A model generated the notes under the pieces. That model searched no databases. It worked only from the letters and a program-made list of their open reading frames with translations, and was not told the origin of the DNA. Positions 1-64,000 of a stretch of DNA of 64,000 nucleotides are shown here, in pieces. The stretch is taken from NCBI RefSeq assembly GCF_030296895.1, contig NZ_AP028022.1, positions 1,612,001 through 1,676,000 on the forward strand. Reading direction: 5' to 3'. Both the position numbers and the translations under genes were made by a program. Origin of the DNA: Helicobacter felistomachi. Its GTDB lineage: Bacteria; Campylobacterota; Campylobacteria; Campylobacterales; Helicobacteraceae. The stretch's first letter is position 1. Every line of letters begins with the position of its first letter.

Positions 1-1
1 T

Positions 2-1954
2 CAGGCCTTAAGTCGCTACGCCAAAGAAATGCCCCACAAGGTCCTGGATGTGCAGGATTTACTGTGGCTCATGGTAGAAAAAATCCCCTGCTATGCCACA
101 GACATTTTGAAAACCTATGGCATTGATGGCCCTAAGATCTTAGAGCAGCCCCCCTTAACCTTCTCCAAAGAGAAAACCCCCGCTTTAAGGAAGTTCGCAC
201 GGGATTTAAACGCCCTAGCCTCCAAACACGCCATCGACCCCGTGTCGCATAGAGAGATAGAGATCCAAAAAGTCATTGAGGTTTTGGGGCGGCGCAAGAA
301 AAACAACCCGCTCTTGGTGGGCGAGCCGGGCGTGGGTAAAACCGCCATCGCCGAGGGGCTAGCCTTAAAGATTGCTAACCAAGAAGTCCCCCCTTTTTTA
401 TTGGGGCGCACCATTTACGCCCTAGATTTAAGCGCGATGGTGGCGGGCAGTAAGTATCGGGGTGAGTTTGAAAAGCGCCTCAAAAAAACCCTAAAAGAGT
501 TGCAAAAGGACAAGGGGAGCATTTTATTCATTGATGAAATCCACACCGTACTGGGGGCGGGGGCTTCAAGTGCGGGCGCGCTGGATGGGGCAAACATCCT
601 AAAGCCCATGCTCGCCGATGGCTCTTTGAGTTGCATAGGGGCGACTACCTTTGACGAGTTTCGCACGGTGCTTGAAAAAGACAAGGCCTTTTGCCGCCGC
701 TTTAGCAAAATTGACATTTTAGAGCCCTCTAAAGAGGATTGCTATGGCATCCTAGAAGACATCTCCACTTACTATGAGCACCACCACAAGGTCAAGTACA
801 GCAAAGAGGCACTGAAGGCGTGCGTGGATTTGTCCGTGCATTACCTGCATGAAAACTTCCTGCCCGACAAGGCGATTGACTTAATGGACATGGCCGGCTC
901 GTTTAAAAAAATCTACGCTCCAAGCAGCCACCCTCCCACCATCTCCAAAAGCGACATTGAAAATATCCTATCTTTTAAAATAGACATCCCCAAGGCCCAC
1001 ATTAGCCCCGAGAAGAAAAACCACCTCAAAGGGCTAGAGGATCAACTCAAAAAAGAGGTTTTCGCCCAAGACGAGGCGATCGCCCGTTTAGTAGAAACCA
1101 TCAAAATCCACGCTTCGGGTCTAGCTGGGTTAAGAAAACCCGTAGCAAGCTTTTTATTTGTCGGACCTAGTGGGGTGGGCAAGACCGAGCTAGCCAAAGC
1201 CCTAGCCAAGCACCTACACCTACATTTAGAACGCTTTGACATGAGCGAGTACAAAGAACCCCACAGCATTTCTAAGCTCATTGGCGCGCCCTCGGGGTAT
1301 GTGGGCTTTGAGCAAGGCGGGCTCTTGGTAAATACCATAAGAAAGCACCCCCGCTGTGTGCTGCTCTTAGATGAGATTGAAAAGGCGCACCCCAATGTCT
1401 ATGACCTGCTTTTGCAAATCACAGACGATGCAACCTTGACCGACAACACTGGGCGCAAGAGCGACTTTAGCCATACTATTTTGATCTTAACCTCCAATGC
1501 AGGCAGCCAAACCCTAGGCAAACTCGGCTTTTTAGAGGACAACACCCACCGATACCAAAACGCCCTAAAAGAGATTTTAAGCCCTGAATTGCGCTCAAGA
1601 CTAGACGCAATTTTAACTTTCAAACCTCTAGACTTGGCGCATTTGGAGTGCGTGGTGCAAAAAGAATGCAAGAAAATAGAGGCCATGCTTGCTCCCCGCA
1701 ACATCAGCTTAGCGGTGGATAAATCCGCCATAAGCCACCTCGCCGCTTTATGCCAAAAAGACCCTTTGGGTGCACGCATTGTAGAAAAATTAGTCCACCA
1801 GCACATTAAAGTCAAGTTGAGCGACGCGCTGCTCTTTGGCGGGCTCAAAGAGGGTGGGAGTGCGAAGTTCACATGGCGCAACCAAGAAATGCAATTAACG
1901 CTCAAAAGCGCAAACAAACCCCGCAAACTGCGCCAAACCACGAAAACGCCCTAA
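2..1954 (+). CDS. clpA: ATP-dependent Clp protease ATP-binding subunit ClpA (5' end cut by window)
   Basis: Hsp100 unfoldase that feeds substrates to the ClpP peptidase in the cytoplasm. The frame is open from base 2, so the first part of the N-domain lies outside the window; the Met at 29 is internal. Counting from that Met, the first AAA+ module has Walker A GEPGVGKT near residue 98 and Walker B ILFIDEIH near 165. The second has GPSGVGKTE near 379 and LLLDEIEKAHP near 450. A KLGF segment near residue 492 sits where the ClpP-docking loop is expected. Two AAA+ modules and no ClpB-type coiled coil support ClpA over ClpB. The panD start follows one base after the stop, so it probably leads an operon with panD and ybaB, as in H. 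pylori. Confidence 0.95.
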   Translation, partial: QALSRYAKEMPHKVLDVQDLLWLMVEKIPCYATDILKTYGIDGPKILEQPPLTFSKEKTPALRKFARDLNALASKHAIDPVSHREIEIQKVIEVLGRRKKNNPLLVGEPGVGKTAIAEGLALKIANQEVPPFLLGRTIYALDLSAMVAGSKYRGEFEKRLKKTLKELQKDKGSILFIDEIHTVLGAGASSAGALDGANILKPMLADGSLSCIGATTFDEFRTVLEKDKAFCRRFSKIDILEPSKEDCYGILEDISTYYEHHHKVKYSKEALKACVDLSVHYLHENFLPDKAIDLMDMAGSFKKIYAPSSHPPTISKSDIENILSFKIDIPKAHISPEKKNHLKGLEDQLKKEVFAQDEAIARLVETIKIHASGLAGLRKPVASFLFVGPSGVGKTELAKALAKHLHLHLERFDMSEYKEPHSISKLIGAPSGYVGFEQGGLLVNTIRKHPRCVLLLDEIEKAHPNVYDLLLQITDDATLTDNTGRKSDFSHTILILTSNAGSQTLGKLGFLEDNTHRYQNALKEILSPELRSRLDAILTFKPLDLAHLECVVQKECKKIEAMLAPRNISLAVDKSAISHLAALCQKDPLGARIVEKLVHQHIKVKLSDALLFGGLKEGGSAKFTWRNQEMQLTLKSANKPRKLRQTTKTP

Positions 1955-1955
1955 A

Positions 1956-2315
1956 ATGCCCCTCATCCAAGCCCTGTATAGCAAAATCCACCGCGCCGTT
2001 GTGACGGATGCCAATTTAAATTACCAAGGTTCGATCACTTTAGGACAAGATCTCATCACGGCTGCCAAGCTCGCCCCCTTCATGAAAGTTGATGTCTTAA
2101 ACATCAACAACGGGGCGCGCTTTAGCACCTATGTCATTGAGGGTGTGGGCTGTGAGGTGTGTGTCAATGGAGCAGCAAGCCGCTTAGTGCAAAAGGGCGA
2201 CCTTGTCATCATTGTTGCCTATGTGTCGCTGAGCTTAGAGGAGCTGCCAAGCCACAAACCCCATATCGTGTTTGTGGACCACAACAACGCCCCCATGGAG
2301 GATACCCAATGTTAG
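1956..2315 (+). CDS. panD: Aspartate 1-decarboxylase PanD
   Basis: Pyruvoyl enzyme that makes beta-alanine from L-aspartate for pantothenate and CoA synthesis. The 119-residue length is normal for the family. The self-cleavage site Gly25-Ser26 lies in NYQGSIT; cleavage turns the serine into the pyruvoyl cofactor. Conserved segments SKIHRA near the N-terminus, NNGARFSTY in the middle and the CVNGAA stretch are all present. The ATG lies one base after the clpA stop and the end overlaps the ybaB start by 7 bases, so translation of the three genes is probably coupled. Confidence 0.95.
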   Translation: MPLIQALYSKIHRAVVTDANLNYQGSITLGQDLITAAKLAPFMKVDVLNINNGARFSTYVIEGVGCEVCVNGAASRLVQKGDLVIIVAYVSLSLEELPSHKPHIVFVDHNNAPMEDTQC

Positions 2316-2611
2316 ATTTTAGTCAATTTGGCGGTTTGCTCTCTAGCCTGCAAGAGCAGATTAAAGAAATGGAGAACAAAAGCAAAGAGACCACCTTTGA
2401 GGCCAAGAGCGGGGGTGGGCTTGTCAAGGTGAAGTTTAATGGGGCAGGCGAGTTGCTCGACATTTTCATTGATGATGGCTTGCTTGAAGATAAAGAGGCC
2501 TTGCAAATCTATCTAATGAGCGCGCTTAATGAGGCGTATAAGCAAGTGGAGGATGCACGAAAAAACGCTGCCTTTGGCATGCTCGGGGGGATCAATCCCT
2601 TTGCAAAATAG
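2309..2611 (+). CDS. ybaB: YbaB/EbfC family nucleoid-associated protein
   Basis: Small DNA-binding protein of the YbaB/EbfC family, about 100 residues. I chose the ATG at 2309, which begins MLDFSQFGG, over an upstream in-frame codon because the upstream extension is panD read out of frame. The protein has the family's N-terminal helix rich in E and K (LQEQIKEMENK), then a G-V-K-V-x-F-N-G-x-G core (about residues 30-45) and a C-terminal helix. The start overlaps panD. The same gene order occurs in H. pylori. Confidence 0.9.
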   Translation: MLDFSQFGGLLSSLQEQIKEMENKSKETTFEAKSGGGLVKVKFNGAGELLDIFIDDGLLEDKEALQIYLMSALNEAYKQVEDARKNAAFGMLGGINPFAK

Positions 2612-2641
2612 GGTTTCTCTTTTGACTTTTAAAGCCGCCTA

Positions 2642-3674
2642 ATGCCCCACGCACGCCAACGCTTTTTACTTGCTTTTTTAGGGCTTTTGGGGCTCTTTTT
2701 AAGCGCACTTCAGGGCTATGACTTCTCGCATTGCCAAGGCTATTACAAGCGGGCAAGCCACCCGGGCAGTGTGTCCTTGTTTTGGAAGGATGGACATGTG
2801 TCTTTTGCCTATGGCAAAATTCCCAAGGGGGCAAAAGTTTTAAAAGCCGACCCTTTCATCGGCTTTTACCTGCTTAAGACCCCCCCTACTGAGTTTGCCT
2901 ACACTCTCTTAGACATTGACGCGCACGCCTACACCCACCCCCTAGCCAGCGTCAGCGCACACCAAGCCCTAAGGGGACAAATTGCCAAACGCCAAGAGGG
3001 GTTTTTGGATTATGCCAAGTTCTCCGCTCCTGTGGCGGCCAATGGGGTGGTGAGCAACATTTGTTACCAGATTTATGGCGTGGGGACGGGCGGGGGCTTT
3101 ATAGAAGCCCGCTACATCAAACGCTTTTTGCGCCAAAAGTCGCCCTACTATGGCGACATCGGGGTTAGGGTGCGTCAAAGGGGGCGTGGTGGTGGAAAAT
3201 GTCGACCCCTTTTTCAAAGACAACCCTTTTTTAGAGCAGGATAAAATCACCAACATCAATGGGCGCGCCATCAACAACATGAGAGAATTTGAGTGGGTGG
3301 TGAGTAATTTAGCCTACCAAGAGCGGGCGCGCGTGCAAGTCTTAAGGGGGGGGCATTACAAGACTTTAAGCGTTAGGGTGGATAGACGCTATGGGGGGTT
3401 TTTACTGCCCGATAGTTTTCTAGAACGCTTTGGCATTCGGCTCAGTCCGCATTTTGTCATCCAAGCCATCAATAAGAGCCGCCCACGCGCTTTTAAAGTC
3501 CTACATGTGGGCGACAAGCTTGTATGGATCAACCGCAAACCCATAGCCCCCACAGGAACAAGTTTCAGCACTAAACTCGCCGCCTTGCGCCACGCCCTAA
3601 GCCACGCCTACATGCAAGGGCATATTGAAATGTTGGTGTTGAGAAATGGATTTGAGTTTTATGTCCGTTTGTGA
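2642..3674 (+). pseudogene. PDZ-domain envelope protein, frameshifted at a G run
   Basis: The N-terminal part (from ATG 2642) has a hydrophobic signal segment around residues 7-24 and then an exported-looking domain. The C-terminal part continues in another frame and contains a PDZ-like core (QDKITNINGRAINN and HVGDKLVWINRKP), so two PDZ modules are possible. The two reading frames join cleanly if the G5 run at 3180-3184 were G4, giving RQRGVVVENVDPFF across the junction. The locus occupies the place of H. pylori HP0036, next to ybaB. The function is unknown; PDZ modules usually bind peptide ends in the periplasm. The frameshift may be a sequencing error. The 3' end overlaps the ispA start. 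Confidence 0.7.
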
Positions 3675-5310
3675 TTTGCACTTGTTTGAGCAGGTGTGCG
3701 CCGCCTTTGAGGCGTATCTAAGAGAGAGTGCGCCCCAGATACAGACTTTCCACCCCTTTTTTGAAAAAGCCTTTTGGGAAATGCTCTTAAATGGAGGCAA
3801 ACGCTTTAGACCCAAGCTGCTTTTAGCGGTCGTGTGCGCCTTTGTGCGCTCTGTTAAAAACATCAAACAAGCCTACCCCATTGCCCTAGCTTTAGAGGTG
3901 CTACACACTTATTCGCTCATCCATGACGACTTGCCCTGTATGGATAACTCTCCCTTGCGCCGCGGTCATCCCACCCTACACACCACTTACAACGAAACCA
4001 CCGCTACTTTAGTGGGCGATGGCTTAAACACCTACGCCTTTGAGCTCATCGCCAAATCTAAACTCTCAAGCCCCCTAAAGGTGCACTTAGTGGCGACTCT
4101 AGCACAATGTGGGGGGGTTAGGGGCATGGTGCTAGGGCAGGCCCTAGATTGCCACTTTGAGGGGCAAGAGCTCAAGCAAGCCCAATTAGAAACTTTGCAC
4201 TCTTTGAAAACGGGGCAACTCATCGCCGCCAGCTTAAAAATGGGCGCGCTCATTGCTAAAGAGTTTAGCAAGACCCCCAAAGATCTAGCGCAAACCCTTT
4301 TTGATTTGGGGCTACTTGTGGGGCTGTTTTTCCAAGTGCGCGATGACATCATTGACGCGACCCAAAGCCCCGAGCAATCGGGCAAGAGCACCCACACAGA
4401 CGGCTTGAAAAACACCTATGTCCGCTTGCTCGAGCTAGAGGGAGCACAAAGCTATCTAAGCACTTTGCAAGCACAACTTTTAGACAAATTAAAGTCCCTG
4501 CCCTGCCCTAAAGGGCTATTTAACGCATTTGCTGGAGAGTTTGGCATGAAGCCTTATATTTTGCTAACCAATGACGATGGCTACGAGGCACGGGGGCTTT
4601 TGGCACTGAAAGAAGCTTTAGAAGCGGTCGCTGAGGTGTTGGTGGTCGCCCCAAAAAATGAAAAGTCCGCTTGCGGGCATGGGGTAACCACCACCCTGCC
4701 CTTGCGTTTAGAGCAAATGGGGGGGGGATACTACCGAGTCGATGACGGCACACCTACAGATTGCGTGTGTTTGGCTTTATCGATTGCCAAACGCCCCTTT
4801 GATTTGCTGATTTCAGGCATCAACCACGGCTCAAACATGGGCGAGGATGTACTCTACTCAGGCACCGCCGCCGGAGCCATTGAGGGCACGATCCACAACA
4901 TCCCCTCCATCGCCCTGTCGCAATACATCAAGGAGCGCAAACTCTTTAGCCAATTTGATTTTGCGCTGGCTAAAGAAATCGCCTTGAAACTTGTAGAACA
5001 TTGCCTACAAGGCTACCCCTTAAAAGGGCGCAAGTTTTTAAATGTCAATGTCCCTCAAAGCCGGCATTTTAAGGGTGTGAAAATCACACAACAAGGTAAA
5101 CGCCTATACGCCAACAACATCCATTGCAAGCAAGATCCCAAGGGCAAGCAATATTGCTGGATGGGGGTTAACCCTTTGCGCTGGGAGGAGAGAGAGGGAG
5201 CTATGAGCGACTTTAAAGCCTTAAAAGAGGGGTTTGTGTCTATCAGCCCCATCACGCTCAACATGACAAGTTACGCCGATTTAGAGAGTTTAGAGGGCTG
5301 GTTTGCCTAA
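3646..5310 (+). CDS. ispA: Polyprenyl synthase IspA running in frame into SurE
   Basis: Residues 1-300 are a farnesyl/geranylgeranyl diphosphate synthase of the isoprenoid pathway. The first Asp-rich motif is HDDLPCMD near residue 92 and the second is VRDDIIDAT near residue 230. An alternative start is the Met at 3661, and both overlap the PDZ gene. No stop separates this from the SurE domain, giving one 554-codon frame. Deleting one C from the CCC at 4506-4508 would instead end the protein as GYLTHLLESLA with a TGA overlapping the surE ATG, the usual arrangement in this window. I therefore suspect the fusion is an indel effect, but the frame as given is open. Confidence 0.8.
   Translation: MDLSFMSVCDLHLFEQVCAAFEAYLRESAPQIQTFHPFFEKAFWEMLLNGGKRFRPKLLLAVVCAFVRSVKNIKQAYPIALALEVLHTYSLIHDDLPCMDNSPLRRGHPTLHTTYNETTATLVGDGLNTYAFELIAKSKLSSPLKVHLVATLAQCGGVRGMVLGQALDCHFEGQELKQAQLETLHSLKTGQLIAASLKMGALIAKEFSKTPKDLAQTLFDLGLLVGLFFQVRDDIIDATQSPEQSGKSTHTDGLKNTYVRLLELEGAQSYLSTLQAQLLDKLKSLPCPKGLFNAFAGEFGMKPYILLTNDDGYEARGLLALKEALEAVAEVLVVAPKNEKSACGHGVTTTLPLRLEQMGGGYYRVDDGTPTDCVCLALSIAKRPFDLLISGINHGSNMGEDVLYSGTAAGAIEGTIHNIPSIALSQYIKERKLFSQFDFALAKEIALKLVEHCLQGYPLKGRKFLNVNVPQSRHFKGVKITQQGKRLYANNIHCKQDPKGKQYCWMGVNPLRWEEREGAMSDFKALKEGFVSISPITLNMTSYADLESLEGWFA
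4546..5310 (+). CDS. surE: 5'/3'-nucleotidase SurE (own start inside the long ispA-surE frame)
   Basis: Metal-dependent survival-protein nucleotidase, about 254 residues from the ATG at 4546. The metal-binding motif LTNDDGY is right at the N-terminus. TPTDCV near residue 70 and the SGINHGSNMGED stretch near residue 90, followed by YSGTAAGA, are SurE signatures. A GGAGAG sequence sits about 6-11 bases upstream of the ATG, a good ribosome-binding site that supports independent translation even if the upstream stop is really missing. In H. pylori surE also directly follows ispA. Confidence 0.9.
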   Translation: MKPYILLTNDDGYEARGLLALKEALEAVAEVLVVAPKNEKSACGHGVTTTLPLRLEQMGGGYYRVDDGTPTDCVCLALSIAKRPFDLLISGINHGSNMGEDVLYSGTAAGAIEGTIHNIPSIALSQYIKERKLFSQFDFALAKEIALKLVEHCLQGYPLKGRKFLNVNVPQSRHFKGVKITQQGKRLYANNIHCKQDPKGKQYCWMGVNPLRWEEREGAMSDFKALKEGFVSISPITLNMTSYADLESLEGWFA

Positions 5311-5331
5311 ACTTATAGTAAAATGGAATTT

Positions 5332-5982
5332 ATGAAAACAAAGCACCTTTTTTTGTGGTTGTTGCCCTTAGTTTTTCTCTTTAGCGGTTGCTACCGCTTG
5401 AATATGGGCTATTTCTCGGAGGTGAGGGCGGGCTATATTTTTAATGTGAATTCGCCCACGGTCGTGGTCTACGACCCCGCTGACATGGTCACCTCCTTTT
5501 ACATCCAGCTCATCATCTACGACTTGCAAGAACTAGGCTTTTACAATGTCTTTAGCATGCAAGAATACCCCCCCGCTAAAGCCAAAAATGTCATTTACGC
5601 CCAAGTCGTGCGTAACATCTCGGCTGTGCCCGTGCTTGCCTACCACTACACCCTCATAGACAGAGCCAAAAGCAACCATTGTTACTGGCATGAGGGGCAA
5701 TTTTATTGCGCCAAAGTCCCCACAGACTACTACGCCATCAACGGCTTTTCGGCTTACTCTAAAATGCTCGCCGGCTCGCATTTTATCTTAGACTGGTGGG
5801 ACAATCTCATCAATAAACGGGTGCTTTACATTGACGGGAGCGTGAGCGGCGACACTTGCGGTTACGACCGCCTATATGAAGAACTCATCTCCAACACCAT
5901 CGGGCGTATCGACTTTACAAGGTCGGAGCATTACCGCTACTACCACCAGCTCCCCCCCTTCAAACCCTGTTATCGGCGTTAA
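5332..5982 (+). CDS. Putative outer-envelope lipoprotein
   Basis: The protein has a typical lipoprotein signal: MKTK, a hydrophobic stretch LFLWLLPLVFLF and the lipobox FSGC, so Cys near residue 20 would be lipidated. I prefer ATG 5332 over the in-frame ATG at 5323 because it gives a more usual short n-region. The mature part (about 195 residues) is rich in Tyr and contains several Cys, and I see no catalytic motif. It lies between surE and queD, as does a hypothetical lipoprotein in H. pylori. The function is unknown. Confidence 0.75.
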   Translation: MKTKHLFLWLLPLVFLFSGCYRLNMGYFSEVRAGYIFNVNSPTVVVYDPADMVTSFYIQLIIYDLQELGFYNVFSMQEYPPAKAKNVIYAQVVRNISAVPVLAYHYTLIDRAKSNHCYWHEGQFYCAKVPTDYYAINGFSAYSKMLAGSHFILDWWDNLINKRVLYIDGSVSGDTCGYDRLYEELISNTIGRIDFTRSEHYRYYHQLPPFKPCYRR

Positions 5983-6606
5983 ATGCAAATCCGCCGTTCC
6001 TTCCACTTTTGCGCTAGCCACATTGTGCGTAATTGCACTTCTAGGCGCTGCGCCACCAGCATACACGGGCACAACTACCAAGTAGAAATCTTTTTAAAAG
6101 CACACAAACTAGACAAGGCGGGCATGGCTTTAGATTTTGGGATTTTTAAAAATGAGATCGCCAGCTTCATAGATGCCTTTGACCACGCGCATCATTTTTG
6201 GGACAAAGAAGCCGAAGGCTTCCAGAGCTTTATTGTCAGCACCTGTACCCGCTATGTGAAACTCAGTTTTAATCCCAGTGCCGAGCATTACGCCTTAATG
6301 TTCCACCTTTTTATCAGCGCGATTTTAGAGGCGACCGAGTTACACAATGGCGAGGCGGTGGAGGTGGTTTCTGTGAGGGTGCATGAAACCAGCTATGGCT
6401 ACGCCCAAAGCGAGATTGAGGACTTAAAAAACCCCAACTTAATGGGGGCGATCTCTTTAGAGGGCGTGGCACTCTCCCCCGCCATTTTAAAGGACATGCC
6501 AAACCCTAAGCTCTTAGAACAACTCTTGGCTTACCATAAAGCTAAAGAAAATGGGCTTGACACGCCAAGACCCTTTAAAAGCCCCTTGCCCCTAGCCCAG
6601 ATATGA
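5983..6606 (+). CDS. queD: 6-carboxy-5,6,7,8-tetrahydropterin synthase QueD
   Basis: PTPS-family enzyme making carboxytetrahydropterin for the 7-deazaguanine (queuosine) pathway. Zinc ligands are visible as FHFCASH near residue 8 and IHGHNYQVE near residue 28, with Cys residues between them (NCTSRRC) providing the catalytic thiol. DHAHH in the middle and the VHETSYG stretch (about residue 130) are further family motifs. At 207 residues it is longer than the short QueD form, matching the epsilonproteobacterial type. It starts right after the lipoprotein stop and overlaps queE by four bases (ATGA). Confidence 0.9.
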   Translation: MQIRRSFHFCASHIVRNCTSRRCATSIHGHNYQVEIFLKAHKLDKAGMALDFGIFKNEIASFIDAFDHAHHFWDKEAEGFQSFIVSTCTRYVKLSFNPSAEHYALMFHLFISAILEATELHNGEAVEVVSVRVHETSYGYAQSEIEDLKNPNLMGAISLEGVALSPAILKDMPNPKLLEQLLAYHKAKENGLDTPRPFKSPLPLAQI

Positions 6607-7331
6607 GCCTGCCCCTTGTAGAAACCTTTTACAGCATTCAGGGCGAGGGCTCTTGTGTGGGGCAACCTAGCCTTTTTATCCGTCTAGGGGGGTGCAATTT
6701 TACATGTAGTGGCTTTGGGGGTAAAGCAACTATTGAGGGGCAAGAGTTTATTGGCTGTGATAGCATTTACGCTGTGCGCCCTAACTCTCAATGGCAATAT
6801 CTTCAAAGTGCCAAGGAGCTTTTAGACAAACTCCCCCCCCATAACCTAGAGCCCTTGCCCTTAATTGTGCTCACTGGGGGGGAGCCTAGTTTGCACTTTA
6901 AAAACCCCATTTTGTTAGAGGTGTTGCAAATTCTGCGGACAAGAGGGCACACTCTATGGGTGGAGAGCAATGGGAGTGTGTTTTTTGACTTCAAACCCCC
7001 CTTAGATGCACTGCACTTCACCCTAAGCCCCAAATTGTCCTTTAGTGGCGAAGCCACCCCCCTAAAGCCCTTGCAAAACATCTTAGAGCACGCCCTAGAG
7101 GTGGTGTTAAAATTCGTGTTAAAAAGCCCTACAGACATCCACGAGGTGCAAGCTTTGTTAAAAAACCTACACTTTAAAAAACCCCCCTTGATCTATCTCA
7201 TGCCCCTAGCCACCGACAAAGAAAAGCTACAAGAGGGGCTAAAAAGCCTAGTGCCCTTGTGTTTAGAGCATGGCTACTCTTTAGGCCAAAGGCTACACAT
7301 CCAGCTTTGGGGCAACACACCGGGACACTAA
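6603..7331 (+). CDS. queE: 7-carboxy-7-deazaguanine synthase QueE
   Basis: Radical SAM enzyme for the next step of queuosine synthesis. FYSIQGEG near residue 10 and the LTGGEPS motif near residue 97 are QueE signatures. The cluster loop is unusual: it reads GGCNFTC, then 16 residues, then GCDS, rather than the compact CX3CX2C, so the third cysteine appears displaced by an insertion. It is 242 residues and its start overlaps queD (ATGA). The operon order queD-queE is as in H. pylori. Confidence 0.9.
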   Translation: MSLPLVETFYSIQGEGSCVGQPSLFIRLGGCNFTCSGFGGKATIEGQEFIGCDSIYAVRPNSQWQYLQSAKELLDKLPPHNLEPLPLIVLTGGEPSLHFKNPILLEVLQILRTRGHTLWVESNGSVFFDFKPPLDALHFTLSPKLSFSGEATPLKPLQNILEHALEVVLKFVLKSPTDIHEVQALLKNLHFKKPPLIYLMPLATDKEKLQEGLKSLVPLCLEHGYSLGQRLHIQLWGNTPGH

Positions 7332-7333
7332 AA

Positions 7334-8958
7334 ATGTTAGAGATATTTAGGGCACACATTGAGAGCATTAGCAAAGGGGATGGCACACATAAATTTAGCC
7401 TAGACAGCGTGCTGGAAATGGGCGCGGGGCAAAAGGCCTTAGAGCTTTTAGACCAAGCCATAAAAGCGCAAAAGCAAATCATCATCGGGGGAGATTACGA
7501 TTGCGATGGCATGAGTGGCACGGCTTTAGCCCTGTATTTCTTTAAAGAGGTGCTGCACTACCCTAACATTAACTACATTATCCCCAGACGCAACACAGAC
7601 AGCTATGGCATGAGTGTAGAGCTCTTAAGAAGCTACGCCAGCCAAGAACGCTTAGTTCAAACCCACTACAACGCTAGGGGGGAGCTTTTAGGGGGCAAAC
7701 CCCTAGACTTTCAAGACAGCCTATTTTTCACCATAGACAATGGCGCCACGATCCCTGATGAGGTGTGCGCTTTTTTGCATGCTTACAACACACCCCTAAT
7801 TTTAAGCGACCACCACGAATTTTTAGAGGGGCGTGTCCCCGCTTGCGATGCCTTCATCCACCCTTTACTTGGCGACAACCACCCCTTTCAAGGCATCAGC
7901 GGGGCGTGTGTAGGGTATTTATTCTTGCTTACTTACGCCAAACACACCAAAGTGAAAATGCGCCTAGATCACCTGCAATATTTACAAGTCCTCGCCGGAC
8001 TTAGCACCATAGGCGACATGATGGACTTGAGCGCGCCCTACAACCGCCAACTCGTGCAGCGCATGGACCACACTCTAAAGACTGCCATGCCAGACTCCTT
8101 AAAAGCCCTATATTTAGCCCAAAAATACCAAAACCCCTATAAACTGAGTGCTCTAGCGTGGGACATCATTCCGCTCATCAACGCCGTGGGACGGCTCGAT
8201 GGCATTGAGGGGTTTTGCCATTGTAATTTAGTCGTGGATTTGCTCGCCACAAGGGAGGCAAACCCCACTTACGCCACGCTCTTAGTGCAAACCAACCAGC
8301 GGCGCAAAGAATGCGTGCAAGAAATCAAAAAGACCTTAAAGCCCACCACTAAGGGGGGCTTGATCTATGTAGGCGGGCAAATCCCTAGAGGGGTTTTAGG
8401 CATGCTCGCCAACCAATTCTTAGAAATGGGGGGGCAGGTGGCTTTGTGCTGGCGTTTTGAAAACACAAGCGTAGAAGTGTCCTTGCGCTCCAAAGAGGCG
8501 GATTTAATGCAAGCCTTAGCACAAATGAAAGAGCAGGGCGTGAGCGTGCAAGGCGGGGGGCATAAGCAAGCGTGCGGACTCGTCTTTGAAACCCAAAACG
8601 ACTTTTACCACGCTCTAGAGATTTTAGGCGCACTCCCATGACTTTTAAAGCCCCCAATTTGGAGGTGTTTTTTAACCCCGAGTTTTTAGAGCTTTATACC
8701 AAAGGTGAGCCTTATGGGGTGGGTAACCCCACACCCCTATTTGAGGTTTGTGCCCCCTTAAAATCGTGGCGTTTTCTAGGGCGCACAGGCCAACACATCG
8801 AACTCATCTTAGAAGATCACACCGCCCTTTTGGTGTGTAAGTGGTGGTTTTGCCCCCCCAAGCACCATATCCACTTTTGCCCCCAAAGCCCTCTCACTCT
8901 AGTGGGTGAATTTGACCCACACAGCAAAGAATTAAAATGCCTAGAGATTAAAATTTAA
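7334..8958 (+). pseudogene. recJ: Single-stranded-DNA exonuclease RecJ, split at a C run
   Basis: 5'-3' exonuclease of recombination and mismatch repair. From ATG 7334 (two bases after the queE stop) the DHH domain has GGDYDCDGMSG near residue 53, TIDNGA, and SDHHEF near residue 160, then a DHHA1 domain with QGGGHKQACG near residue 407. That frame stops at 8641. The C-terminal OB domain (PYGVGNPTPLFEV) continues in a second frame from ATG 8638 to 8958. Changing CCC at 8635-8637 to CCCC fuses them as GALPMTFKAPNLEV with about 540 residues, close to the family length. Alternatively the ATGA overlap would give two coupled polypeptides. Confidence 0.85.
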
Positions 8959-9014
8959 AGCCAAAAAACGCTAAAATCTCCCCCCTTTACAAAAAAATTT
9001 AAAAAGGATTTAAA

Positions 9015-9470
9015 ATGTTTTATTTGTTCGCGCTTTTAGCCGGCATGGCCCTGGCTTTGCAAGCCCCCATCAACGCGTCCCTAGCCAGGGACATGGGAGG
9101 AGTGAGTGTCTTTGCGGCGTTTTTTTCGTTTTTGGTGGGGACTTTATGTCTATTGGTTTTATCAAGGGTGTTCCACCAAATAGGCAGCGACACCCTAAAA
9201 CTCTTATCCCATCAAGAATGGTGGAAGTTCATCGGTGGGCTTTTGGGCTCGTTTGTGGTCTTTACAACCATCATCAGCGCGCCCAAAATCGGGCTAGCCC
9301 CCATGATTATCTTTTTGCTCGTGGGACAGTTGTGTATGGGCTTGTTCTTAGACTCCATTGGGGCTTTTGGTTTGGCGCAAAAAACCATCAGCCTGTCTAA
9401 AATCCTAGGGTTAATGCTTGTCATTTTTGGGATTTTTGTCTTTTTTTATAAGGATATTTTTAAGGCATAG
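9015..9470 (+). CDS. DMT-superfamily small transporter (YdcZ/DUF606 type)
   Basis: A 151-residue membrane protein with about five hydrophobic segments: residues 2-18, 30-50, 72-92, 96-112 and 128-146. PINASLARDMG near the N-terminus resembles the YdcZ (DUF606) half-size drug/metabolite transporters, which work as dimers. AAGGATTTAAA precedes the ATG. The substrate is unknown. It stands alone after recJ at the left border of the accessory zone. Confidence 0.7.
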   Translation: MFYLFALLAGMALALQAPINASLARDMGGVSVFAAFFSFLVGTLCLLVLSRVFHQIGSDTLKLLSHQEWWKFIGGLLGSFVVFTTIISAPKIGLAPMIIFLLVGQLCMGLFLDSIGAFGLAQKTISLSKILGLMLVIFGIFVFFYKDIFKA

Positions 9471-9899
9471 GGCACACCCACTTAAATTTTACCCACAATT
9501 TTAAGTTTTCATTATCCGTGCTTTAAAAGAGGGGGTTATTAAACACCTAAGATTAGAGGATTTTGCTTAAAACAGAGGCTTGGCACGGCAATTACCCCCT
9601 TGAAAGCCATTTAGAGCATTACAAAGTAGATTTTTTGGCTGAACGATTGCCATAGGTTTTTACGGGCAAAACACACAGCGTTGGAGTCGCCCCACCAAAA
9701 AGTGAGGGCTAACGCTGGGGTTATTGTGCGGCACAAAGTCTTCAAATGAGCACTTGGACCTCTAACACCCCCTAGAAAATCAAATCTCTCTAAAGCACCC
9801 TTAAACCCACAGAAAATGGGTTGCTTATGCTGATGAGAACACCCCGCGCCTTAAGCTATTTTGTGAGAAACTACAACTTTTGAGTAAAAAAGGAAGCCC
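9471..9899 (+). other. Gene-free stretch with decayed coding fragments
   Basis: No long reading frame. Short coding-like pieces are visible on the plus strand, for example NYPLESHLEHYKVDFLAERLP around 9590-9650 and KWVAYADENTPRLKLF around 9807-9855, broken by stops and frame changes. I read this as the remains of one or more decayed genes but cannot name the family. Confidence 0.4.
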
Positions 9900-10988
9900 A
9901 TGCAATTTTTGGCTTTTATCTTGTACTTTTTGGGGTTATGGTGCTTTTAAAGCCCTCAAAGCCCTTAATAAATTTAATAGCCCCCACGCTCACAGAAAAC
10001 AAACCCCTTTTTAGTGCTCTAAGCTTGCCCCCCGCCCGTTAAAAGCGTGCATGCAGCAACCCTAACCGCTTTAGACAACCACACAATGTTGGTTGCTTAC
10101 TTTGGCGGAAGCAAGGAAGCACAAAGCGATGTCAATATCTGGGGCAATCTTTACACGGATAAACTCCAGCGATGGAGCGAGGCTTTTAAGCTTTTATCCG
10201 CCCGTGATTTAAGCCGACAAGCCCATGAATTTGTCAAAATCCTAGGTAACCCCGTGCTTTTGGCGCATAGAAATCGGCTTTATTTATTTGTGGTGGGGGC
10301 AAGTTTGGGCGGGTGGGCAACTTCTAAAATCTACGTTTTAAGCGCCCCCTTAAGCAATCCCAAAGCCTTGCACTACGTGCAAACTTTGCACCTAAGCCCC
10401 TTTTTAAACATCAGCCACCTAGTGAGAAACCCCCCCACACAGACCACGGACGGGGGCTTTATCCTCCCCATTTATCACGAATTAGCCAACAAATCCCCTG
10501 TGTTTTTAAAGTTTGACAAAGAAGCCCATTTGCAATTTTTAGTCAAGACCAACGACCTAAGGCAACAATTACAGCCCAGCCTAGTCCCGTATCAAAATTG
10601 CGCCTTTGTGGTTTTTAGAAGTTATAAAACCACGCGCTTTTACACCCAAAGCTGTTTAGACTTTTGGCATTGGCAAAAGCCCGCCCTAAGCAATCTCAAC
10701 AATTACGACAGCGCCAACGCCCTTTTTAATGCCAATGGGGTGCTGTATTTAATTTATAACCAAGCCCTACCCCACAATCCAAGCGCAAGAAGTGCACTGC
10801 GTTTAGCCCGCTTTGATGCCAAAAATAGGGTGTTTGTGCCTTTAAAGATTTTAGACACAAGTCTTAAGGGGGAGGTGAGCTACCCTTCTGTGTTGATCTT
10901 ACATAACCAAATCCATGTCCTCTACACCAAAGAGCGTAAGACGATCGCACACTTGGTGTTTAATCTCTCTTATTTAAAGAGTCTGTGA
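9900..10988 (+). pseudogene. Sialidase-like (exo-alpha-sialidase fold) membrane-anchored protein, frameshifted twice
   Basis: A continuous frame runs from 10047, but the natural start appears to be ATG 9900 after GGAAGCCC, giving an N-terminal hydrophobic anchor FLAFILYFLGLWCFL. Two single-base changes restore it: T4 to T5 at 9945-9948, and C6 to C5 at 10028-10033 (giving SLPPPVKSVHAATL). The body resembles the sialidase-family beta-propeller proteins found next to a membrane protein gene in Helicobacter. FGGSKEAQSDVNIW near the start and the CAFVVFRSY and SYPSVLI segments fit that fold, but clear Asp-box repeats are weak, so enzyme activity is uncertain. The next gene starts at the stop codon. 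Confidence 0.55.
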
Positions 10989-11533
10989 TGGATGCCTTGT
11001 TTTTAGCCTTTTGTTTGGGAGTGTGGGTGTTTGTAGGTTTTAACGCCCTTTGGGGGATGGTGGGTTTCCTTTTTTTGAGTGTATCCATTGGTGGGTTTAG
11101 TCTGAGCGGTGTTCTTGTGGGATTGTTTGGGGCACCAAGTTCGTTTAGTTTGCTTTTAAGCGTGGGGGCGTTGGTGGCTAAATGCGCGCAAACGCCCTTT
11201 TTATCCCAAAGAGCATGTGTCTTTTTAGCCATTTTTTGCTTGTTTGTGTTTGTAGACACGTTGGGACTCTTGCCTTTTAGTTTTGTTTATGGTGCTTATG
11301 CTCTGCCTAGTTTAGGTGTCTTTGCCCTCATCGCCTTTTGCTTAGATCGCGTGTTGGGCTGGCTATTTTTGGGGGCACTTGCCACACAAATCCTCACCAA
11401 AGAGCCCATTTTGTATGTGGGCATGGCCGACATTTATTTATTCTTAGGGGCAAGTTTTTGCTCCATTAAAAAAGCACTCAAATCTAAACATTTCCTGCTT
11501 CCGGCACTTAAAAGGTTATTTCTAAGCCACTAA
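10988..11533 (+). CDS. Multi-pass membrane protein, partner of the sialidase-like gene
   Basis: Unknown 181-residue protein with five to six hydrophobic segments spread over its whole length (about residues 3-25, 28-50, 58-72, 78-98, 110-135 and 140-160). The ATG at 10988 overlaps the upstream stop (TGATG); a GTG at 10985 is an alternative start. Strict coupling to the sialidase-like gene suggests a common process, possibly glycan handling. That is inference from position only. Confidence 0.6.
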   Translation: MDALFLAFCLGVWVFVGFNALWGMVGFLFLSVSIGGFSLSGVLVGLFGAPSSFSLLLSVGALVAKCAQTPFLSQRACVFLAIFCLFVFVDTLGLLPFSFVYGAYALPSLGVFALIAFCLDRVLGWLFLGALATQILTKEPILYVGMADIYLFLGASFCSIKKALKSKHFLLPALKRLFLSH

Positions 11534-11614
11534 CATCCTTTGGGTTTGTCAAGGCGTTGCACTCATAGTGTGGCTTCCTCCCCAAACCTGCAAGCCCTTT
11601 AAAATCCCACCCCT

Positions 11615-12551
11615 TCACTCTTTAACGAGCAAAACTGGCGCTACAAAGCGCAATGACACTCGCCCCACATAACACAACATGCCCGACACGACCAAGTGCA
11701 TAGGGCTTAATCTCTTACTAAAGGCTAAAAACAAACTGGGCGCAACCATCGCCGCAAAATGCGCGGCCAACACGCTTTTACTCAGCACAAGACTAAAGCC
11801 ATGCGCGTGCATGGCTAAAGGCGTGGCGTTCATTACTAAAGTCATTAAGCCAAAGCTTAAGCAGCACACGCATAGGTGGCTAAGAGAAAATGGGGTTTTT
11901 TAAAGAGAGTTTTTAGGGGGACTTTGGGACTTCCTTTAGCGCTAAAGGGTTTAACTTTAGCAAAAAGCTAGATGCCATATTGAGCGCACAGAGCAAGCCC
12001 ACAAAAGCAAAAGAACCCACAAAGGGTACGCTAAGAGATGCACCCCTATATTGCCTAAATGAGGCCCTAAAATGCCCCCAGGATCCTCCACTCACCACAA
12101 GAGCAGTGGCCCTATTTTGGACGTTTTGTGTGTTGCGTTAATGGCTTCTAGGGCTAAAAAGTGGTAAAACTGGTTGATAGCTGTGAAAAAAGCCTAGCAA
12201 AAAAGTCGCTAGACAGAAGAACAGAAAACTTTTAGCCCACAAAGCCACAACGGCTAAACCAGCCCCCACACTCCCTAGCAAAGACACGCCCAAAGTGCCA
12301 TTTTTCCCCCACCTTGAAAAGATAGAAGCCGAAAACAACATGGCAATAAACGCCCCCGTAAGGGTCGTGATAACAGGCAAAGTGGCTAGAGTTGTGCGCC
12401 CTAAAAGCCGCCGCCCCGCTAGCGCACTGCTAAAGGTCAAAAGCGCAACCACTGCCCCGCTAAGACCTTGGAGTAGGAGTAAGATGGTTGTGTTAACATG
12501 GGTGGATTTTAGCGCATTGTTGCAGATTTTGGGTCTATGGGAACTATGCAC
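11615..12551 (-). pseudogene. MFS transporter, decayed
   Basis: Three pieces in different frames read in order on the minus strand: 12551-12138 (hydrophobic, with FSRWGKNGTLGVSLLG), 12098-11913 (FVGSFAFVGLLCALNMASS) and 11869-11615 (LLSFGLMTLVMNATPLAMHAHG-type sequence ending in a membrane segment). Together they make about two thirds of a major facilitator protein. Several frameshifts are needed, and the C-terminal helices are missing, so this looks like genuine decay rather than one sequencing slip. The substrate cannot be judged. Confidence 0.65.
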
Positions 12552-12799
12552 TCTTGCCCTCTATCGGTCTTGGAGGACTGACTGTATGCCCTGGTTTTTC
12601 TTCACAAGTATAAAAACAATCTTTGATCATCCTCATTGCTCTATTTCACTAAAACCAAACTTATATGTTCTAAATATTTACATTTTATACTTTCAAGCAA
12701 TCAAGCCAAAAAACATACGGTGGCAAAAAGTGCTACCCCTTATATTTTTGCATTTATACTTTAAAACCCATGATAGGATTTTTGTTGTGAATTAAGATA

Positions 12800-13374
12800 T
12801 TGATTAAGGTATTTGAGCATGAGGGTCTTTTTGAATTTATTCTACTTTGTCTATGTGGGGCTTGCACTCACACCTACATGGGCGATTTTTATTTGCACAA
12901 GCACCACGCTCATCACACCTTTTTTAATCTTTTGAGTGTTGTGGTTGTATGTGGAATTTTTGCCCTATTATCTTGGCTTTACATGCACCTTGTTGCAAGG
13001 TACATGCCTCCGGAGGATGCAATGTGCGCTGTGGAGATGGTGGAGGTGGCTGAACCTAAATACATTCCTATTTATATTGCCTATTTTGTGATTGCCGTTA
13101 GCCTTAAAAATTGCGTCCTATTTGTTGTGGTGTTTATGCTTATTTATCTTTTAATTCTCAAGGGAAGTTTTCATATTTTAATCCTTATCTTTTGTTTTTT
13201 GGTTACCACTTTTACGAGATTTCTATTGACCCTAGTCAAATCACCGGCGACTCCTCAAAGTATGCAAAATATAAAGTGTTTGTGATCTCAAAAAGAAAGC
13301 TCAAAATAGAAAAGCAGTATCCAAAGCTTATTGGTCTTAATGAATTTGTTTTTCTTGAGAAGGAAGTGAAATAA
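12800..13374 (+). pseudogene. kwaA: KwaA-like membrane protein of a Kiwa anti-phage system, one frameshift
   Basis: Kiwa is a two-gene anti-phage system in which KwaA is a four-helix inner-membrane protein. This frame opens at TTG 12800 (no in-frame ATG follows the upstream stop), with hydrophobic segments near residues 10-22, 48-70 and 95-125. It then shifts: the tail from about 13165 reads FNPYLLFFGYHFYEI, then KVFVISKRKL, then LIGLNEFVFLEKEV. The NP-x4-GY/F-x-(F/I)YE pattern, the ISK-K strand and the final acidic-aromatic strand match what I know of KwaA C-termini. One extra A at 13165-13166 restores the frame (LILKGKFSYFNPY). AT-richer than its neighbours. The next gene starts three bases after the stop. 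Confidence 0.6.
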
Positions 13375-13376
13375 CA

Positions 13377-14280
13377 ATGTCTATGCTCTATTGCCACATA
13401 GGAGGGATAAATTATCGTGTTGGCGACATGCCTTTAGAGGACACATGGGATCTTAAAACATAAAACATATGAGAATTGCCAAAAGAAAGACTATCGCAAA
13501 GAGCATGGGAGAAGTTTAGGAAAAAAGGAGGTGTTTTATATCCAAGCTCCCTTGAGAATGCTCGAGGACTACAATCTTGAGCTTGTGATAGGTGGCGACA
13601 CATCTAGTACCAATACGATTAGTTTAAATGTCTTAAAAGAAAATGGTGGCAATCAAGAAAACCAGCCTAAAGTGCTGTTTGTGCGTACAGAAGAAGGGGG
13701 TGATGTTAAATTGTACTTCCAGGCAATTAGACGGGGTGCTGTCATCAAGAAAGGTTTTGTTCTTTTAGGCAACAAACCATGTATTGAAAATGGAGCAGTC
13801 ATTTTGATTCGCGAACAGATAGATGCTTATTGGAGTCGTAAAGACGAGAAGCTTTATTTTAAAAACATTGAGGACTTGGAGCGCATATTGCCCCACTTTT
13901 TTGAAAAAAAAGTTCAAGATCTTAGACAAGAACTTAGATCTATTAAGAACTCTGACTACCAATATTTGTATCTAGATTTAGACTTAGACAAAATCCAACC
14001 CACTCTACCAAAAACAAAGCTGGCTAGAATCGATTTTTTATTGCAAAAGGGGAACTTGGAGATTTTTAGAAAGAATGGCGATCCAGGAAAACGGAATGCC
14101 TATTTAAAATACGCTCAAAAGTATCGGCCTCAAATACTTAAGGATCATAAGTTGGTTATCTGCAAGGTCGCTGATTTGGACTCTCTCTACCATATTGTGT
14201 GCGAGGCCTACTACACCACAGAAATAGGAGGAGAACAGCGGGTTGCCGCTGTTTTTGAAAAAAATAGCACTAGAGACTAA
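13377..14280 (+). pseudogene. kwaB: KwaB-like DUF4868 protein of a Kiwa system, one frameshift
   Basis: Starts at ATG 13377, with AGAAGGAAG about 10 bases upstream inside kwaA. The first 23 codons (MSMLYCHIGG through DTWDLK) are in a different frame from the rest. Reading A4 as A3 at about 13456-13459 joins them (WDLKHKTYENC) and gives about 300 residues, the usual KwaB size. The body has the DUF4868 layout: a beta-rich region with KLYFQAIRRGAVIKKG, then ILIREQIDAYW, the LYFKNIEDLERIL helix start, a helical middle, and a C-terminal segment CEAYYTTEIGG. In Kiwa, KwaB is the cytoplasmic partner of KwaA. Identification is from memory of the family. Confidence 0.55.
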
Positions 14281-14813
14281 CTTGGCTTAGAAGCTTTTAA
14301 TGGATGCGATGCTAAGCGTGTGTCAAAAGATATTGGTTTTTTGATCCTTATCACATGGTTGCAGCATAAGCCTCTCACATCCCCCATCTTTTCCGCACCC
14401 TAAAAGAGCATACCCCTCCTACTTCTAGACTACCGCCCCTTGCCATTATATTCCTTAAGATTTTACTTTATTTTGCTTTTGGATTTGTATTGGTACTGCG
14501 CTTGCGCCATGTGTCTTTTGGAGACTTCTTTATTTCTTTGTGCCTTAAGTAATCTTTTTACTTTGTTATATCTGCCACTATTACTTTTACTTTAAAATAT
14601 TGTTATCCCAATCCTATAAACCACTAAACCACTAAGACTCTAGGATTTAGATTCTCCTACAAGTGTAGGCTCTAAAAAAGTCAAAATGGTTTTAGAAGAA
14701 GTGAAGGAACAACAATCGACCAAAAAGGACAAACCAAAACTTTACAAATAAGACATAGGGATAAATATTTGGAATGGAATTGCTAGGATGGGATCAAGAA
14801 GTTAAAACAACTC
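14281..14813. other. AT-rich intergenic stretch between the Kiwa-like locus and 5S rRNA
   Basis: About 530 bases without a supported gene. A 21-codon frame, from ATG at about 14685 and rich in K, E and Q, is the only coding-like piece and may be a relic. Base composition is clearly AT-richer than the core genes, like the preceding two genes, which suggests it belongs to the same acquired segment. Confidence 0.4.
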
Positions 14814-14928
14814 CCCCGCATCACCCTACTTTCCCACACTTGAAAAGCGCAGTATCATCGGCGTAAGAGAGCTTGACTTCCAGGTTCGGGATGGGGCTGG
14901 GTATTTCCTCTCTTCTAGGGACACGGGA
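14814..14928 (-). rRNA. rrf: 5S ribosomal RNA
   Basis: The minus strand reads CCATCCCGAACCTGGAAG and later GCCGATGATACTG, matching the conserved 5S loop B/C and helix V region. The ends pair as helix I (5' CCCGTGTC with 3' GATGCGGG). The length of about 115 bases fits. It lies downstream of 23S in the same direction. Ends are approximate by a few bases. Confidence 0.85.
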
Positions 14929-14952
14929 AAAGCGAAGCTTTTTAAGGCTTTC

Positions 14953-14978
14953 GGTTCTCTTAAAGTTTTAAGAGAGCC
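14953..14978 (-). other. Hairpin in the 23S-5S spacer
   Basis: An 11-12 bp stem (GGTTCTCTTAA with TTAAGAGAGCC, one G-U) lies just upstream of the 5S gene on the transcribed strand. It is probably a processing or folding element of the rRNA precursor. No T run follows in the direction of transcription, so a terminator is unlikely. Confidence 0.5.
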
Positions 14979-15147
14979 TAGGGTTACGCCCTTGTCTTAA
15001 GGACTGAGCTTCGATTATTCTAAGTTAAACTCCTAGAACAATCAAGGATGGCTCAAGTTAAAACTAAGCCATCCCTAAAATAAAAACGCCATTCTAGCAT
15101 TTTTATTTAAAAAAGCAAACTTAAAAAGCAACGCTTTAAATCAATAA

Positions 15148-15195
15148 CCTATGTTGGTCTATCTACAAAGCCCCATTACACTCAATAAGGCAGTG
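15148..15195 (-). other. Left arm of the 23S processing stem
   Basis: CCTATGT (15148-15154), CTACAAAGCC (15163-15172) and ACTCAATAAGGC (15180-15191) are matched in inverted order by the arm on the far side of the 23S gene. Base pairing of the two arms would enclose 23S in a long interrupted stem, the usual RNase III substrate. Confidence 0.7.
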
Positions 15196-15206
15196 AAGCT
15201 ATTACG

Positions 15207-18101
<2,895 letters not shown>

Positions 18102-18138
18102 ACTCTAGCATATCCGCTAGAGCGTTGCATAAGAGCCA

Positions 18139-18193
18139 CACCGCCTTATTGAGTATAATTCTTTTGGCTTTGTAGTTTTTACCTTTACATAGG
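18139..18193 (-). other. Right arm of the 23S processing stem
   Basis: GCCTTATTGAGT (18143-18154), GGCTTTGTAG (18166-18175) and ACATAGG (18187-18193) are complementary to the left arm at 15148-15191. The outermost match overlaps the proposed -10 box, so either that short match is chance or the true start lies further upstream. Confidence 0.7.
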
Positions 18194-18214
18194 CTATTGA
18201 CAATAAAAAGTCAA
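18186..18214 (-). promoter_or_regulatory. Candidate promoter of the 23S-5S unit
   Basis: On the minus strand, TTGACT (18214-18209), a 17-base spacer and TATGTA (18191-18186) form a good sigma-70-type promoter about 85 bases upstream of mature 23S. A second -10-like TATACT lies closer to the gene. The start site is not determined. Confidence 0.45.
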
Positions 18215-18389
18215 ATAACACGCTTTTAAGATTGACGCTTTAGAAAAAAGTTTTCACCTTTTCGATGTAAGCTTTCTTAGAAGCAAAACGCAATACTAGC
18301 GGTTTGGAGCTTAAGGGGAGCTGAAGTGGTCATTAAAACATTGTGTTAACCCAAAAAGAGCAAAATAACAGATAACTTAAGGGGATTGC

Positions 18390-19343
18390 ATGCATTGCAT
18401 TTTGATTTGGCTTTGTGCCGAAGTCGGGCTGATTTTATGCATTCTTGTCGTCACTCTTGCCTTTAATCTGTGTAAGAGTATTATCAAGTGGTTTGATAGA
18501 CATGCTAAACAACTAAACAAGCTTAAAGCCCCCCCCCAACTACAGAAACCAAGACCATGCAGCATTAATTTTACAAATGTTGGGGAGGTGATCTGCTTTT
18601 CAGTAGATCTGTTTAAGCCCTTTGCCATCCAAGACCCTAACCATGTTTTTCATTTGAGTGCCGCCCACGACACCATGCAATATGTAGATGTAGATATGGA
18701 GCATTTTAGCGCGCGTCTGTATGTAGAAATTCTCAAAGAATGGGAGCTAGATTTTACAGATCGCTTAAAGAAAAATTTACAAACTGCTCCCGATTGCGCC
18801 AAACTCTGCATAAAAGCCATGCCCTTTTTGCCTCAAGAAATCGCCCCAGTTTTAGAACTCTACCACGATGGAGATTTTTATAGGTTTCAAACCACGCACA
18901 GAAAGCCTAAGGACTTGCCCACCTTTGATCGAGATATTCTATATCATAACATTAAGGAATATTTAAGGATTTATCAAGGGGCTTTAGCGGGTGTGGTCGA
19001 TAGCCTTGTACGCCCCAAGAACAAGCCAAAACTCAAGCGCAAAACCCGTAAGCAAATCGCTAAACTCCGCTTGCAAGAAACTTGTGGCATACTAGCCCCC
19101 CAAGATTTTAAAACCTTTAATTTAGACCGCCCTAAAGCGTATAGTGCTCTACACAAGCACCGCTTCACTTTTAATAAACACAAGCATTACTACTTTGAAT
19201 ACGCCCTACAGATATGGATTTTGCAACGCTTGTTAGAGATTTTTAACGGCTCAATTGAAATGCAAGAAATCGAGCACACCTTATTAAAAAGACTCAAGCA
19301 TGGTTCTGCACAAGCCCTGGAGTTTTCAAAAGTCTTTAACTAA
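18390..19343 (+). CDS. Hypothetical membrane-anchored protein
   Basis: A 317-residue protein of unknown family. Residues 3-28 form one strong transmembrane helix at the N-terminus, followed by a mostly hydrophilic domain. It has a basic stretch KNKPKLKRKTRKQ near residue 210 and a His/Lys/Tyr-rich segment HKHRFTFNKHKHYY near residue 260. I see no catalytic motif. It lies alone between the 23S promoter region (divergent) and a broken gene. No homologue comes to mind. Confidence 0.6.
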   Translation: MHCILIWLCAEVGLILCILVVTLAFNLCKSIIKWFDRHAKQLNKLKAPPQLQKPRPCSINFTNVGEVICFSVDLFKPFAIQDPNHVFHLSAAHDTMQYVDVDMEHFSARLYVEILKEWELDFTDRLKKNLQTAPDCAKLCIKAMPFLPQEIAPVLELYHDGDFYRFQTTHRKPKDLPTFDRDILYHNIKEYLRIYQGALAGVVDSLVRPKNKPKLKRKTRKQIAKLRLQETCGILAPQDFKTFNLDRPKAYSALHKHRFTFNKHKHYYFEYALQIWILQRLLEIFNGSIEMQEIEHTLLKRLKHGSAQALEFSKVFN

Positions 19344-19352
19344 AGACACGCC

Positions 19353-19530
19353 GGGATAGATAGCACGATAAACGCCCTTGCAAGCCATTTAAATTTGCCC
19401 ATCATGCTTAAAAATAGTGGTGTGGTCGTGTAGTGGTGTGGTCGTGCCAAATCCTGACTTTAAACCCCATGTTTATCTAAACAACCGCCCCCACAGCCTA
19501 GAGTTTTTGCACTTGCTTTTTAAACTTTAA
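19353..19530 (+). pseudogene. Fragment of an unknown gene broken by a 16-bp tandem duplication
   Basis: The frame GIDSTINALASHLNLPIM... runs to a stop exactly in a duplicated 16-mer (19415-19446). Removing one copy lets it continue as PNPDFKPHVYLNN and PHSLEFLHLLFKL to a stop at 19530. Codon use looks like a real Helicobacter gene. No start is visible, so this is probably the remains of a longer gene. It might be the 5' part of the glycosyltransferase whose 3' part lies at 22.5-23.0 kb, but nothing proves this. Confidence 0.4.
19415..19446. repeat. Perfect 16-bp tandem duplication
   Basis: TAGTGGTGTGGTCGTG occurs twice head to tail at 19415-19430 and 19431-19446. Because 16 is not a multiple of three, it frameshifts the surrounding fragment, and it also brings in a TAG. 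Confidence 0.9.
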
Positions 19531-19570
19531 AGAACACAAATCTATAAAGCCCACACCCTACCCCCTTTTA

Positions 19571-20784
19571 GTGCCTACGGGTTTAGAACGAGCATTTTGT
19601 GAATGGTGCGCCGACAAGATCGATGCCTACACAGAAGCCTTATTTTTTGATCACCAAGTTTCATTTTTTAAACAAATCTTTGCAATGCAACAGCAATTTC
19701 TCCAAGAAAATACAAATTTTTGGGTGCATGTTTTAGAGTGGTGCGCCAAGCAAATCACCCCCATCACAGACTCCATAAGCGATAAACAAGAGTTGATCAA
19801 TGCCACCTTAAAAGCTAAACAAGCCCTAGACAAAGCGACAGAGAGCCTGATAGATCGTTTTATTGCTTTAGTCATTGACTATATCAGTGAAGATAAGCAA
19901 GCCCTATTTTTTGATGACAGACCCGCCTTTTTAAAATTAGTCATTAGAGCACAAGCACATTTTTTTAATGATCATGGCGTTTTTCTTGAAGATCTAAAGG
20001 CAACAACCCCCCAAAAGAAAGCACACTAGAAACCTCCAAGCTAGAAACCCCACAACCCCAAAGCATCGATCACTTCCCCAAAGCCATTAAGGCGTATTTG
20101 GATCAGTTTGTCATTGGACAAGAGAATGCTAAAAAACAAATGAGTTTAGTTTTTAGCGACCACTATAAGCGCATCAACGGACAATCCACTTTAGAAAAAG
20201 CCAATGCCATTTGTATAGGACCATCAGGGAGTGGCAAGACTTTTTTAATTGAAATGGTAACCAAGTATTTAGACATCCCCTATTGCATCGCCAACGCCGC
20301 CGCCTTCACCCCCACGGGCTACATAGGCAATGAAACCAACCAAATGTTTGCCACGCTTTATAGCAATGCGGGCAATGATAAAGAAAAAGCCGAACAAGGG
20401 GTGCTGGTTTTAGATGAGATCGACAAACTCGGGCAGGGCGGCTGGCATGACAAAGAGTGGCGGCAGGGGGTGCAAAACGAACTTTTAAAAGTCATTGAAA
20501 AGGGCTTTGTGTCCTTTGACTATGGGAATCGGGCTATGGGGGAGAAGATTACCTTAAAGACGGAGAACATGCTTTTTATCATCCTAGGGCATTTTGAAAA
20601 GCTGTGGCACAACAACGAACCTAAAGAGCCTAACAATGTGCTGTTTGGCAAAGTCCCCAAAATCCCCCACTTCACCAGTGAAGACTTGATAGAATGTGGC
20701 ATGAAACGGGAGTTTTTACGCCGTTTCGCGGTGCGGGTGGTCTTTGAGCCCGTGGATATAGACATCTTACCAACCGCGCCCTAA
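19571..20784 (+). pseudogene. ClpX-like AAA+ ATPase with a novel N-terminal domain; one frameshift, truncated C-terminus
   Basis: The AAA+ part has Walker A GPSGSGKT (about 20221-20244), a pore-loop GYIGNET, Walker B VLVLDEIDKL and the RRFAVRVVF segment near the end. All are ClpX-like, and YLDQFVIGQENAKK is the entry to the ClpX large domain. Upstream, from GTG 19571, is a 150-residue domain without the ClpX zinc finger. It holds two copies of an ALFFD-x4-F-x-K motif (residues 23-50 and 111-138). The parts are in different frames, and C6 to C7 at 20007-20012 joins them (TTPPKESTLETS). The ClpX C-terminal subdomain is missing. It is a paralogue, not the housekeeping clpX. An IS lies 45 bases downstream. 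Confidence 0.6.
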
Positions 20785-20894
20785 AGCCCCACAAAGCAGA
20801 ATGCTTTGCTCTTTAGCTAAGGGGATTACCACGCATGCTCTTGAGAGCATAACAAAAGACAATCATCTTAAAGTGTCAGTTAATATAATCTTGC

Positions 20895-21387
20895 ATGGCA
20901 CTTTGTACGAAAACCACGATCAAATACAAGAGCAACAACAATCTTGTCTATACTTGCAAATACCATGCTGTGTGGTGTCCTAAATACAAGAGAAAAGTTC
21001 TTGTAAATCAGGTAGAGATAAGATTGAAACAAATTGTTTTAGAAGTGGCACAAGAATTAGAGGTGGAGATTTTAGAAATGGAAACAGAAAGGAGCATAGA
21101 AACTCCGCTGCGCTCATTTTGGAGTGATGAAGTTTATTAGAACAGCTAAAGGCAGAAGCAGTCGGCTTTTAAGGCAAGAGTTTGTGCATTTGAGAACAAG
21201 ACTACCCACACCATGGACAAACTCTTGTTTGATTTCTTCTATAGGGGGGTGCGCCTTTGAAAACAAGTGGAAAGACGATGTTAATCGCCTACAAGCAGAA
21301 ACTCTACCATGCAAGCAAGCACAAGCACATCAGCAAGCTTCTACGCTTTTATGGCATTTGCTACAACCATGGTATGGCTTGGCATAA
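20895..21387 (+). pseudogene. tnpA: TnpA, IS200/IS605-type Y1 transposase, missing its HUH motif
   Basis: The N-terminal part (KYKSNNNLVYTCKYHAVWCP) and the C-terminal part in another frame (VMKFIRTAKGRSSRLLRQEF, then LPTPWTNSC) are very like the H. pylori IS608 transposase. Between them, around 21085-21120, the segment that should carry the His-hydrophobic-His metal motif is absent or rewritten. I estimate about 11 bases are deleted, which also shifts the frame. The enzyme cannot be active. The end overlaps the tnpB start. Confidence 0.75.
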
Positions 21388-22428
21388 GAGATATGAAGGC
21401 TCTACAAGAAACACTTAAATCTCTACACTCTGCAAAGCACATCACCAAACTCAATGAAAACAACACACTTTGCTTTTTTAAAACTTTGGGTTCTCAAACC
21501 TTGCAGGAGTTAGTAGAGAGGATAGACAAGGCTTATCAAAGATTTTTTAAAAACAAGGCAGACCTCCTAGATTTAAAAGAGTGGCTCTATATCAATCTTT
21601 CACTTTTAAAGGGAAAACGGGTTATAAAATCCAAGACAATATTATTTCTTTTAGTGGTTGTTGCTTTAAGTTTGTTAAAACCTACGAGTTCAATGGCAAA
21701 CCTAAGACCTTAACCATTAAAAGAGATAATCTAGGCGATGTTTTCTTGTGCCTGGTGTGTGGAGAAAAACGCCAAGCGTTTTCCCCTAAACCTGCAGGCA
21801 CTAACAGCGTGGGGCTTGCTGGGTTAAAAACATTTCTCACCTGCTCTCATGGCGCACAAATCCCCTTACCTTTATTTTTCTCTAAATATTATTTTGATGA
21901 AATCTTGTTCTAAATCTCTAAAAAGAAAAGAGGCTCGAATCACCGCTTGAAAGCTAGATGAAGGCTTGCTAGATTGCACAGAAAAATCAAAAACCTGAGA
22001 ACAGACTTTTTCTACAAGCTTGCCAATAGTCTAGCCAGACAATACGCCACTATTTTCATTGAAGACTTGAACTTGAAGGGTATGGTTAAACTTTGGGGGT
22101 GCGCAAGCCGAAGGGTTGCGCGTCTAATGCCAAACTGCGAGGACTGTTATAATGCAAGGGCTATCCTCTAGAGAGAAAAACCCAAGTGGTTATAGGTCTC
22201 ATCAAAAGCGTTGCTTTTGTTCCCAGCTCTAAAACTTGTTCTAGCTGTGGAGCACTTAAAGAGGATTTGAGCCTAAAAGATAGAGAGCGGGCCTATAATG
22301 CCTGCCAAAATTATCTCTCTTGTGGCTTTTCTTTGGATAGAGACTTCAATGCAAGCATTGATGTTCATAGAGAGCGGGCTTGCTCTTGGAGTCAAGGCTG
22401 TAAAACATGCCTAGTGGGCAAACCTTGA
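21278..22428 (+). pseudogene. tnpB: TnpB, RNA-guided nuclease of IS200/IS605, multiply frameshifted
   Basis: ATG 21278 begins MLIAYKQKLYHASKHKH, a TnpB N-terminus. LGSQTLQELVERIDKAYQRFF follows in another frame. Further on are IEDLNLKGM (the RuvC glutamate region, near 22060), the zinc-finger CSSCGALKEDLSL (near 22235) and DRDFNASIDVH (the last RuvC aspartate, near 22345). At least three frame changes and a missing middle make it non-functional. Confidence 0.75.
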
Positions 22429-22434
22429 TGATTC

Positions 22435-22468
22435 CACACTCCCCCTAGCTTTAGCTAGGGGGAGTGTG
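22435..22468 (+). other. Right-end hairpin of the IS element
   Basis: A perfect 15-bp stem, CACACTCCCCCTAGC with GCTAGGGGGAGTGTG, closes a 4-base TTTA loop and is followed by TCAA. In this IS family the right-end hairpin is recognised by TnpA and also lies within the RNA that guides TnpB. It may in addition act as a transcription stop. Confidence 0.8.
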
Positions 22469-22501
22469 TCAAAGTCACACGCCTAAAAACCCTCCCTAAA
22501 C

Positions 22502-23023
22502 ACAAAAGAAAGAATCGATTCATTTTTTGCTCCCTATGGTGCGTTTTCTAAGCTGGTCTGCTTAAACCCCTTTTCACGCACATGCGTGCATAATCTCAGC
22601 CTTCAGGACTGGCTAAATCTCACCTGCAAACTTGCCAAACTTTACCCGCAAGTTCTTTTCATTCTACCCACTTATCAGGGCAATCCCATTGCCCTTGATT
22701 TCACACCCACACTGCCTAATATTGTGGTTTTTAAAAACAATCGCGATTTATTCAACATGGTTGAGCTCATCTCCCGCCTTTGGCTCCTCATTTCGCCCAG
22801 CACGGGCAACGCCTATATTGCCAACAACCTTAAAATCCCCCTACTTGGACTCTTTAGCAAGAGGGATCGGGTGCTTTGGCAGGGAGAGAACATGGAGCTA
22901 GACAAGCTCATCACCTTGCAAAAACCCAAAATAAAAATGAGTAAAGAACAAGAAGAGGGGGCAATTACCCAAGTGGTGCTCACTTTTAAGTTACTTTTTG
23001 AGAAGTCAAACACACAATGGTGA
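22502..23023 (+). pseudogene. 3' half of a family 9 (heptosyltransferase-like) glycosyltransferase
   Basis: The frame is open from about 22502 with no suitable start. It reads FAPYGAFSKLVCLNPFSRTC, then QVLFILPTYQGN, then LLISPSTGNAYIANNL near 22795 and PLLGLFSKRD. The S-P-S-T-G-x-A-x-I-A segment is the nucleotide-sugar site of GT9 enzymes that build LPS. The N-terminal Rossmann half is absent; the IS element lies immediately upstream. It is probably the remnant of a gene destroyed by rearrangement around the insertion. Confidence 0.6.
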
Positions 23024-23165
23024 GAGGAGTTTTTGGCTTATAGGTTGTGTAGATTGCGCACTTTAGTGTAAGCCACCCCGACAATAGGGCAAGTACACAA
23101 CCCACCAAAGTGGTTTCCTTTTACATTTTGTGTGTATAATTTAAGATATTTTAGAAAGGAAGCCC

Positions 23166-24445
23166 ATGTCTATCACACTGATCAACAATGAAACAAACGA
23201 GAAGTTTGAGTTTGAGACCATCCATTGCACCCGTGGTCCCAATGCGATCGATTTCTCTAAGCTTTTTGAAACTTCGGGAATTTTTTCTTACGATCCGGGT
23301 TACGCTTCTACGGCTGGGTGCAAATCCACCATTAGCTATATTGATGGCAAAAAGGGTGAGCTCTACTATAAGGGGCACCCCATTGAAGAGCTGGTCGCCA
23401 AATATAAATATGTGGATGTGTGTAAGCTCTTGCTCACCGATGAATTGCCAAAAAATGAGACCGAGTCGCTAGAGTTCGAGTTAGAACTACGCCACCGCAG
23501 TTTTATCCATAGAACCTTGATGAACATGTTTTCCGCCTTCCCCACAAACGCCCACCCTATGGCAAAACTCAGCAGTGGAGTGTCTATCCTCTCCACTTTT
23601 TATTTCGATCACGCCAGAATGGACAGCGAAGAAGACCGCCAAACAATGGCAAGGCGCATTGTGGCAAAAATACCAACCCTAGCGACCATTTGCTACCGCA
23701 ACGAGATTGGCGCGCCCATCATCCACCCCGACATCAGCCGCAGCTACATTGAGAACATTTTATTCATGCTAAGAGCCTACCCGCACGAGCGGCTTAAACA
23801 TGGTCTCAATGGCGAGGTGGAGATCACCCCCCTAGAAGTGGAGGCTTTAGACAAAATCCTCACTTTACACGCCGATCACGGGCAAAACGCTTCCACCACC
23901 ACCGTGCGCAATGTTGCCTCTACGGGCGTGCACCCTTATGCGGCGATCAGCGCAGGCATCAGCGCACTTTGGGGGCATTTACACGGCGGGGCAAATGAAA
24001 AGGTCTTAAACCAACTTGAAGAGATCGGCGATGTGAAAAATGTAGATAAATACATCGCACGGGTGAAAGACAAAAACGACTCATTTAAACTCATGGGCTT
24101 TGGGCATCGGGTGTATAAGAGCTACGATCCACGGGCAAAGATCCTAAAGCGACTCAAAGACGACTTGCAAGCCAAGGGGATTAAAATGAACCCCAAACTC
24201 GATGAAATCGCCGCTAAAGTCGAAGAAGTCGCTTTAAAAGACGATTACTTCATTGAGCGTAACCTCTATCCTAATGTAGACTTTTACTCCGGCACGATTT
24301 TGCGGGCCCTGCAAATCCCCGTGCGCTTTTTCACCCCGTGTTTGTGATCGGGCGCACGGTGGGCTGGTGCGCCCAGCTTTTAGAGCATGTCAAAAACGCC
24401 CAAGCTAGAATCGCCCGCCCTAGACAGGTTTACATCGGTAAATAG
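23166..24445 (+). pseudogene. gltA: Citrate synthase, frameshifted near the C-terminus
   Basis: Type II (hexameric) citrate synthase, the TCA entry enzyme. ATG 23166 follows AGAAAGGAAGCCC. The sequence is normal for 390 residues. HAERLKHG-type and GAANEK-type motifs appear as [18 protein letters not shown] and the catalytic MGFGHRVYK segment. It then goes out of frame at PVRFFTP. Changing C4 to C5 at 24334-24337 restores [13 protein letters not shown] through RQVYIGK to a TAG at 24445, about 426 residues. Loss of the last part would remove much of the dimer contact, so a sequencing slip is the likelier cause. Confidence 0.9.
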
Positions 24446-24451
24446 GTTTTA

Positions 24452-25981
24452 ATGTCCTTTCGTGTCGCGCCCCTGCCCCTCAGCTGGGGCTTATTGATCT
24501 ACAGCGTTGTCTCTTTAGTTCTCTTTAACCTGCCCTTGCTGGGATTTGTGCTGAGAGAAAATGGGGGCTTTAGCGTGGCTTTTAGCGTGTGCGCCGCCTA
24601 CATTTGCACCACAAACATGGTCTTTGCGATTCTGTCGGTGTTTGGCTTGGTCGTGCTGCGTTTTTTGCTTGCCCTTTTTAGCCTGCTCAATGCCCTAGCC
24701 CTTTACTTTGTTGGCACTTACCACGCCCTATTGACAAGAGAAATGATGGGCAATGTCCTCAACACCAACTTCAATGAAGCCAGTGCCTTTTTAGGTGGGC
24801 ATCTGTGGGCTTATGTCTTGCTAGGGCTTGTTGTGGGGGCTATCTTTTGGGCCTTGCCCTTAAAAACAGCTCCCTTTAGAAATAAAGCCTATTTTTTCTT
24901 AGGCTCGGGGCTTGTCTTCGCGCTGTGGGGGGCAACGCACACAAAACAATGGCTCTTTTTTGACCGCCATGCTAAGGCCATCGGCGGGCTGGTTGCGCCC
25001 TATAACTATAGCATCAACACCGTGCGTGCCGCCCTGCTCTCCTTAAAAACAACCCCCTTAAAACGCTTTGGCTTAGTCCCTATGCAGGTGCAGGGGCGGG
25101 TGGTGGTGCTAGCCATTGGCGAGAGCGCAAGGCGGGCTAACTATGGCATCTATGGCTACAACAGGCCCACCACGCCCAAATTGCAAGAGCTTTTAAACCG
25201 CCACGAAATTTTAGCCCTTAAGGCCACCTCTTGCGCCACCTACACCACCGCTGCACTGGCGTGCATTTTAAACGCCAAGAGCGGGTATGAGAACTTGCCC
25301 TTGTTCTTGCACCGACAAGGGATTAAGGTGGTGTGGCTGAGCCTTAATGATGGGCCAGGACCCATGGATGTGGACTGGGAACCTGCTAAATCTATGTGGC
25401 AAGAGTGGCTGAAAGAAAGAGGGGTTGCGCCTAAGATTTTAAACTATGATGAAGCCCTAGCTCTAGCCTTGCCCCATTTGTTTGAACGCTACCCTAAAGA
25501 CAATTTATTGGTGATCTTGCATCTCAAGGGCTCGCATGGCCCGCTGTATGTGGATAAAATCCCCAAGGACTTCGCTCCCTTTAAACCCATTTGCACCCAC
25601 AATGAGCTCAACACTTGCCAAACCTCACAGCTCATCAATGCCTACGACAACACCATCGCCTACAACGATCGGGTTTTGGATTTAGCCATCCACGCTTTGC
25701 ACCACACATCCCGCCAAGCGGTGTTGCTCTACATGAGCGATCACGGCGAGAGTTTGGGCGAACATGGGTTGTATCTACACGGCACACCCTATTTTATCGC
25801 CCCCGATTTTCAAAAACAAGTCCCCTTCATTGTTTACATCAACCCCGCCTTCCAAACGAGTTTGCAAGCCAAACCTATAAAACCCAACTACCATCAAGAT
25901 GTGATTTTTTCCAGTGTCTTGCACGCCTTTGGGTTGCAAAAAAGCCCCGCTTATAACCCCCATTTGGATATTTTCCAATGA
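24452..25981 (+). CDS. eptA: Lipid A phosphoethanolamine transferase EptA
   Basis: Inner-membrane enzyme that adds phosphoethanolamine to lipid A. There are five N-terminal transmembrane helices (residues 1-165), then a periplasmic alkaline-phosphatase-fold domain. The zinc-site GESAR is near residue 225, the nucleophile threonine segment TSCATYTTAALACI is near residue 258, and SDHGESLGEHG is near residue 430. It is 509 residues and starts 6 bases after the repaired gltA stop. The end overlaps lpxE by ATGA. In H. pylori EptA acts on the 1-position after LpxE, giving resistance to cationic peptides; the same coupling is expected here. Confidence 0.92.
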   Translation: MSFRVAPLPLSWGLLIYSVVSLVLFNLPLLGFVLRENGGFSVAFSVCAAYICTTNMVFAILSVFGLVVLRFLLALFSLLNALALYFVGTYHALLTREMMGNVLNTNFNEASAFLGGHLWAYVLLGLVVGAIFWALPLKTAPFRNKAYFFLGSGLVFALWGATHTKQWLFFDRHAKAIGGLVAPYNYSINTVRAALLSLKTTPLKRFGLVPMQVQGRVVVLAIGESARRANYGIYGYNRPTTPKLQELLNRHEILALKATSCATYTTAALACILNAKSGYENLPLFLHRQGIKVVWLSLNDGPGPMDVDWEPAKSMWQEWLKERGVAPKILNYDEALALALPHLFERYPKDNLLVILHLKGSHGPLYVDKIPKDFAPFKPICTHNELNTCQTSQLINAYDNTIAYNDRVLDLAIHALHHTSRQAVLLYMSDHGESLGEHGLYLHGTPYFIAPDFQKQVPFIVYINPAFQTSLQAKPIKPNYHQDVIFSSVLHAFGLQKSPAYNPHLDIFQ

Positions 25982-26535
25982 CGCTTAAAACCCTTTGTTT
26001 AAGCAGTCTGCCTAAGCACTTACCGATCAAAAGCATTGTGCTTTTTTTCCTGCTCTTTTTGGCGGGGGTCATCACCCCCTTTCCCAAGATTGCCAAACAG
26101 CCCCAAGTCCCCACCGCTTTTAGCGTTACCGAGCATTACGCCCGCTTCATCCCCACCATCGCCTCTTTTGCCCTGCCTTTAGCCAAAAGAGACATTGTGG
26201 GCTTGGTGCAAATCATCCATGTCAGCATCGCCACCACGATCGCCACACACGCGCTTAAATGGGGGTTAAATGATGTCGTGCTTTTTGGGCGGCGTTTGGG
26301 CGAGCGGCCCAATGGGAGCAACAAGAACATGCCGAGCGGACATTCTTCGATGGTCGCTTGTGCTTTGGGCTTTTTAGTGCGCCGCTATGGGTGGGGGTGG
26401 CTAGGCTTTTTGCCCCTAGCCCTCTTAACAATGGGCGCAAGGATTTATCTTAATGCGCATACTATCGGGGCACTCATTGCGGGCTTTAGTGTCGGCATTT
26501 TATGTGTGTTGTTTTTAACCAGCCGCTTTAAGTAG
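25978..26535 (+). CDS. lpxE: Lipid A 1-phosphatase LpxE (PAP2 family)
   Basis: PAP2 membrane phosphatase removing the 1-phosphate from lipid A. It has six hydrophobic segments in 185 residues. The phosphatase motifs are visible: GRRLGERPNG near residue 101, MPSGHSS near residue 117 and RIYLNAHTIG near residue 155. The start overlaps eptA (ATGA), which suits the sequential reaction LpxE then EptA. The end overlaps the convergent lpxL gene by a few bases. Confidence 0.9.
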   Translation: MTLKTLCLSSLPKHLPIKSIVLFFLLFLAGVITPFPKIAKQPQVPTAFSVTEHYARFIPTIASFALPLAKRDIVGLVQIIHVSIATTIATHALKWGLNDVVLFGRRLGERPNGSNKNMPSGHSSMVACALGFLVRRYGWGWLGFLPLALLTMGARIYLNAHTIGALIAGFSVGILCVLFLTSRFK

Positions 26536-27478
26536 GCTTTCTATAAATCTCCGGGTGGGTGCTTTTAAAGCGCCGGTGGAACCAAAACCAACTCTCAGGG
26601 TGTGCTCTAATGATTTGCTCGCTGAGTGTGGCTTGGGCTTGCGTGGCTTCTTGGATGTCGGCTTGGCTGTCTTCTGTGATGTTGATTTTAATGGGGGGGT
26701 AGTAAGTTACGAAGTAGTGGCTGTAATCCTCGTTAAAGTCAATGATCACCGCCACAATGTCTATGTTGTAACGGCGGGCTAAAATAGAGCCTATGGTCGT
26801 GTGGGTCGCCTTATGTCCGAAAAAATCCACCTCCACCCCCTCTTTGGGCGAAATGTTTTGATCGACTAAAATCCCCACCAAGCCCTTGCCTCCATTATAG
26901 ACTTTTAAGAGTTCTTTAAACGCTCCGACTTTGTTGATAAAACGCACCCCAAAAGCCTCTCGGTGTTTAACAATCAAGCGGTTAATGCTCTCAAATTTCG
27001 TCAAACGCCCCAAAGACCCCCGATCGTATTGGGCATAATATTGTGCCAAAGAAGTCCCCACCGCCTCCCAGTAGCCAAAGTGCATGCCCATCACCACCGC
27101 CTGCCCGTTCTTGGCTAAAGACTTTAAGACATTTTCTTGGTCGATGAGCGTGAAGCGGGCATCGTAAATGTCTTTAGGTAGAAACTCCACCCGTACGCTC
27201 TCTAAGATGATGAAGGCGAAGTTTTGGTAAGCCCTTTTAATGATCGCTTCTTTACGGACGTGATCCATTTCGGGGAAAATAAAGTCTAAATTCGCCTTAG
27301 CATCGTAGTAACGCCTCTTGTCTAGCTTGTAAAAGACAAATCCCAAAGCCCGCACACAGCCCACAAACCAAGAATGGGGCAAGCGTGCCAACACAAAGCC
27401 CAATCCATTTAAAGCCCACTCTAAAACCTTGCCCCAAAATATCCCCCACTCCCTTTGAATACCGCTCTCTTTAGCCAA
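26528..27478 (-). CDS. lpxL: Lipid A late acyltransferase (LpxL/HtrB family)
   Basis: Inner-membrane acyltransferase of lipid A synthesis, 316 residues. It has one N-terminal hydrophobic region (about 15-50). The catalytic HX4E motif is MHFGYWEAVG near residue 134. DQNISPKEGVEVDFFG near 205 is the second conserved block of the LpxL/LpxM family. The start overlaps the 3' end of waaC by 8 bases, as in the H. pylori lpxL-waaC-ppx-fdxA run. Which acyl chain it transfers cannot be told from the sequence. Confidence 0.88.
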   Translation of the reverse strand: MAKESGIQREWGIFWGKVLEWALNGLGFVLARLPHSWFVGCVRALGFVFYKLDKRRYYDAKANLDFIFPEMDHVRKEAIIKRAYQNFAFIILESVRVEFLPKDIYDARFTLIDQENVLKSLAKNGQAVVMGMHFGYWEAVGTSLAQYYAQYDRGSLGRLTKFESINRLIVKHREAFGVRFINKVGAFKELLKVYNGGKGLVGILVDQNISPKEGVEVDFFGHKATHTTIGSILARRYNIDIVAVIIDFNEDYSHYFVTYYPPIKINITEDSQADIQEATQAQATLSEQIIRAHPESWFWFHRRFKSTHPEIYRKPT

Positions 27479-28510
27479 GTTTGTTTGTCCCTTTCAATAT
27501 GGTTAGCACCGCCTCTTGAATGGCAAGGGGCGGGATGTCCTTAATAGAGTGGTCGTTTTTGTTGTAGTCGGCTTTAGGGTTACCCACTAGGGCAACATGC
27601 CCTATGCCCTTTAGTTCAAATCTCTCTTTAGGCGTGTTGCCATACAGAGTTACCGAAGGGATTTTTAAAGCCCACGCTAAATGCACCACACCCGTATCTC
27701 CACCCACCACCACACTCACCCTAGCCACAAGGGTTTTCACCTCTTCTAGGCTTAAGGGGGGCAAAAGTGTAACTTGCACTTGGGGGCTTAAATCGGTGTA
27801 AAGCTCTTGGGCTTGCTCTACATGGGCGTGGCTTAGGATTAAAATTTCTAGCCCGTGATTCCTCAAGGCTAACCCCACTTGCTTAAAGCCCTCTAAAGGG
27901 TAGGTTTTATGCACCTTAGAAGTTTCTAGCACAAACAAAACCTTGGGCGTGGGGGTATTTAAGATCGGCTCTAACTTAGGGCTGTTGGGGCAGAAAAAGG
28001 CGAGGTTTCTAGAGGCTAAAGTGTCCCCCCACTCTTGTGCCCCAAAGGCAAGGTTAAAGGCGCAGTGCAAGACCTCTTCGTTGCGCTTTAGAATGTGGGC
28101 ATTGTAGGGGATAGCAGTTTTATGGGTGTAAAAGAAGCTTGCGAGCTTTTCTCGAATGGAGTGCTTGTCAAAACCCACAAAATATTTAGGCTTTTTCTTT
28201 GCCAAAAATAGCCCGATTAAAGCGGATTTTAACAACCCTTGCATGTCAATGATGAGATCAAACACCCCCAAAGAGCGCAAATGCCAATAAAAACGCCAAA
28301 TTTTTAGGGGGTTTTTGGAGCGCAAGGTTTTTTTGTAGGGCAAGGCGTGTAAGACATCAATGTAGGGGAGTTTTTGAGCATAGGGGCAAAGTTTTCGTCC
28401 ACAAACCAATGAATCTTAGCCCCCTTGTAGTGTTGCTTCAAAAAGGGTAAAAACACGGCACTTACGATCACATCGCCTAGGGCTGAGAGCCGAATGATGG
28501 CGATTTTCAT
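27471..28510 (-). pseudogene. waaC: LPS heptosyltransferase I WaaC, frameshifted near the N-terminus
   Basis: GT9 enzyme adding the first heptose to Kdo-lipid A. The N-terminus MKIAIIRLSALGDVIVS (from 28510) and the body (HYKGAKIHWFVDENFAPML, then LPYIDVLHALPYKKT) are in different frames. One extra T in the T5 run at 28371-28375 (A5 on the coding strand) joins them as PMLKKLPYIDV. The donor-site block VVGGDTGVVHLAWAL is present near residue 255. About 345 residues when repaired. LPS core synthesis depends on it, so the frameshift is probably a base-calling error. It overlaps ppx and lpxL. Confidence 0.88.
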
Positions 28511-29970
28511 ACAAACTCAATTTCAAAGGGTACGGGTTTGGTGAGTTTGGCGGCGATCTCTTGGCATAAATAGGTGTCGCTCGGGCATTTGATTTGTAGG
28601 GTCTTGTGTTTTAGGCTGTAGTGCGTGCCTTTGGGCACGCGGGCTAGACACATGGTTTCAGCAAGCCCTAGAATGAAACTGAGCCACTGCAAGGTCAAAA
28701 TGGGGGGCATGATGGCACTGATGTGGGCGATGTTGCTGTCTCTTGGGATTTTCTTGTGGCTAAATTGCACCAATAGGCAGATGATCGCCCGATCTTGGTG
28801 GGAAAAGCCATAGCTCAAAGAGTGCAAACTCAAATACGCCCCGTGCTTGTGGGCATTGTAGAAGTTCAGCACCTTACCAATGCTAGAGAGTTGCCCCGCG
28901 ATTTTTAAATGGTATAAATATTTTTCATGAATGCCATGCAAGGGTTGCAGAGCTTCAAAGAGTTTGGCACATTCTTTTTTGACTTCTTGGCTGTGTTTAG
29001 AGTGGGGCAAGAAGCGATCAAGGAGCGATAAAATGGAGGGGTTAATGCCCTTAGGAAAGCTGTGATTGTGGCTTCTTAGCATGTCGCTTAAAAACACGCC
29101 CTCTCTCACACCCACCCCACTAGCCACAATGGTGCTCGCTTTAAAATGCTCCAAAAACATGGTGAAAATCAAGGTCCCGCTGCGGATGCTGTCTTTGCGA
29201 TCCTCGCTAATGCCAAACTCGGCAAGTTGCGACTCGCTGCTTTTTATGATTTGTTGCATCCAATGCCAGTTGCTTTTGACATCCATTTCATAGCCGTGGA
29301 TCACATCAATGGGGTAGTTGTTTTGAAACATACCGACTTTAGCCAGAGAGCGGATCGTCCCGCCCACGCCAAAGACACAGCTTGTTTTGAAGTGGGGGGG
29401 GAGCTTGGCTAGTTCTTTTTGGATAAACTCTTTTGCCAAATTCAAATCTAGGTTTTTGTCAAAAAACAACTCTTTTAGGCGGATGGTGCCTAGATTGACC
29501 GAGATCAAATCCTTGATTTTACCATTTTCAATCAGCGCACACTCGGTGCTCCCCCCGCCTATGTCAATGGTGATCCCATCTCTGTGGTGCAAGAGATTCG
29601 CACACGCCACGCCCCCATAAAACGCCTCTTTCTTGCCATCAATGACCTTCACCTGCAAACCACATTCTTGCTTGACAAGGGCGACAAACTCTTTAGAGTT
29701 GGGCGCATCGCGCACGGCTGAAGTTGCCACGCATAAAATCTTACGACTCTTGTATTTTTCAGCAATGTCCTTAAAGTCGCTGAGTGCCCGCAACGCCCGT
29801 TTTAGTGGGGCTTTTTGCAAAACTCCCTTATGCTCGTAAGTGCCTTGCGAAATGCGTACTTTGGCCTTGATCTCATAGAGCAGGTAAAAGCCAAATTGGC
29901 TCGTTTTCTTAAAGATCGCCATGCGTACAGAGTTCGAGCCAATGTCAATGATGGTGGTGATTTTTGCCAT
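28507..29970 (-). CDS. ppx: Exopolyphosphatase / pppGpp phosphohydrolase (Ppx/GppA)
   Basis: ASKHA-fold enzyme that degrades polyphosphate and/or pppGpp. DIGSNSVRMAIF at residues 9-20 is the phosphate 1 motif, and DIGGGSTECALI near residue 139 is the phosphate 2 motif. A GVGGTIRSLA segment lies near 205. The C-terminal half is an HD-type helical domain, as in long GppA forms (487 residues). The end overlaps the waaC start by four bases. Polyphosphate or stringent-response role is known from H. pylori GppA and transferred here by homology. Confidence 0.88.
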   Translation of the reverse strand: MAKITTIIDIGSNSVRMAIFKKTSQFGFYLLYEIKAKVRISQGTYEHKGVLQKAPLKRALRALSDFKDIAEKYKSRKILCVATSAVRDAPNSKEFVALVKQECGLQVKVIDGKKEAFYGGVACANLLHHRDGITIDIGGGSTECALIENGKIKDLISVNLGTIRLKELFFDKNLDLNLAKEFIQKELAKLPPHFKTSCVFGVGGTIRSLAKVGMFQNNYPIDVIHGYEMDVKSNWHWMQQIIKSSESQLAEFGISEDRKDSIRSGTLIFTMFLEHFKASTIVASGVGVREGVFLSDMLRSHNHSFPKGINPSILSLLDRFLPHSKHSQEVKKECAKLFEALQPLHGIHEKYLYHLKIAGQLSSIGKVLNFYNAHKHGAYLSLHSLSYGFSHQDRAIICLLVQFSHKKIPRDSNIAHISAIMPPILTLQWLSFILGLAETMCLARVPKGTHYSLKHKTLQIKCPSDTYLCQEIAAKLTKPVPFEIEFV

Positions 29971-29976
29971 AAAAGT

Positions 29977-30228
29977 CTAGATTTCTTCGCGCAGGCTTTC
30001 GTACTTGTACTGCAATTCCTCTTGGGTTTCGGCGTTGTTGGGGTCGGGCACAATCGCATCTACCGGGCAAATTCCGACACAGCTAGGCTCATCGCTGTAG
30101 CCCACACACTCGGTGCACCGATCCGGGTCAATGCAATAAATCGGGTCGCTTTCATCAATGGCTTCTGTGGGGCACTCCTCCCGGCACGCATCGCAAGCAA
30201 TACACTCTTGACTAACCAATAAAGACAC
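29977..30228 (-). CDS. fdxA: 2[4Fe-4S] ferredoxin FdxA
   Basis: Small electron carrier of 83 residues. The two cluster motifs are CIACDACREECP (residues 9-20) and CTECVGYSDEPSCVGICP (about residues 38-55), the latter with the longer loop typical of this ferredoxin group. The acidic C-terminus also fits. In H. pylori this gene is linked to metronidazole resistance and serves pyruvate and oxoglutarate oxidoreductases. It is the first gene of the fdxA-ppx-waaC-lpxL run. Confidence 0.9.
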   Translation of the reverse strand: MSLLVSQECIACDACREECPTEAIDESDPIYCIDPDRCTECVGYSDEPSCVGICPVDAIVPDPNNAETQEELQYKYESLREEI

Positions 30229-30330
30229 GAAAACCCCTTTTTTGTAGAATTTTTAGCATGCGTATTTTTACTAGAGTTTTGCTAAATTTTCTCTAAAAAC
30301 TCCCCAAAAAAGCCCCTAAACACCGCACTT

Positions 30331-30660
30331 TTATGGAAAAGCAACGCACAAGCTCACCCCGACCAACGCCTTTTGGCAAGCTTGGGGTTTTTTGATCGCC
30401 ATGGTGATTTGCGTGATGATGGGAAAACAGGTCTTAAGCCACGCTGTGATTTCGCTTAAGGCCTCCTCTAAAAGTCCGTATTGTGTGGTGGCCAGTTTGT
30501 TTTGCACCACCTCTAAAATGTCCATGTAGTCTAGGTGGTTTTGGGGGGTGTAGTTGTACTCAATGCTTAAATCCACAATCAAGGGCTGCGGGGCTTTTTT
30601 CTCGCTCTCTAGCACCCCAATGATGGCATCAATTTGGTAATCTTGTACGCTTAGGGTCAT
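30331..30660 (-). CDS. folB: Dihydroneopterin aldolase FolB family
   Basis: T-fold protein of 109 residues. The IDAIIGVLESEK segment near residue 10 corresponds to the pterin-binding strand and the first loop (usually IG-x-x-x-E-R/K). DYMDILEVVQ near residue 44 and LLEEALSEI near residue 62 carry the expected helix and the catalytic glutamate region. It acts in folate synthesis. The start overlaps the plsY stop by four bases, and the pairing is as in H. pylori. Confidence 0.75.
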   Translation of the reverse strand: MTLSVQDYQIDAIIGVLESEKKAPQPLIVDLSIEYNYTPQNHLDYMDILEVVQNKLATTQYGLLEEALSEITAWLKTCFPIITQITMAIKKPQACQKALVGVSLCVAFP

Positions 30661-31316
30661 AAAATCTTGCCCTCTTGCCCGCTTAAGAGATTGAGTAGAT
30701 TAGACCAATGCTTGTAAAGTGTGAAAACAAAAATCAGCACCATGGGCGTTTGCGTACCGACCTCATGTACAATATTAATGGGAGCGGGCAAGAATTTAGG
30801 CATGAAAAAAATGAGAATAGTCGCCGTGCCGACCCCCACAATGGACGCTAAAGACGAGATTTTAAGCCCCTTGCCGATCACCGCCCACAAGGCAAGCCCG
30901 ATCAAACTTTCTACCGGGATCAATAAAAGCACCGCCCCCATTGTGGTGCTGACCCCCTTACCACCCTTGAAGTTTAAAAAAGGCGAATAGCAATGTCCCA
31001 AAATTGTGGCGATGGCGACCATCCATTGTGCCGCAAAGTTCAAGCCTGCTATTTTGGCAAGCAACACACAAAAAACCCCCTTCACTAAGTCCAAGATCAA
31101 GACAAGAGAACCGATTTTTTTGGCCTTATCCGGGTCAATGTTTTTAAGCACCCGCACGACATTAGTCGCCCCAATGCCCCCACTCCCGTGTGCTGTAACA
31201 TCCACCTTATACATGACCTTCACCAGCCAATACCCAAAGGGCATGCCCCCCACCACATAGCCCAAAATATAAAAAATGACATTGATATTCGTCAAAAAGT
31301 TCAAGAGACTATCCAT
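30657..31316 (-). CDS. plsY: Acyl-phosphate:glycerol-3-phosphate acyltransferase PlsY
   Basis: Inner-membrane enzyme for the first step of phospholipid synthesis. It is 219 residues with five hydrophobic segments. Conserved motifs are GGMPFGYW near residue 22, GSGGIGATNVVRVL near residue 42, and the GHCYSPFLNFKGGKGVST block near residue 106. The last combines the glycine-rich and active-site loops. It is longer at the C-terminus than the E. coli form. Confidence 0.9.
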   Translation of the reverse strand: MDSLLNFLTNINVIFYILGYVVGGMPFGYWLVKVMYKVDVTAHGSGGIGATNVVRVLKNIDPDKAKKIGSLVLILDLVKGVFCVLLAKIAGLNFAAQWMVAIATILGHCYSPFLNFKGGKGVSTTMGAVLLLIPVESLIGLALWAVIGKGLKISSLASIVGVGTATILIFFMPKFLPAPINIVHEVGTQTPMVLIFVFTLYKHWSNLLNLLSGQEGKIL

Positions 31317-31354
31317 AAACTCCCCTAAAATTTAAACCCCCATTATAACCAAAT

Positions 31355-31888
31355 TCAAAACGACTTGAGATAAGCCCCCTTGATGAAGACATGGTTCTTG
31401 TCGTTAAAGAGAAAATTAACCTTGTAACTCTCTTTAATCTTTTGCTTTTTATTTGGCAAAATGTGGCGCACGACTAGCTCAATGGGGGGCAGTTTGAGCG
31501 GGGTGTGGGGCTTGACCTCAAAGGCTAAAAAGAGGGGCTTATTATGCACCTTGTCCCAGCCTGTGCGCCATCTAGGCAAGGTGCTTTGGCTCTTTAGCAA
31601 GCGATCGCCCACCTGCAACACAAAGGACGCGAGATAATACACCCCCGGTTCTAAGTAGCGTTGCTCTATTTTGGCTTTTTTAAAAGGGTCTTTAAACAGC
31701 AACAACACCCAGTTATTATCGCCCAGCACAAACTCCTTAGACGGCTTGTCGCCTAGTTTTCGCCAGTAAGTCTTCACCACACCCCCTTGATGGGCGATGT
31801 CAAAGGTTACCAAACTCGCACTAAGGCTGTGTTTCATGGCACACGCCCCCAAGAGTAGCCCGAGCAAAATCACATAAAATATCCGCAC
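31355..31888 (-). CDS. Putative lipoprotein
   Basis: The signal peptide MRIFYVILLGLLLGAC has a clear lipobox (LGAC, Cys16). The mature domain (about 160 residues) is beta-rich with many Lys, and I see no motif. It lies 8 bases upstream-to-stop of the hydrolase gene in the same direction, so the two may be co-transcribed. Similar small lipoproteins of unknown role occur across Helicobacter. Confidence 0.7.
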   Translation of the reverse strand: MRIFYVILLGLLLGACAMKHSLSASLVTFDIAHQGGVVKTYWRKLGDKPSKEFVLGDNNWVLLLFKDPFKKAKIEQRYLEPGVYYLASFVLQVGDRLLKSQSTLPRWRTGWDKVHNKPLFLAFEVKPHTPLKLPPIELVVRHILPNKKQKIKESYKVNFLFNDKNHVFIKGAYLKSF

Positions 31889-31896
31889 AAACCGTC

Positions 31897-32409
31897 CTAT
31901 TTAATCAAGCTAGAAATGGCTTTAAACTGCGGGTGGGTGTAGGTTTGTAGCCAAGAAAAGGCACACATTTCAATGGAGACAATCCTCGCCCCCTGTGTGC
32001 GTAAATCCTCTAGGGCTAGGGTGCAATCCGTGGGCTTTCTTGAGCCCACACATTCTGCCAGCACGCTCACACTAAAACCCGCCTTTAAGTAATCCAGCAC
32101 GCTTTGATACACGCACACATGCGCCTCAATGCCAAGCACAAACAAGGGGGCTTTAGGCAAATCCAGCACTCGGTAGGCGCTAAAGCTCTCTTTGGTGGCA
32201 ATCGTTTGGCAAAAGGGGTTAACCTCTTGCAAAGTTGCGCCCAGCTTAGCGGGGTTTTGCTCTGTAGCGACAATGGGGATTTTAAGGGTTTTCGCGATTT
32301 GCAAAAAGCGTAAAGAGTTTTCTAGCAACGCCTCTTTTTGGGGCATGGCCTGAAACAAACGCTCTTGTAAGTCAATGAGTAAGATAATGGGGGGGGTTTC
32401 TTGGGTCAT
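31897..32409 (-). CDS. Isochorismatase-like cysteine hydrolase
   Basis: 170 residues with the catalytic triad arrangement of the family: Asp in LLIDLQERLF near residue 13, a Lys near residue 55, and Cys in GIEAHVCVYQSVLDYL near residue 100. Members hydrolyse nicotinamide, N-carbamoyl compounds or isochorismate. The loops that set specificity cannot be read here, so the substrate is unknown. ATG 32409 follows a weak AAAGGATTGAC. Confidence 0.8.
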   Translation of the reverse strand: MTQETPPIILLIDLQERLFQAMPQKEALLENSLRFLQIAKTLKIPIVATEQNPAKLGATLQEVNPFCQTIATKESFSAYRVLDLPKAPLFVLGIEAHVCVYQSVLDYLKAGFSVSVLAECVGSRKPTDCTLALEDLRTQGARIVSIEMCAFSWLQTYTHPQFKAISSLIK

Positions 32410-32474
32410 GTCAATCCTTTTTTGAAAGCCCCTATTCTAACCCAAAATGTCTAAAAATTGAAAGATTGATTAAA

Positions 32475-32561
32475 TGGTACCAAAAGTCGGACTCGAACCG
32501 ACACGGAGTTGCCTCCACCAGATTTTGAGTCTAGCGTGTCTACCAATTCCACCATTTTGGC
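32475..32561 (-). tRNA. tRNA-Leu (CAA)
   Basis: Full cloverleaf on the minus strand with encoded CCA. The acceptor GCCAAAA pairs with TTTTGGT. The anticodon stem CTAGA/TCTGG encloses the loop CTCAAAA, giving anticodon CAA. There is a long variable arm, as expected for leucine, and the T loop is GGTTCGAGTCC. Confidence 0.93.
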
Positions 32562-32670
32562 TTTTTGCACTTAAGTCTAACGACCAAGCCACTAAAACTA
32601 TGAACGCACAAACACCACGCATGCGAACAGACACTTCGCGTTGATTTTTGCAAACCTTCGGTTTTGCGTG

Positions 32671-32755
32671 TGGTGCACTGAGCGAGACTCGAACTCGCAC
32701 GGGTTGCCCCACCACCCCCTCAAGATGGCGTGTCTACCAATTCCACCACCAGTGC
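32671..32755 (-). tRNA. tRNA-Leu (GAG)
   Basis: Minus-strand cloverleaf with encoded CCA. The acceptor GCACTGG pairs with TCAGTGC. The anticodon stem CCATC/GGTGG has the loop TTGAGGG, giving anticodon GAG. The variable arm is long, and the T loop is AGTTCGAGTCT. It lies about 110 bases upstream of the CAA gene and downstream of atpE, so the three may share a transcript. Confidence 0.93.
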
Positions 32756-32778
32756 TTGTATCCCCCTCCCTTTTGATT

Positions 32779-33090
32779 TTAGGCCAAGAAAGGGTTGCTG
32801 TAAATCGCCACGATGGCAAACACAAGGGTGTAAATCACTTGCGCCTCAATCATCGCCATCGCGATGAACATGGTGGTGAGTAATTTACCACCCACGCCAG
32901 GATTGCGGGCTGTGCCTGTGATGGCGGCGGCGGCGGCGTTGCCCATACCGATTGCGCCCCCGCAGGCAGCCACGCCTAGCCCCACAACCGCCCCCACGAC
33001 AGAGTAGGATTTAATCATATCCACCCCGCTCATATCTGCTCCAAAGGCTAGCCCTAAAGCTCCTAAAAAGAAAAGCACAAAAAACTTCAT
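32779..33090 (-). CDS. atpE: ATP synthase F0 subunit c
   Basis: Proteolipid of the proton-driven rotor, 103 residues. It has an N-terminal signal-like segment and then two membrane helices. The first carries the GLGVAACGGAIGMGNAAAAA glycine motif (about residues 37-56). The second holds the ion-binding glutamate in IAMAMIEAQVIYTLV near residue 80. The three-helix appearance with a leading hydrophobic stretch is typical of the epsilonproteobacterial form. Confidence 0.95.
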   Translation of the reverse strand: MKFFVLFFLGALGLAFGADMSGVDMIKSYSVVGAVVGLGVAACGGAIGMGNAAAAAITGTARNPGVGGKLLTTMFIAMAMIEAQVIYTLVFAIVAIYSNPFLA

Positions 33091-33153
33091 ACCGCCACAA
33101 CCTCGCTTTGCTATTTAAAATCTACACAAGCCCCAATTATAGCAACTCTAAGC

Positions 33154-35139
33154 TTAAGCTAAAATGACATGCACCTTGCCCTGCTCAATTTTAGAGATTT
33201 CACACAAAAGCGGCGCGCCATTTTCTAGGCTTTCTAAGTCCAAATCCCCCACATTGCTCTTATGCAACAAGGCATCACCCCCTGCCTCTAAGCGCACAAA
33301 CACGCCAAAATCCACCACCCGTTTGACAAAGGCTTGCACCTTTTGCCCCACGCTCAAATTTTGCAGTTGCAGGGCTTGGTTGATGTACTCTTTAGCCTGT
33401 GTTGCCGCCTCTTGCATACCCCTGATCGCTACAAGCCCGCTTGTTTTGTCTAAGTCAATCTGCACGCCAAAGCGTTGCAAAATGTCTTTAATGTGCTTGC
33501 CCCCGGGACCAATGAGCGCGCTCATTTTCTGCGCGGGGATGTAAAAACTCTGGGTGGTGGGTAAATTTGTGTTGATTTGCATGGAGACCACCGCCTCTTG
33601 CATGCGCTCTAGCACCACCAAACGGGCTTCTTTGGCCTGCTCTAAAATCTCTGCCAACCACTCTAAAGGCAAGCCCGCCAACTTTGTATCCATTTGCATG
33701 GCGACCACGCCCTCACTTGTGCCCGCGATTTTAAAGTCCATGTCCCCTTGCATGTCCTCTAGGGCACTGATGTCGCTTAAAATAGCGTGCCTTGTGCCAT
33801 CAAAGACAAGCCCCATCGCCACGCCAGCCACTAAGGCGGTGGGCTCAATGCCGCTCGCCTTTAGAGCTAAAGAGCCGGCACACACGCTCGCCATGGAGCT
33901 AGAGCCATTGGACTCTAAAATCTCAGACACAAGGCGGATCACGGGGGCGTTTTCGGGCAAAGAGCAAGCCAATGCCTTTTGGGCTAAATACCCATGCCCT
34001 AGCTCGCGGCGGCTGGGCGCATTAAGCGGGGCCGCCTCCCCCACGCTAAAGGGGTAAAAATTGTAGTGGAGCATGAAGCGCTCTTTGCTGGGGCTTGCCT
34101 CTTGCAAGCCAAAGTTTTGTTTGGCATCGCCCTCGGCCCCCAAAGTGCAGGTTACTAGAGCTTGCGTGTGCCCCCTTTCAAAAAACACACTGGAGTGGCA
34201 AGTTGGGAGTAGGTTTGTGTCTATGCGTATGGGGCGGATTTGCTTTAAACTCCGTCCATCCGCCCTCTCTTGTCTGTCTAAAATGCTTCTATGCATTTGT
34301 TCCTTAAAACAGGCGTGCAGGGCGTGTTGTAACTCTGTGGGGCAATGCTCGTTCAGCTCATGGGCGATGTGATCTAAGAGGTGTTCTAGCTGTGCGCCCC
34401 GCTCGCTCTTTGCCATTAAGGACATGGTTTCTAGGATTTGGGGCTTAAAGCGGGTGCTTAAAATCTGCATTAAATGGGGGTTTAATGGCTTTTCTCGGGG
34501 GGTTTCTAGTTTGGCTTTTCTATGGGGGGCAAAATGCTCGGTGTAAAGGGCACATTGGGTTTTAATGTGGGTGTGGGCGGTGGCAAGTAGGTCTAAAAGC
34601 TGCGCCTCGCTTAAGGGGTTGTGCGCCCCATTTGCCTGCATTTCTATCATTAAGATCTTATCCACACTGCCTGCCACAAAGAGATCGCCCTTTTCCTTTA
34701 AGCGCATGGCATGAATCGTTTCTTCCACGCCCACATTGGCTAAGTAAAGGGCACTTGCCGCGGCGTTTAGGGCGCATACTTGTAAATCGCTTTCATAAGC
34801 GTGGCTTAGCAGCAAGAGCGTGATTTGTGTGGGATGGCGGTAGTTTTTGGCAAAAAGGGGGCGCAAAGAGCGGTCAATGAGCCTTGAAGTCAAGGTTTCA
34901 AAGTCTTCCATTTTGCCCTCACGGCGGGTAAAACTGCCCGGTAGCCTACCCACAGCATAAGCCCTTTGGGTGTATTGCACGCTTAGGGGCAGAAAGTCCT
35001 CTTCTACGCTTTGTGGCTCCACCACCACGCTGGCTAAAATCGTAGTGTCCTTATGGCGGTAAAGCAGGGAACTTGTGGCCTGGCGCGCCATGTAATCTAA
35101 AATAAATTCTTCGTTGTTTATGTTAATTTTTTGCATCAT
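33154..35139 (-). CDS. pnp: Polynucleotide phosphorylase Pnp
   Basis: 3'-5' phosphorolytic exoribonuclease of the degradosome. It has two RNase PH domains (residues 1-210 and 290-500) with an alpha-helical linker; FTRREGK near residue 70 and the SNGSSSMASVCAGSLAL block near residue 410 are conserved. The KH domain motif IGPGGKHIKDI is near residue 555, and the C-terminal S1 domain starts at QKVQAFVKRVVDFGVFVRL-type sequence near 605. At 661 residues it is slightly short for the family. The start overlaps the phosphoribosyltransferase-like gene by 17 bases. Confidence 0.95.
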   Translation of the reverse strand: MMQKININNEEFILDYMARQATSSLLYRHKDTTILASVVVEPQSVEEDFLPLSVQYTQRAYAVGRLPGSFTRREGKMEDFETLTSRLIDRSLRPLFAKNYRHPTQITLLLLSHAYESDLQVCALNAAASALYLANVGVEETIHAMRLKEKGDLFVAGSVDKILMIEMQANGAHNPLSEAQLLDLLATAHTHIKTQCALYTEHFAPHRKAKLETPREKPLNPHLMQILSTRFKPQILETMSLMAKSERGAQLEHLLDHIAHELNEHCPTELQHALHACFKEQMHRSILDRQERADGRSLKQIRPIRIDTNLLPTCHSSVFFERGHTQALVTCTLGAEGDAKQNFGLQEASPSKERFMLHYNFYPFSVGEAAPLNAPSRRELGHGYLAQKALACSLPENAPVIRLVSEILESNGSSSMASVCAGSLALKASGIEPTALVAGVAMGLVFDGTRHAILSDISALEDMQGDMDFKIAGTSEGVVAMQMDTKLAGLPLEWLAEILEQAKEARLVVLERMQEAVVSMQINTNLPTTQSFYIPAQKMSALIGPGGKHIKDILQRFGVQIDLDKTSGLVAIRGMQEAATQAKEYINQALQLQNLSVGQKVQAFVKRVVDFGVFVRLEAGGDALLHKSNVGDLDLESLENGAPLLCEISKIEQGKVHVILA

Positions 35140-35818
35140 TTCCTTTCATTTGGGCTTCTTCAATTTTCTTTAAAATGGCTTCAATCTCGGTGGGCTCAAT
35201 TTGTATCGGGGTTTTGTAGTAGTGGTCTATGCTGACAAAATAATCGGGGCGGTACACGCTCACCACCCCATCGCAAAGCATGGCTAAGGCATCCGCCACA
35301 CTCTTTGGCAAAATAGGCGTGAGTACATAAATGTTTTTAGACGACTTTGCCATGCAGGTTTGGATGGCTAAATTCGCCGTGATGCCCGTTTCAATGCCAT
35401 AGTCTATGATGAAAACATTTTTATTTTCAAGGGATTTGATCGTGTTGCCCTTGCGGTATTTATAAATCTTAGATAAAATCTCTTCTTCATACACCCGTTT
35501 AGCTTCCCCATAGACATAATCTAGGGTGATTTCAAAAGAGTTGATTAAATTCTCGTTCATTAAAATATCCATGCTCTCGCTCACTAAGGCAATTTCACAC
35601 TCTCGATTAAGGGGGGCGTAAATGGGGGCAGTGAAAAGAAAATCTAGGGGGGTGTTTAGTTTTTGCGCCAAAACATGGGCGAACTTCAAGCCCTTTAGGC
35701 TTGTTACGAGCATTAAGGCGTTTTTGGTGTCTAAATGGCGGATTAAAATCTCATTCATCAGCAACTGCAACGCGTCTTCAGGGCTAGCAAACATGAAATC
35801 ATCGACTAAATTACTCAT
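35123..35818 (-). CDS. Phosphoribosyltransferase-like protein
   Basis: 231 residues. The VFIIDYGIETGITANLAIQ segment near residue 135 has the place and shape of the PRPP-binding loop of type I PRTases (usually V-D-D-G-x-x-T-G), with Tyr-Gly instead of the second Asp, so enzyme activity is unsure. The same gene stands between pnp and lptD in H. pylori (HP1214). The role is unknown. It overlaps pnp, and lptD ends one base upstream, so it belongs to one operon with them. Confidence 0.65.
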   Translation of the reverse strand: MSNLVDDFMFASPEDALQLLMNEILIRHLDTKNALMLVTSLKGLKFAHVLAQKLNTPLDFLFTAPIYAPLNRECEIALVSESMDILMNENLINSFEITLDYVYGEAKRVYEEEILSKIYKYRKGNTIKSLENKNVFIIDYGIETGITANLAIQTCMAKSSKNIYVLTPILPKSVADALAMLCDGVVSVYRPDYFVSIDHYYKTPIQIEPTEIEAILKKIEEAQMKGNDAKN

Positions 35819-38086
35819 TCAACGCCTCAATGATCGGTAGGTGATGTTGGTTTTGGTGATGGGTGAGAAGTCTAGGGTCAATTTAATATAGTTGTTCTCA
35901 TACACCCTTAAGGGGTCGGCGGGGTTACTGGTTAAAACGGGGCGGCGTTGGTTGACAAATTGTAGCCCGATGCCAAAACAGCGGATTTGTTTAAAAATGC
36001 CGATGCGCCAATTTAAAATCACATTATTTTCAATGTCGTAGCCCACCGAAGCGTTTAAAGAAAACCACCGAAAGTCGTTGCTAAGGCCGGCCTTTAAATA
36101 GTTAGAGTTGTTTGTCGAGATTTTATTAATGCCACTTTCATCGAAGTTCTTTTTAAGATAGTAGGAAACGTTTGCGCTTAAAAATTTACGGTGGTAGTTG
36201 GCGTTGATAGACGCTTCCTCTAGACTGTTGTAATACCACGAATAAAAGATAGTCCCGTAAACATCAAGCCCTCTTAAGGGCGAAAACCCGATTTTGCTCT
36301 CCATCGGTGAGCTGGCGATAGAAGTTGGGTCAGCAAAGTTTAGCACCTGGCTAATGCGCCAGTAGAGCAACTCTTGCCCCCCTAGTCCATAGAGATACTG
36401 CGTTAAGTTCAAATAAAGTTGGCTGTTAGAAGGGTTTGGGGCAAAAAGCAGGGAGGGATTCCACACGGCATCGTACAAACGCCCCCCCACGGCGTAGTTG
36501 CTGAGCGTGGGCGAAGTGAAGTTGTTAAGTGCCTGTGCGCTTAAATCATACATTTGTGTGTCAAACAGCCCATTAGCAAAGGTGTAGTAAGCCCCGCTAA
36601 GTAGGGCTTGAAATTGGATGGTGTGTAAGAGCTTGTGATACTCTCTAGCTAGGTCGGTGTTTAAATACAGGGCATAGGAGCTAGAAAAGTAATTGCCAAA
36701 CTCTTTGGATTGTCCGCTCACCTGCGGGATGTAGCTTGTTTTAGTGTTGAGTATCGCAAGGTTGCTGAGTTGCACCGTGTTCCACAGCCCCACAGAGAGG
36801 TATTTTTTAAACATGGAAAATTGCAAGCCCAGGGGGACATTGATGGTGTTTTGGGCGTAGCCATAGCCCACTTGTCTCACGACATTGTGGAATTGATAAT
36901 CTAACGAGTAGAGCAGGTGTTTCCAACCCAAGGTGTTGAGGTATTTGTGGTATTGCAAATTTGGTAGGGATTGGAAGGTGTTGTTGTTGTTGATTTTATT
37001 CAGATTTAAAAAGTATTTGAGGTAAAAGCCGTAAAAGTGGTTGTTCGTCTGCACATAGTAGTTGCCCCTAGACATGTGGGTCGCGTCCGTGATGCGCTTA
37101 TTCACCTTCTCAAAGCGCACATAGTCTAGGTCGTTCATATACAAGAAGTCTAAATAAAAGGCGTTGTCTAGGGGCTTTTTTAGTCCAAAATATTTTTGCA
37201 AGGCTTGGCGGCTGGCGTGCAAAACTTCAAACCCAAAGACATTTTGGTTTCTTAAGTCGTATTTTTTAGTGTAGGCGTTGTAGTTGCGAAAATACCGCGC
37301 GTTGAATAAAAATTTATCTTGATGGGAGTTAATCAAACGCCCTTCAAAATTTAAGCCCAAACCCCTTTTAGAGCGGATCTGCGGAGTCAACGTGATGTCC
37401 CACGAATCTTTGGGGGCAATGTAAAAGGGCTGTAAATAAATAAAGCCGGCGAGGTTAGAAGTCCCAAACTCAGGGTAGAGAAACCCACTAGAGCGTTTGG
37501 TGCTTGTAGACGTGAAAAGATAGGGCAGGTAAAACACGGGGATTTTGCCTAAATAGATTTTGGAGTTGACGAGGGACAAATGTTGTTTGTCGGCGTTGTA
37601 CTTGCCCGAAGAGGCGTTGACATGCCAAATGGGATTTTCAATGTCGCAACCGGAGGTGGTGAGGTTTTTGATGTAGTAGTGGTTTTTTTGCGAGTGGGCG
37701 ATGTCCGCGCTGATCCAAATGCCCGTAACGCTGTCTTGCACATAAAAGGGGAACATGAGGGCGTATTTGTCGTCCATACGCACCTTCATGTGCTCGCTTT
37801 GCACCAAGAGTCCCTCGCCCCGATAGACTTTGACATGCCCATCCATCGTGGCTTCTTTTTTCTTCGTGTCGTAGCTCACTTTGTCCGCCAAAATATAAAC
37901 ATCGTAATTGAGTAAGACCGCATGCCCCGTAGCCGTAACAACATTGTTCTTAGCGTCCACACGGTCGGCTAGTAGCTCAAAGATTTTATGGTTTTTCTTG
38001 TCAAACTTTTGCACGGCCACTTGCTGTTGCTTGCCAAACAACACACCCAAGAAAAGAACAATGATAAAAGTACCGCGCCACACCAC
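35819..38086 (-). CDS. lptD: LPS assembly outer-membrane protein LptD
   Basis: Outer-membrane translocon that inserts LPS. It has an N-terminal signal peptide (residues 1-18) and then an OstA/LptA-like beta-jellyroll (about 30-150, with VVTATGHAVLLNYDVYILAD and the ATMDGHVKVYRG repeat). The large C-terminal beta-barrel is rich in Tyr, Asn and alternating hydrophobics. At 755 residues it fits the Helicobacter form. A GCD in the middle and a C near the end may supply cysteines for the disulfides. It lies between the RDD gene and the PRTase-like gene, as in H. pylori. Confidence 0.9.
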   Translation of the reverse strand: MVWRGTFIIVLFLGVLFGKQQQVAVQKFDKKNHKIFELLADRVDAKNNVVTATGHAVLLNYDVYILADKVSYDTKKKEATMDGHVKVYRGEGLLVQSEHMKVRMDDKYALMFPFYVQDSVTGIWISADIAHSQKNHYYIKNLTTSGCDIENPIWHVNASSGKYNADKQHLSLVNSKIYLGKIPVFYLPYLFTSTSTKRSSGFLYPEFGTSNLAGFIYLQPFYIAPKDSWDITLTPQIRSKRGLGLNFEGRLINSHQDKFLFNARYFRNYNAYTKKYDLRNQNVFGFEVLHASRQALQKYFGLKKPLDNAFYLDFLYMNDLDYVRFEKVNKRITDATHMSRGNYYVQTNNHFYGFYLKYFLNLNKINNNNTFQSLPNLQYHKYLNTLGWKHLLYSLDYQFHNVVRQVGYGYAQNTINVPLGLQFSMFKKYLSVGLWNTVQLSNLAILNTKTSYIPQVSGQSKEFGNYFSSSYALYLNTDLAREYHKLLHTIQFQALLSGAYYTFANGLFDTQMYDLSAQALNNFTSPTLSNYAVGGRLYDAVWNPSLLFAPNPSNSQLYLNLTQYLYGLGGQELLYWRISQVLNFADPTSIASSPMESKIGFSPLRGLDVYGTIFYSWYYNSLEEASINANYHRKFLSANVSYYLKKNFDESGINKISTNNSNYLKAGLSNDFRWFSLNASVGYDIENNVILNWRIGIFKQIRCFGIGLQFVNQRRPVLTSNPADPLRVYENNYIKLTLDFSPITKTNITYRSLRR

Positions 38087-38506
38087 TCATTTAGACACGA
38101 TGGTAAAAGTCTGTGCGTGTCTGTCATAAAAAGTCCGCCCAAATTTATCCCTAAAGAAATAACCTAAGGGGTAAAAAAGCAAGAGTTCCTTCAATAAATA
38201 CCGCCTTAAACGGGCGGCAAATAGGGGCTTGTCTAGACTTTTAAAGTCCAAGACCCGTAAGTGAAACACGAGTTTGCCTACACTACTTGCAAAACCCAGC
38301 ATAGACAAAGACTCGTAAACCACATGCACCGCCACAAAGGCGCATAAAAAGCGCAAAAACACGGAGTGCAGGGGTAAGTAAGGATGCAAATCCCACGCCA
38401 AAAAACAAATCAAGAGCAAATCCACCAAGTAAGCCCCCACCCGCCACCAAAAGGGGGCGATCACGAGCCTTTCCTTGTAAATTTTCTCTTCTAGTTTGGC
38501 ATCCAA
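38087..38506 (-). CDS. RDD family membrane protein
   Basis: 139 residues. The start is TTG at 38506, which directly abuts the purD stop; the nearby ATG is out of frame. The RDD signature region is WWRVGAYLVDLLLI (about residues 21-34). Two to three membrane helices follow. LFAARLRRYLLKELL near residue 95 is the second conserved block. The function of RDD proteins is mostly unknown; some are linked to ion transport. It stops one base before lptD. Confidence 0.75.
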   Translation of the reverse strand: MDAKLEEKIYKERLVIAPFWWRVGAYLVDLLLICFLAWDLHPYLPLHSVFLRFLCAFVAVHVVYESLSMLGFASSVGKLVFHLRVLDFKSLDKPLFAARLRRYLLKELLLFYPLGYFFRDKFGRTFYDRHAQTFTIVSK

Positions 38507-39745
38507 TCAAAGCACTCCAATGTCCTCACGAAACTGCATGCCATCAAACTGCACCTTCTTTACTAGGTGGTAGGCGTGGCTTTTAGCCTCAGCCAGCGAC
38601 TTGCCCCAACCCACACACACGCACACCCGCCCCCCGCAACCAAGAACACCCCATTCTCTTGTGTGATTTTGCCTAAGTCCAAATGGGCGTTTTTCTCATC
38701 AATGGGGTCTATGTAGACGCTTTGTCCTTGCGAGATTTGGTGGGGGTAGTCTTTGCTTGCCAAGACCACGCCCAAGGCATGCTGTGGGTGCAATTCTAAC
38801 TCCACCTGCGCCAAATTGCCCTGTAAGGTGGCTTCTAATAAGTCCAGTAGAGGGGTTTTAAGCAAGGGCAAGAGCACGCTACACTCAGGGTCGCCAAAGC
38901 GCACATTAAACTCCAACAAATAAGGCTCTAAAGCCCTTTCTTGCTCCACGAGCATGAGCCCCGCATACAGCACCCCCACAAAGGGCGTGTTCTGTGCGTG
39001 CAAGGCGTTAAGGGTGGGCTTTAAAATGCGCTCTACAAGCTTTTCTTTTAGAGTGTCATCCCATAGGGGAGGGTGCAAACGCCCCCATCCCCCCCGTGTT
39101 CGGTCCATTTGGGTGCAATCTTTTATAATCGTGGCAAGCCGGCAAAAGTAAAAAATCTTGTCCACTCACAAACGCAAACATGGACAGCTCAACGCCGTCT
39201 AGAAACTTCTCTAAAACGACTTTAGAATGCACTTTAAACAAGCTTTCTAGAGCCACTTTGGCTTCATTTTCACTCTGCACTATAGCCACACCCTTGCCCT
39301 GCGCGAGCCCATCGGCTTTGAGCACCACAGGGTAGCCAAAGCTTGGGACTAACTCTAGGGCTTCTTGCACGCTTGTGGCGATGGCATAAGGGGCGGTGGG
39401 GATATTATGGGTGGTGGCCAGCTCTTTAGCAAAGCTCTTAGAGCCCTCTAATTTGCTCACTTGCTTGCTTGGCCCAAAGACCGCCACGCCCGCTTCTTGC
39501 AAAAAATCCGCCAAACCCCCCACCAACGGCCCTTCCGTCCCCACTAGCACGAAATTAATCATCTTCTCTTTGGCAAAAGCGGCGATCTTGGCGAAGTCTG
39601 GCAACAAGACATTTTCGCCAATGCTCTGCGTCCCGCCATTGCCCGGGCAAAAGAACAGCTCGCTCACTCTAGGGTCCTCTCTTAGCTTGCGCCCTAGTGC
39701 ATACTCGCGCGCTCCGCCCCCAATGATTAAAACTTTTCTCTTCAT
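38507..39745 (-). pseudogene. purD: Phosphoribosylamine-glycine ligase PurD, two frameshifts
   Basis: ATP-grasp enzyme of purine synthesis. The N-terminus MKRKVLIIGGGAREYAL (from 39745), the ATP-grasp core (VLKADGLAQGKGV near residue 143) and PNTGGMGAFAPSP are intact. The frame then breaks. One more G in G4 at 39066-39069 restores PSPLWDDTLKEKL. One more C in C6 at 38630-38635 restores the end GWGKSLAEAKSHAY to DGMQFREDIGVL with a TGA at 38507. With both repairs it is about 413 residues, normal for PurD. Two independent one-base losses in one housekeeping gene favour sequencing error. Confidence 0.9.
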
Positions 39746-39941
39746 TCAATCCCTAATGTCAATCGCCCAAACGACCGTTACCTGTGTGCTTAGTTCAACA
39801 AAGCTATAAGAGGCAAGAGGGTTTTTTTAGGGGGCAGATACAAGAAATGCCCATCACACCAAAACCACTACAACAGCCTCATAAAAAAGATAAACGAACT
39901 TGCCCTATTATGAAACACGCATCGTTCAGGCTAAGAGCCCA

Positions 39942-40703
39942 TTATACCCCATTTTTGCTTAAGGGCTGTGGATAAAATACCCGACTCAAATACAGCCCAC
40001 TAGAGGGGGCTAAGTCCATGCACACCCGCCTTTTGAGCGCAAGTTGTGCCCTTAAATCTGCAAGGCTCAAGCACCCTAAAGAGTGTTGCAACGCCGCCTT
40101 AAGCATCAAGCGCACCTGTGCGCGTAAAAACCCATTAGCTTCCAAGACCACCACTACAAAATCTAAGCCCCTCACATGAAAGGGGTAACAAAAGGCTTGA
40201 TAGAGCACACGGCTTGTGTGCTTAGGATCGCTGCCCGTTTTGCAAAAATATTTAAAGTCATGTGTGCCGACAAAGCAATTTAAGGCTTCTTGCAAGCTTT
40301 TAAGGCTGCCATGCGGGCAAAAGGCCACGTAACGGGCTAGAAAGGGGCTTAGGGGGTTTTGGGTGAAAATGTAGCGGTAACGCCTTTTGTAGGCGTGAAA
40401 ACGGGGGTGAAAGTCTAAATCCACTTGCTCTAAACTTTGGCAAACAATGTGGGGGGTAAGTTTGGGCTGCAAATGGGCGCGTAGTTTAGGTGTGCTCCAA
40501 AATTTAGGGGCATTGAACGCCACGACTTGGCAGGTGGCATGCACGCCCTTGTCTGTGCGTCCTGCGGCGCTAATTTGGCTAGAGATATTTAGTCTTTTTA
40601 GCGCATTTTCTAGTGTGCCCTCTATGGTAGGATAGCCCTCTTGCTTGGCAAAGCCCATGAAAGCACTGCCATCGTAGGCAAGGGTGAGTTTAAAGCGGTG
40701 CAT
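39942..40703 (-). CDS. truA: tRNA pseudouridine38-40 synthase TruA
   Basis: 253 residues from ATG 40703, which overlaps the upstream gene's stop (TGATG). A longer in-frame extension upstream is not needed, because MHRFKLTLAYDGSAFMGF is the normal N-terminus. The catalytic aspartate is in SAAGRTDKGVHA near residue 52. RRYRYIF near 106 and the HDFKYFCKTGSD stretch near 145 are family motifs. About 200 bases upstream of purD carry no gene. Confidence 0.92.
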   Translation of the reverse strand: MHRFKLTLAYDGSAFMGFAKQEGYPTIEGTLENALKRLNISSQISAAGRTDKGVHATCQVVAFNAPKFWSTPKLRAHLQPKLTPHIVCQSLEQVDLDFHPRFHAYKRRYRYIFTQNPLSPFLARYVAFCPHGSLKSLQEALNCFVGTHDFKYFCKTGSDPKHTSRVLYQAFCYPFHVRGLDFVVVVLEANGFLRAQVRLMLKAALQHSLGCLSLADLRAQLALKRRVCMDLAPSSGLYLSRVFYPQPLSKNGV

Positions 40704-41749
40704 CAATAAAAGCGCACAATGATGCGGCGATACAGCGCATAAGAGCCTAAAAACCACACAATTGGCAAGGTGATGGTGCCGATGATGGGCGCGTCTTGGC
40801 TGATGACATGCATGCCTAAGAAGTAAAGCCCCACTGCCAAAAGCACATAGACATAGGATAAATTCTTAGAAAAGCGGGGGTTAGAAATGCCAAAGACGGG
40901 GATTAAAAACAAACTAGCTAGGGGGAACAGGGCGACTAAAATAGCTTGTGTAAAACGGCGTTGTTGGTTTTTGTCTGGGTGCGTGCCAAAAGCCTTCTTC
41001 CAATAGCCTATATAGTCGTGTCCATGCACATAAGCGGCGTTTGTGCGCGCGGATATGCTGAGTTTATTGCGTAAATTTAATTGTTGAAAGGTGACTTTGC
41101 GTAACTGCCCTTTGTCGGCAAAGTAGGCGTTGCCATGATCTAATTGTAAGCCAAAGACTCCATCGGTGTTTTTCACCTCCCCCTTTTGGGCGATCATAAA
41201 ACTCTCGAGGGCTAGCCCCTTATGCGAGAAGAGCACCAAATCGCTAAAAACCCCCCCCTCTTTCTTGCCTACATACACCAGCCAATCGCCCAGCTTTTGT
41301 CCAAACTCCCCCGCTTGGATATTGACATCAATGTGGTCTTTTTTATCTCTAATAAACGAGTAGTAGGCACTCTTAGAAGCGGGGATTAAGATTAAAGAAA
41401 AGACTAAAAGCACACCGCTAACGAAGACACAAAGGGGTAAAAAGGCTTGCACGATTTTTTTAGGCGCGATCCCTAGCGAAAAGAACACCAACAGCTCGTG
41501 GTCGTAGGAGAGCCGTGCTAGCCCAATGGCGCAAGCAGCAAAAAAGGTGATGGGGATGATGAAAAATATCGTGCCGGGCAATGAGTAGGTGTAAAGCTGC
41601 ACCAAGTCTAAGAAACTCAGTTTCACCACTAAGGTAACGCTGGCGATGCCTATGAGCATGATCATGGACGCGATGAAAAAGAGCACCAAAAAGAACGAAA
41701 AGAAAATTTGCGAAATGGCGTTAAACATACAGGTTTTAGCCAAATCCAC
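40703..41749 (-). CDS. LPS export permease, LptF/LptG family
   Basis: 348 residues with three N-terminal membrane helices (about 10-35, 52-75 and 98-125), a periplasmic jellyroll domain (about 130-255) and three C-terminal helices. This is the LptF/LptG plan. The coupling region facing LptB is likely SYDHELLVFFSLGIAPKKI near residue 85. Whether it is LptF or LptG cannot be settled from this copy alone. It sits between pcm and truA, as in H. pylori. It shares the LPS export route with the lptD found 3 kb away. Confidence 0.88.
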   Translation of the reverse strand: MDLAKTCMFNAISQIFFSFFLVLFFIASMIMLIGIASVTLVVKLSFLDLVQLYTYSLPGTIFFIIPITFFAACAIGLARLSYDHELLVFFSLGIAPKKIVQAFLPLCVFVSGVLLVFSLILIPASKSAYYSFIRDKKDHIDVNIQAGEFGQKLGDWLVYVGKKEGGVFSDLVLFSHKGLALESFMIAQKGEVKNTDGVFGLQLDHGNAYFADKGQLRKVTFQQLNLRNKLSISARTNAAYVHGHDYIGYWKKAFGTHPDKNQQRRFTQAILVALFPLASLFLIPVFGISNPRFSKNLSYVYVLLAVGLYFLGMHVISQDAPIIGTITLPIVWFLGSYALYRRIIVRFY

Positions 41750-41758
41750 GCTCGCCCC

Positions 41759-42388
41759 CTAAACCCCCCGCTCTACGCCATTTAACACCGGCACAAACTG
41801 ACACTTCTCCAAGCGCTCGGCTAGCAAACGCCCATTTTGTTTGGCAAAACGGGTGATGGTTTGCGTGCGGTTTTCTAGCATGGGAGCTAGTAAAATCCCC
41901 CCCTCGCTTAGTTGCTCCACAAGGGCACTAGGGATGTGCGTGGCGCACGCTGAAAATAAAATGCGCTCAAAGGGGGCAAATTCACGCCAGCCCTCTTGCC
42001 CGTCTGCTAATTTTGTGTGGATATTCGTTACCTTTAAACGCCTAAAGCGCTCTTTGGCCTGCACCAACAGCTTTTCAATACGCTCAATGCTAAAGACACG
42101 GCGCACCAATTTAGAGAGCACCATTGCCTGATACCCGCTCCCACAGCCGATCTCTAGCACGCTATCGACCCCCTTTAGCTGTAAATACTGCGTCATTTTT
42201 GCCACCGTGAGCGGAGAGCTGATAAACTGCTCGCCATCTAGGGGCAGGGCGTTTAGGCTGTAAGCCAGGTGTTTAGGCGACACAAACTCTTCTCGATTGA
42301 TCGCACAAATGGCCTCTTCAACGGGCTTTTCTAGGGGGAAGTGGCGGGCAATCTCGGCACACATATGGGCGTTTTTTAGGCTAAACAA
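41759..42388 (-). CDS. pcm: Protein-L-isoaspartate O-methyltransferase
   Basis: SAM enzyme that repairs isoaspartyl residues in aged proteins. It is 209 residues. The substrate-loop [16 protein letters not shown]-like segment is near residue 50 and the SAM motif [16 protein letters not shown] is near 78, followed by [10 protein letters not shown] (motif II). The start abuts the nrdB stop, so translation is probably coupled. Confidence 0.92.
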
Positions 42389-43423
42389 CTAAAACCCCTC
42401 AAAGCTAATGCTGCCCTTAGAGTAATTACTGACCCGTGCCTCAAAGAAGTTAGAGCGGTGGCTGTTGAAGTTGGCAAATTGCTCGACCCAACGGATGGGG
42501 TTTTTGGTGTGGTACAGCTTAGGCAGCCCCACCACGGCTAAGCGGGTGTCGGCTAAATACTCTGTATAGGCGCGCAAAATTTTAGGGCTTAAGTCCAAAA
42601 TCTGCCCCTGCGTGATGTATGCCCCCCATGCGCTCTCCAAATCCACGGCTTGCTTAAACATGTCCACAACCTCTTCAAGCAAATCTGGGGTGAAAAGATC
42701 GGGGCGCTCTTTACGCAAAGAATTGATCATGTTTTGGAATAAGCTTAGGTGTGTTACTTCATCTCTTTGGATGAAGCGGATCATTTGCGCTGTGCCTAGC
42801 ATACGCCCACTGCGTGCCAAAGCGTAAAAGTAGCTAAATCCGCTGTAAAAATAAATCCCCTCTAAAATTTGATTGGCGAACAACGCCTTTAACAGATTGC
42901 GCTCGGTGGGCTCTTGAGATAAGTCCATATAAATTTGGGCGATGCAATCGTTCTTGTCTTTGAGAGCGGAGTCGGTGCGCCACATTTCGTAAATCTCATC
43001 GCTGTTTGCGCTAATGCTCTCCACCATCACGGCGTAGCTGTGGCTATGCAATGCCTCTTCAAAGGCTTGGCGCACCAAACATAGATTGATCTCAGGGCTG
43101 GTGATGAAGGGGTTGATGTTGTCGATGAGATTGTTTGTTTGCAAACTATCCATGAAAATGAGTTGGGCTAGGGCGCGATCGTAGCCGACCTTTTCTTGTG
43201 GGCTTAACTTCAAATAGTGAGTCTTGTCCCCTTGCATGCCCACTTCTTCAGGAAACCATGTGTTTGTCAGCATAGTTTTCCAAAGTTTGCTCGCCCATGG
43301 GTATTTGATTTGGTTTAAATCAAACATGCTCGTGGGGTTGCCCCCAAAGATTTGGCGCTCCCCCGCATGTTCCTTCGATTCGGGGTTGTAGATTTTTTTA
43401 CGGCCCAACGCTTTCATTTTCAC
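42389..43423 (-). CDS. nrdB: Ribonucleotide reductase class Ia small subunit NrdB
   Basis: 344-residue diiron/tyrosyl-radical subunit for dNTP synthesis. Iron-ligand segments are visible: [14 protein letters not shown] with the first carboxylate region near residue 90, [13 protein letters not shown] near residue 118 and the [11 protein letters not shown] helix near residue 216. The C-terminal tail that docks on NrdA ends in SFEGF. Clear leader: GAAAGGAGTG lies just upstream of the ATG. Confidence 0.93.
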
Positions 43424-43527
43424 TCCTTCAAAAGGGGCTTAGTATAATCTAAACTAGCTTATAAAATGGACTTTGGCTAAATTTAAGCCTAATTTAAACT
43501 TCTAAAGGTTAAGATTCTAGCTTTTAT

Positions 43528-43611
43528 GCGGAAGTGGCGAAATGGCAGACGCACCAGACTTAGGATCTGGCGCCGCAAGGCGTGGAGGTTCAAGTCCTCT
43601 CTTCCGCACCA
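43528..43611 (+). tRNA. tRNA-Leu (UAG)
   Basis: Plus-strand cloverleaf with encoded CCA. The acceptor GCGGAAG pairs with CTTCCGC. The anticodon stem CCAGA/TCTGG has the loop CTTAGGA, anticodon TAG. The variable arm is long. The CCA ends at 43611 and the stop codon of the convergent SDR gene begins at 43612, so no spacer exists between them. Confidence 0.95.
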
Positions 43612-44457
43612 CTACTTTAAAATCTCTTTTCTTAGCAAAAAATCGTAGATTTTATCTGGTAAAAGTGCTTTCGTCCACACCAATAAATGCGCCTTTTTGC
43701 CGACCAAATACCGGGTTTTAGGATTTTGGCTCTCTAACGCCTTTAAGATTGTGGTGGCCACCAAACTAGCCGGGCTGGCGTTTTCATAAACTTTTTTAAA
43801 GTAAGCGTGGGTTTTTTGCAATTCTAGGGCGTAGGGGCTATTTGGCTTTAAAGTGTTTTCTAGCCCCGCATCCCATTTAGTCTTGATCGCCCCGGGCTCG
43901 ATCAACACCACTTGCACCCCTAAGCCCAACAACTCGGCGCGCAAGCAATCGCTGTAAGCTTCTAGGGCGTATTTGCTCGCATGGTACCAGCCTAAAAACA
44001 AAGTGGTGGAACGCCCCGCACTTGAGGCAACATTGATGATTTTGGGAGCAAGCCTTTGGCTTGCCTGAAGGCCTGTGCTTGCTTGAAGTGCTGCACTTGC
44101 CCGCAACAAGGGCAACAATCTAGAGCACAGCTCCCCCACGCTGAATAAATTTGTTTCAAACAATGCCTTCGCTTCACTGATGGGTTGCTCTTCTAGCGCG
44201 CCGAACATCCCATAACCGGCGTTGTTGATGAGCGCAAAAAGCTCTTTTTCTTGCGCTAAAATCATGTCTGTGGCTCTTGCAATCTGGTTTTCATCTTGCA
44301 AATCGCAATCAAGACGCACACAATGGGGGTGTTCTAGGCTGTCTATCTTTGTGGCCTGCCTTGAGAGGGCATAGACTTTATAGCCCTTTTGTAAGAGTGC
44401 CTTAGCGCACTCAAGCCCGATTCCACTGCTTGCCCCCGTTAAAACCACCGCTAACAT
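43612..44457 (-). CDS. Short-chain dehydrogenase/reductase
   Basis: About 281 residues from ATG 44457 (MLAVVLTGASSGIGLE); an earlier in-frame Met at 44484 lies inside galE. The cofactor motif TGASSGIG is at residues 7-14, NNAGYG near 84, the catalytic serine in NVASSAGR near 145 and YHASKYALE near 160. Between the helix LLPLLRAS and the serine strand there is a small insertion with a doubled LQAS motif (about 44052-44100). The substrate is unknown. The start overlaps the galE stop by 7 bases. Confidence 0.88.
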   Translation of the reverse strand: MLAVVLTGASSGIGLECAKALLQKGYKVYALSRQATKIDSLEHPHCVRLDCDLQDENQIARATDMILAQEKELFALINNAGYGMFGALEEQPISEAKALFETNLFSVGELCSRLLPLLRASAALQASTGLQASQRLAPKIINVASSAGRSTTLFLGWYHASKYALEAYSDCLRAELLGLGVQVVLIEPGAIKTKWDAGLENTLKPNSPYALELQKTHAYFKKVYENASPASLVATTILKALESQNPKTRYLVGKKAHLLVWTKALLPDKIYDFLLRKEILK

Positions 44458-45488
44458 GGTTGCGCTCCCAAATATTGCTCCCACACATACGCGCTTTTAA
44501 TGATGGTTTCTAAATTGGCATATTGCGGTTTAAAGGCGGTGTGGGTTAAAATCTTGTGATTGTCGGCGATCAAACTCGCCGGATCGCCCGGGCGCCTGCC
44601 CTGCATTTGTACCTTAAAATCCACGCCCGAAATCTCTTTGACCTTAGCCACCACTTCAGCCACGCTATAACCCCGCCCATAGCCCACATTGTAAATTTGG
44701 CTTTTGTTTTCAACTTGCAAGGTTTTAAAGGCTTCCAAATGCGCTAAAGCGAGATCGTCTATGTGGATGTAATCGCGCACACAAGTGCCATCGGGCGTGG
44801 GGTAGTCGTCGCCAAAGATCGCCATGGATGGGCGTTTATGTGTGGCGCACTCACAAGCCACTTTAATTAAATGCGTGGCGTTTTTGGCCCGATGCCCTAA
44901 AGCAAAGGGGCTTGAATAGTCATTAAAGTGGGTGGCCCCGGCGACATTAAAATAGCGTAAAAGCGCGCAGGCAAAGGGCGCAACCTTGGCAGTGTCTAGC
45001 AAAATACGCTCGCTCATCATTTTGGACGCGCCATAGGGGTTAATGGGCTCTAGGGGGGCGTTTTCGTCGACAACTTGCGTGGTCTGCCCATAAACGGCAG
45101 CGGTGGAGGAAAAGACAAGATGCTTGATCTTGTGTTTCACGCACAATTTGGCTAATTGCAAGGTGTTTAAGGTGTTGTTGGTGTAGTAATCCAGAGGTAG
45201 GCGTGTGGATTCTTCGACCAAGAGTTTTGCCGCAAAGTGCAACACGCCCTGCAGACGATGCCCTTGCGCTTGTTTGGCGGTAAGGTGGCTCTCTAGTTTG
45301 TCCATGTCGCTTAAATCCAAAAGATCAAAAAACACCCGCTCAGGGTAAAGGTGCTTTAAGGTTTGTGCGTGGATTTCAAAGCCCGTGCTTAAATTATCCA
45401 CGATCCAAATTTTATAATCTGTCTGCTCCAAAAACAAACGCGCGACACTCGCCCCGATATACCCACAAGCCCCTGTGAAAAGCAACAT
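44451..45488 (-). CDS. galE: UDP-glucose 4-epimerase GalE
   Basis: SDR-fold epimerase interconverting UDP-glucose and UDP-galactose for LPS. I chose the start at Met 45488 (MLLFTGACGYIGASV) rather than the longer frame from 45527. GACGYIG binds NAD at residues 5-11. The catalytic YGASKMM segment is near residue 150, with SSTAAVYG at 125. GRGYSVAEVV and RRPGDPASLIADN near the end are GalE-specific. It is 345 residues. Confidence 0.92.
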   Translation of the reverse strand: MLLFTGACGYIGASVARLFLEQTDYKIWIVDNLSTGFEIHAQTLKHLYPERVFFDLLDLSDMDKLESHLTAKQAQGHRLQGVLHFAAKLLVEESTRLPLDYYTNNTLNTLQLAKLCVKHKIKHLVFSSTAAVYGQTTQVVDENAPLEPINPYGASKMMSERILLDTAKVAPFACALLRYFNVAGATHFNDYSSPFALGHRAKNATHLIKVACECATHKRPSMAIFGDDYPTPDGTCVRDYIHIDDLALAHLEAFKTLQVENKSQIYNVGYGRGYSVAEVVAKVKEISGVDFKVQMQGRRPGDPASLIADNHKILTHTAFKPQYANLETIIKSAYVWEQYLGAQPC

Positions 45489-45555
45489 GCCAAAACCTTT
45501 AGAAAATTTAGGCTCTATGTTATCCAAATTTGGCTTTTGACTCGGCCAACTGGTT

Positions 45556-46755
45556 TTATAAAATCCCCTCCAACTGCTCTAAAATGTGCCGGCCTATGGG
45601 GATAGCCGAAGTGGCGGCAGGGCTTGGGGCGTTGCAGACATTGACACTGCGCTGTGTATTGCAAAATAAAAAGTCCTCAATGAGTTCTCCAAAATCGCTC
45701 ACCGCCTGGGCGCGCACGCCGGCAGGGTGGGAATCTAAATCCTCCAGCTTTAAGCGCGGGCAATACTTTTGCACCAAACCCAAATAGCTTTTTTTGCATA
45801 AAGAGTTTTTAAACTCCAAAAGCCCAGGTTTTAGGTATTTAGCAATGACCTTTCTCACCCCTCTGTGTGCTAACATTTCTTTTAGGTCGTGTAGGCTGAT
45901 GTCGCTTTTGTGATACCCCTCCCTTTTGAGTGCAAGCACGGCATTAGGCCCCACCGTCACACTCCCATCGATCATGCGTGTCAAATGCACCCCTAAAAAG
46001 GGCATGCTCGGATCGGGAATGGGATAAATTAAATGTTTAACGATTTGGTTGTGTTTGGGGGACAACTTAAAATACTCCCCTCTAAAGGGACAAATGGTGA
46101 AGTTGGGTTTTAAGCCTAGCATTTGCACGATGCGATCGCTGTGTAGCCCGGCACAAGAGATGAGATAGTTTGCCTCGTAAGTGGCGTTTTTGGTGCAAAG
46201 TTGTACCCCCCGGGCGTGTTCTGTGATCGCCACCACCTCAGCATTGTAAATGACCTCTCCGCCCTTTTCTTTAAAACGCCTCGCCATCGCTAGCGTAACT
46301 TCTTGATAGCTCACAATGGCGCTTGTGGGAAAGAAGATTCCGCCTAGACCTGTGATGTTTGGCTCTAACTCTTTAAGCTCTTTGGCATCTAAACAGGTGC
46401 GCTCTAGCCCGTTTTCTTGGGTGCGCTCTAAGAGGGCTTGCATGCGCTGCATTTCTAAGTCGTTGCTTGCCACCAAAAGCTTGCCACATTCTTCATATTT
46501 AATCCCATTTTCTTGGCAAAACGCTTTGGTGGCTTTGTTGCCTTCATAGCAAAAGCGCGCCTTTAAACTGCCCGGGGTGTAATAGACCCCCGCGTGGATC
46601 ACCCCACTATTGCGCCCCGTTTGGTGCAAGGCACTTTGGGCTTCTTTTTCTAAGAGCAAGACTTTTAAATCGGGGTGTTTGTCTAAAAGCTGCATCGCCA
46701 CCGAATGCCCTAAAATCCCTCCTCCGATCACCACGCAATCGTAAATGGGCGGCAT
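45556..46755 (-). CDS. lhgO: L-2-hydroxyglutarate dehydrogenase LhgO
   Basis: FAD enzyme oxidising L-2-hydroxyglutarate to 2-oxoglutarate, feeding electrons to quinone. It is 399 residues. The FAD motif VVIGGGILGHSVAMQL is at the N-terminus. HQTGRNSGVIHAGVYY (near residue 44) is the LhgO signature. FRGEYFKL near 225 and the C-terminal FEN/APSPAATSAIPIG block close the fold. The ATG overlaps the last base of csiD, so the two are coupled, as in the E. coli csiD-lhgO pair. Confidence 0.9.
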   Translation of the reverse strand: MPPIYDCVVIGGGILGHSVAMQLLDKHPDLKVLLLEKEAQSALHQTGRNSGVIHAGVYYTPGSLKARFCYEGNKATKAFCQENGIKYEECGKLLVASNDLEMQRMQALLERTQENGLERTCLDAKELKELEPNITGLGGIFFPTSAIVSYQEVTLAMARRFKEKGGEVIYNAEVVAITEHARGVQLCTKNATYEANYLISCAGLHSDRIVQMLGLKPNFTICPFRGEYFKLSPKHNQIVKHLIYPIPDPSMPFLGVHLTRMIDGSVTVGPNAVLALKREGYHKSDISLHDLKEMLAHRGVRKVIAKYLKPGLLEFKNSLCKKSYLGLVQKYCPRLKLEDLDSHPAGVRAQAVSDFGELIEDFLFCNTQRSVNVCNAPSPAATSAIPIGRHILEQLEGIL

Positions 46756-47714
46756 TAGAAGTTTTTAAAGTCTTTGTAGCGGCTAAAGGGGTTGGTGGCA
46801 AAAGAAAAATACCCCCTTTGGCGCATCAGTTCGCGGCGTAGTTTAGGGTGGGGCTGGAATTTATCCCGCCCGTGCAGCCAAAATAAGTTATTGATGAGGA
46901 GGCATTGCCCTACAGGCACAGGGAAAGAGAGTTTTGCCTTAGAGCTCTCTAAAGAGTCGCTAAGATTGGCTAAGTAAACACCTTCTTCGTAGTCTTTGGG
47001 TTGGGCGAATTGGTCAATGTAGAGCATGACAGGGTGGGCGTGGTTGTCGGCTTCAAACACGGGGTGGTAGACATCGTAAGCCACATTTTTGCTAGGAGGT
47101 GCTGACCAGCGCATCACCCTTTTAGCCAGCGGGTGGTTGTAAAACTTTGCCAAGTCCTCCCAGTCATCTAGGTGCAAGAGTTGCGAGTCGCCCCCTTGCA
47201 TGTGCTGTTCGTCAATCTTATACATCAGCACATAGTCGGTAACTTCATTGACATAGGTCCCGTCATTGTGGAGCTCCAGGGGCTTTTGGGGTTGGCGTAG
47301 GTAGCTATCCGAGTTGTCGGTGTTCACCACCGCCCAGCGCGCGTAAAACTGCCCGCTCATCTGATCAAAGTTGGAGCGCCCGATCAAATGCACGATGGCT
47401 GTGGCGATTTTGACCATGTCATCGCCCTGCTCGGCTGAATTGATGCCCTGTGGGTTTATTAGCAATGCGCCGGTTTTGCGATCGCTTAAAGACTTTTCTA
47501 AAAAGGGTTTAAGCTTGTGCTCGCAGAGTTTGTCTAAAATTTGGGCAGCCCTAAAGCGCAAGAAAGATTTATACTCCAACGCTTGCAAGGGGCAAGGTGC
47601 CAGCTCTTTAAGCAAGCTTGCGATCGTGTCTTGGCTAAAGGTTACTTGCAAAAGCCGCTTGGAGTAGGGGGTAACCTCTACACTAAACGCTTTACTCGTG
47701 GATTTATTTGCCAT
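46755..47714 (-). CDS. csiD: Glutarate 2-hydroxylase CsiD (GlaH)
   Basis: Fe(II)/2-oxoglutarate dioxygenase that converts glutarate to L-2-hydroxyglutarate and succinate. It is 319 residues. The iron motif HND is in [10 protein letters not shown] near residue 162, and the distal histidine is in [10 protein letters not shown] near 290. [11 protein letters not shown] near 300 supplies the 2-oxoglutarate arginine region. AAAGGAGAG sits 3 bases before the ATG, a strong ribosome-binding site. Upstream lie remains of a membrane-protein gene, then gabD. Confidence 0.9.
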
Positions 47715-47735
47715 GTTCTCTCCTTTAACTTAAGA

Positions 47736-48110
47736 TCAAGGCGTGGATGGAATTTTACCCAACAATCCATAATGTTCTAACACTAAAGCCCAAAAGTGGG
47801 GCAAAAAGCCCCACGCCATCTTGGGCACAATACTAAAATAGGCACGCCAGAGACCGCATAATGTCTGCTTAACTCCTAGTGAGTGGCTAGAGCAGTTTGC
47901 GCCCTTAAACAAGGTTGCTACAACCAGCACATACAAGATCGCAAACATTAAGGCAACGAGTTTCTCCTCCGCCCGATCGCCCTTTAAGCCTAGCCACAGC
48001 ATCAGTGTGGGCGATGGATAAAACCCCGATCCCAGTATCCGTGCGCGCCAACATCGCCACCCCCTCCACAAAGCCTAAACGCTGCTTAAAGGGGCATGCT
48101 CTTGAGTTTA
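47736..48110 (-). pseudogene. Decayed membrane-protein gene inside the glutarate cluster
   Basis: On the minus strand, pieces in different frames read in order: KQRLGFVEGVAMLARTDTGI (about 48085-48025), LMLWLGLKGDRAEEKLVALM with a following membrane helix FAILYVLVVATLF (about 48010-47920), and a tail with WGFLPHFWALVL. They look like one short multi-pass membrane protein or the end of a transporter, but I cannot name it. In E. coli the equivalent cluster carries the transporter gabP, so a lost transporter is a reasonable guess. Confidence 0.45.
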
Positions 48111-48155
48111 GCTAAAAACTACGTCTTGATCTGCCCCGCAGGCACAGAAAAATCT

Positions 48156-49583
48156 TTAATCTAAACGCACATTTAAATATTTGATCTCTAAATAGTCCTC
48201 AATGCCATATTTTGAGCCTTCACGCCCAATGCCGCTTTGTTTGATCCCGCCAAAGGGGGCGGTTTCTGTGGAGATGTGCCCGGCATTGACCCCCACCATG
48301 CCATACTCTAACGCCTCGCCCACTCTAAAGACTCTGGCTAAATTTTGGGTATAAAAATAAGCCGCTAGCCCATACTGCGTGGCGTTCGCCCACTCTAGCA
48401 CCTCTTCTTCAGTGTCAAACCTAAAGAGTGGGGCAAGCGGCCCAAAGGTTTCCTCTTTGGCGACCGCCATGCCTTGATTCACCCCCGTTAAAATCGTGGG
48501 CTCAAAAAAGCTTGCCCCAAGCGCGCTGGGCTTGCCACCGCTTAAAATTTGGGCCCCTTTGCTTGTAGCGTCCGCGATGTGCTCCTGCACTTTAGCCACC
48601 GCCCTAGAGTCGATCAAGGGCCCCTGTGTGGTGTTTTCTTCTAGCCCATTGCCTAAATTCAAGCTTTCCACTTTGCTTTTTAAAATGCAGCTTAATTCCT
48701 CATAAACGCTTTTTTGCACATAGATACGATTCGCACACACGCAGGTTTGCCCGCTGTTTCTAAACTTAGAGAGCATGATCCCCTCGGCCGCCTTTTCTAA
48801 GTTGGCATCCTCAAAGACAATAAAGGGCGCATTGCCCCCAAGCTCCAAAGAGAGTTTTTTAAGGGTGGCGGCACTTTGTGCTGCCAAGATTTTACCCACT
48901 TCAGTCGAGCCGGTGAAGCTGATTTTACGCACCACATCGCTTTCACAAAGGCACTTAGCGAGCATTTTTGTCTCCCCCGTAACCACGCTTAAGACCCCTT
49001 CAGGGATGCCCGCTTTTTGTGCCAACACCATTAAAGCATAGGCACTAAGAGGGGTTTGGGTGGCAGGTTTGATCACTATTGCGCAGCCACAGGCTAGGGC
49101 GGGGGCGAGTTTGCGCGCAATCATGCCAGAGGGGAAGTTCCACGGGGTGATGGCGGCACAGACGCCGATGGGCTGTTTTAAGACGAGGATTTTTTGGTTA
49201 GCCACGACACTGGGCAAAATGTCCCCGTCAATACGCCGCGCCTGCTCGGCAAACCAACGCAAATAACTCGCCCCATAGGTGATCTCCGACCTTGCCTCTT
49301 TTAAGGGCTTACCCATTTCTTGCGTGAGGATGCGCGCTAAGTCCTCCAAATTTTCTAAGAGCAAGGCGCGCAACTTTAAGAGAAGGTCCGCCCTCTCTAG
49401 GGTGAGCTTGCTCGCCCATTCTTTTTGTGCCTTGTGGGCGTGGGCGATGATTTGCTCTAGCTCTGCTTGGCTTACACTTTTGACATAGGCGATCTCTTGT
49501 AAGGTTGCAGGGTTTGTAACAGGGATAAAGCCCTCTTGGGGGGCAAGGCTTACAAAGGGGTGGTTGAGTAAAGAAAAGTTCAT
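48156..49583 (-). CDS. gabD: Succinate/glutarate-semialdehyde dehydrogenase GabD
   Basis: NAD(P)-dependent aldehyde dehydrogenase, 475 residues. The oxyanion asparagine is in TPWNFPSGM near residue 143, the cofactor motif FTGSTEVG near 222, the general base ELGGNAPF near 244 and the nucleophile cysteine in NSGQTCVCANR near 278. Its overlap of four bases with gabT and its place in the csiD-lhgO cluster argue for oxidation of glutarate semialdehyde (from 5-aminovalerate) and/or succinate semialdehyde (from GABA). Confidence 0.9.
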   Translation of the reverse strand: MNFSLLNHPFVSLAPQEGFIPVTNPATLQEIAYVKSVSQAELEQIIAHAHKAQKEWASKLTLERADLLLKLRALLLENLEDLARILTQEMGKPLKEARSEITYGASYLRWFAEQARRIDGDILPSVVANQKILVLKQPIGVCAAITPWNFPSGMIARKLAPALACGCAIVIKPATQTPLSAYALMVLAQKAGIPEGVLSVVTGETKMLAKCLCESDVVRKISFTGSTEVGKILAAQSAATLKKLSLELGGNAPFIVFEDANLEKAAEGIMLSKFRNSGQTCVCANRIYVQKSVYEELSCILKSKVESLNLGNGLEENTTQGPLIDSRAVAKVQEHIADATSKGAQILSGGKPSALGASFFEPTILTGVNQGMAVAKEETFGPLAPLFRFDTEEEVLEWANATQYGLAAYFYTQNLARVFRVGEALEYGMVGVNAGHISTETAPFGGIKQSGIGREGSKYGIEDYLEIKYLNVRLD

Positions 49584-50848
49584 GCTAAGACCTTTTTAAT
49601 GGATTTGTTAAGGATGTCTAGAGCTTGGTTGAATTGCTCCTTAGGGATGGTTAAGGGGTAGAGGAAGCGAATCACATTGGCGTAAGAGCCGCAGGTTAAG
49701 AGCAAAAGCCCTTGATCCATCGCTTCTTTTTGGATGGCTTTGGCCAAATCACTGCTGGGTTTGCCCTGATCAAAGAGCTCTAGCGCCACCATTGAGCCTA
49801 ACCCCCTAATTTGCGCCATTTGGGTGAAGTTTTCTTTTTCTTTTAGGGTGTGTAGGCTATCTTTAAGCTGCTTACCTAGCTTGTTTGCTTTCTCATTTAA
49901 ACTCTCTTCTTCAATGATTTTTAACACCTCCAAAGCGGCGGCCACAGCTATTGGGTTGCCGGCATAAGTCCCGCCTAACCCGCCGGCACTTAAAGAATCC
50001 ATAATATCCGCCTTGCCCACCACGCCTGAAAGGGGAAACCCCCCGCCCAAACTCTTAGCCATGCAAATGATGTCCGCTTGGGTTTTAAAATGCTCCATCG
50101 CAAAAGTCTTGCCTGTCCTACAAAAACCCGTTTGCACTTCATCGGCGATCAGCACAATTTGATGCGTGTCGCAAAACGCCCTAAGCCCTGCTACAAAGTC
50201 AGCGGGGGCGGGGTTAAACCCCCCCTCACCCTGCACGGGCTCAAAGATCAGCGCGGCGACATCTTTAGGCGCAATCGAGCATTTGCAGATGAACTCTAGG
50301 CTATGCAGCGCGTCCTTAGTGCTGACCCCGTGGAGTTCGTTAGGGTAGTAGGCGTGATAGACCCCGGGCATGCCCACGCCGATCTCAGCTTTATAGGGCG
50401 CAACCTTGCCTGTCATGCTCACCGCCATAGAGGTGCGCCCGTGAAACGCCCCCCCAAAGGCGATCACCCCGTAGCGTTTGGTGTGCCCCTTGGCGATTTT
50501 AATGGCGTTTTCCGTCGCCTCTCCCCCCGTGGTGAAAAAACAAGTTTTTTTAACCCCATTGATCGGGGCTAGGACATTGATTTTCTCGGCTAGCTCAATG
50601 TAACTTTCATAGGGCGTAACTTGGTAAGCCGTGTGGGTGAAGTGCTCTAATTGCTTTTTGACGGCTTCAAGCACCCTAGGGTGTCTATGTCCTACATTGA
50701 GCACCGCAATGCCCCCCGCAAAGTCAATGAACTCTCGTCCATCCGTGCTTTTGAGGGTGGCATTTTGCGCCTCGCTCACAAACCAATCGCACACAATACC
50801 AATCCCCCTAGGGGTGGCCGCCTCTTTTCTTTGTGTTAAATTTTGCAT
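49580..50848 (-). CDS. gabT: 4-aminobutyrate / 5-aminovalerate aminotransferase GabT
   Basis: PLP class III aminotransferase of 422 residues. FFTTGGEATENAIKIA near residue 105 binds the cofactor phosphate. FEPVQGEGGF near 205 and the LIADEVQTGFCRTG block near 235 are conserved, and the PLP lysine is in ICMAKSLGGGFPL near 265. AAGGAG lies four bases before the ATG at 50848. It is the first gene of the minus-strand gabT-gabD-csiD-lhgO cluster. Choice between GABA and 5-aminovalerate as main substrate is not readable from the sequence; csiD favours the latter. Confidence 0.9.
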   Translation of the reverse strand: MQNLTQRKEAATPRGIGIVCDWFVSEAQNATLKSTDGREFIDFAGGIAVLNVGHRHPRVLEAVKKQLEHFTHTAYQVTPYESYIELAEKINVLAPINGVKKTCFFTTGGEATENAIKIAKGHTKRYGVIAFGGAFHGRTSMAVSMTGKVAPYKAEIGVGMPGVYHAYYPNELHGVSTKDALHSLEFICKCSIAPKDVAALIFEPVQGEGGFNPAPADFVAGLRAFCDTHQIVLIADEVQTGFCRTGKTFAMEHFKTQADIICMAKSLGGGFPLSGVVGKADIMDSLSAGGLGGTYAGNPIAVAAALEVLKIIEEESLNEKANKLGKQLKDSLHTLKEKENFTQMAQIRGLGSMVALELFDQGKPSSDLAKAIQKEAMDQGLLLLTCGSYANVIRFLYPLTIPKEQFNQALDILNKSIKKVLA

Positions 50849-51035
50849 CTTGCTCCTTTGTTGAACGACAAGAGCGTTATTGTATAAAAACTCACTAAAT
50901 AAAGGGGTAAGGAGGGCGTGAATCTCTTGCCTTTCACGCCTTTTACACGGTGTGTTTTTAAGATGAGGTGTAGTAGAATGGGCTTTTCTATGGTTTTGTG
51001 CCTTATGAGATTGATTTTAATTTTAAGGAGTTTTT

Positions 51036-51548
51036 ATGGGCAATACGGAAGAATTAGCCGCAGACACCACCTCAAGCATTGGGCGGGTGAGAGAACTTAG
51101 CATGTCTTTTTTGGTAACCCCCACAATGGTGAACTTCAACAATGTCATGCACGGGGGGGAGTTGTTGAATTTATTAGATAAGGTTGCCTATGTGTGCTCC
51201 TCGCGCTATTGTGGGTGCGGCACTGTAACTTTGAGCGTGGATCGGGTGCTGTTTAAACACCCCATCCACATCGGTACGCTAGTGACTTGTTACGCCAGTG
51301 TGAACTATGTGGGGACCAAGAGCTGTGAAGTGGGGATCAAGGTCATTTGTGAAGACTTTCAAAACCAAACCGCCGTGCACACCAACAGTTGCTACTTCAC
51401 CATGGTGGCGGTCAAGGACGGCAAAACCGTGCCCATACCCCCCTTTGTCCCCACCACCGATAAAGAAAAAGAACGCTATGAAAGAGCCATTCGGCGTAGA
51501 GAAGCCCTAAAGCACACCCAAAAAAGCGCGCTTAAAGGCGGCAACTAG
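51036..51548 (+). CDS. Acyl-CoA thioesterase (hotdog fold, YciA/BACH type)
   Basis: 170 residues. The hotdog motif [21 protein letters not shown] (from about residue 30) holds the catalytic Asn/Asp region with HGG, and [11 protein letters not shown] near 70 is the second family strand. It hydrolyses acyl-CoAs in the cytoplasm. AAGGAG is 7 bases before the ATG, and TAGAAT at about 50975 is a possible -10. The last codons overlap the convergent aroG stop by four bases. Confidence 0.85.
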
Positions 51549-52879
51549 TGCACCACCCGCTCCTTAAGTTGCTCAGCAAGTAAAAAGGCGAGTTCTAGGG
51601 CTTGGGTGGCATTCAAGCGAGGGTCGCATTGCGTGTAGTAGTGCTGACTCAAATTGTCTTCACGCACCGCTCCGCCCACGCACTCAGTAACATTCTGCCC
51701 TGTCATTTCTAGGTGAATCCCTCCCACACAGCTATTCAAGTCCTTATGGATTTCAAAGAAGTCCAGCACCTCTTGTAAAATGTGCGTGAAAGAGCGGGTT
51801 TTGATGCCATGAGCGGTCTTGGTGGTGTTGCCGTGCATCGGATCGCACACCCATACGACTTTTTTTTGTGCCTTCAAGACCCCCTCTAAAAGCGGAGGAA
51901 AGTTGTTTTTGAGCACACTAGCCCCCATGCGCACGATGAAGCTCAAACGCCCCGGTTCGTTTTGCGGATTTAGCACCTCGCATAGCCCGAGCATTTGTTC
52001 TAGGGTGGTTTTAGGGCCGATCTTCACACCTATGGGGTTGTGCACCCCTCTTAAAAACTCCACATGCGCTTGCTCTAAGCCCCTAGTGCGCTCACCAATC
52101 CACAGCATGTGCGCCGAGCAGGCAAACCACTCCCCACTAAGGCTATCCTGGCGCACTAGGGGTTCTTCATAATTTAAAAGGAGGGCTTCATGACTGGTGT
52201 AAAAGTCGGTTTCTTGCAAGGCGGGCATGTGTGCCACGCCACAAGCTTGCATGAATTTAAGGGCATGGGTGATTTGCATGGCTAGGGCGCTGTATTGCTG
52301 CCCTAGGGGATTGTTTTTCACAAAGTCTAAATTCCAGCGCTGCACTTCGGTTAGGTCGGCTAGTCCGCCCTTAGCAAAGGCGCGTAATAAATTTAAAGTC
52401 GCCGCGCTTTGGTGGTAGGCTTGCAGCAATCTTTGTGGGTCAGCACTGCGATCTTCTAGCTCTAACCCATTGATCATATCTCCCCGATAAATGGGCACTT
52501 GCTTGCCATCGATCTCTTCATGTTCTGCACTTCTAGGTTTAGCAAATTGACCGGCCACCCGCCCGACTTTAATCACCGGACAACCCCCCGCAAAGGCCAA
52601 AACCACACTCATTTGCAAGAGCACTTTGAATAAGTCCCTAATGCCATCGGCGCTAAAACTGCTGAAACTCTCGGCGCAATCGCCCCCCTGCAACAAAAAC
52701 GCCCGCCCAAAGGCTGCCTCTTTAAGTGCGCTTTTGAGGCTACGCATTTCTTTGGCAAAGACTAGGGGCGGGTAGCTTTTAAGCGTGGCTTCTGCCTCTT
52801 GTAAGGCCTTTAAATCGGGGTATGTGGGTTGTTGGCTGATGGGGTAGGTGCGCCAAGAGTGAGAAGACCAAGTTTGCAT
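51545..52879 (-). CDS. aroG: 3-deoxy-7-phosphoheptulonate synthase, class II
   Basis: First enzyme of the shikimate pathway, plant-type (class II) form, 444 residues. [12 protein letters not shown] near residue 61 carries the metal cysteine, [13 protein letters not shown] near 103, [19 protein letters not shown] near 262 binds PEP, and [10 protein letters not shown] near 345 and [14 protein letters not shown] near 385 are further class II blocks. It begins 10 bases after the position where ruvA ends on the same strand. Confidence 0.92.
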
Positions 52880-52889
52880 ATCAAAAGCC

Positions 52890-53447
52890 TTATTTTAGTT
52901 TTTGTAGGGCAAGTTTGATTAAACTAGCTGCGTCTAGGTCCTTAGGTAGGCTGTTACAAATTTTGATCGCCTCTGCGGCCTTAAAGCCCAAACTCTGCAA
53001 GCCTAAAATGGCTTGCTGCACCTCACTAGACTTGCTCGCCTCAGTTTCACTTGCCACAAAACCCGCCAAGTCTAGCATGATTTTGCCCGCCATTTTTGCC
53101 CCCACGCCCGGCACCCTTTGCAGGGCTTTGAGGTCCTTATTTTGGATACACATGCTAAAGGCAGGTGCGTCATAGACGGACAAAATGGCTAAAGCGGCTT
53201 TAGGCCCCACGCCATTGACCTTTAAAAGCCGCTCAAAGAGCTCTTTTTCTGCCCGCTTTAAAAAGCCATAGAGCGTGTGGCTGTCTTCTTTGACGATGAG
53301 CGTGGTGTGTAGGTATGTGTGCGTCCCCACCTGTAGGTGCTGGCTGGTCTGTACGCCCACATGCACGCCATAAACCACACCCTGCACTTCTATTTCTACA
53401 AAAGTGGGGCTGGTGTGCGCCACCACGCCCCTTAAACCCACTAGCAT
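52890..53447 (-). CDS. ruvA: Holliday junction DNA helicase subunit RuvA
   Basis: 185 residues in three domains: an N-terminal OB fold (MLVGLRGVV, residues 1-60), tandem HhH motifs ([16 protein letters not shown] near 70 and [15 protein letters not shown] near 107), and a small C-terminal domain III that binds RuvB. RuvA tetramers hold the four-way junction for RuvB-driven branch migration. The ATG overlaps the last base of fapA, so the genes are coupled. Confidence 0.92.
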
Positions 53448-55276
53448 TAAAAGCTGGTGATGTGTTGGTAGCGGCTGACCTTACGCACTTCGCCGCTTTG
53501 TTCATCTAGGATATAATCCGCCGTTTCGCCTTTTTCGGTGATGAGACTCTTAGAGCCCTTGCTGTAAGTACGGGCGTAAACCACGGTGTTAAAAGCCGTC
53601 CAGGGTCCATTGGTGTGTACCTTTACTTGTTTCATACTCGATTCAATGCTGATCAAACGCTCTAAAAATTGGCGGTTTAAGTCTTGGATGCGCGAAATAT
53701 ACATGTGCAAGATTTTTACCCGTTTCAAGCAGTCCATGAAGTCGTAGTAGATCCGCTTGATCGCCTCTTGCTCAATGAGTGCTTTGCGGGTGGCGATGTC
53801 GGCGTTGCGGATTTTGTCGATGGTGGGTTGGTTTTTCTGCACAAAAATGTTGAGCTTTTGGTATTGCGCCATCACCCTTTGGGCTTTGTCTTTGTAAACA
53901 TTCATCGCCTGTTTGGTTTGCTCTAGGGTTTCCTTGTTCTCAGGGGCGGCAAAGGCAGAGAAACAAAACTTGTTTTCATTTCCATCGATGGCATCAAAGT
54001 CGCACTGAGAGGAAAAATAAAAGGTGTTGTTGGATTTAATCTGTTTGAGCTTGATGTCTTTGGCATAAATTTGACTCCCGCTGCTCGCCTCCACTTCGCA
54101 ACTCTCGGCAAAGATGATCCCCCGATCTACATATTTACATTGGACTTTTTTGCCCTTACATAACCCCTTGTTATTGGTGATGAACACCTCATCGGCTTCT
54201 ACACTGCTATCCGTGTGTAATTGCCCCTCAATGATGATCTTTTTTGCCACCAATTTGACATTTTTACCCACATTGCCCTTGACATAAATTTCTTTGGCCT
54301 CAATGCGCAAATTTGTTTCAATGGCGTTGTCGATCTCATTTTTAGAGCTGATTTCTAGGCTTAGGCCGTTTTCTATCCCCCCTAAAAACATGGGCATGTT
54401 GGTGTTTTTCATCTCCACATATTTGTTTTTGGTGAAGCTCTTTAAGACCTTGTTATTCATAAAAGCGACATACTGGGCGGATTTAGACAAATAGACAATT
54501 TTAGCCGCATCTTCTTTGACATCAAACGCCTCTGCACTGAACTCCAGCTCAAAAGGCACATCTTCTAAATCCTTCACTTCACGTGCCAGCCCCTTTAAAT
54601 CCCGCCCGGGTGTGCCTTTAGCAGGCTTGGCATACTCTAAAACAATGTCGCCTTTACCCGCCCCATAAATGGCGTTGACGGGAGCTTCCTCGTTATTTTT
54701 GAGCTCCCAAGACTTTTTTAAAGAAAAAGTGAACGTTCCGGGTTGGTTAGGGGCGTAGCGGGATTTCTTAATGCAAATGTGTTCAGGCAGTTTTTCCTCC
54801 GTGGAGTAGCGCACCAGCTCTTGTTTAAACAAGGTGTGCTGGGCTTGCATTTGGCGTAAAATGATCTTTTTGTAGGCCATGCACGCCTCTACATAGTCGC
54901 ACAACTCTCCAAAGAGCCATTCGTCGTTGACAATCATGAAGGGGGTTTCGCACACCAAATAGAGTTCGTCATCATCGGGCGACACCTCTATGTCAATGAA
55001 GTATTTAAACAGCCGTTTTTTGATGCAAATGTCGTAGCGTTGGATCACTTCCAGGGCGGGGTTTTCATAGAAAGCATCGTTGTCTAGTTGCTTTAGATTC
55101 TCGCCCTCTAAAACCTTAAATTCCCCGCGTGGCTCGGACCTTGTGAGGGTGTGTACCTTGATGAGATCGAACCACAACTCGTGTGTCTCGAGTCCATAAT
55201 TTTGGGCAATCTTTTCTAGCTCGGTGCGGATGTCCCCACAATTCTCCACAATTTTTGAATAAAACTCAGCCACCAA
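53447..55276 (-). CDS. fapA: FapA family protein (DUF342), flagellar assembly
   Basis: 609 residues. The N-terminal region (about 1-160) is variable and acidic. The middle is a beta-helix-like FapA core with GDIVLEYAKPAKGTPGRDL near residue 210 and a long polymerised beta region (LVAKKIIIEGQLHTDSSVEAD near 355). A C-terminal coiled-coil helix spans about residues 455-550. DUF342 proteins in Helicobacter and Campylobacter relatives are linked to flagellar assembly or localisation. The placement before ruvA matches the H. pylori region. The exact role is inferred. Confidence 0.75.
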   Translation of the reverse strand: MVAEFYSKIVENCGDIRTELEKIAQNYGLETHELWFDLIKVHTLTRSEPRGEFKVLEGENLKQLDNDAFYENPALEVIQRYDICIKKRLFKYFIDIEVSPDDDELYLVCETPFMIVNDEWLFGELCDYVEACMAYKKIILRQMQAQHTLFKQELVRYSTEEKLPEHICIKKSRYAPNQPGTFTFSLKKSWELKNNEEAPVNAIYGAGKGDIVLEYAKPAKGTPGRDLKGLAREVKDLEDVPFELEFSAEAFDVKEDAAKIVYLSKSAQYVAFMNNKVLKSFTKNKYVEMKNTNMPMFLGGIENGLSLEISSKNEIDNAIETNLRIEAKEIYVKGNVGKNVKLVAKKIIIEGQLHTDSSVEADEVFITNNKGLCKGKKVQCKYVDRGIIFAESCEVEASSGSQIYAKDIKLKQIKSNNTFYFSSQCDFDAIDGNENKFCFSAFAAPENKETLEQTKQAMNVYKDKAQRVMAQYQKLNIFVQKNQPTIDKIRNADIATRKALIEQEAIKRIYYDFMDCLKRVKILHMYISRIQDLNRQFLERLISIESSMKQVKVHTNGPWTAFNTVVYARTYSKGSKSLITEKGETADYILDEQSGEVRKVSRYQHITSF

Positions 55277-55512
55277 TAACCCCTTTCTTAACCATCGCAG
55301 TAAAATCCAAAGGCGACAAGCAAAAAACGATCTTTCAAAGATCTTGTGTGCATGACGCTGCCATTATAGTGTAATTCTCTTTTAGAAATATTAGACTGCG
55401 ATCGCACAACACCGCTTTAAGTTTGACTCCTTGATTTGAGAGGCTGTGTTAAGGGGGCAAGCTTTAGCATGGGCAATCCTCTCTTACATGCTTTAACCCT
55501 CCCTTGTGGGCT
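55277..55512. other. Intergenic, no gene seen
   Basis: Upstream region of fapA on the minus strand. A short inverted repeat GATCTTTGAAAGATC with GATCTTTCAAAGATC-type symmetry occurs at about 55330-55343. No coding frame or RNA gene is visible. Promoter elements for fapA should lie here but I cannot place them with confidence. Confidence 0.4.
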
Positions 55513-55605
55513 CTACTTTTTTAGCACCATATAAATATAATAGCCCACACCGCCCACCAACACCCCGATGAGAAAAATCAAGAGAACACTATCGAGCAAT
55601 CCCAT
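55513..55605 (-). CDS. Small membrane protein (30 residues)
   Basis: ATG at 55605 preceded by AAAGG about six bases upstream, stop TAG at 55515-55513. The product MGLLDSVLLIFLIGVLVGGV... is a single transmembrane helix with a Lys-Lys C-terminus, like known bacterial membrane microproteins. The ribosome-binding site, the amphipathic start and the clean helix support a real gene. No family is recognised. Confidence 0.5.
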   Translation of the reverse strand: MGLLDSVLLIFLIGVLVGGVGYYIYMVLKK

Positions 55606-55669
55606 AGCAACCTTTACTCTTGGATTAAACACCCATTATACATAACTTAAAGAAGGGGTGGGGGTGAAC

Positions 55670-57312
55670 CTAGCTAATGAGCTGTCCCCCCTCCAAATGG
55701 TAAACACAATCCGCCATTTCTAGGCTACTTGGATTGTGGGAGATGATGATGATGAGGCGGTTTTCTCGTAGATCGTAGATGGTTTGTTTGATGCCCTCTT
55801 CTGTGCCACGATCTAGGGCTGAAGTGGCTTCATCAAAGATCAACACACTCGCCTCTTTGTAGAGTGCTCTTGCAATGGCGATCCTTTGGCGTTGCCCCCC
55901 ACTCAAATTTGCCCCAAATTCCTCCAAAGTCGCCTCCACCCCACCCAAATGCGCCACAAACTCCCACGCCTGCGCCTGCTCTAGGCATTTAATCACCCTG
56001 CCCTCGTCAATGTCTAAACCATAGGCGACATTTTCGGCAATTGAACCGCTAAAGATAAAAACCTTTTGTGTAACAATGCCAATTTGCGCCCGCAGACTCT
56101 TTTGTTGCAGGTCTTGCAGGGGGGTGTTGTTGATAAGAATTTGTCCGCTTGAAGGCTCATATAGGCGCAAAATGAGATTGACTAACGAGCTTTTCCCGCT
56201 CCCGCTCTTGCCCTCAAACGCCACGATTTGGTTGGCTTGCAAATGTAGGTTAATGTCTTGCAAGGCTAGAGCAGAGTTGTCTTTATAAGCAAGGCTGACA
56301 TGTTTAAAGTTGATTTCTGTAATGGGTTGCTCTAAAGTCTGTGCTCCGTCCATAATGGCGGGCGTGCGCTCTAAAATCTCGTAAATGCGCTCACCCGCGA
56401 CTAAGGCCTCTTGGAAGTTAGACGCAATCCTCACTAGGCGTTTTAGGGGGGTGTAGAGCATGAAAAGGGCGGTGATGAAAGAGAAAAACGCCCCCACACT
56501 GATATGCCCCTTAATCACCTCTAACCCGCCTAGATAAATCACTAAAGCGATGGCAATAGAGCCTAAAAACTCCATTAAGGGGCTGGAGATTTCGGCGTAT
56601 TTAATGCTCTTTAGGCTCAAGTTAAAAAAGGCTTGGTTTTCTTTTTGAAAGGCTTGTAATTCTAAGCTCTCCCCATTAGAAGTTTTAATGACTTCGACGT
56701 TGTGGAAAATCTCGGACAATCTAGCGGTCATGCGCGCATTGGTCTCTTGGTTTGCCTTAGAGAGTTTTTTGACTTTTTTAATGATTTTGCTTAAAGGGAT
56801 GGCTGCTAGGGGCATGATGATCAGCCCCACAATGGAGAGTTTAGGGCTTTGGTAAATCACCACGCAAATGAGTCCAATCACGCTTAAAGCCTCTCGGACA
56901 CTCTCGGCAAGGTAGTTAGACAAACTCGCCCGCACTAGGGCAATGTCGTTGGTGATGCGGGAGATCAGCTCGCCCTTGTGGGTGCTGTTGAAAAAGCCCA
57001 TTTCCATGCGCAACATGGTTTCTAGCATTTTATGGCGTAGGTTTTTGATGATGTCTAAGCCGATAAAATTCGTAAAATAAGTCTGTATGTAAATCCCCCG
57101 CTTTTGCCTAGGTAAGCCACAATCACTAAAAAAGGCAACACGCTCAGCATGTGGGTGTCTCTTTTAATGAAAATGTCATCTAGAGTGGGTTTGACAAGGT
57201 AAGTCCCCCAAGCGGTGCTTAAGGCGACCACAAGGGAGGCCAAAACAATCCACACAAATGAACTCACATGCCCCTTTAAAAAGGGAGCAAAACGCTTGAA
57301 AAAGAGCTTCAC
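55670..57312 (-). pseudogene. msbA: MsbA-like lipid ABC exporter, frameshifted after the first helices
   Basis: Half-transporter with fused membrane and ATPase domains. The N-terminal part MKLFFKRFAPFLKGHV (from 57312) covers the first two helices and then loses frame. One more C in the C5 run at 57095-57099 (G5 on the coding strand) joins it as KSGGIYIQTYFTNF to the rest. The ATPase has Walker A EGKSGSGKSS, signature LSGGQRQR and Walker B VLIFDEATSALD. About 547 residues when repaired, in the range of MsbA. LPS/lipid A flipping is the likely job. As it should be essential, the break is probably a sequencing error. It overlaps the copP stop. Confidence 0.8.
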
Positions 57313-57509
57313 GCGAGGGTGTAGCCCGCGTCTAAAATCGCCTCTTTAATGTCCGCCATCGTGGCTGGGGGGTTGAAAGTTATCGCCACTTCTTGTTTGT
57401 TTAAATCCACCTCAATGTGTTCCACGCCCTCAACTTCACCCACAAACTTTTCCACTTTATCCACGCAATGCTGGCATGTCATGCCGCTCACTTTCAGCAC
57501 TTCTTGCAT
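57309..57509 (-). CDS. copP: Copper chaperone CopP
   Basis: 66-residue HMA-fold protein. The metal site is MTCQHC (residues 10-15), and the rest (VGEVEGVEHIEVDLNKQEV) follows the ferredoxin-like fold. It hands copper to CopA, whose gene ends just upstream on the same strand. The copA-copP pair is as in H. pylori. Confidence 0.92.
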   Translation of the reverse strand: MQEVLKVSGMTCQHCVDKVEKFVGEVEGVEHIEVDLNKQEVAITFNPPATMADIKEAILDAGYTLA

Positions 57510-57511
57510 TT

Positions 57512-59670
57512 TTATCCTTTGATTTTTTTATGCACGCCCCTTAAGCGTTGGGCGTTAAACACCACGCTTAAACTGCTAAGGCTCATCGCTAGGCTGGCTA
57601 GCATAGGATTTAGCATAAAGGGGGCTGCCACGCCACAGGCTAGGGGGATTGCCAGCGCATTATAACAAAAAGCCCAAAATAGGTTTTGTTTAATGTTTCT
57701 AATCGTGTATTGGCTTAGTTTGATCGCGTGCAAGGCGGCGCTTGGGTGGTTGTGTAGGCTTAGCACATCGGCGACTTCTAAGCTTGCCCCACTGCCTAGT
57801 CCCATCACCACCCCCACATCGCTTTTAGCTAGAGCCGGGGCATCGTTTAAGCCATCGCCCACCATCATCACCACCGCCCCGCTTTTTTGCAAGTCCTCTA
57901 GGGTGGATAATTTGTCCGCCGGTTTAGCCTCCGCTTTGTAGTCCAAATTTAAGGTATGTGCCATTTGCGCTACGCTCGCCTCTCGATCTCCGCTCAAAAG
58001 CAGGGTTTTTAGCCCACAAGCGTGCATGCCAGCAATCGCCTCTTTTGCCCCCTCTTTGAGCTTGTCCTCAAGCACAACAAGTCCCAAGATTTTAGAAGGT
58101 GTGCCAAAGAACACCCCGATCCCCTCAAAATCGCCTAAGTGATTGCCCTCCTTAAAAAACTCCAAATTGCCCGCCCGGTACTCTTGCCCGGCAATGAATC
58201 CAACCACGCCCAACCCTGCGCTCGCCTTCACTCCCTGCACCTCTTGCAAAGGTGCGCCCTGCTCTTTGGCGTATTTCACTAGGCTTTTGGCGATCACATG
58301 CTCGCTTTGCACCTCTAGGCTCGCACACAAACTAAGCAAGTCTAAAACCTCCACACCTTCAGCCGTGCGGACTTCTTTCACTACGGGTTTGCCTAGCGTG
58401 ATGGTGCCCGTTTTGTCTAGCAAAACATGGCTAACGTCCTTAGCCTTCTCTAAACTCTTAGCGTCCTTGAAAAAGAGCCCTAATAAGCCTGCCTCTTTTT
58501 GTGCCACTAACAAAGCCATCGGCGTGGCTAACCCCAAAGCACAAGGACAAGAGATCACCAGCACGGCGATAAACACCTCCAAAGCCTCTTTAAAGCCCCC
58601 TTAAACACCCACACGATAAAGGCAAGGCTCGCTATGGCGATCACAATGGGGACAAACACCCCTGCCACTTGGTCGGCAAGCCTTGCAATGGGGGCTTTAG
58701 AGCCTTGTGCTTTGGCGATTAAATCTAGGATTTGTGCCAGCGTGCTTTGCGCCTTGTTGTGGGTGGCTTGCATTAAAAAGGGGGTGTTGGTGTTGAGTGT
58801 GCCTGCAAACACCTGAGAGCCCTCTTTTTTGAGCACGGGCACGCTTTCGCCACTGAGCATCGACTCGTCTATCTCGCTCGCTCCCTCAATTAAAACCCCA
58901 TCCACAGGGACATACGCCCCGGGCAAAACCCTTAAAATATCGCCTTTTTGAAGGCTGTCAATCTCCACCTCCATATCTTGTCCCTCTTGCACCTTGAGGG
59001 CTTTGGTGTTGTGCTCTTGCATGAGCTCTTGCATGGCTTGCACGGCTTTATCTTTAGAGCTTTGCTCGACCCGCTTGCCCCCCATCACAAAGAGTAAAAT
59101 CACGCACACACTCTCAAAGTAATAACCCTCTATGTTAGCGTGGCTATAAGCTCTAAAGAGCAAGACAAGGCTATAACAAAATGCCGCACTGGTGCCTAGA
59201 GCCACTAGGCTATCCATATTCGGCTGCCGTGCCCACAACGCCTTAAAGCCGTGTATGTAGAAATTACGCCCCATGTGCATGACAATTAAAGTTAAAATGA
59301 GCTGTGCTAAACCATTGTTAAAGGGGGCTTTTAAAAAGAGTGGCAGGGGCAATAGGGGGGCAAACATCGATAAACACAGCACCCCCAAAGTGCCTAAAAG
59401 TGCAAAGAGTAATTTAAGATTGGGCGTTAAAAAAGACGGCTCTAGTAAGTCCTTAAGGGGCTTTTTTTGGGCGGTGTAGCCCAGCTTAGAGATTTGCTTA
59501 AAAATGTCCTCTAGGCTGGCTTGGCTCTCATCATAGACCACAAAGGCTTTTTTGCTGAGTAAATCCACCCCCACTTCTTTGACATACGCCTTACGCCCTA
59601 AAGAGCGCTCAATCCCACTCGAGCATGCGCTGCAAGTCATGCCCTCAATGTAAAATTGTGCCTTTGTCAT
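57512..59670 (-). pseudogene. copA: Copper-exporting P1B ATPase CopA, one frameshift
   Basis: Heavy-metal P-type ATPase. An N-terminal HMA domain with MTCSACSSG (residues 10-18) precedes the membrane helices. The A-domain motif SGESVPV lies in the first frame, which stops near 58580. The second frame brings the ion-binding SCPCALGL, the phosphorylation site DKTGTIT and the hinge GDGLNDAPALA. Adding one C to C5 at 58596-58600 joins them (FKGGFKEALEVFIAVLVI) for about 720 residues. The start lies 12 bases after pssA. It exports Cu(I), and a broken copy would leave the cell copper-sensitive. Confidence 0.9.
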
Positions 59671-59682
59671 TATGTCCTCCTA

Positions 59683-60382
59683 TCATTTGTGTTTAAAGAC
59701 AATCCTAGCCATGAGAAAAACCCAACGAAGCAGCCCGTAAAAGAGATAACAGAACATAAACGAGCCCAGCACCTCCAAAGGACGCACAAAGAGCAAGAGT
59801 AAGAAGAGCAAGAGTAAGACAAAGAGTTTTAAATTCCACTGCACTTTTTTAAAATTGGGGTAGCGGATATTGCTCACCATCAGCACCCCTAAAAACACAA
59901 TGTAGACCAAAAAGAACTTACCCCAACCCTCCCTTAAAACGCCGTATTTATTGTCGATCAACACCCCCAACACCACCAGCACCGCCGCACTAGGGATGGG
60001 GATACCGATGAACGAATAAGGGTCTGTGGTTTGGGTCGTAACATTAAAACGGGCTAGGCGGATTGCCCCAAAAATCACAAAAAGCGCACAAGCCGCCATG
60101 CCCCACCTCCCATCAAAAATGCCCCACATAAAAATAAGCGATGAGACTTGGCGCCACCCCGAAGGCAACCACATCGGCGAGCGAGTCAAACTCTAAGCCA
60201 AACTTGCTCGTGGTGTTCGTCAGGCGTGCGATGCGCCCATCCAGCCCGTCTAAAACTAAACTCCCCACCACCAGCCAGCACGCCACCACAAACTCCCCAT
60301 GTGAAGCGTGAAGCATCGCCATCACGCCTAAAAAAATGCTACTGGCTGTAAAGAGATTGGGGAAGAGATAGAGCGGTTTCAC
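59683..60382 (-). pseudogene. pssA: CDP-diacylglycerol-serine phosphatidyltransferase PssA, one frameshift
   Basis: Membrane enzyme giving phosphatidylserine, precursor of phosphatidylethanolamine. The first frame from 60382 has the CDP-alcohol phosphotransferase motif DGLDGRIARLTNTTSKFGLE with FDSLAD after it (DG-x2-AR-x8-G-x3-D-x3-D). The second carries the remaining helices. Adding one A to A5 at 60115-60119 (T5 to T6 on the coding strand) joins them as YVGHFFDGRWGMAACA, giving about 233 residues. The start overlaps the ftsH stop by one base. Phosphatidylethanolamine is a major lipid, so a true knock-out is unlikely. Confidence 0.9.
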
Positions 60383-62295
60383 TAGCTGGCGTGTTCCTCT
60401 AGTGGGACTAGGCGACTCTCTAAATTATGGCTTGTTTCAAACTCGCTAATGATCTCACGCACCCTCTCGCCCGTGATCACCTCTTTTTCAAACAACTCGC
60501 CCACCATCACCTCGATCGCCTCCTTATAGTCGCTCAAAGTCTGCTTGACATGCGTGTAGCGCTCTTCTAACAAGGTCTTAATGAAGTGATCCATTTGCTC
60601 GGCGGTTTTCTCGCTAAACTCTCGTGGGCTGCCAAAGCCCCCCCCTAAAAACGAGTTGCGCTGTTTCTCAAGCACCATCAGCCCGCTCACATCGCTCATG
60701 CCATAGTAGCTCACCATGCCCTTGATGATGTCGGTCGCTCTTTCTAAATCGTTGCTTGCCCCTGTTGAAATCTCTTGTAAAAACACATCTTCAGCCGCGC
60801 GCCCCCCTAAGAGCACATCGATCTCGGCGATCAGCTCGTGTTTTTGCATCAAGTATTTATTCTCTTCAGGGGTGTTGAGCGTGTAGCCTAAAGCTGCCAT
60901 GCCCCTAGGGATAATAGACACCTTATTCACCCGTGCCGAGCCCTTTGTCATCTCGGAGATCACGGCGTGTCCGCTCTCATGGTAGGCGACAATCTTTTTC
61001 TCTTTGGGCGAAATGCGCCGACTCTTTTTCTCTAAGCCGGCAATGCCCCGCTCCACCGCTTCTTTTAAATGCTGTTGCTTGACTTCTTTTTGGTTATTGC
61101 GTCCTGCCAACAACGCGGCTTCATTAATGATATTGGCTAAATCCGCCCCAGCTAATCCAGCGGTGAGCTTTGCGATCTCTTGCAAATCCACATCGTTAGC
61201 GAGTTTAACGGGCTTGATATGCACCTTTAAAATCTCCACCCGTCCGTTAAAATCCGGTTTATCCACCAAGACTTGGCGGTCAAAGCGCCCGGGGCGTAAG
61301 AGGGCGGGGTCTAAAATCTCGGGGCGATTTGTGGCGGCAAGCACGATCACGGGGGCGTTCTCTGAGCCAAAGCCATCCATCTCGGCTAAAAGCTGGTTTA
61401 AAGTTTGCTCCCTTTCATCATTGCCGCTGATCATCCCACCAGCTGCCCGGCTCTTGCCGATCGCATCGATCTCATCGATGAAGATAATGCTCGGGGCTTC
61501 TTTTTTAGCAATGTCAAAGAGATCACGCACGCGGCTTGCCCCAAGCCCCACAAACATCTCAATAAAGCTACTGCCCCCCATGGAGAAAAAGGGCACGCTC
61601 GCCTCCCCTGCCACCGCCTTAGCTAATAAAGTTTTGCCTGTGCCGGGGGGTCCTACTAAGAGCACGCCTTTAGGGATTTTCGCCCCCAAAGAAGCGTAGC
61701 GATCGGGGTATTTCAAAAAATCCACGATCTCGACCACTTCCTCTTTGGCCTCTTCATTGCCTGCCATGTCGTTAAAACGCACTTTGGGCTTTTCAGCGTT
61801 GATGAGCTTTTTAGAACTGCCCATGCCAAAAATCCCCCCACCCATGTTCTTTTGCATGCGGCTTGCCATGAACATCCACAAGCCCAAAATCACCAACACG
61901 GGCAAGAGCCAGCCTAAAATCTCGGTGAAAAAATTAGACTCGCTAAAGCCCGAATAATTGATTTTTTGCGCGTCCAAAAGCGGGACTAAAGAGAGATCCG
62001 GCACTCTTTTAGCCACATAGATGATCTTAGTCCCCCCCTCTTTGCTCGTGGCTTTAATCAAAGTCTGCCCGATACTCACGCTATCCACTTCTTTTTTCTC
62101 AATCAACTCTTTCATCTCGTGGTAGCTGATGTTTTTTGTGCTTGTGGATAAAAAGCGCTCCCCAAAGCCATCGTCGCTGTTCATCACGCGCATCGCCACG
62201 ATCGCCACAAGGATGAACACCACGATCAAAACTAGGGGGTTTTGTAAAATGGGCTTTTTGGGGCTAGGATCGCCCGGTCCTTTATTGTTTTCCAT
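60382..62295 (-). CDS. ftsH: Membrane AAA+ zinc protease FtsH
   Basis: 637 residues: two N-terminal membrane helices (about 20-40 and 125-145) around a periplasmic domain, then the AAA+ domain with Walker A GPPGTGKT near residue 215, Walker [11 protein letters not shown] near 270 and the second-region-of-homology [19 protein letters not shown] near 322. The protease site HESGH is near 445. It degrades unassembled membrane proteins. Part of the cheY-prmA-ftsH-pssA-copA-copP run known as a stress-related operon in H. pylori. Confidence 0.95.
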
Positions 62296-62312
62296 ACAAT
62301 TCCTTACAATGT

Positions 62313-63191
62313 TTAACTTTTAGATAAATGCAAACACATCCACTCGTTTTCTTGGGTGCGCTTAACTAGGTGAAAAACGGGGGTAAAAACTTCTAAAACT
62401 TGCTGTGCGTATCCAGTCAAAATCCCTGATAAAAAAATCTCTGTTTGGGCGTGGCTTGCCTTTAGCAAAGCCGGGTAAAGCCCGATAATCACGCTCGCCA
62501 CGATATTCACCACGATCAAATCATAGCCCTCTCCAGCCACAGAGCCTAGCCAAAGTTTTTCATAGGTGGCGTTGTTTTTAGAAAAATTCTTTTGGGTTTC
62601 TTCAAGGGCTAGGGGGTCTATGTCACATAAATGCACTTTTGCGCCCTTTTTGGCTAAAGCTAAGCCTAAAATCCCGCTCCCACAGCCCACATCTAGGGCT
62701 CGTTTCCTGTTTACATCAAGAGAACTAAAGGCCTCCAAAAGCAGCTTTGTGCTCTCGTGGTGCCCTGTGCCGAAGGCTAAGCTGGGATCAAGGCTTAAAC
62801 AAATGGGAGCCTTTAAGGGCTCTTTGGCCCAGCTAGGATTAATGGCAAAATCCCCACACACAATGGGTTTCACCCCCGCCTTGTAAGCCTCAATCCAATC
62901 CTTGCTTTCGTGCTGTGTGCTGTGGTGGTAAAAGCCGACCGTCTCGCCTACGCGACTAGACAGCTCGGCGCAAAAGCCCTCCAGTGCCTTTAAAAGGGGC
63001 TTGGGACTGTGTTGTGAATAGACAATAAAACCCTCTTTGGGGATGGGCGCATTTGCGCCAAAGTGTTGGTAGGGCAAGTTGGGGGCTTGTGCCTCTTCAA
63101 TCGCCTCTTCAGTGAAGTCGAGCAGAAAAGCACTAAAAAGATCGGGGTGGCGTGTAGGCAGGATGATCGTTTTAAAATAGACTTCTTGCAA
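62313..63191 (-). CDS. prmA: Ribosomal protein L11 methyltransferase PrmA
   Basis: 292 residues. The C-terminal SAM domain has motif I ALDVGCGSGILGLAL near residue 165, then VHLCDIDPLALEE, and the LIVVNIVA segment near 225, equivalent to the N-P-P-Y-like NIL/NIVA motif of PrmA. LSLDPSLAFGTGHHESTKL near residue 133 is the PrmA signature. It trimethylates L11. The start lies 13 bases after the cheY stop on the same strand. Confidence 0.9.
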   Translation of the reverse strand: MQEVYFKTIILPTRHPDLFSAFLLDFTEEAIEEAQAPNLPYQHFGANAPIPKEGFIVYSQHSPKPLLKALEGFCAELSSRVGETVGFYHHSTQHESKDWIEAYKAGVKPIVCGDFAINPSWAKEPLKAPICLSLDPSLAFGTGHHESTKLLLEAFSSLDVNRKRALDVGCGSGILGLALAKKGAKVHLCDIDPLALEETQKNFSKNNATYEKLWLGSVAGEGYDLIVVNIVASVIIGLYPALLKASHAQTEIFLSGILTGYAQQVLEVFTPVFHLVKRTQENEWMCLHLSKS

Positions 63192-63203
63192 GAAACGACC
63201 TAT

Positions 63204-63578
63204 TTAGTCATTTGTCCCCAACACGACTTCTAATTTTTCTTTGAGTACCTGCGGCGTGAAAGGCTTGACGATGTAATTGTTCACCCCCGCTTTTAGAGCG
63301 GTGATGACCTCCGCCTTACCCCCCTCTGTGGTGATCATGATGATGGGTAAATCTTTAAAACGCCCGTCCGACCGCACCTTCTTCACTAGGTCTAGCCCGT
63401 TCATCTCAGGCATGTTCCAGTCGGTGATCAAAACCCCTGTGGTGTCGTTGGCGTCTAACTTGCCCCACGCTTCCACGCCATGCTCGGCCTCCATAATGTC
63501 CTCATACCCTAAGCGTTGCAAGGTGTTTCTAATGATTCTTCTCATGGTCGAACTGTCATCCACAATTAAAATTTTCAA
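63204..63578 (-). CDS. cheY: Chemotaxis response regulator CheY
   Basis: 124-residue single receiver domain. The acidic pocket is DDSS at residues 7-8 and the phosphorylated Asp is in LITDWNMPEMNG near residue 53. The switch Thr is in IMITTEG near 83 and the Lys in VKPFTP near 105. It controls the direction of flagellar rotation. A GAGCGAG sequence precedes the ATG. It leads the operon with prmA and ftsH. Confidence 0.95.
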   Translation of the reverse strand: MKILIVDDSSTMRRIIRNTLQRLGYEDIMEAEHGVEAWGKLDANDTTGVLITDWNMPEMNGLDLVKKVRSDGRFKDLPIIMITTEGGKAEVITALKAGVNNYIVKPFTPQVLKEKLEVVLGTND

Positions 63579-63671
63579 TCTCGCTCCTTATTTTAGTGCA
63601 CCGCTAAAAGTCAACGCACCATTTTAGCATATTTATTTAACCTCTAGCTTTAAGACCTCACAGCTAAAGAC

Positions 63672-64000
63672 CTAAGACATAAAAACTGACAAGGGGAAAA
63701 ATTTCACCCAAAGTCTAATCTCTTTGTCCGCAAAAACTTTGGGCTTAAAGGTTAAAGCTTGGATTTCTTGGGTTTCTTGGTGGGGATACACTAGCCACAC
63801 GCTCACTTTTTTAGTGGGGGTGCAAGTGGCGTATTTGCTCGTATACGCCCACATTTGGTAAAGGTCGGCATGTGTGATGTCTTGTTGTGTGTTTATGGTT
63901 TTCCATTTTGTGTCTAAAATGGTGATTGCTTCCTCTTGCCTTAGCACAATATCCGGGCGCATAGGGAAACAACTTTGGGAGTTCTCATTTTTTGCTAAAA
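63672..64000 (-). CDS. mcrC: McrC-like restriction nuclease, C-terminal part (5' end beyond window)
   Basis: The frame is open to the window edge on the minus strand, so the first part is missing. MRPDIVL and then AITILDTKWKTI form the PD-x-(D/E)xK nuclease core of McrC. ADLYQMWAYTSKY and VSVWLVYPHQ follow in the usual order. McrC is the nuclease partner of the GTPase McrB in the restriction of methylated DNA. The partner is expected just outside the right border. Whether the whole gene is intact cannot be judged. Confidence 0.75.
   Translation of the reverse strand, partial: LAKNENSQSCFPMRPDIVLRQEEAITILDTKWKTINTQQDITHADLYQMWAYTSKYATCTPTKKVSVWLVYPHQETQEIQALTFKPKVFADKEIRLWVKFFPLSVFMS

What the first reader, a model, noticed from the sequence alone, without database searches (positions are those of the whole stretch)
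12800..14280. Kiwa-type anti-phage locus (kwaA-kwaB) in a gastric Helicobacter, each gene one base out of frame
A multi-helix membrane protein with a C-terminal NP-x4-GY-x-FYE strand pattern is followed three bases later by a ~300-residue protein with a DUF4868-like layout. The size, order, spacing and membrane/cytosol pairing match Kiwa. The segment is AT-richer than the core genes and lies next to the rRNA genes, among relics and an IS, as expected of an acquired defence island. Each gene can be repaired by one base (A2 to A3 at about 13165; A4 to A3 at about 13456).
Basis: partly seen in the sequence, partly recalled or inferred. Interest (0 to 1): 0.8.

Follow-up and report, generated by a model that had tools for sequence, protein, structure and literature searches.

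The report
Broken, swapped-in Kiwa phage-defence locus
A stomach-dwelling Helicobacter carries a broken copy of a known two-gene anti-phage system called Kiwa, which gastric Helicobacter species appear to pass to one another; it is a new member of a known kind, and its main interest is how the pair is exchanged and lost.

Summary
The locus is Kiwa. A window piece matches KwaA profiles, and four related species carry the same pair uninterrupted; their KwaA proteins match KwaA profiles at 8.7e-11 to 5.2e-7. Profile comparison with seven KwaB and eight KwaA proteins from profile-recognised loci of the same phylum gives 99.8% and 99.95%.

This assembly also breaks conserved genes (4 of 36 found; 0 of 32 and 1 of 35 judged in two relatives), so error is possible. 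But three breaks in 1.47 kb exceed that rate, and kwaB is broken in 4 of the 8 other carriers.

The cassette is horizontally acquired: 91-92% identical to a species whose pnp is only 60% identical, but 70-75% to close kin. It lies between a transporter gene and rRNA genes, a site shared with several relatives. In H. salomonis and H. vulpis, KwaA's tail plus KwaB have a different ancestry from KwaA's membrane half, with the junction at codon 131-133.

New member of a known kind; the exchange pattern is the interesting part.

The parts
12804..14533 (+). Acquired cassette, by identity: one stretch 89% identical to genome G020
   Evidence: gene by gene
12813..13374 (+). kwaA, broken: homology runs through three reading frames (about 12813-12908, 12902-13171, 13159-13371)
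13377..14280 (+). kwaB, broken: 28-residue start in one frame (13377-13463), the remaining 278 residues in another (13444-14280)
11631..12623 (-). Relic of an MFS transporter gene (intact 418-residue copy in L049), the upstream neighbour, found whole or in part near kwaAB in several relatives
14813..14928 (-). 5S rRNA gene, downstream neighbour
15210..18098 (-). 23S rRNA gene

Best explanation
This is a Kiwa anti-phage locus (kwaA-kwaB), acquired as a cassette of about 1.7 kb shared with another gastric Helicobacter lineage, at a site between an MFS transporter gene and the 5S/23S rRNA genes. It is probably inactive in this genome because both genes are frame-broken. In intact relatives it most likely works as described for Kiwa: KwaA sits in the inner membrane and senses phage attack, and KwaB, held by KwaA, binds the entering DNA and blocks its replication and late transcription. 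Shown here: homology, gene order, breaks in this assembly, foreign ancestry. Taken from the literature: the mechanism. Inferred: that these Helicobacter copies defend against phage at all, and that the breaks are real rather than assembly errors. The confidence given is for identity and acquisition; for real inactivation I would say about 0.7.
For: KwaA: window C-terminal piece to PADLOC KwaA 1.4e-5 and NCBIfam KwaA 1.8e-3 (18 bits, below its curated cut-off of 100). Intact relatives: best E per protein 8.7e-11, 4.8e-9, 5.2e-7, 3.6e-9 (4 of 4). L065, from another genus of the family and itself recognised by KwaA and KwaB models, matches window kwaA pieces at 52-60% identity and kwaB at 29%, E 4e-19 for that single comparison. 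hhalign KwaB 99.8%, E 5.4e-29; KwaA 99.95%, E 1.2e-38. KwaA family to solved KwaA 9o0i 1.3e-5. Mechanism: passages of PMC12904381 and PMC11514479. Transfer. Breaks; excess over the assembly's own break rate, P about 0.0007 (0.0017 with rate uncertainty).
Against: KwaB recognition by single profiles is weak: 1 of 4 intact KwaB proteins hits PADLOC KwaB (5.9e-5), Pfam gives nothing relevant, and the window's KwaB piece hits the candidate family PDC-M39B instead (3.1e-5). No solved KwaB is reached by sequence. Predicted structures are unusable (mean pLDDT 39 and 51). On the breaks: the same assembly breaks 4 of 36 conserved genes, including citrate synthase, so one or more of the three may be technical. 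The break rate was measured on conserved core genes only; I made no control on other A+T-rich or dispensable genes. Accounts of the mechanism differ: the passage, citing a preprint, describes a RecBCD-dependent effect, triggered by host RNA polymerase inhibition, with KwaB active without KwaA.
Confidence: 0.88

Rival explanations
1. The locus is intact Kiwa in the living strain and all three breaks are assembly errors.
For: In the same window 4 of 36 conserved reference genes found are frame-broken (citrate synthase, a heptosyltransferase-like gene, a copper ATPase, a phosphatidylserine synthase-like gene; names by sequence recall), against 0 of 32 and 1 of 35 judged in two relatives. Completeness is 94.95%, against 98-100% in 31 of 33 other genus members. 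dN/dS of four pieces against G020 is 0.14-0.48, as under constraint; a fifth, of 32 codons, gives 1.33 but may run past a break.
Against: Three breaks in 1.47 kb against 0.17 expected at that rate (P about 0.0007). The stretches holding the kwa breaks have single-base runs of at most 4, whereas the four core break stretches have runs of 5 or more; but those core stretches are partly longer and the sample is small. kwaB is broken in 4 of the 8 other carriers.
Confidence: 0.25
2. The pair is PDC-M39, a PADLOC candidate defence system, rather than Kiwa.
For: The window KwaB piece hits PDC-M39B at 3.1e-5 and no KwaB model.
Against: 1 of 7 profile-recognised KwaB proteins also hits PDC-M39B (8.8e-6), and 1 of 8 KwaA proteins touches PDC-M39A (0.065), so PDC-M39 may be an outlying Kiwa branch. 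On the KwaA side, 4 of 4 intact relatives hit KwaA models and none hits PDC-M39A at E up to 1.
Confidence: 0.06
3. A KwaA-like membrane protein whose partner is repurposed, not a phage-defence system.
For: kwaA stays open in 8 of 9 carriers while kwaB is open in 4 of 9, as if KwaA had a use of its own.
Against: KwaB homology spans nearly the whole length; the six pairs of intact species show dN/dS 0.11-0.37 for both genes; only 4 discordant species, so the imbalance may be chance (sign test 0.125, by hand).
Confidence: 0.06

Closest known systems
Kiwa (KwaA-KwaB; solved KwaA chains 9mrg, 9o0i)
   Same: Gene pair and order, sizes of 184-198 and 296-300 residues in four intact relatives, hydrophobic KwaA with the conserved NP...GY/F...Y stretch, KwaB homology along nearly its whole length
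   Different: Divergent branch: 1 of 4 intact KwaB proteins is recognised by a PADLOC KwaB model; the window copy is frame-broken in both genes
PDC-M39 (PADLOC candidate two-gene system)
   Same: PDC-M39B hit of the window's KwaB piece
   Different: No PDC-M39A hit for window pieces or four intact KwaA relatives; PDC-M39 models themselves overlap Kiwa proteins
Kiwa locus of L065 (G060, another genus of the same family)
   Same: KwaA 52-60% identical to window pieces; KwaB 29% identical
   Different: Recognised by both KwaA and KwaB models; KwaB frame open

Membership tests
Kiwa | KwaA homology | tested here: met
Kiwa | KwaB (DUF4868) homology | tested here: met
   Profile-profile 99.8%, E 5.4e-29; single-profile hit in 1 of 4 intact relatives; no relevant Pfam hit
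Kiwa | kwaA directly followed by kwaB on one strand | tested here: met
   Window and L003, L004, L006, L007
Kiwa | KwaA is a multi-pass membrane protein | tested here: inconclusive
   A plain hydropathy scan gives 2-4 segments in six open copies and 3 over the window pieces
Kiwa | KwaA and KwaB fold and form a membrane complex | tested here: inconclusive
   Models too poor (pLDDT 39 and 51); no fold search was run; the complex was not modelled
Kiwa | Phage protection | not testable with these tools
   Needs plaque assays
Kiwa | Open reading frames in the window copy (needed for a working system, not for descent) | tested here: not met
   Two breaks in kwaA, one in kwaB
PDC-M39 | Both PDC-M39A and PDC-M39B present | tested here: not met
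   Only PDC-M39B for the window piece; no PDC-M39A in 4 intact KwaA relatives

The most novel reading that the evidence does not exclude
Gastric Helicobacter species trade Kiwa as separable modules: the membrane half of KwaA on one side, and the KwaA tail together with KwaB on the other, joined at the conserved FYE stretch. H. salomonis has the membrane half of H. cynogastricus (one base mismatch in codons 1-132) with the tail and KwaB of H. ailurogastricus type, and H. vulpis changes over at the same place. This would mean that sensing and effector parts evolve by swapping, with the KwaA tail as the KwaB docking part, while kwaB is repeatedly switched off.
Probability: 0.4. Interest if true: 0.55.

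Novelty: new member of a known kind. Interest (0 to 1): 0.36.

Why it matters
The PADLOC KwaB models recognise only 1 of the 4 intact KwaB proteins of this branch, so Kiwa in gastric Helicobacter is probably under-counted. The locus shows cassette transfer between species with diverged core genes, a change of ancestry inside kwaA at one repeated point, and loss of kwaB with kwaA kept in four species. That offers a natural test of which part of KwaA sets phage specificity and which docks KwaB.

Tried and rejected
Pfam and NCBIfam on the pieces: no Pfam hit, and a weak KwaA hit in NCBIfam. Viral contigs with both alignments: no relatives confirmed. AlphaFold of intact KwaB and KwaA with 5 and 6 sequences: poor models, so no fold search was run. 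Solved-structure search for KwaB: nothing relevant. A phase-switch reading (frame switching in a single-base run of kwaB) was considered because the G020 copy breaks in or near such a run. I rejected it for the window, whose breaks lie elsewhere in stretches with runs of at most 4, and other copies break at other places. The extra kwaB-only copies in G019 and G027 are broken too and are not the source of the window allele (75% and 66% identity to it).

Literature: Kiwa with Helicobacter and 'defense system' gave 7 papers, all listed; two of Helicobacter, DefenseFinder, heilmannii gave 211, of which 15 were listed; the KwaA/KwaB searches listed 7 of 7 and 15 of 158. I saw no report of Kiwa in gastric Helicobacter in those titles and abstract starts. 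PMC11840440 (prophages of Helicobacter) has no occurrence of Kiwa in its main text. The five passages of PMC9090908 that I saw do not link Kiwa with Helicobacter. Most subscription papers are not held, so this is weak evidence of absence. The main Kiwa paper was not held.

Full report
What is there. The stretch 12813-14280 holds two adjacent, broken genes. The first, hydrophobic, is homologous to KwaA and runs through three reading frames; the second, about 300 residues, is homologous to KwaB and runs through two. That the bacteria are gastric Helicobacter is taken from the named relatives and, for 'gastric', from recall and the listing.

Membership. Alone, the window's pieces give modest signals: KwaA C-terminal piece 1.4e-5 in PADLOC and 1.8e-3 in NCBIfam, KwaB piece only PDC-M39B 3.1e-5 in PADLOC, nothing in Pfam. 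Relatives settle it. Of 60 genomes searched, 9 (the window's own included) hold the KwaB homologue, and the same 9 of 34 in the genus hold KwaA. Four have both genes open: H. ailurogastricus, H. salomonis, H. cynogastricus and H. suis. Their four KwaA proteins all hit PADLOC KwaA (best E 8.7e-11 to 5.2e-7); one of four KwaB proteins hits PADLOC KwaB. In the phylum, 10 of 298 genomes hit the PADLOC KwaB model. From those ten loci I took seven KwaB and eight KwaA proteins. Left out: the gastric locus L067 itself, two KwaB proteins for which my ATG-only scan gave short frames (L063, L066), and one KwaA that the scan did not list (L066). Their profiles match the gastric ones at 99.8% (E 5.4e-29; the gastric KwaB profile includes the window piece) and 99.95% (E 1.2e-38; four intact relatives only). 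The joined KwaA profile finds the solved KwaA chains 9o0i and 9mrg at 1.3e-5 and 2.1e-5, aligned over the NP...GF...Y stretch. KwaB finds no relevant solved chain. Predicted models were too poor to use.

State of the genes. Among the 9 carriers, kwaA is open over its homologous length in 8: all but the window. For G027 the search reported one stop within the match, but the frame from L019:5983 on is open. kwaB is open in 4. It is broken in G019, G020 and H. vulpis, reduced to about 30 residues in H. labacensis (G027), and broken in the window; G019 and G027 also carry a second, broken kwaB. The imbalance is only suggestive: four species have kwaA open and kwaB broken, none the reverse (sign test 0.125, by hand). 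There is one genome per species, and several are drafts.

Real break or assembly error? Using genes open in two relatives as reference, 37 were sought in the window: 32 open, 4 frame-broken, 1 absent. The mirrored tests give 32 open of 32 for H. ailurogastricus and, for G019, 34 open, 1 shortened and 1 cut at the edge of a stretch, of 36. So this assembly has an unusual load of frame breaks, about one per 8.5 kb of these genes. At that rate kwaAB should hold 0.17; it holds 3 (P about 0.0007, or 0.0017 with rate uncertainty). The rate comes from conserved genes only; A+T-rich or dispensable genes were not used as a control. I take decay as likelier, with one or more technical breaks possible.

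Where it came from. The cassette 12804-14533 is 89% identical to G020. The transporter relic upstream is closest to G019 (85%, against 78% to G020). Downstream, only G019 and H. ailurogastricus align across 14.8-15.3 kb (88% and 87%); H. salomonis, H. cynogastricus and H. vulpis match the 5S part at about 94%, with the first two also matching part of what follows; G020, whose contig ends about 0.9 kb after kwaB, gives only a 68-base match elsewhere. By gene, window against G020: kwaA 91%, kwaB 92%, but pnp 60% and ftsH 84%; window against G019: kwaA 75%, kwaB 70%, but pnp 86% and ftsH 92%; window against H. ailurogastricus: kwaA 71%, kwaB 71%, pnp 84%, ftsH 92%. That is horizontal replacement; which lineage gave to which is open. 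The 5S gene lies roughly 1.5-5 kb after kwaB in L016, L017, L018 and L020, and the 23S gene is also held in L016 and L020; neither was found in the held stretch of L019 and L021. In G019 the stretch matching the window's 5S/23S side lies about 1 kb after kwaB. The transporter gene appears upstream in whole or part in G019, G020, L016-L020 and near the second kwaB of G027, but not in H. suis. The cassette is 38.1% G+C in core of 48-49%; five relatives' copies are 33.7-37.7%.

Exchange inside the locus. H. salomonis kwaA has one base mismatch to H. cynogastricus in codons 1-132 and 47 in codons 133-185 (H. ailurogastricus numbering). Against H. ailurogastricus the pattern reverses, with 18 mismatches in codons 101-131 and two in 132-184, and kwaB is 92% identical overall although pnp is 60%. 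H. vulpis against H. ailurogastricus changes over at the same point (18, then 3). The junction falls in the highly conserved NPYLLFFGYHFYE stretch of KwaA, where recombination would be easiest. It also lies about a dozen residues after the last hydrophobic segment of the H. ailurogastricus protein (102-120), so a functional reading is possible but not shown.

How it works. From passages of PMC12904381, a review: KwaA tetramers in the inner membrane hold KwaB dimers in a lattice; on infection KwaB binds entering DNA and stops replication and late transcription without cutting it; how KwaA senses infection is unknown. Passages of PMC11514479 report phage resistance from a Streptococcus thermophilus Kiwa pair and cite a RecBCD-dependent effect with KwaB active without KwaA. 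That the gastric Helicobacter pairs do the same is inferred from homology.

Verdict.

Noticed in passing
L017 1504-2987, L018 363-1794, L016 6001-7445, L020 5950-7439: Mosaic kwaA-kwaB alleles with a shared junction at kwaA codon 131-133 in H. salomonis and H. vulpis.
   Followed up: partly
L020 7550-8854 (-), L048 9920-11194 (+): A gene joining a T5orf172 domain to an EcoRI-type adenine methylase lies near kwaAB in these two relatives; the ORF list of H. salomonis L004 shows similar frames.
   Followed up: partly
window 23166-24442, 27477-28510, 57530-59670, 59686-60322: Conserved genes (citrate synthase, heptosyltransferase-like, copper ATPase, phosphatidylserine synthase-like; names by recall) are frame-broken, which suggests a noisy assembly.
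   Followed up: partly
L048 11472-12359 (-), L050 6023-6900 (-): Second kwaB-only copies, both broken, in G019 and G027.
   Followed up: partly
L048 6349-6720 (+), L049 10885-11256 (-): A near-identical 123-residue glycine/alanine-rich ORF lies downstream of kwaB in two species; the L048 copy has no Pfam or PADLOC hit at E up to 0.01.
   Followed up: partly
window 18390-20784: Pieces of a broken large gene matching a 988-residue H. ailurogastricus ORF; its last part weakly hits PADLOC models IetA and PDC-S01.
   Followed up: no
L062, L064 (G008, G011): Two genus members carry a different Kiwa that the PADLOC KwaB model recognises.
   Followed up: no
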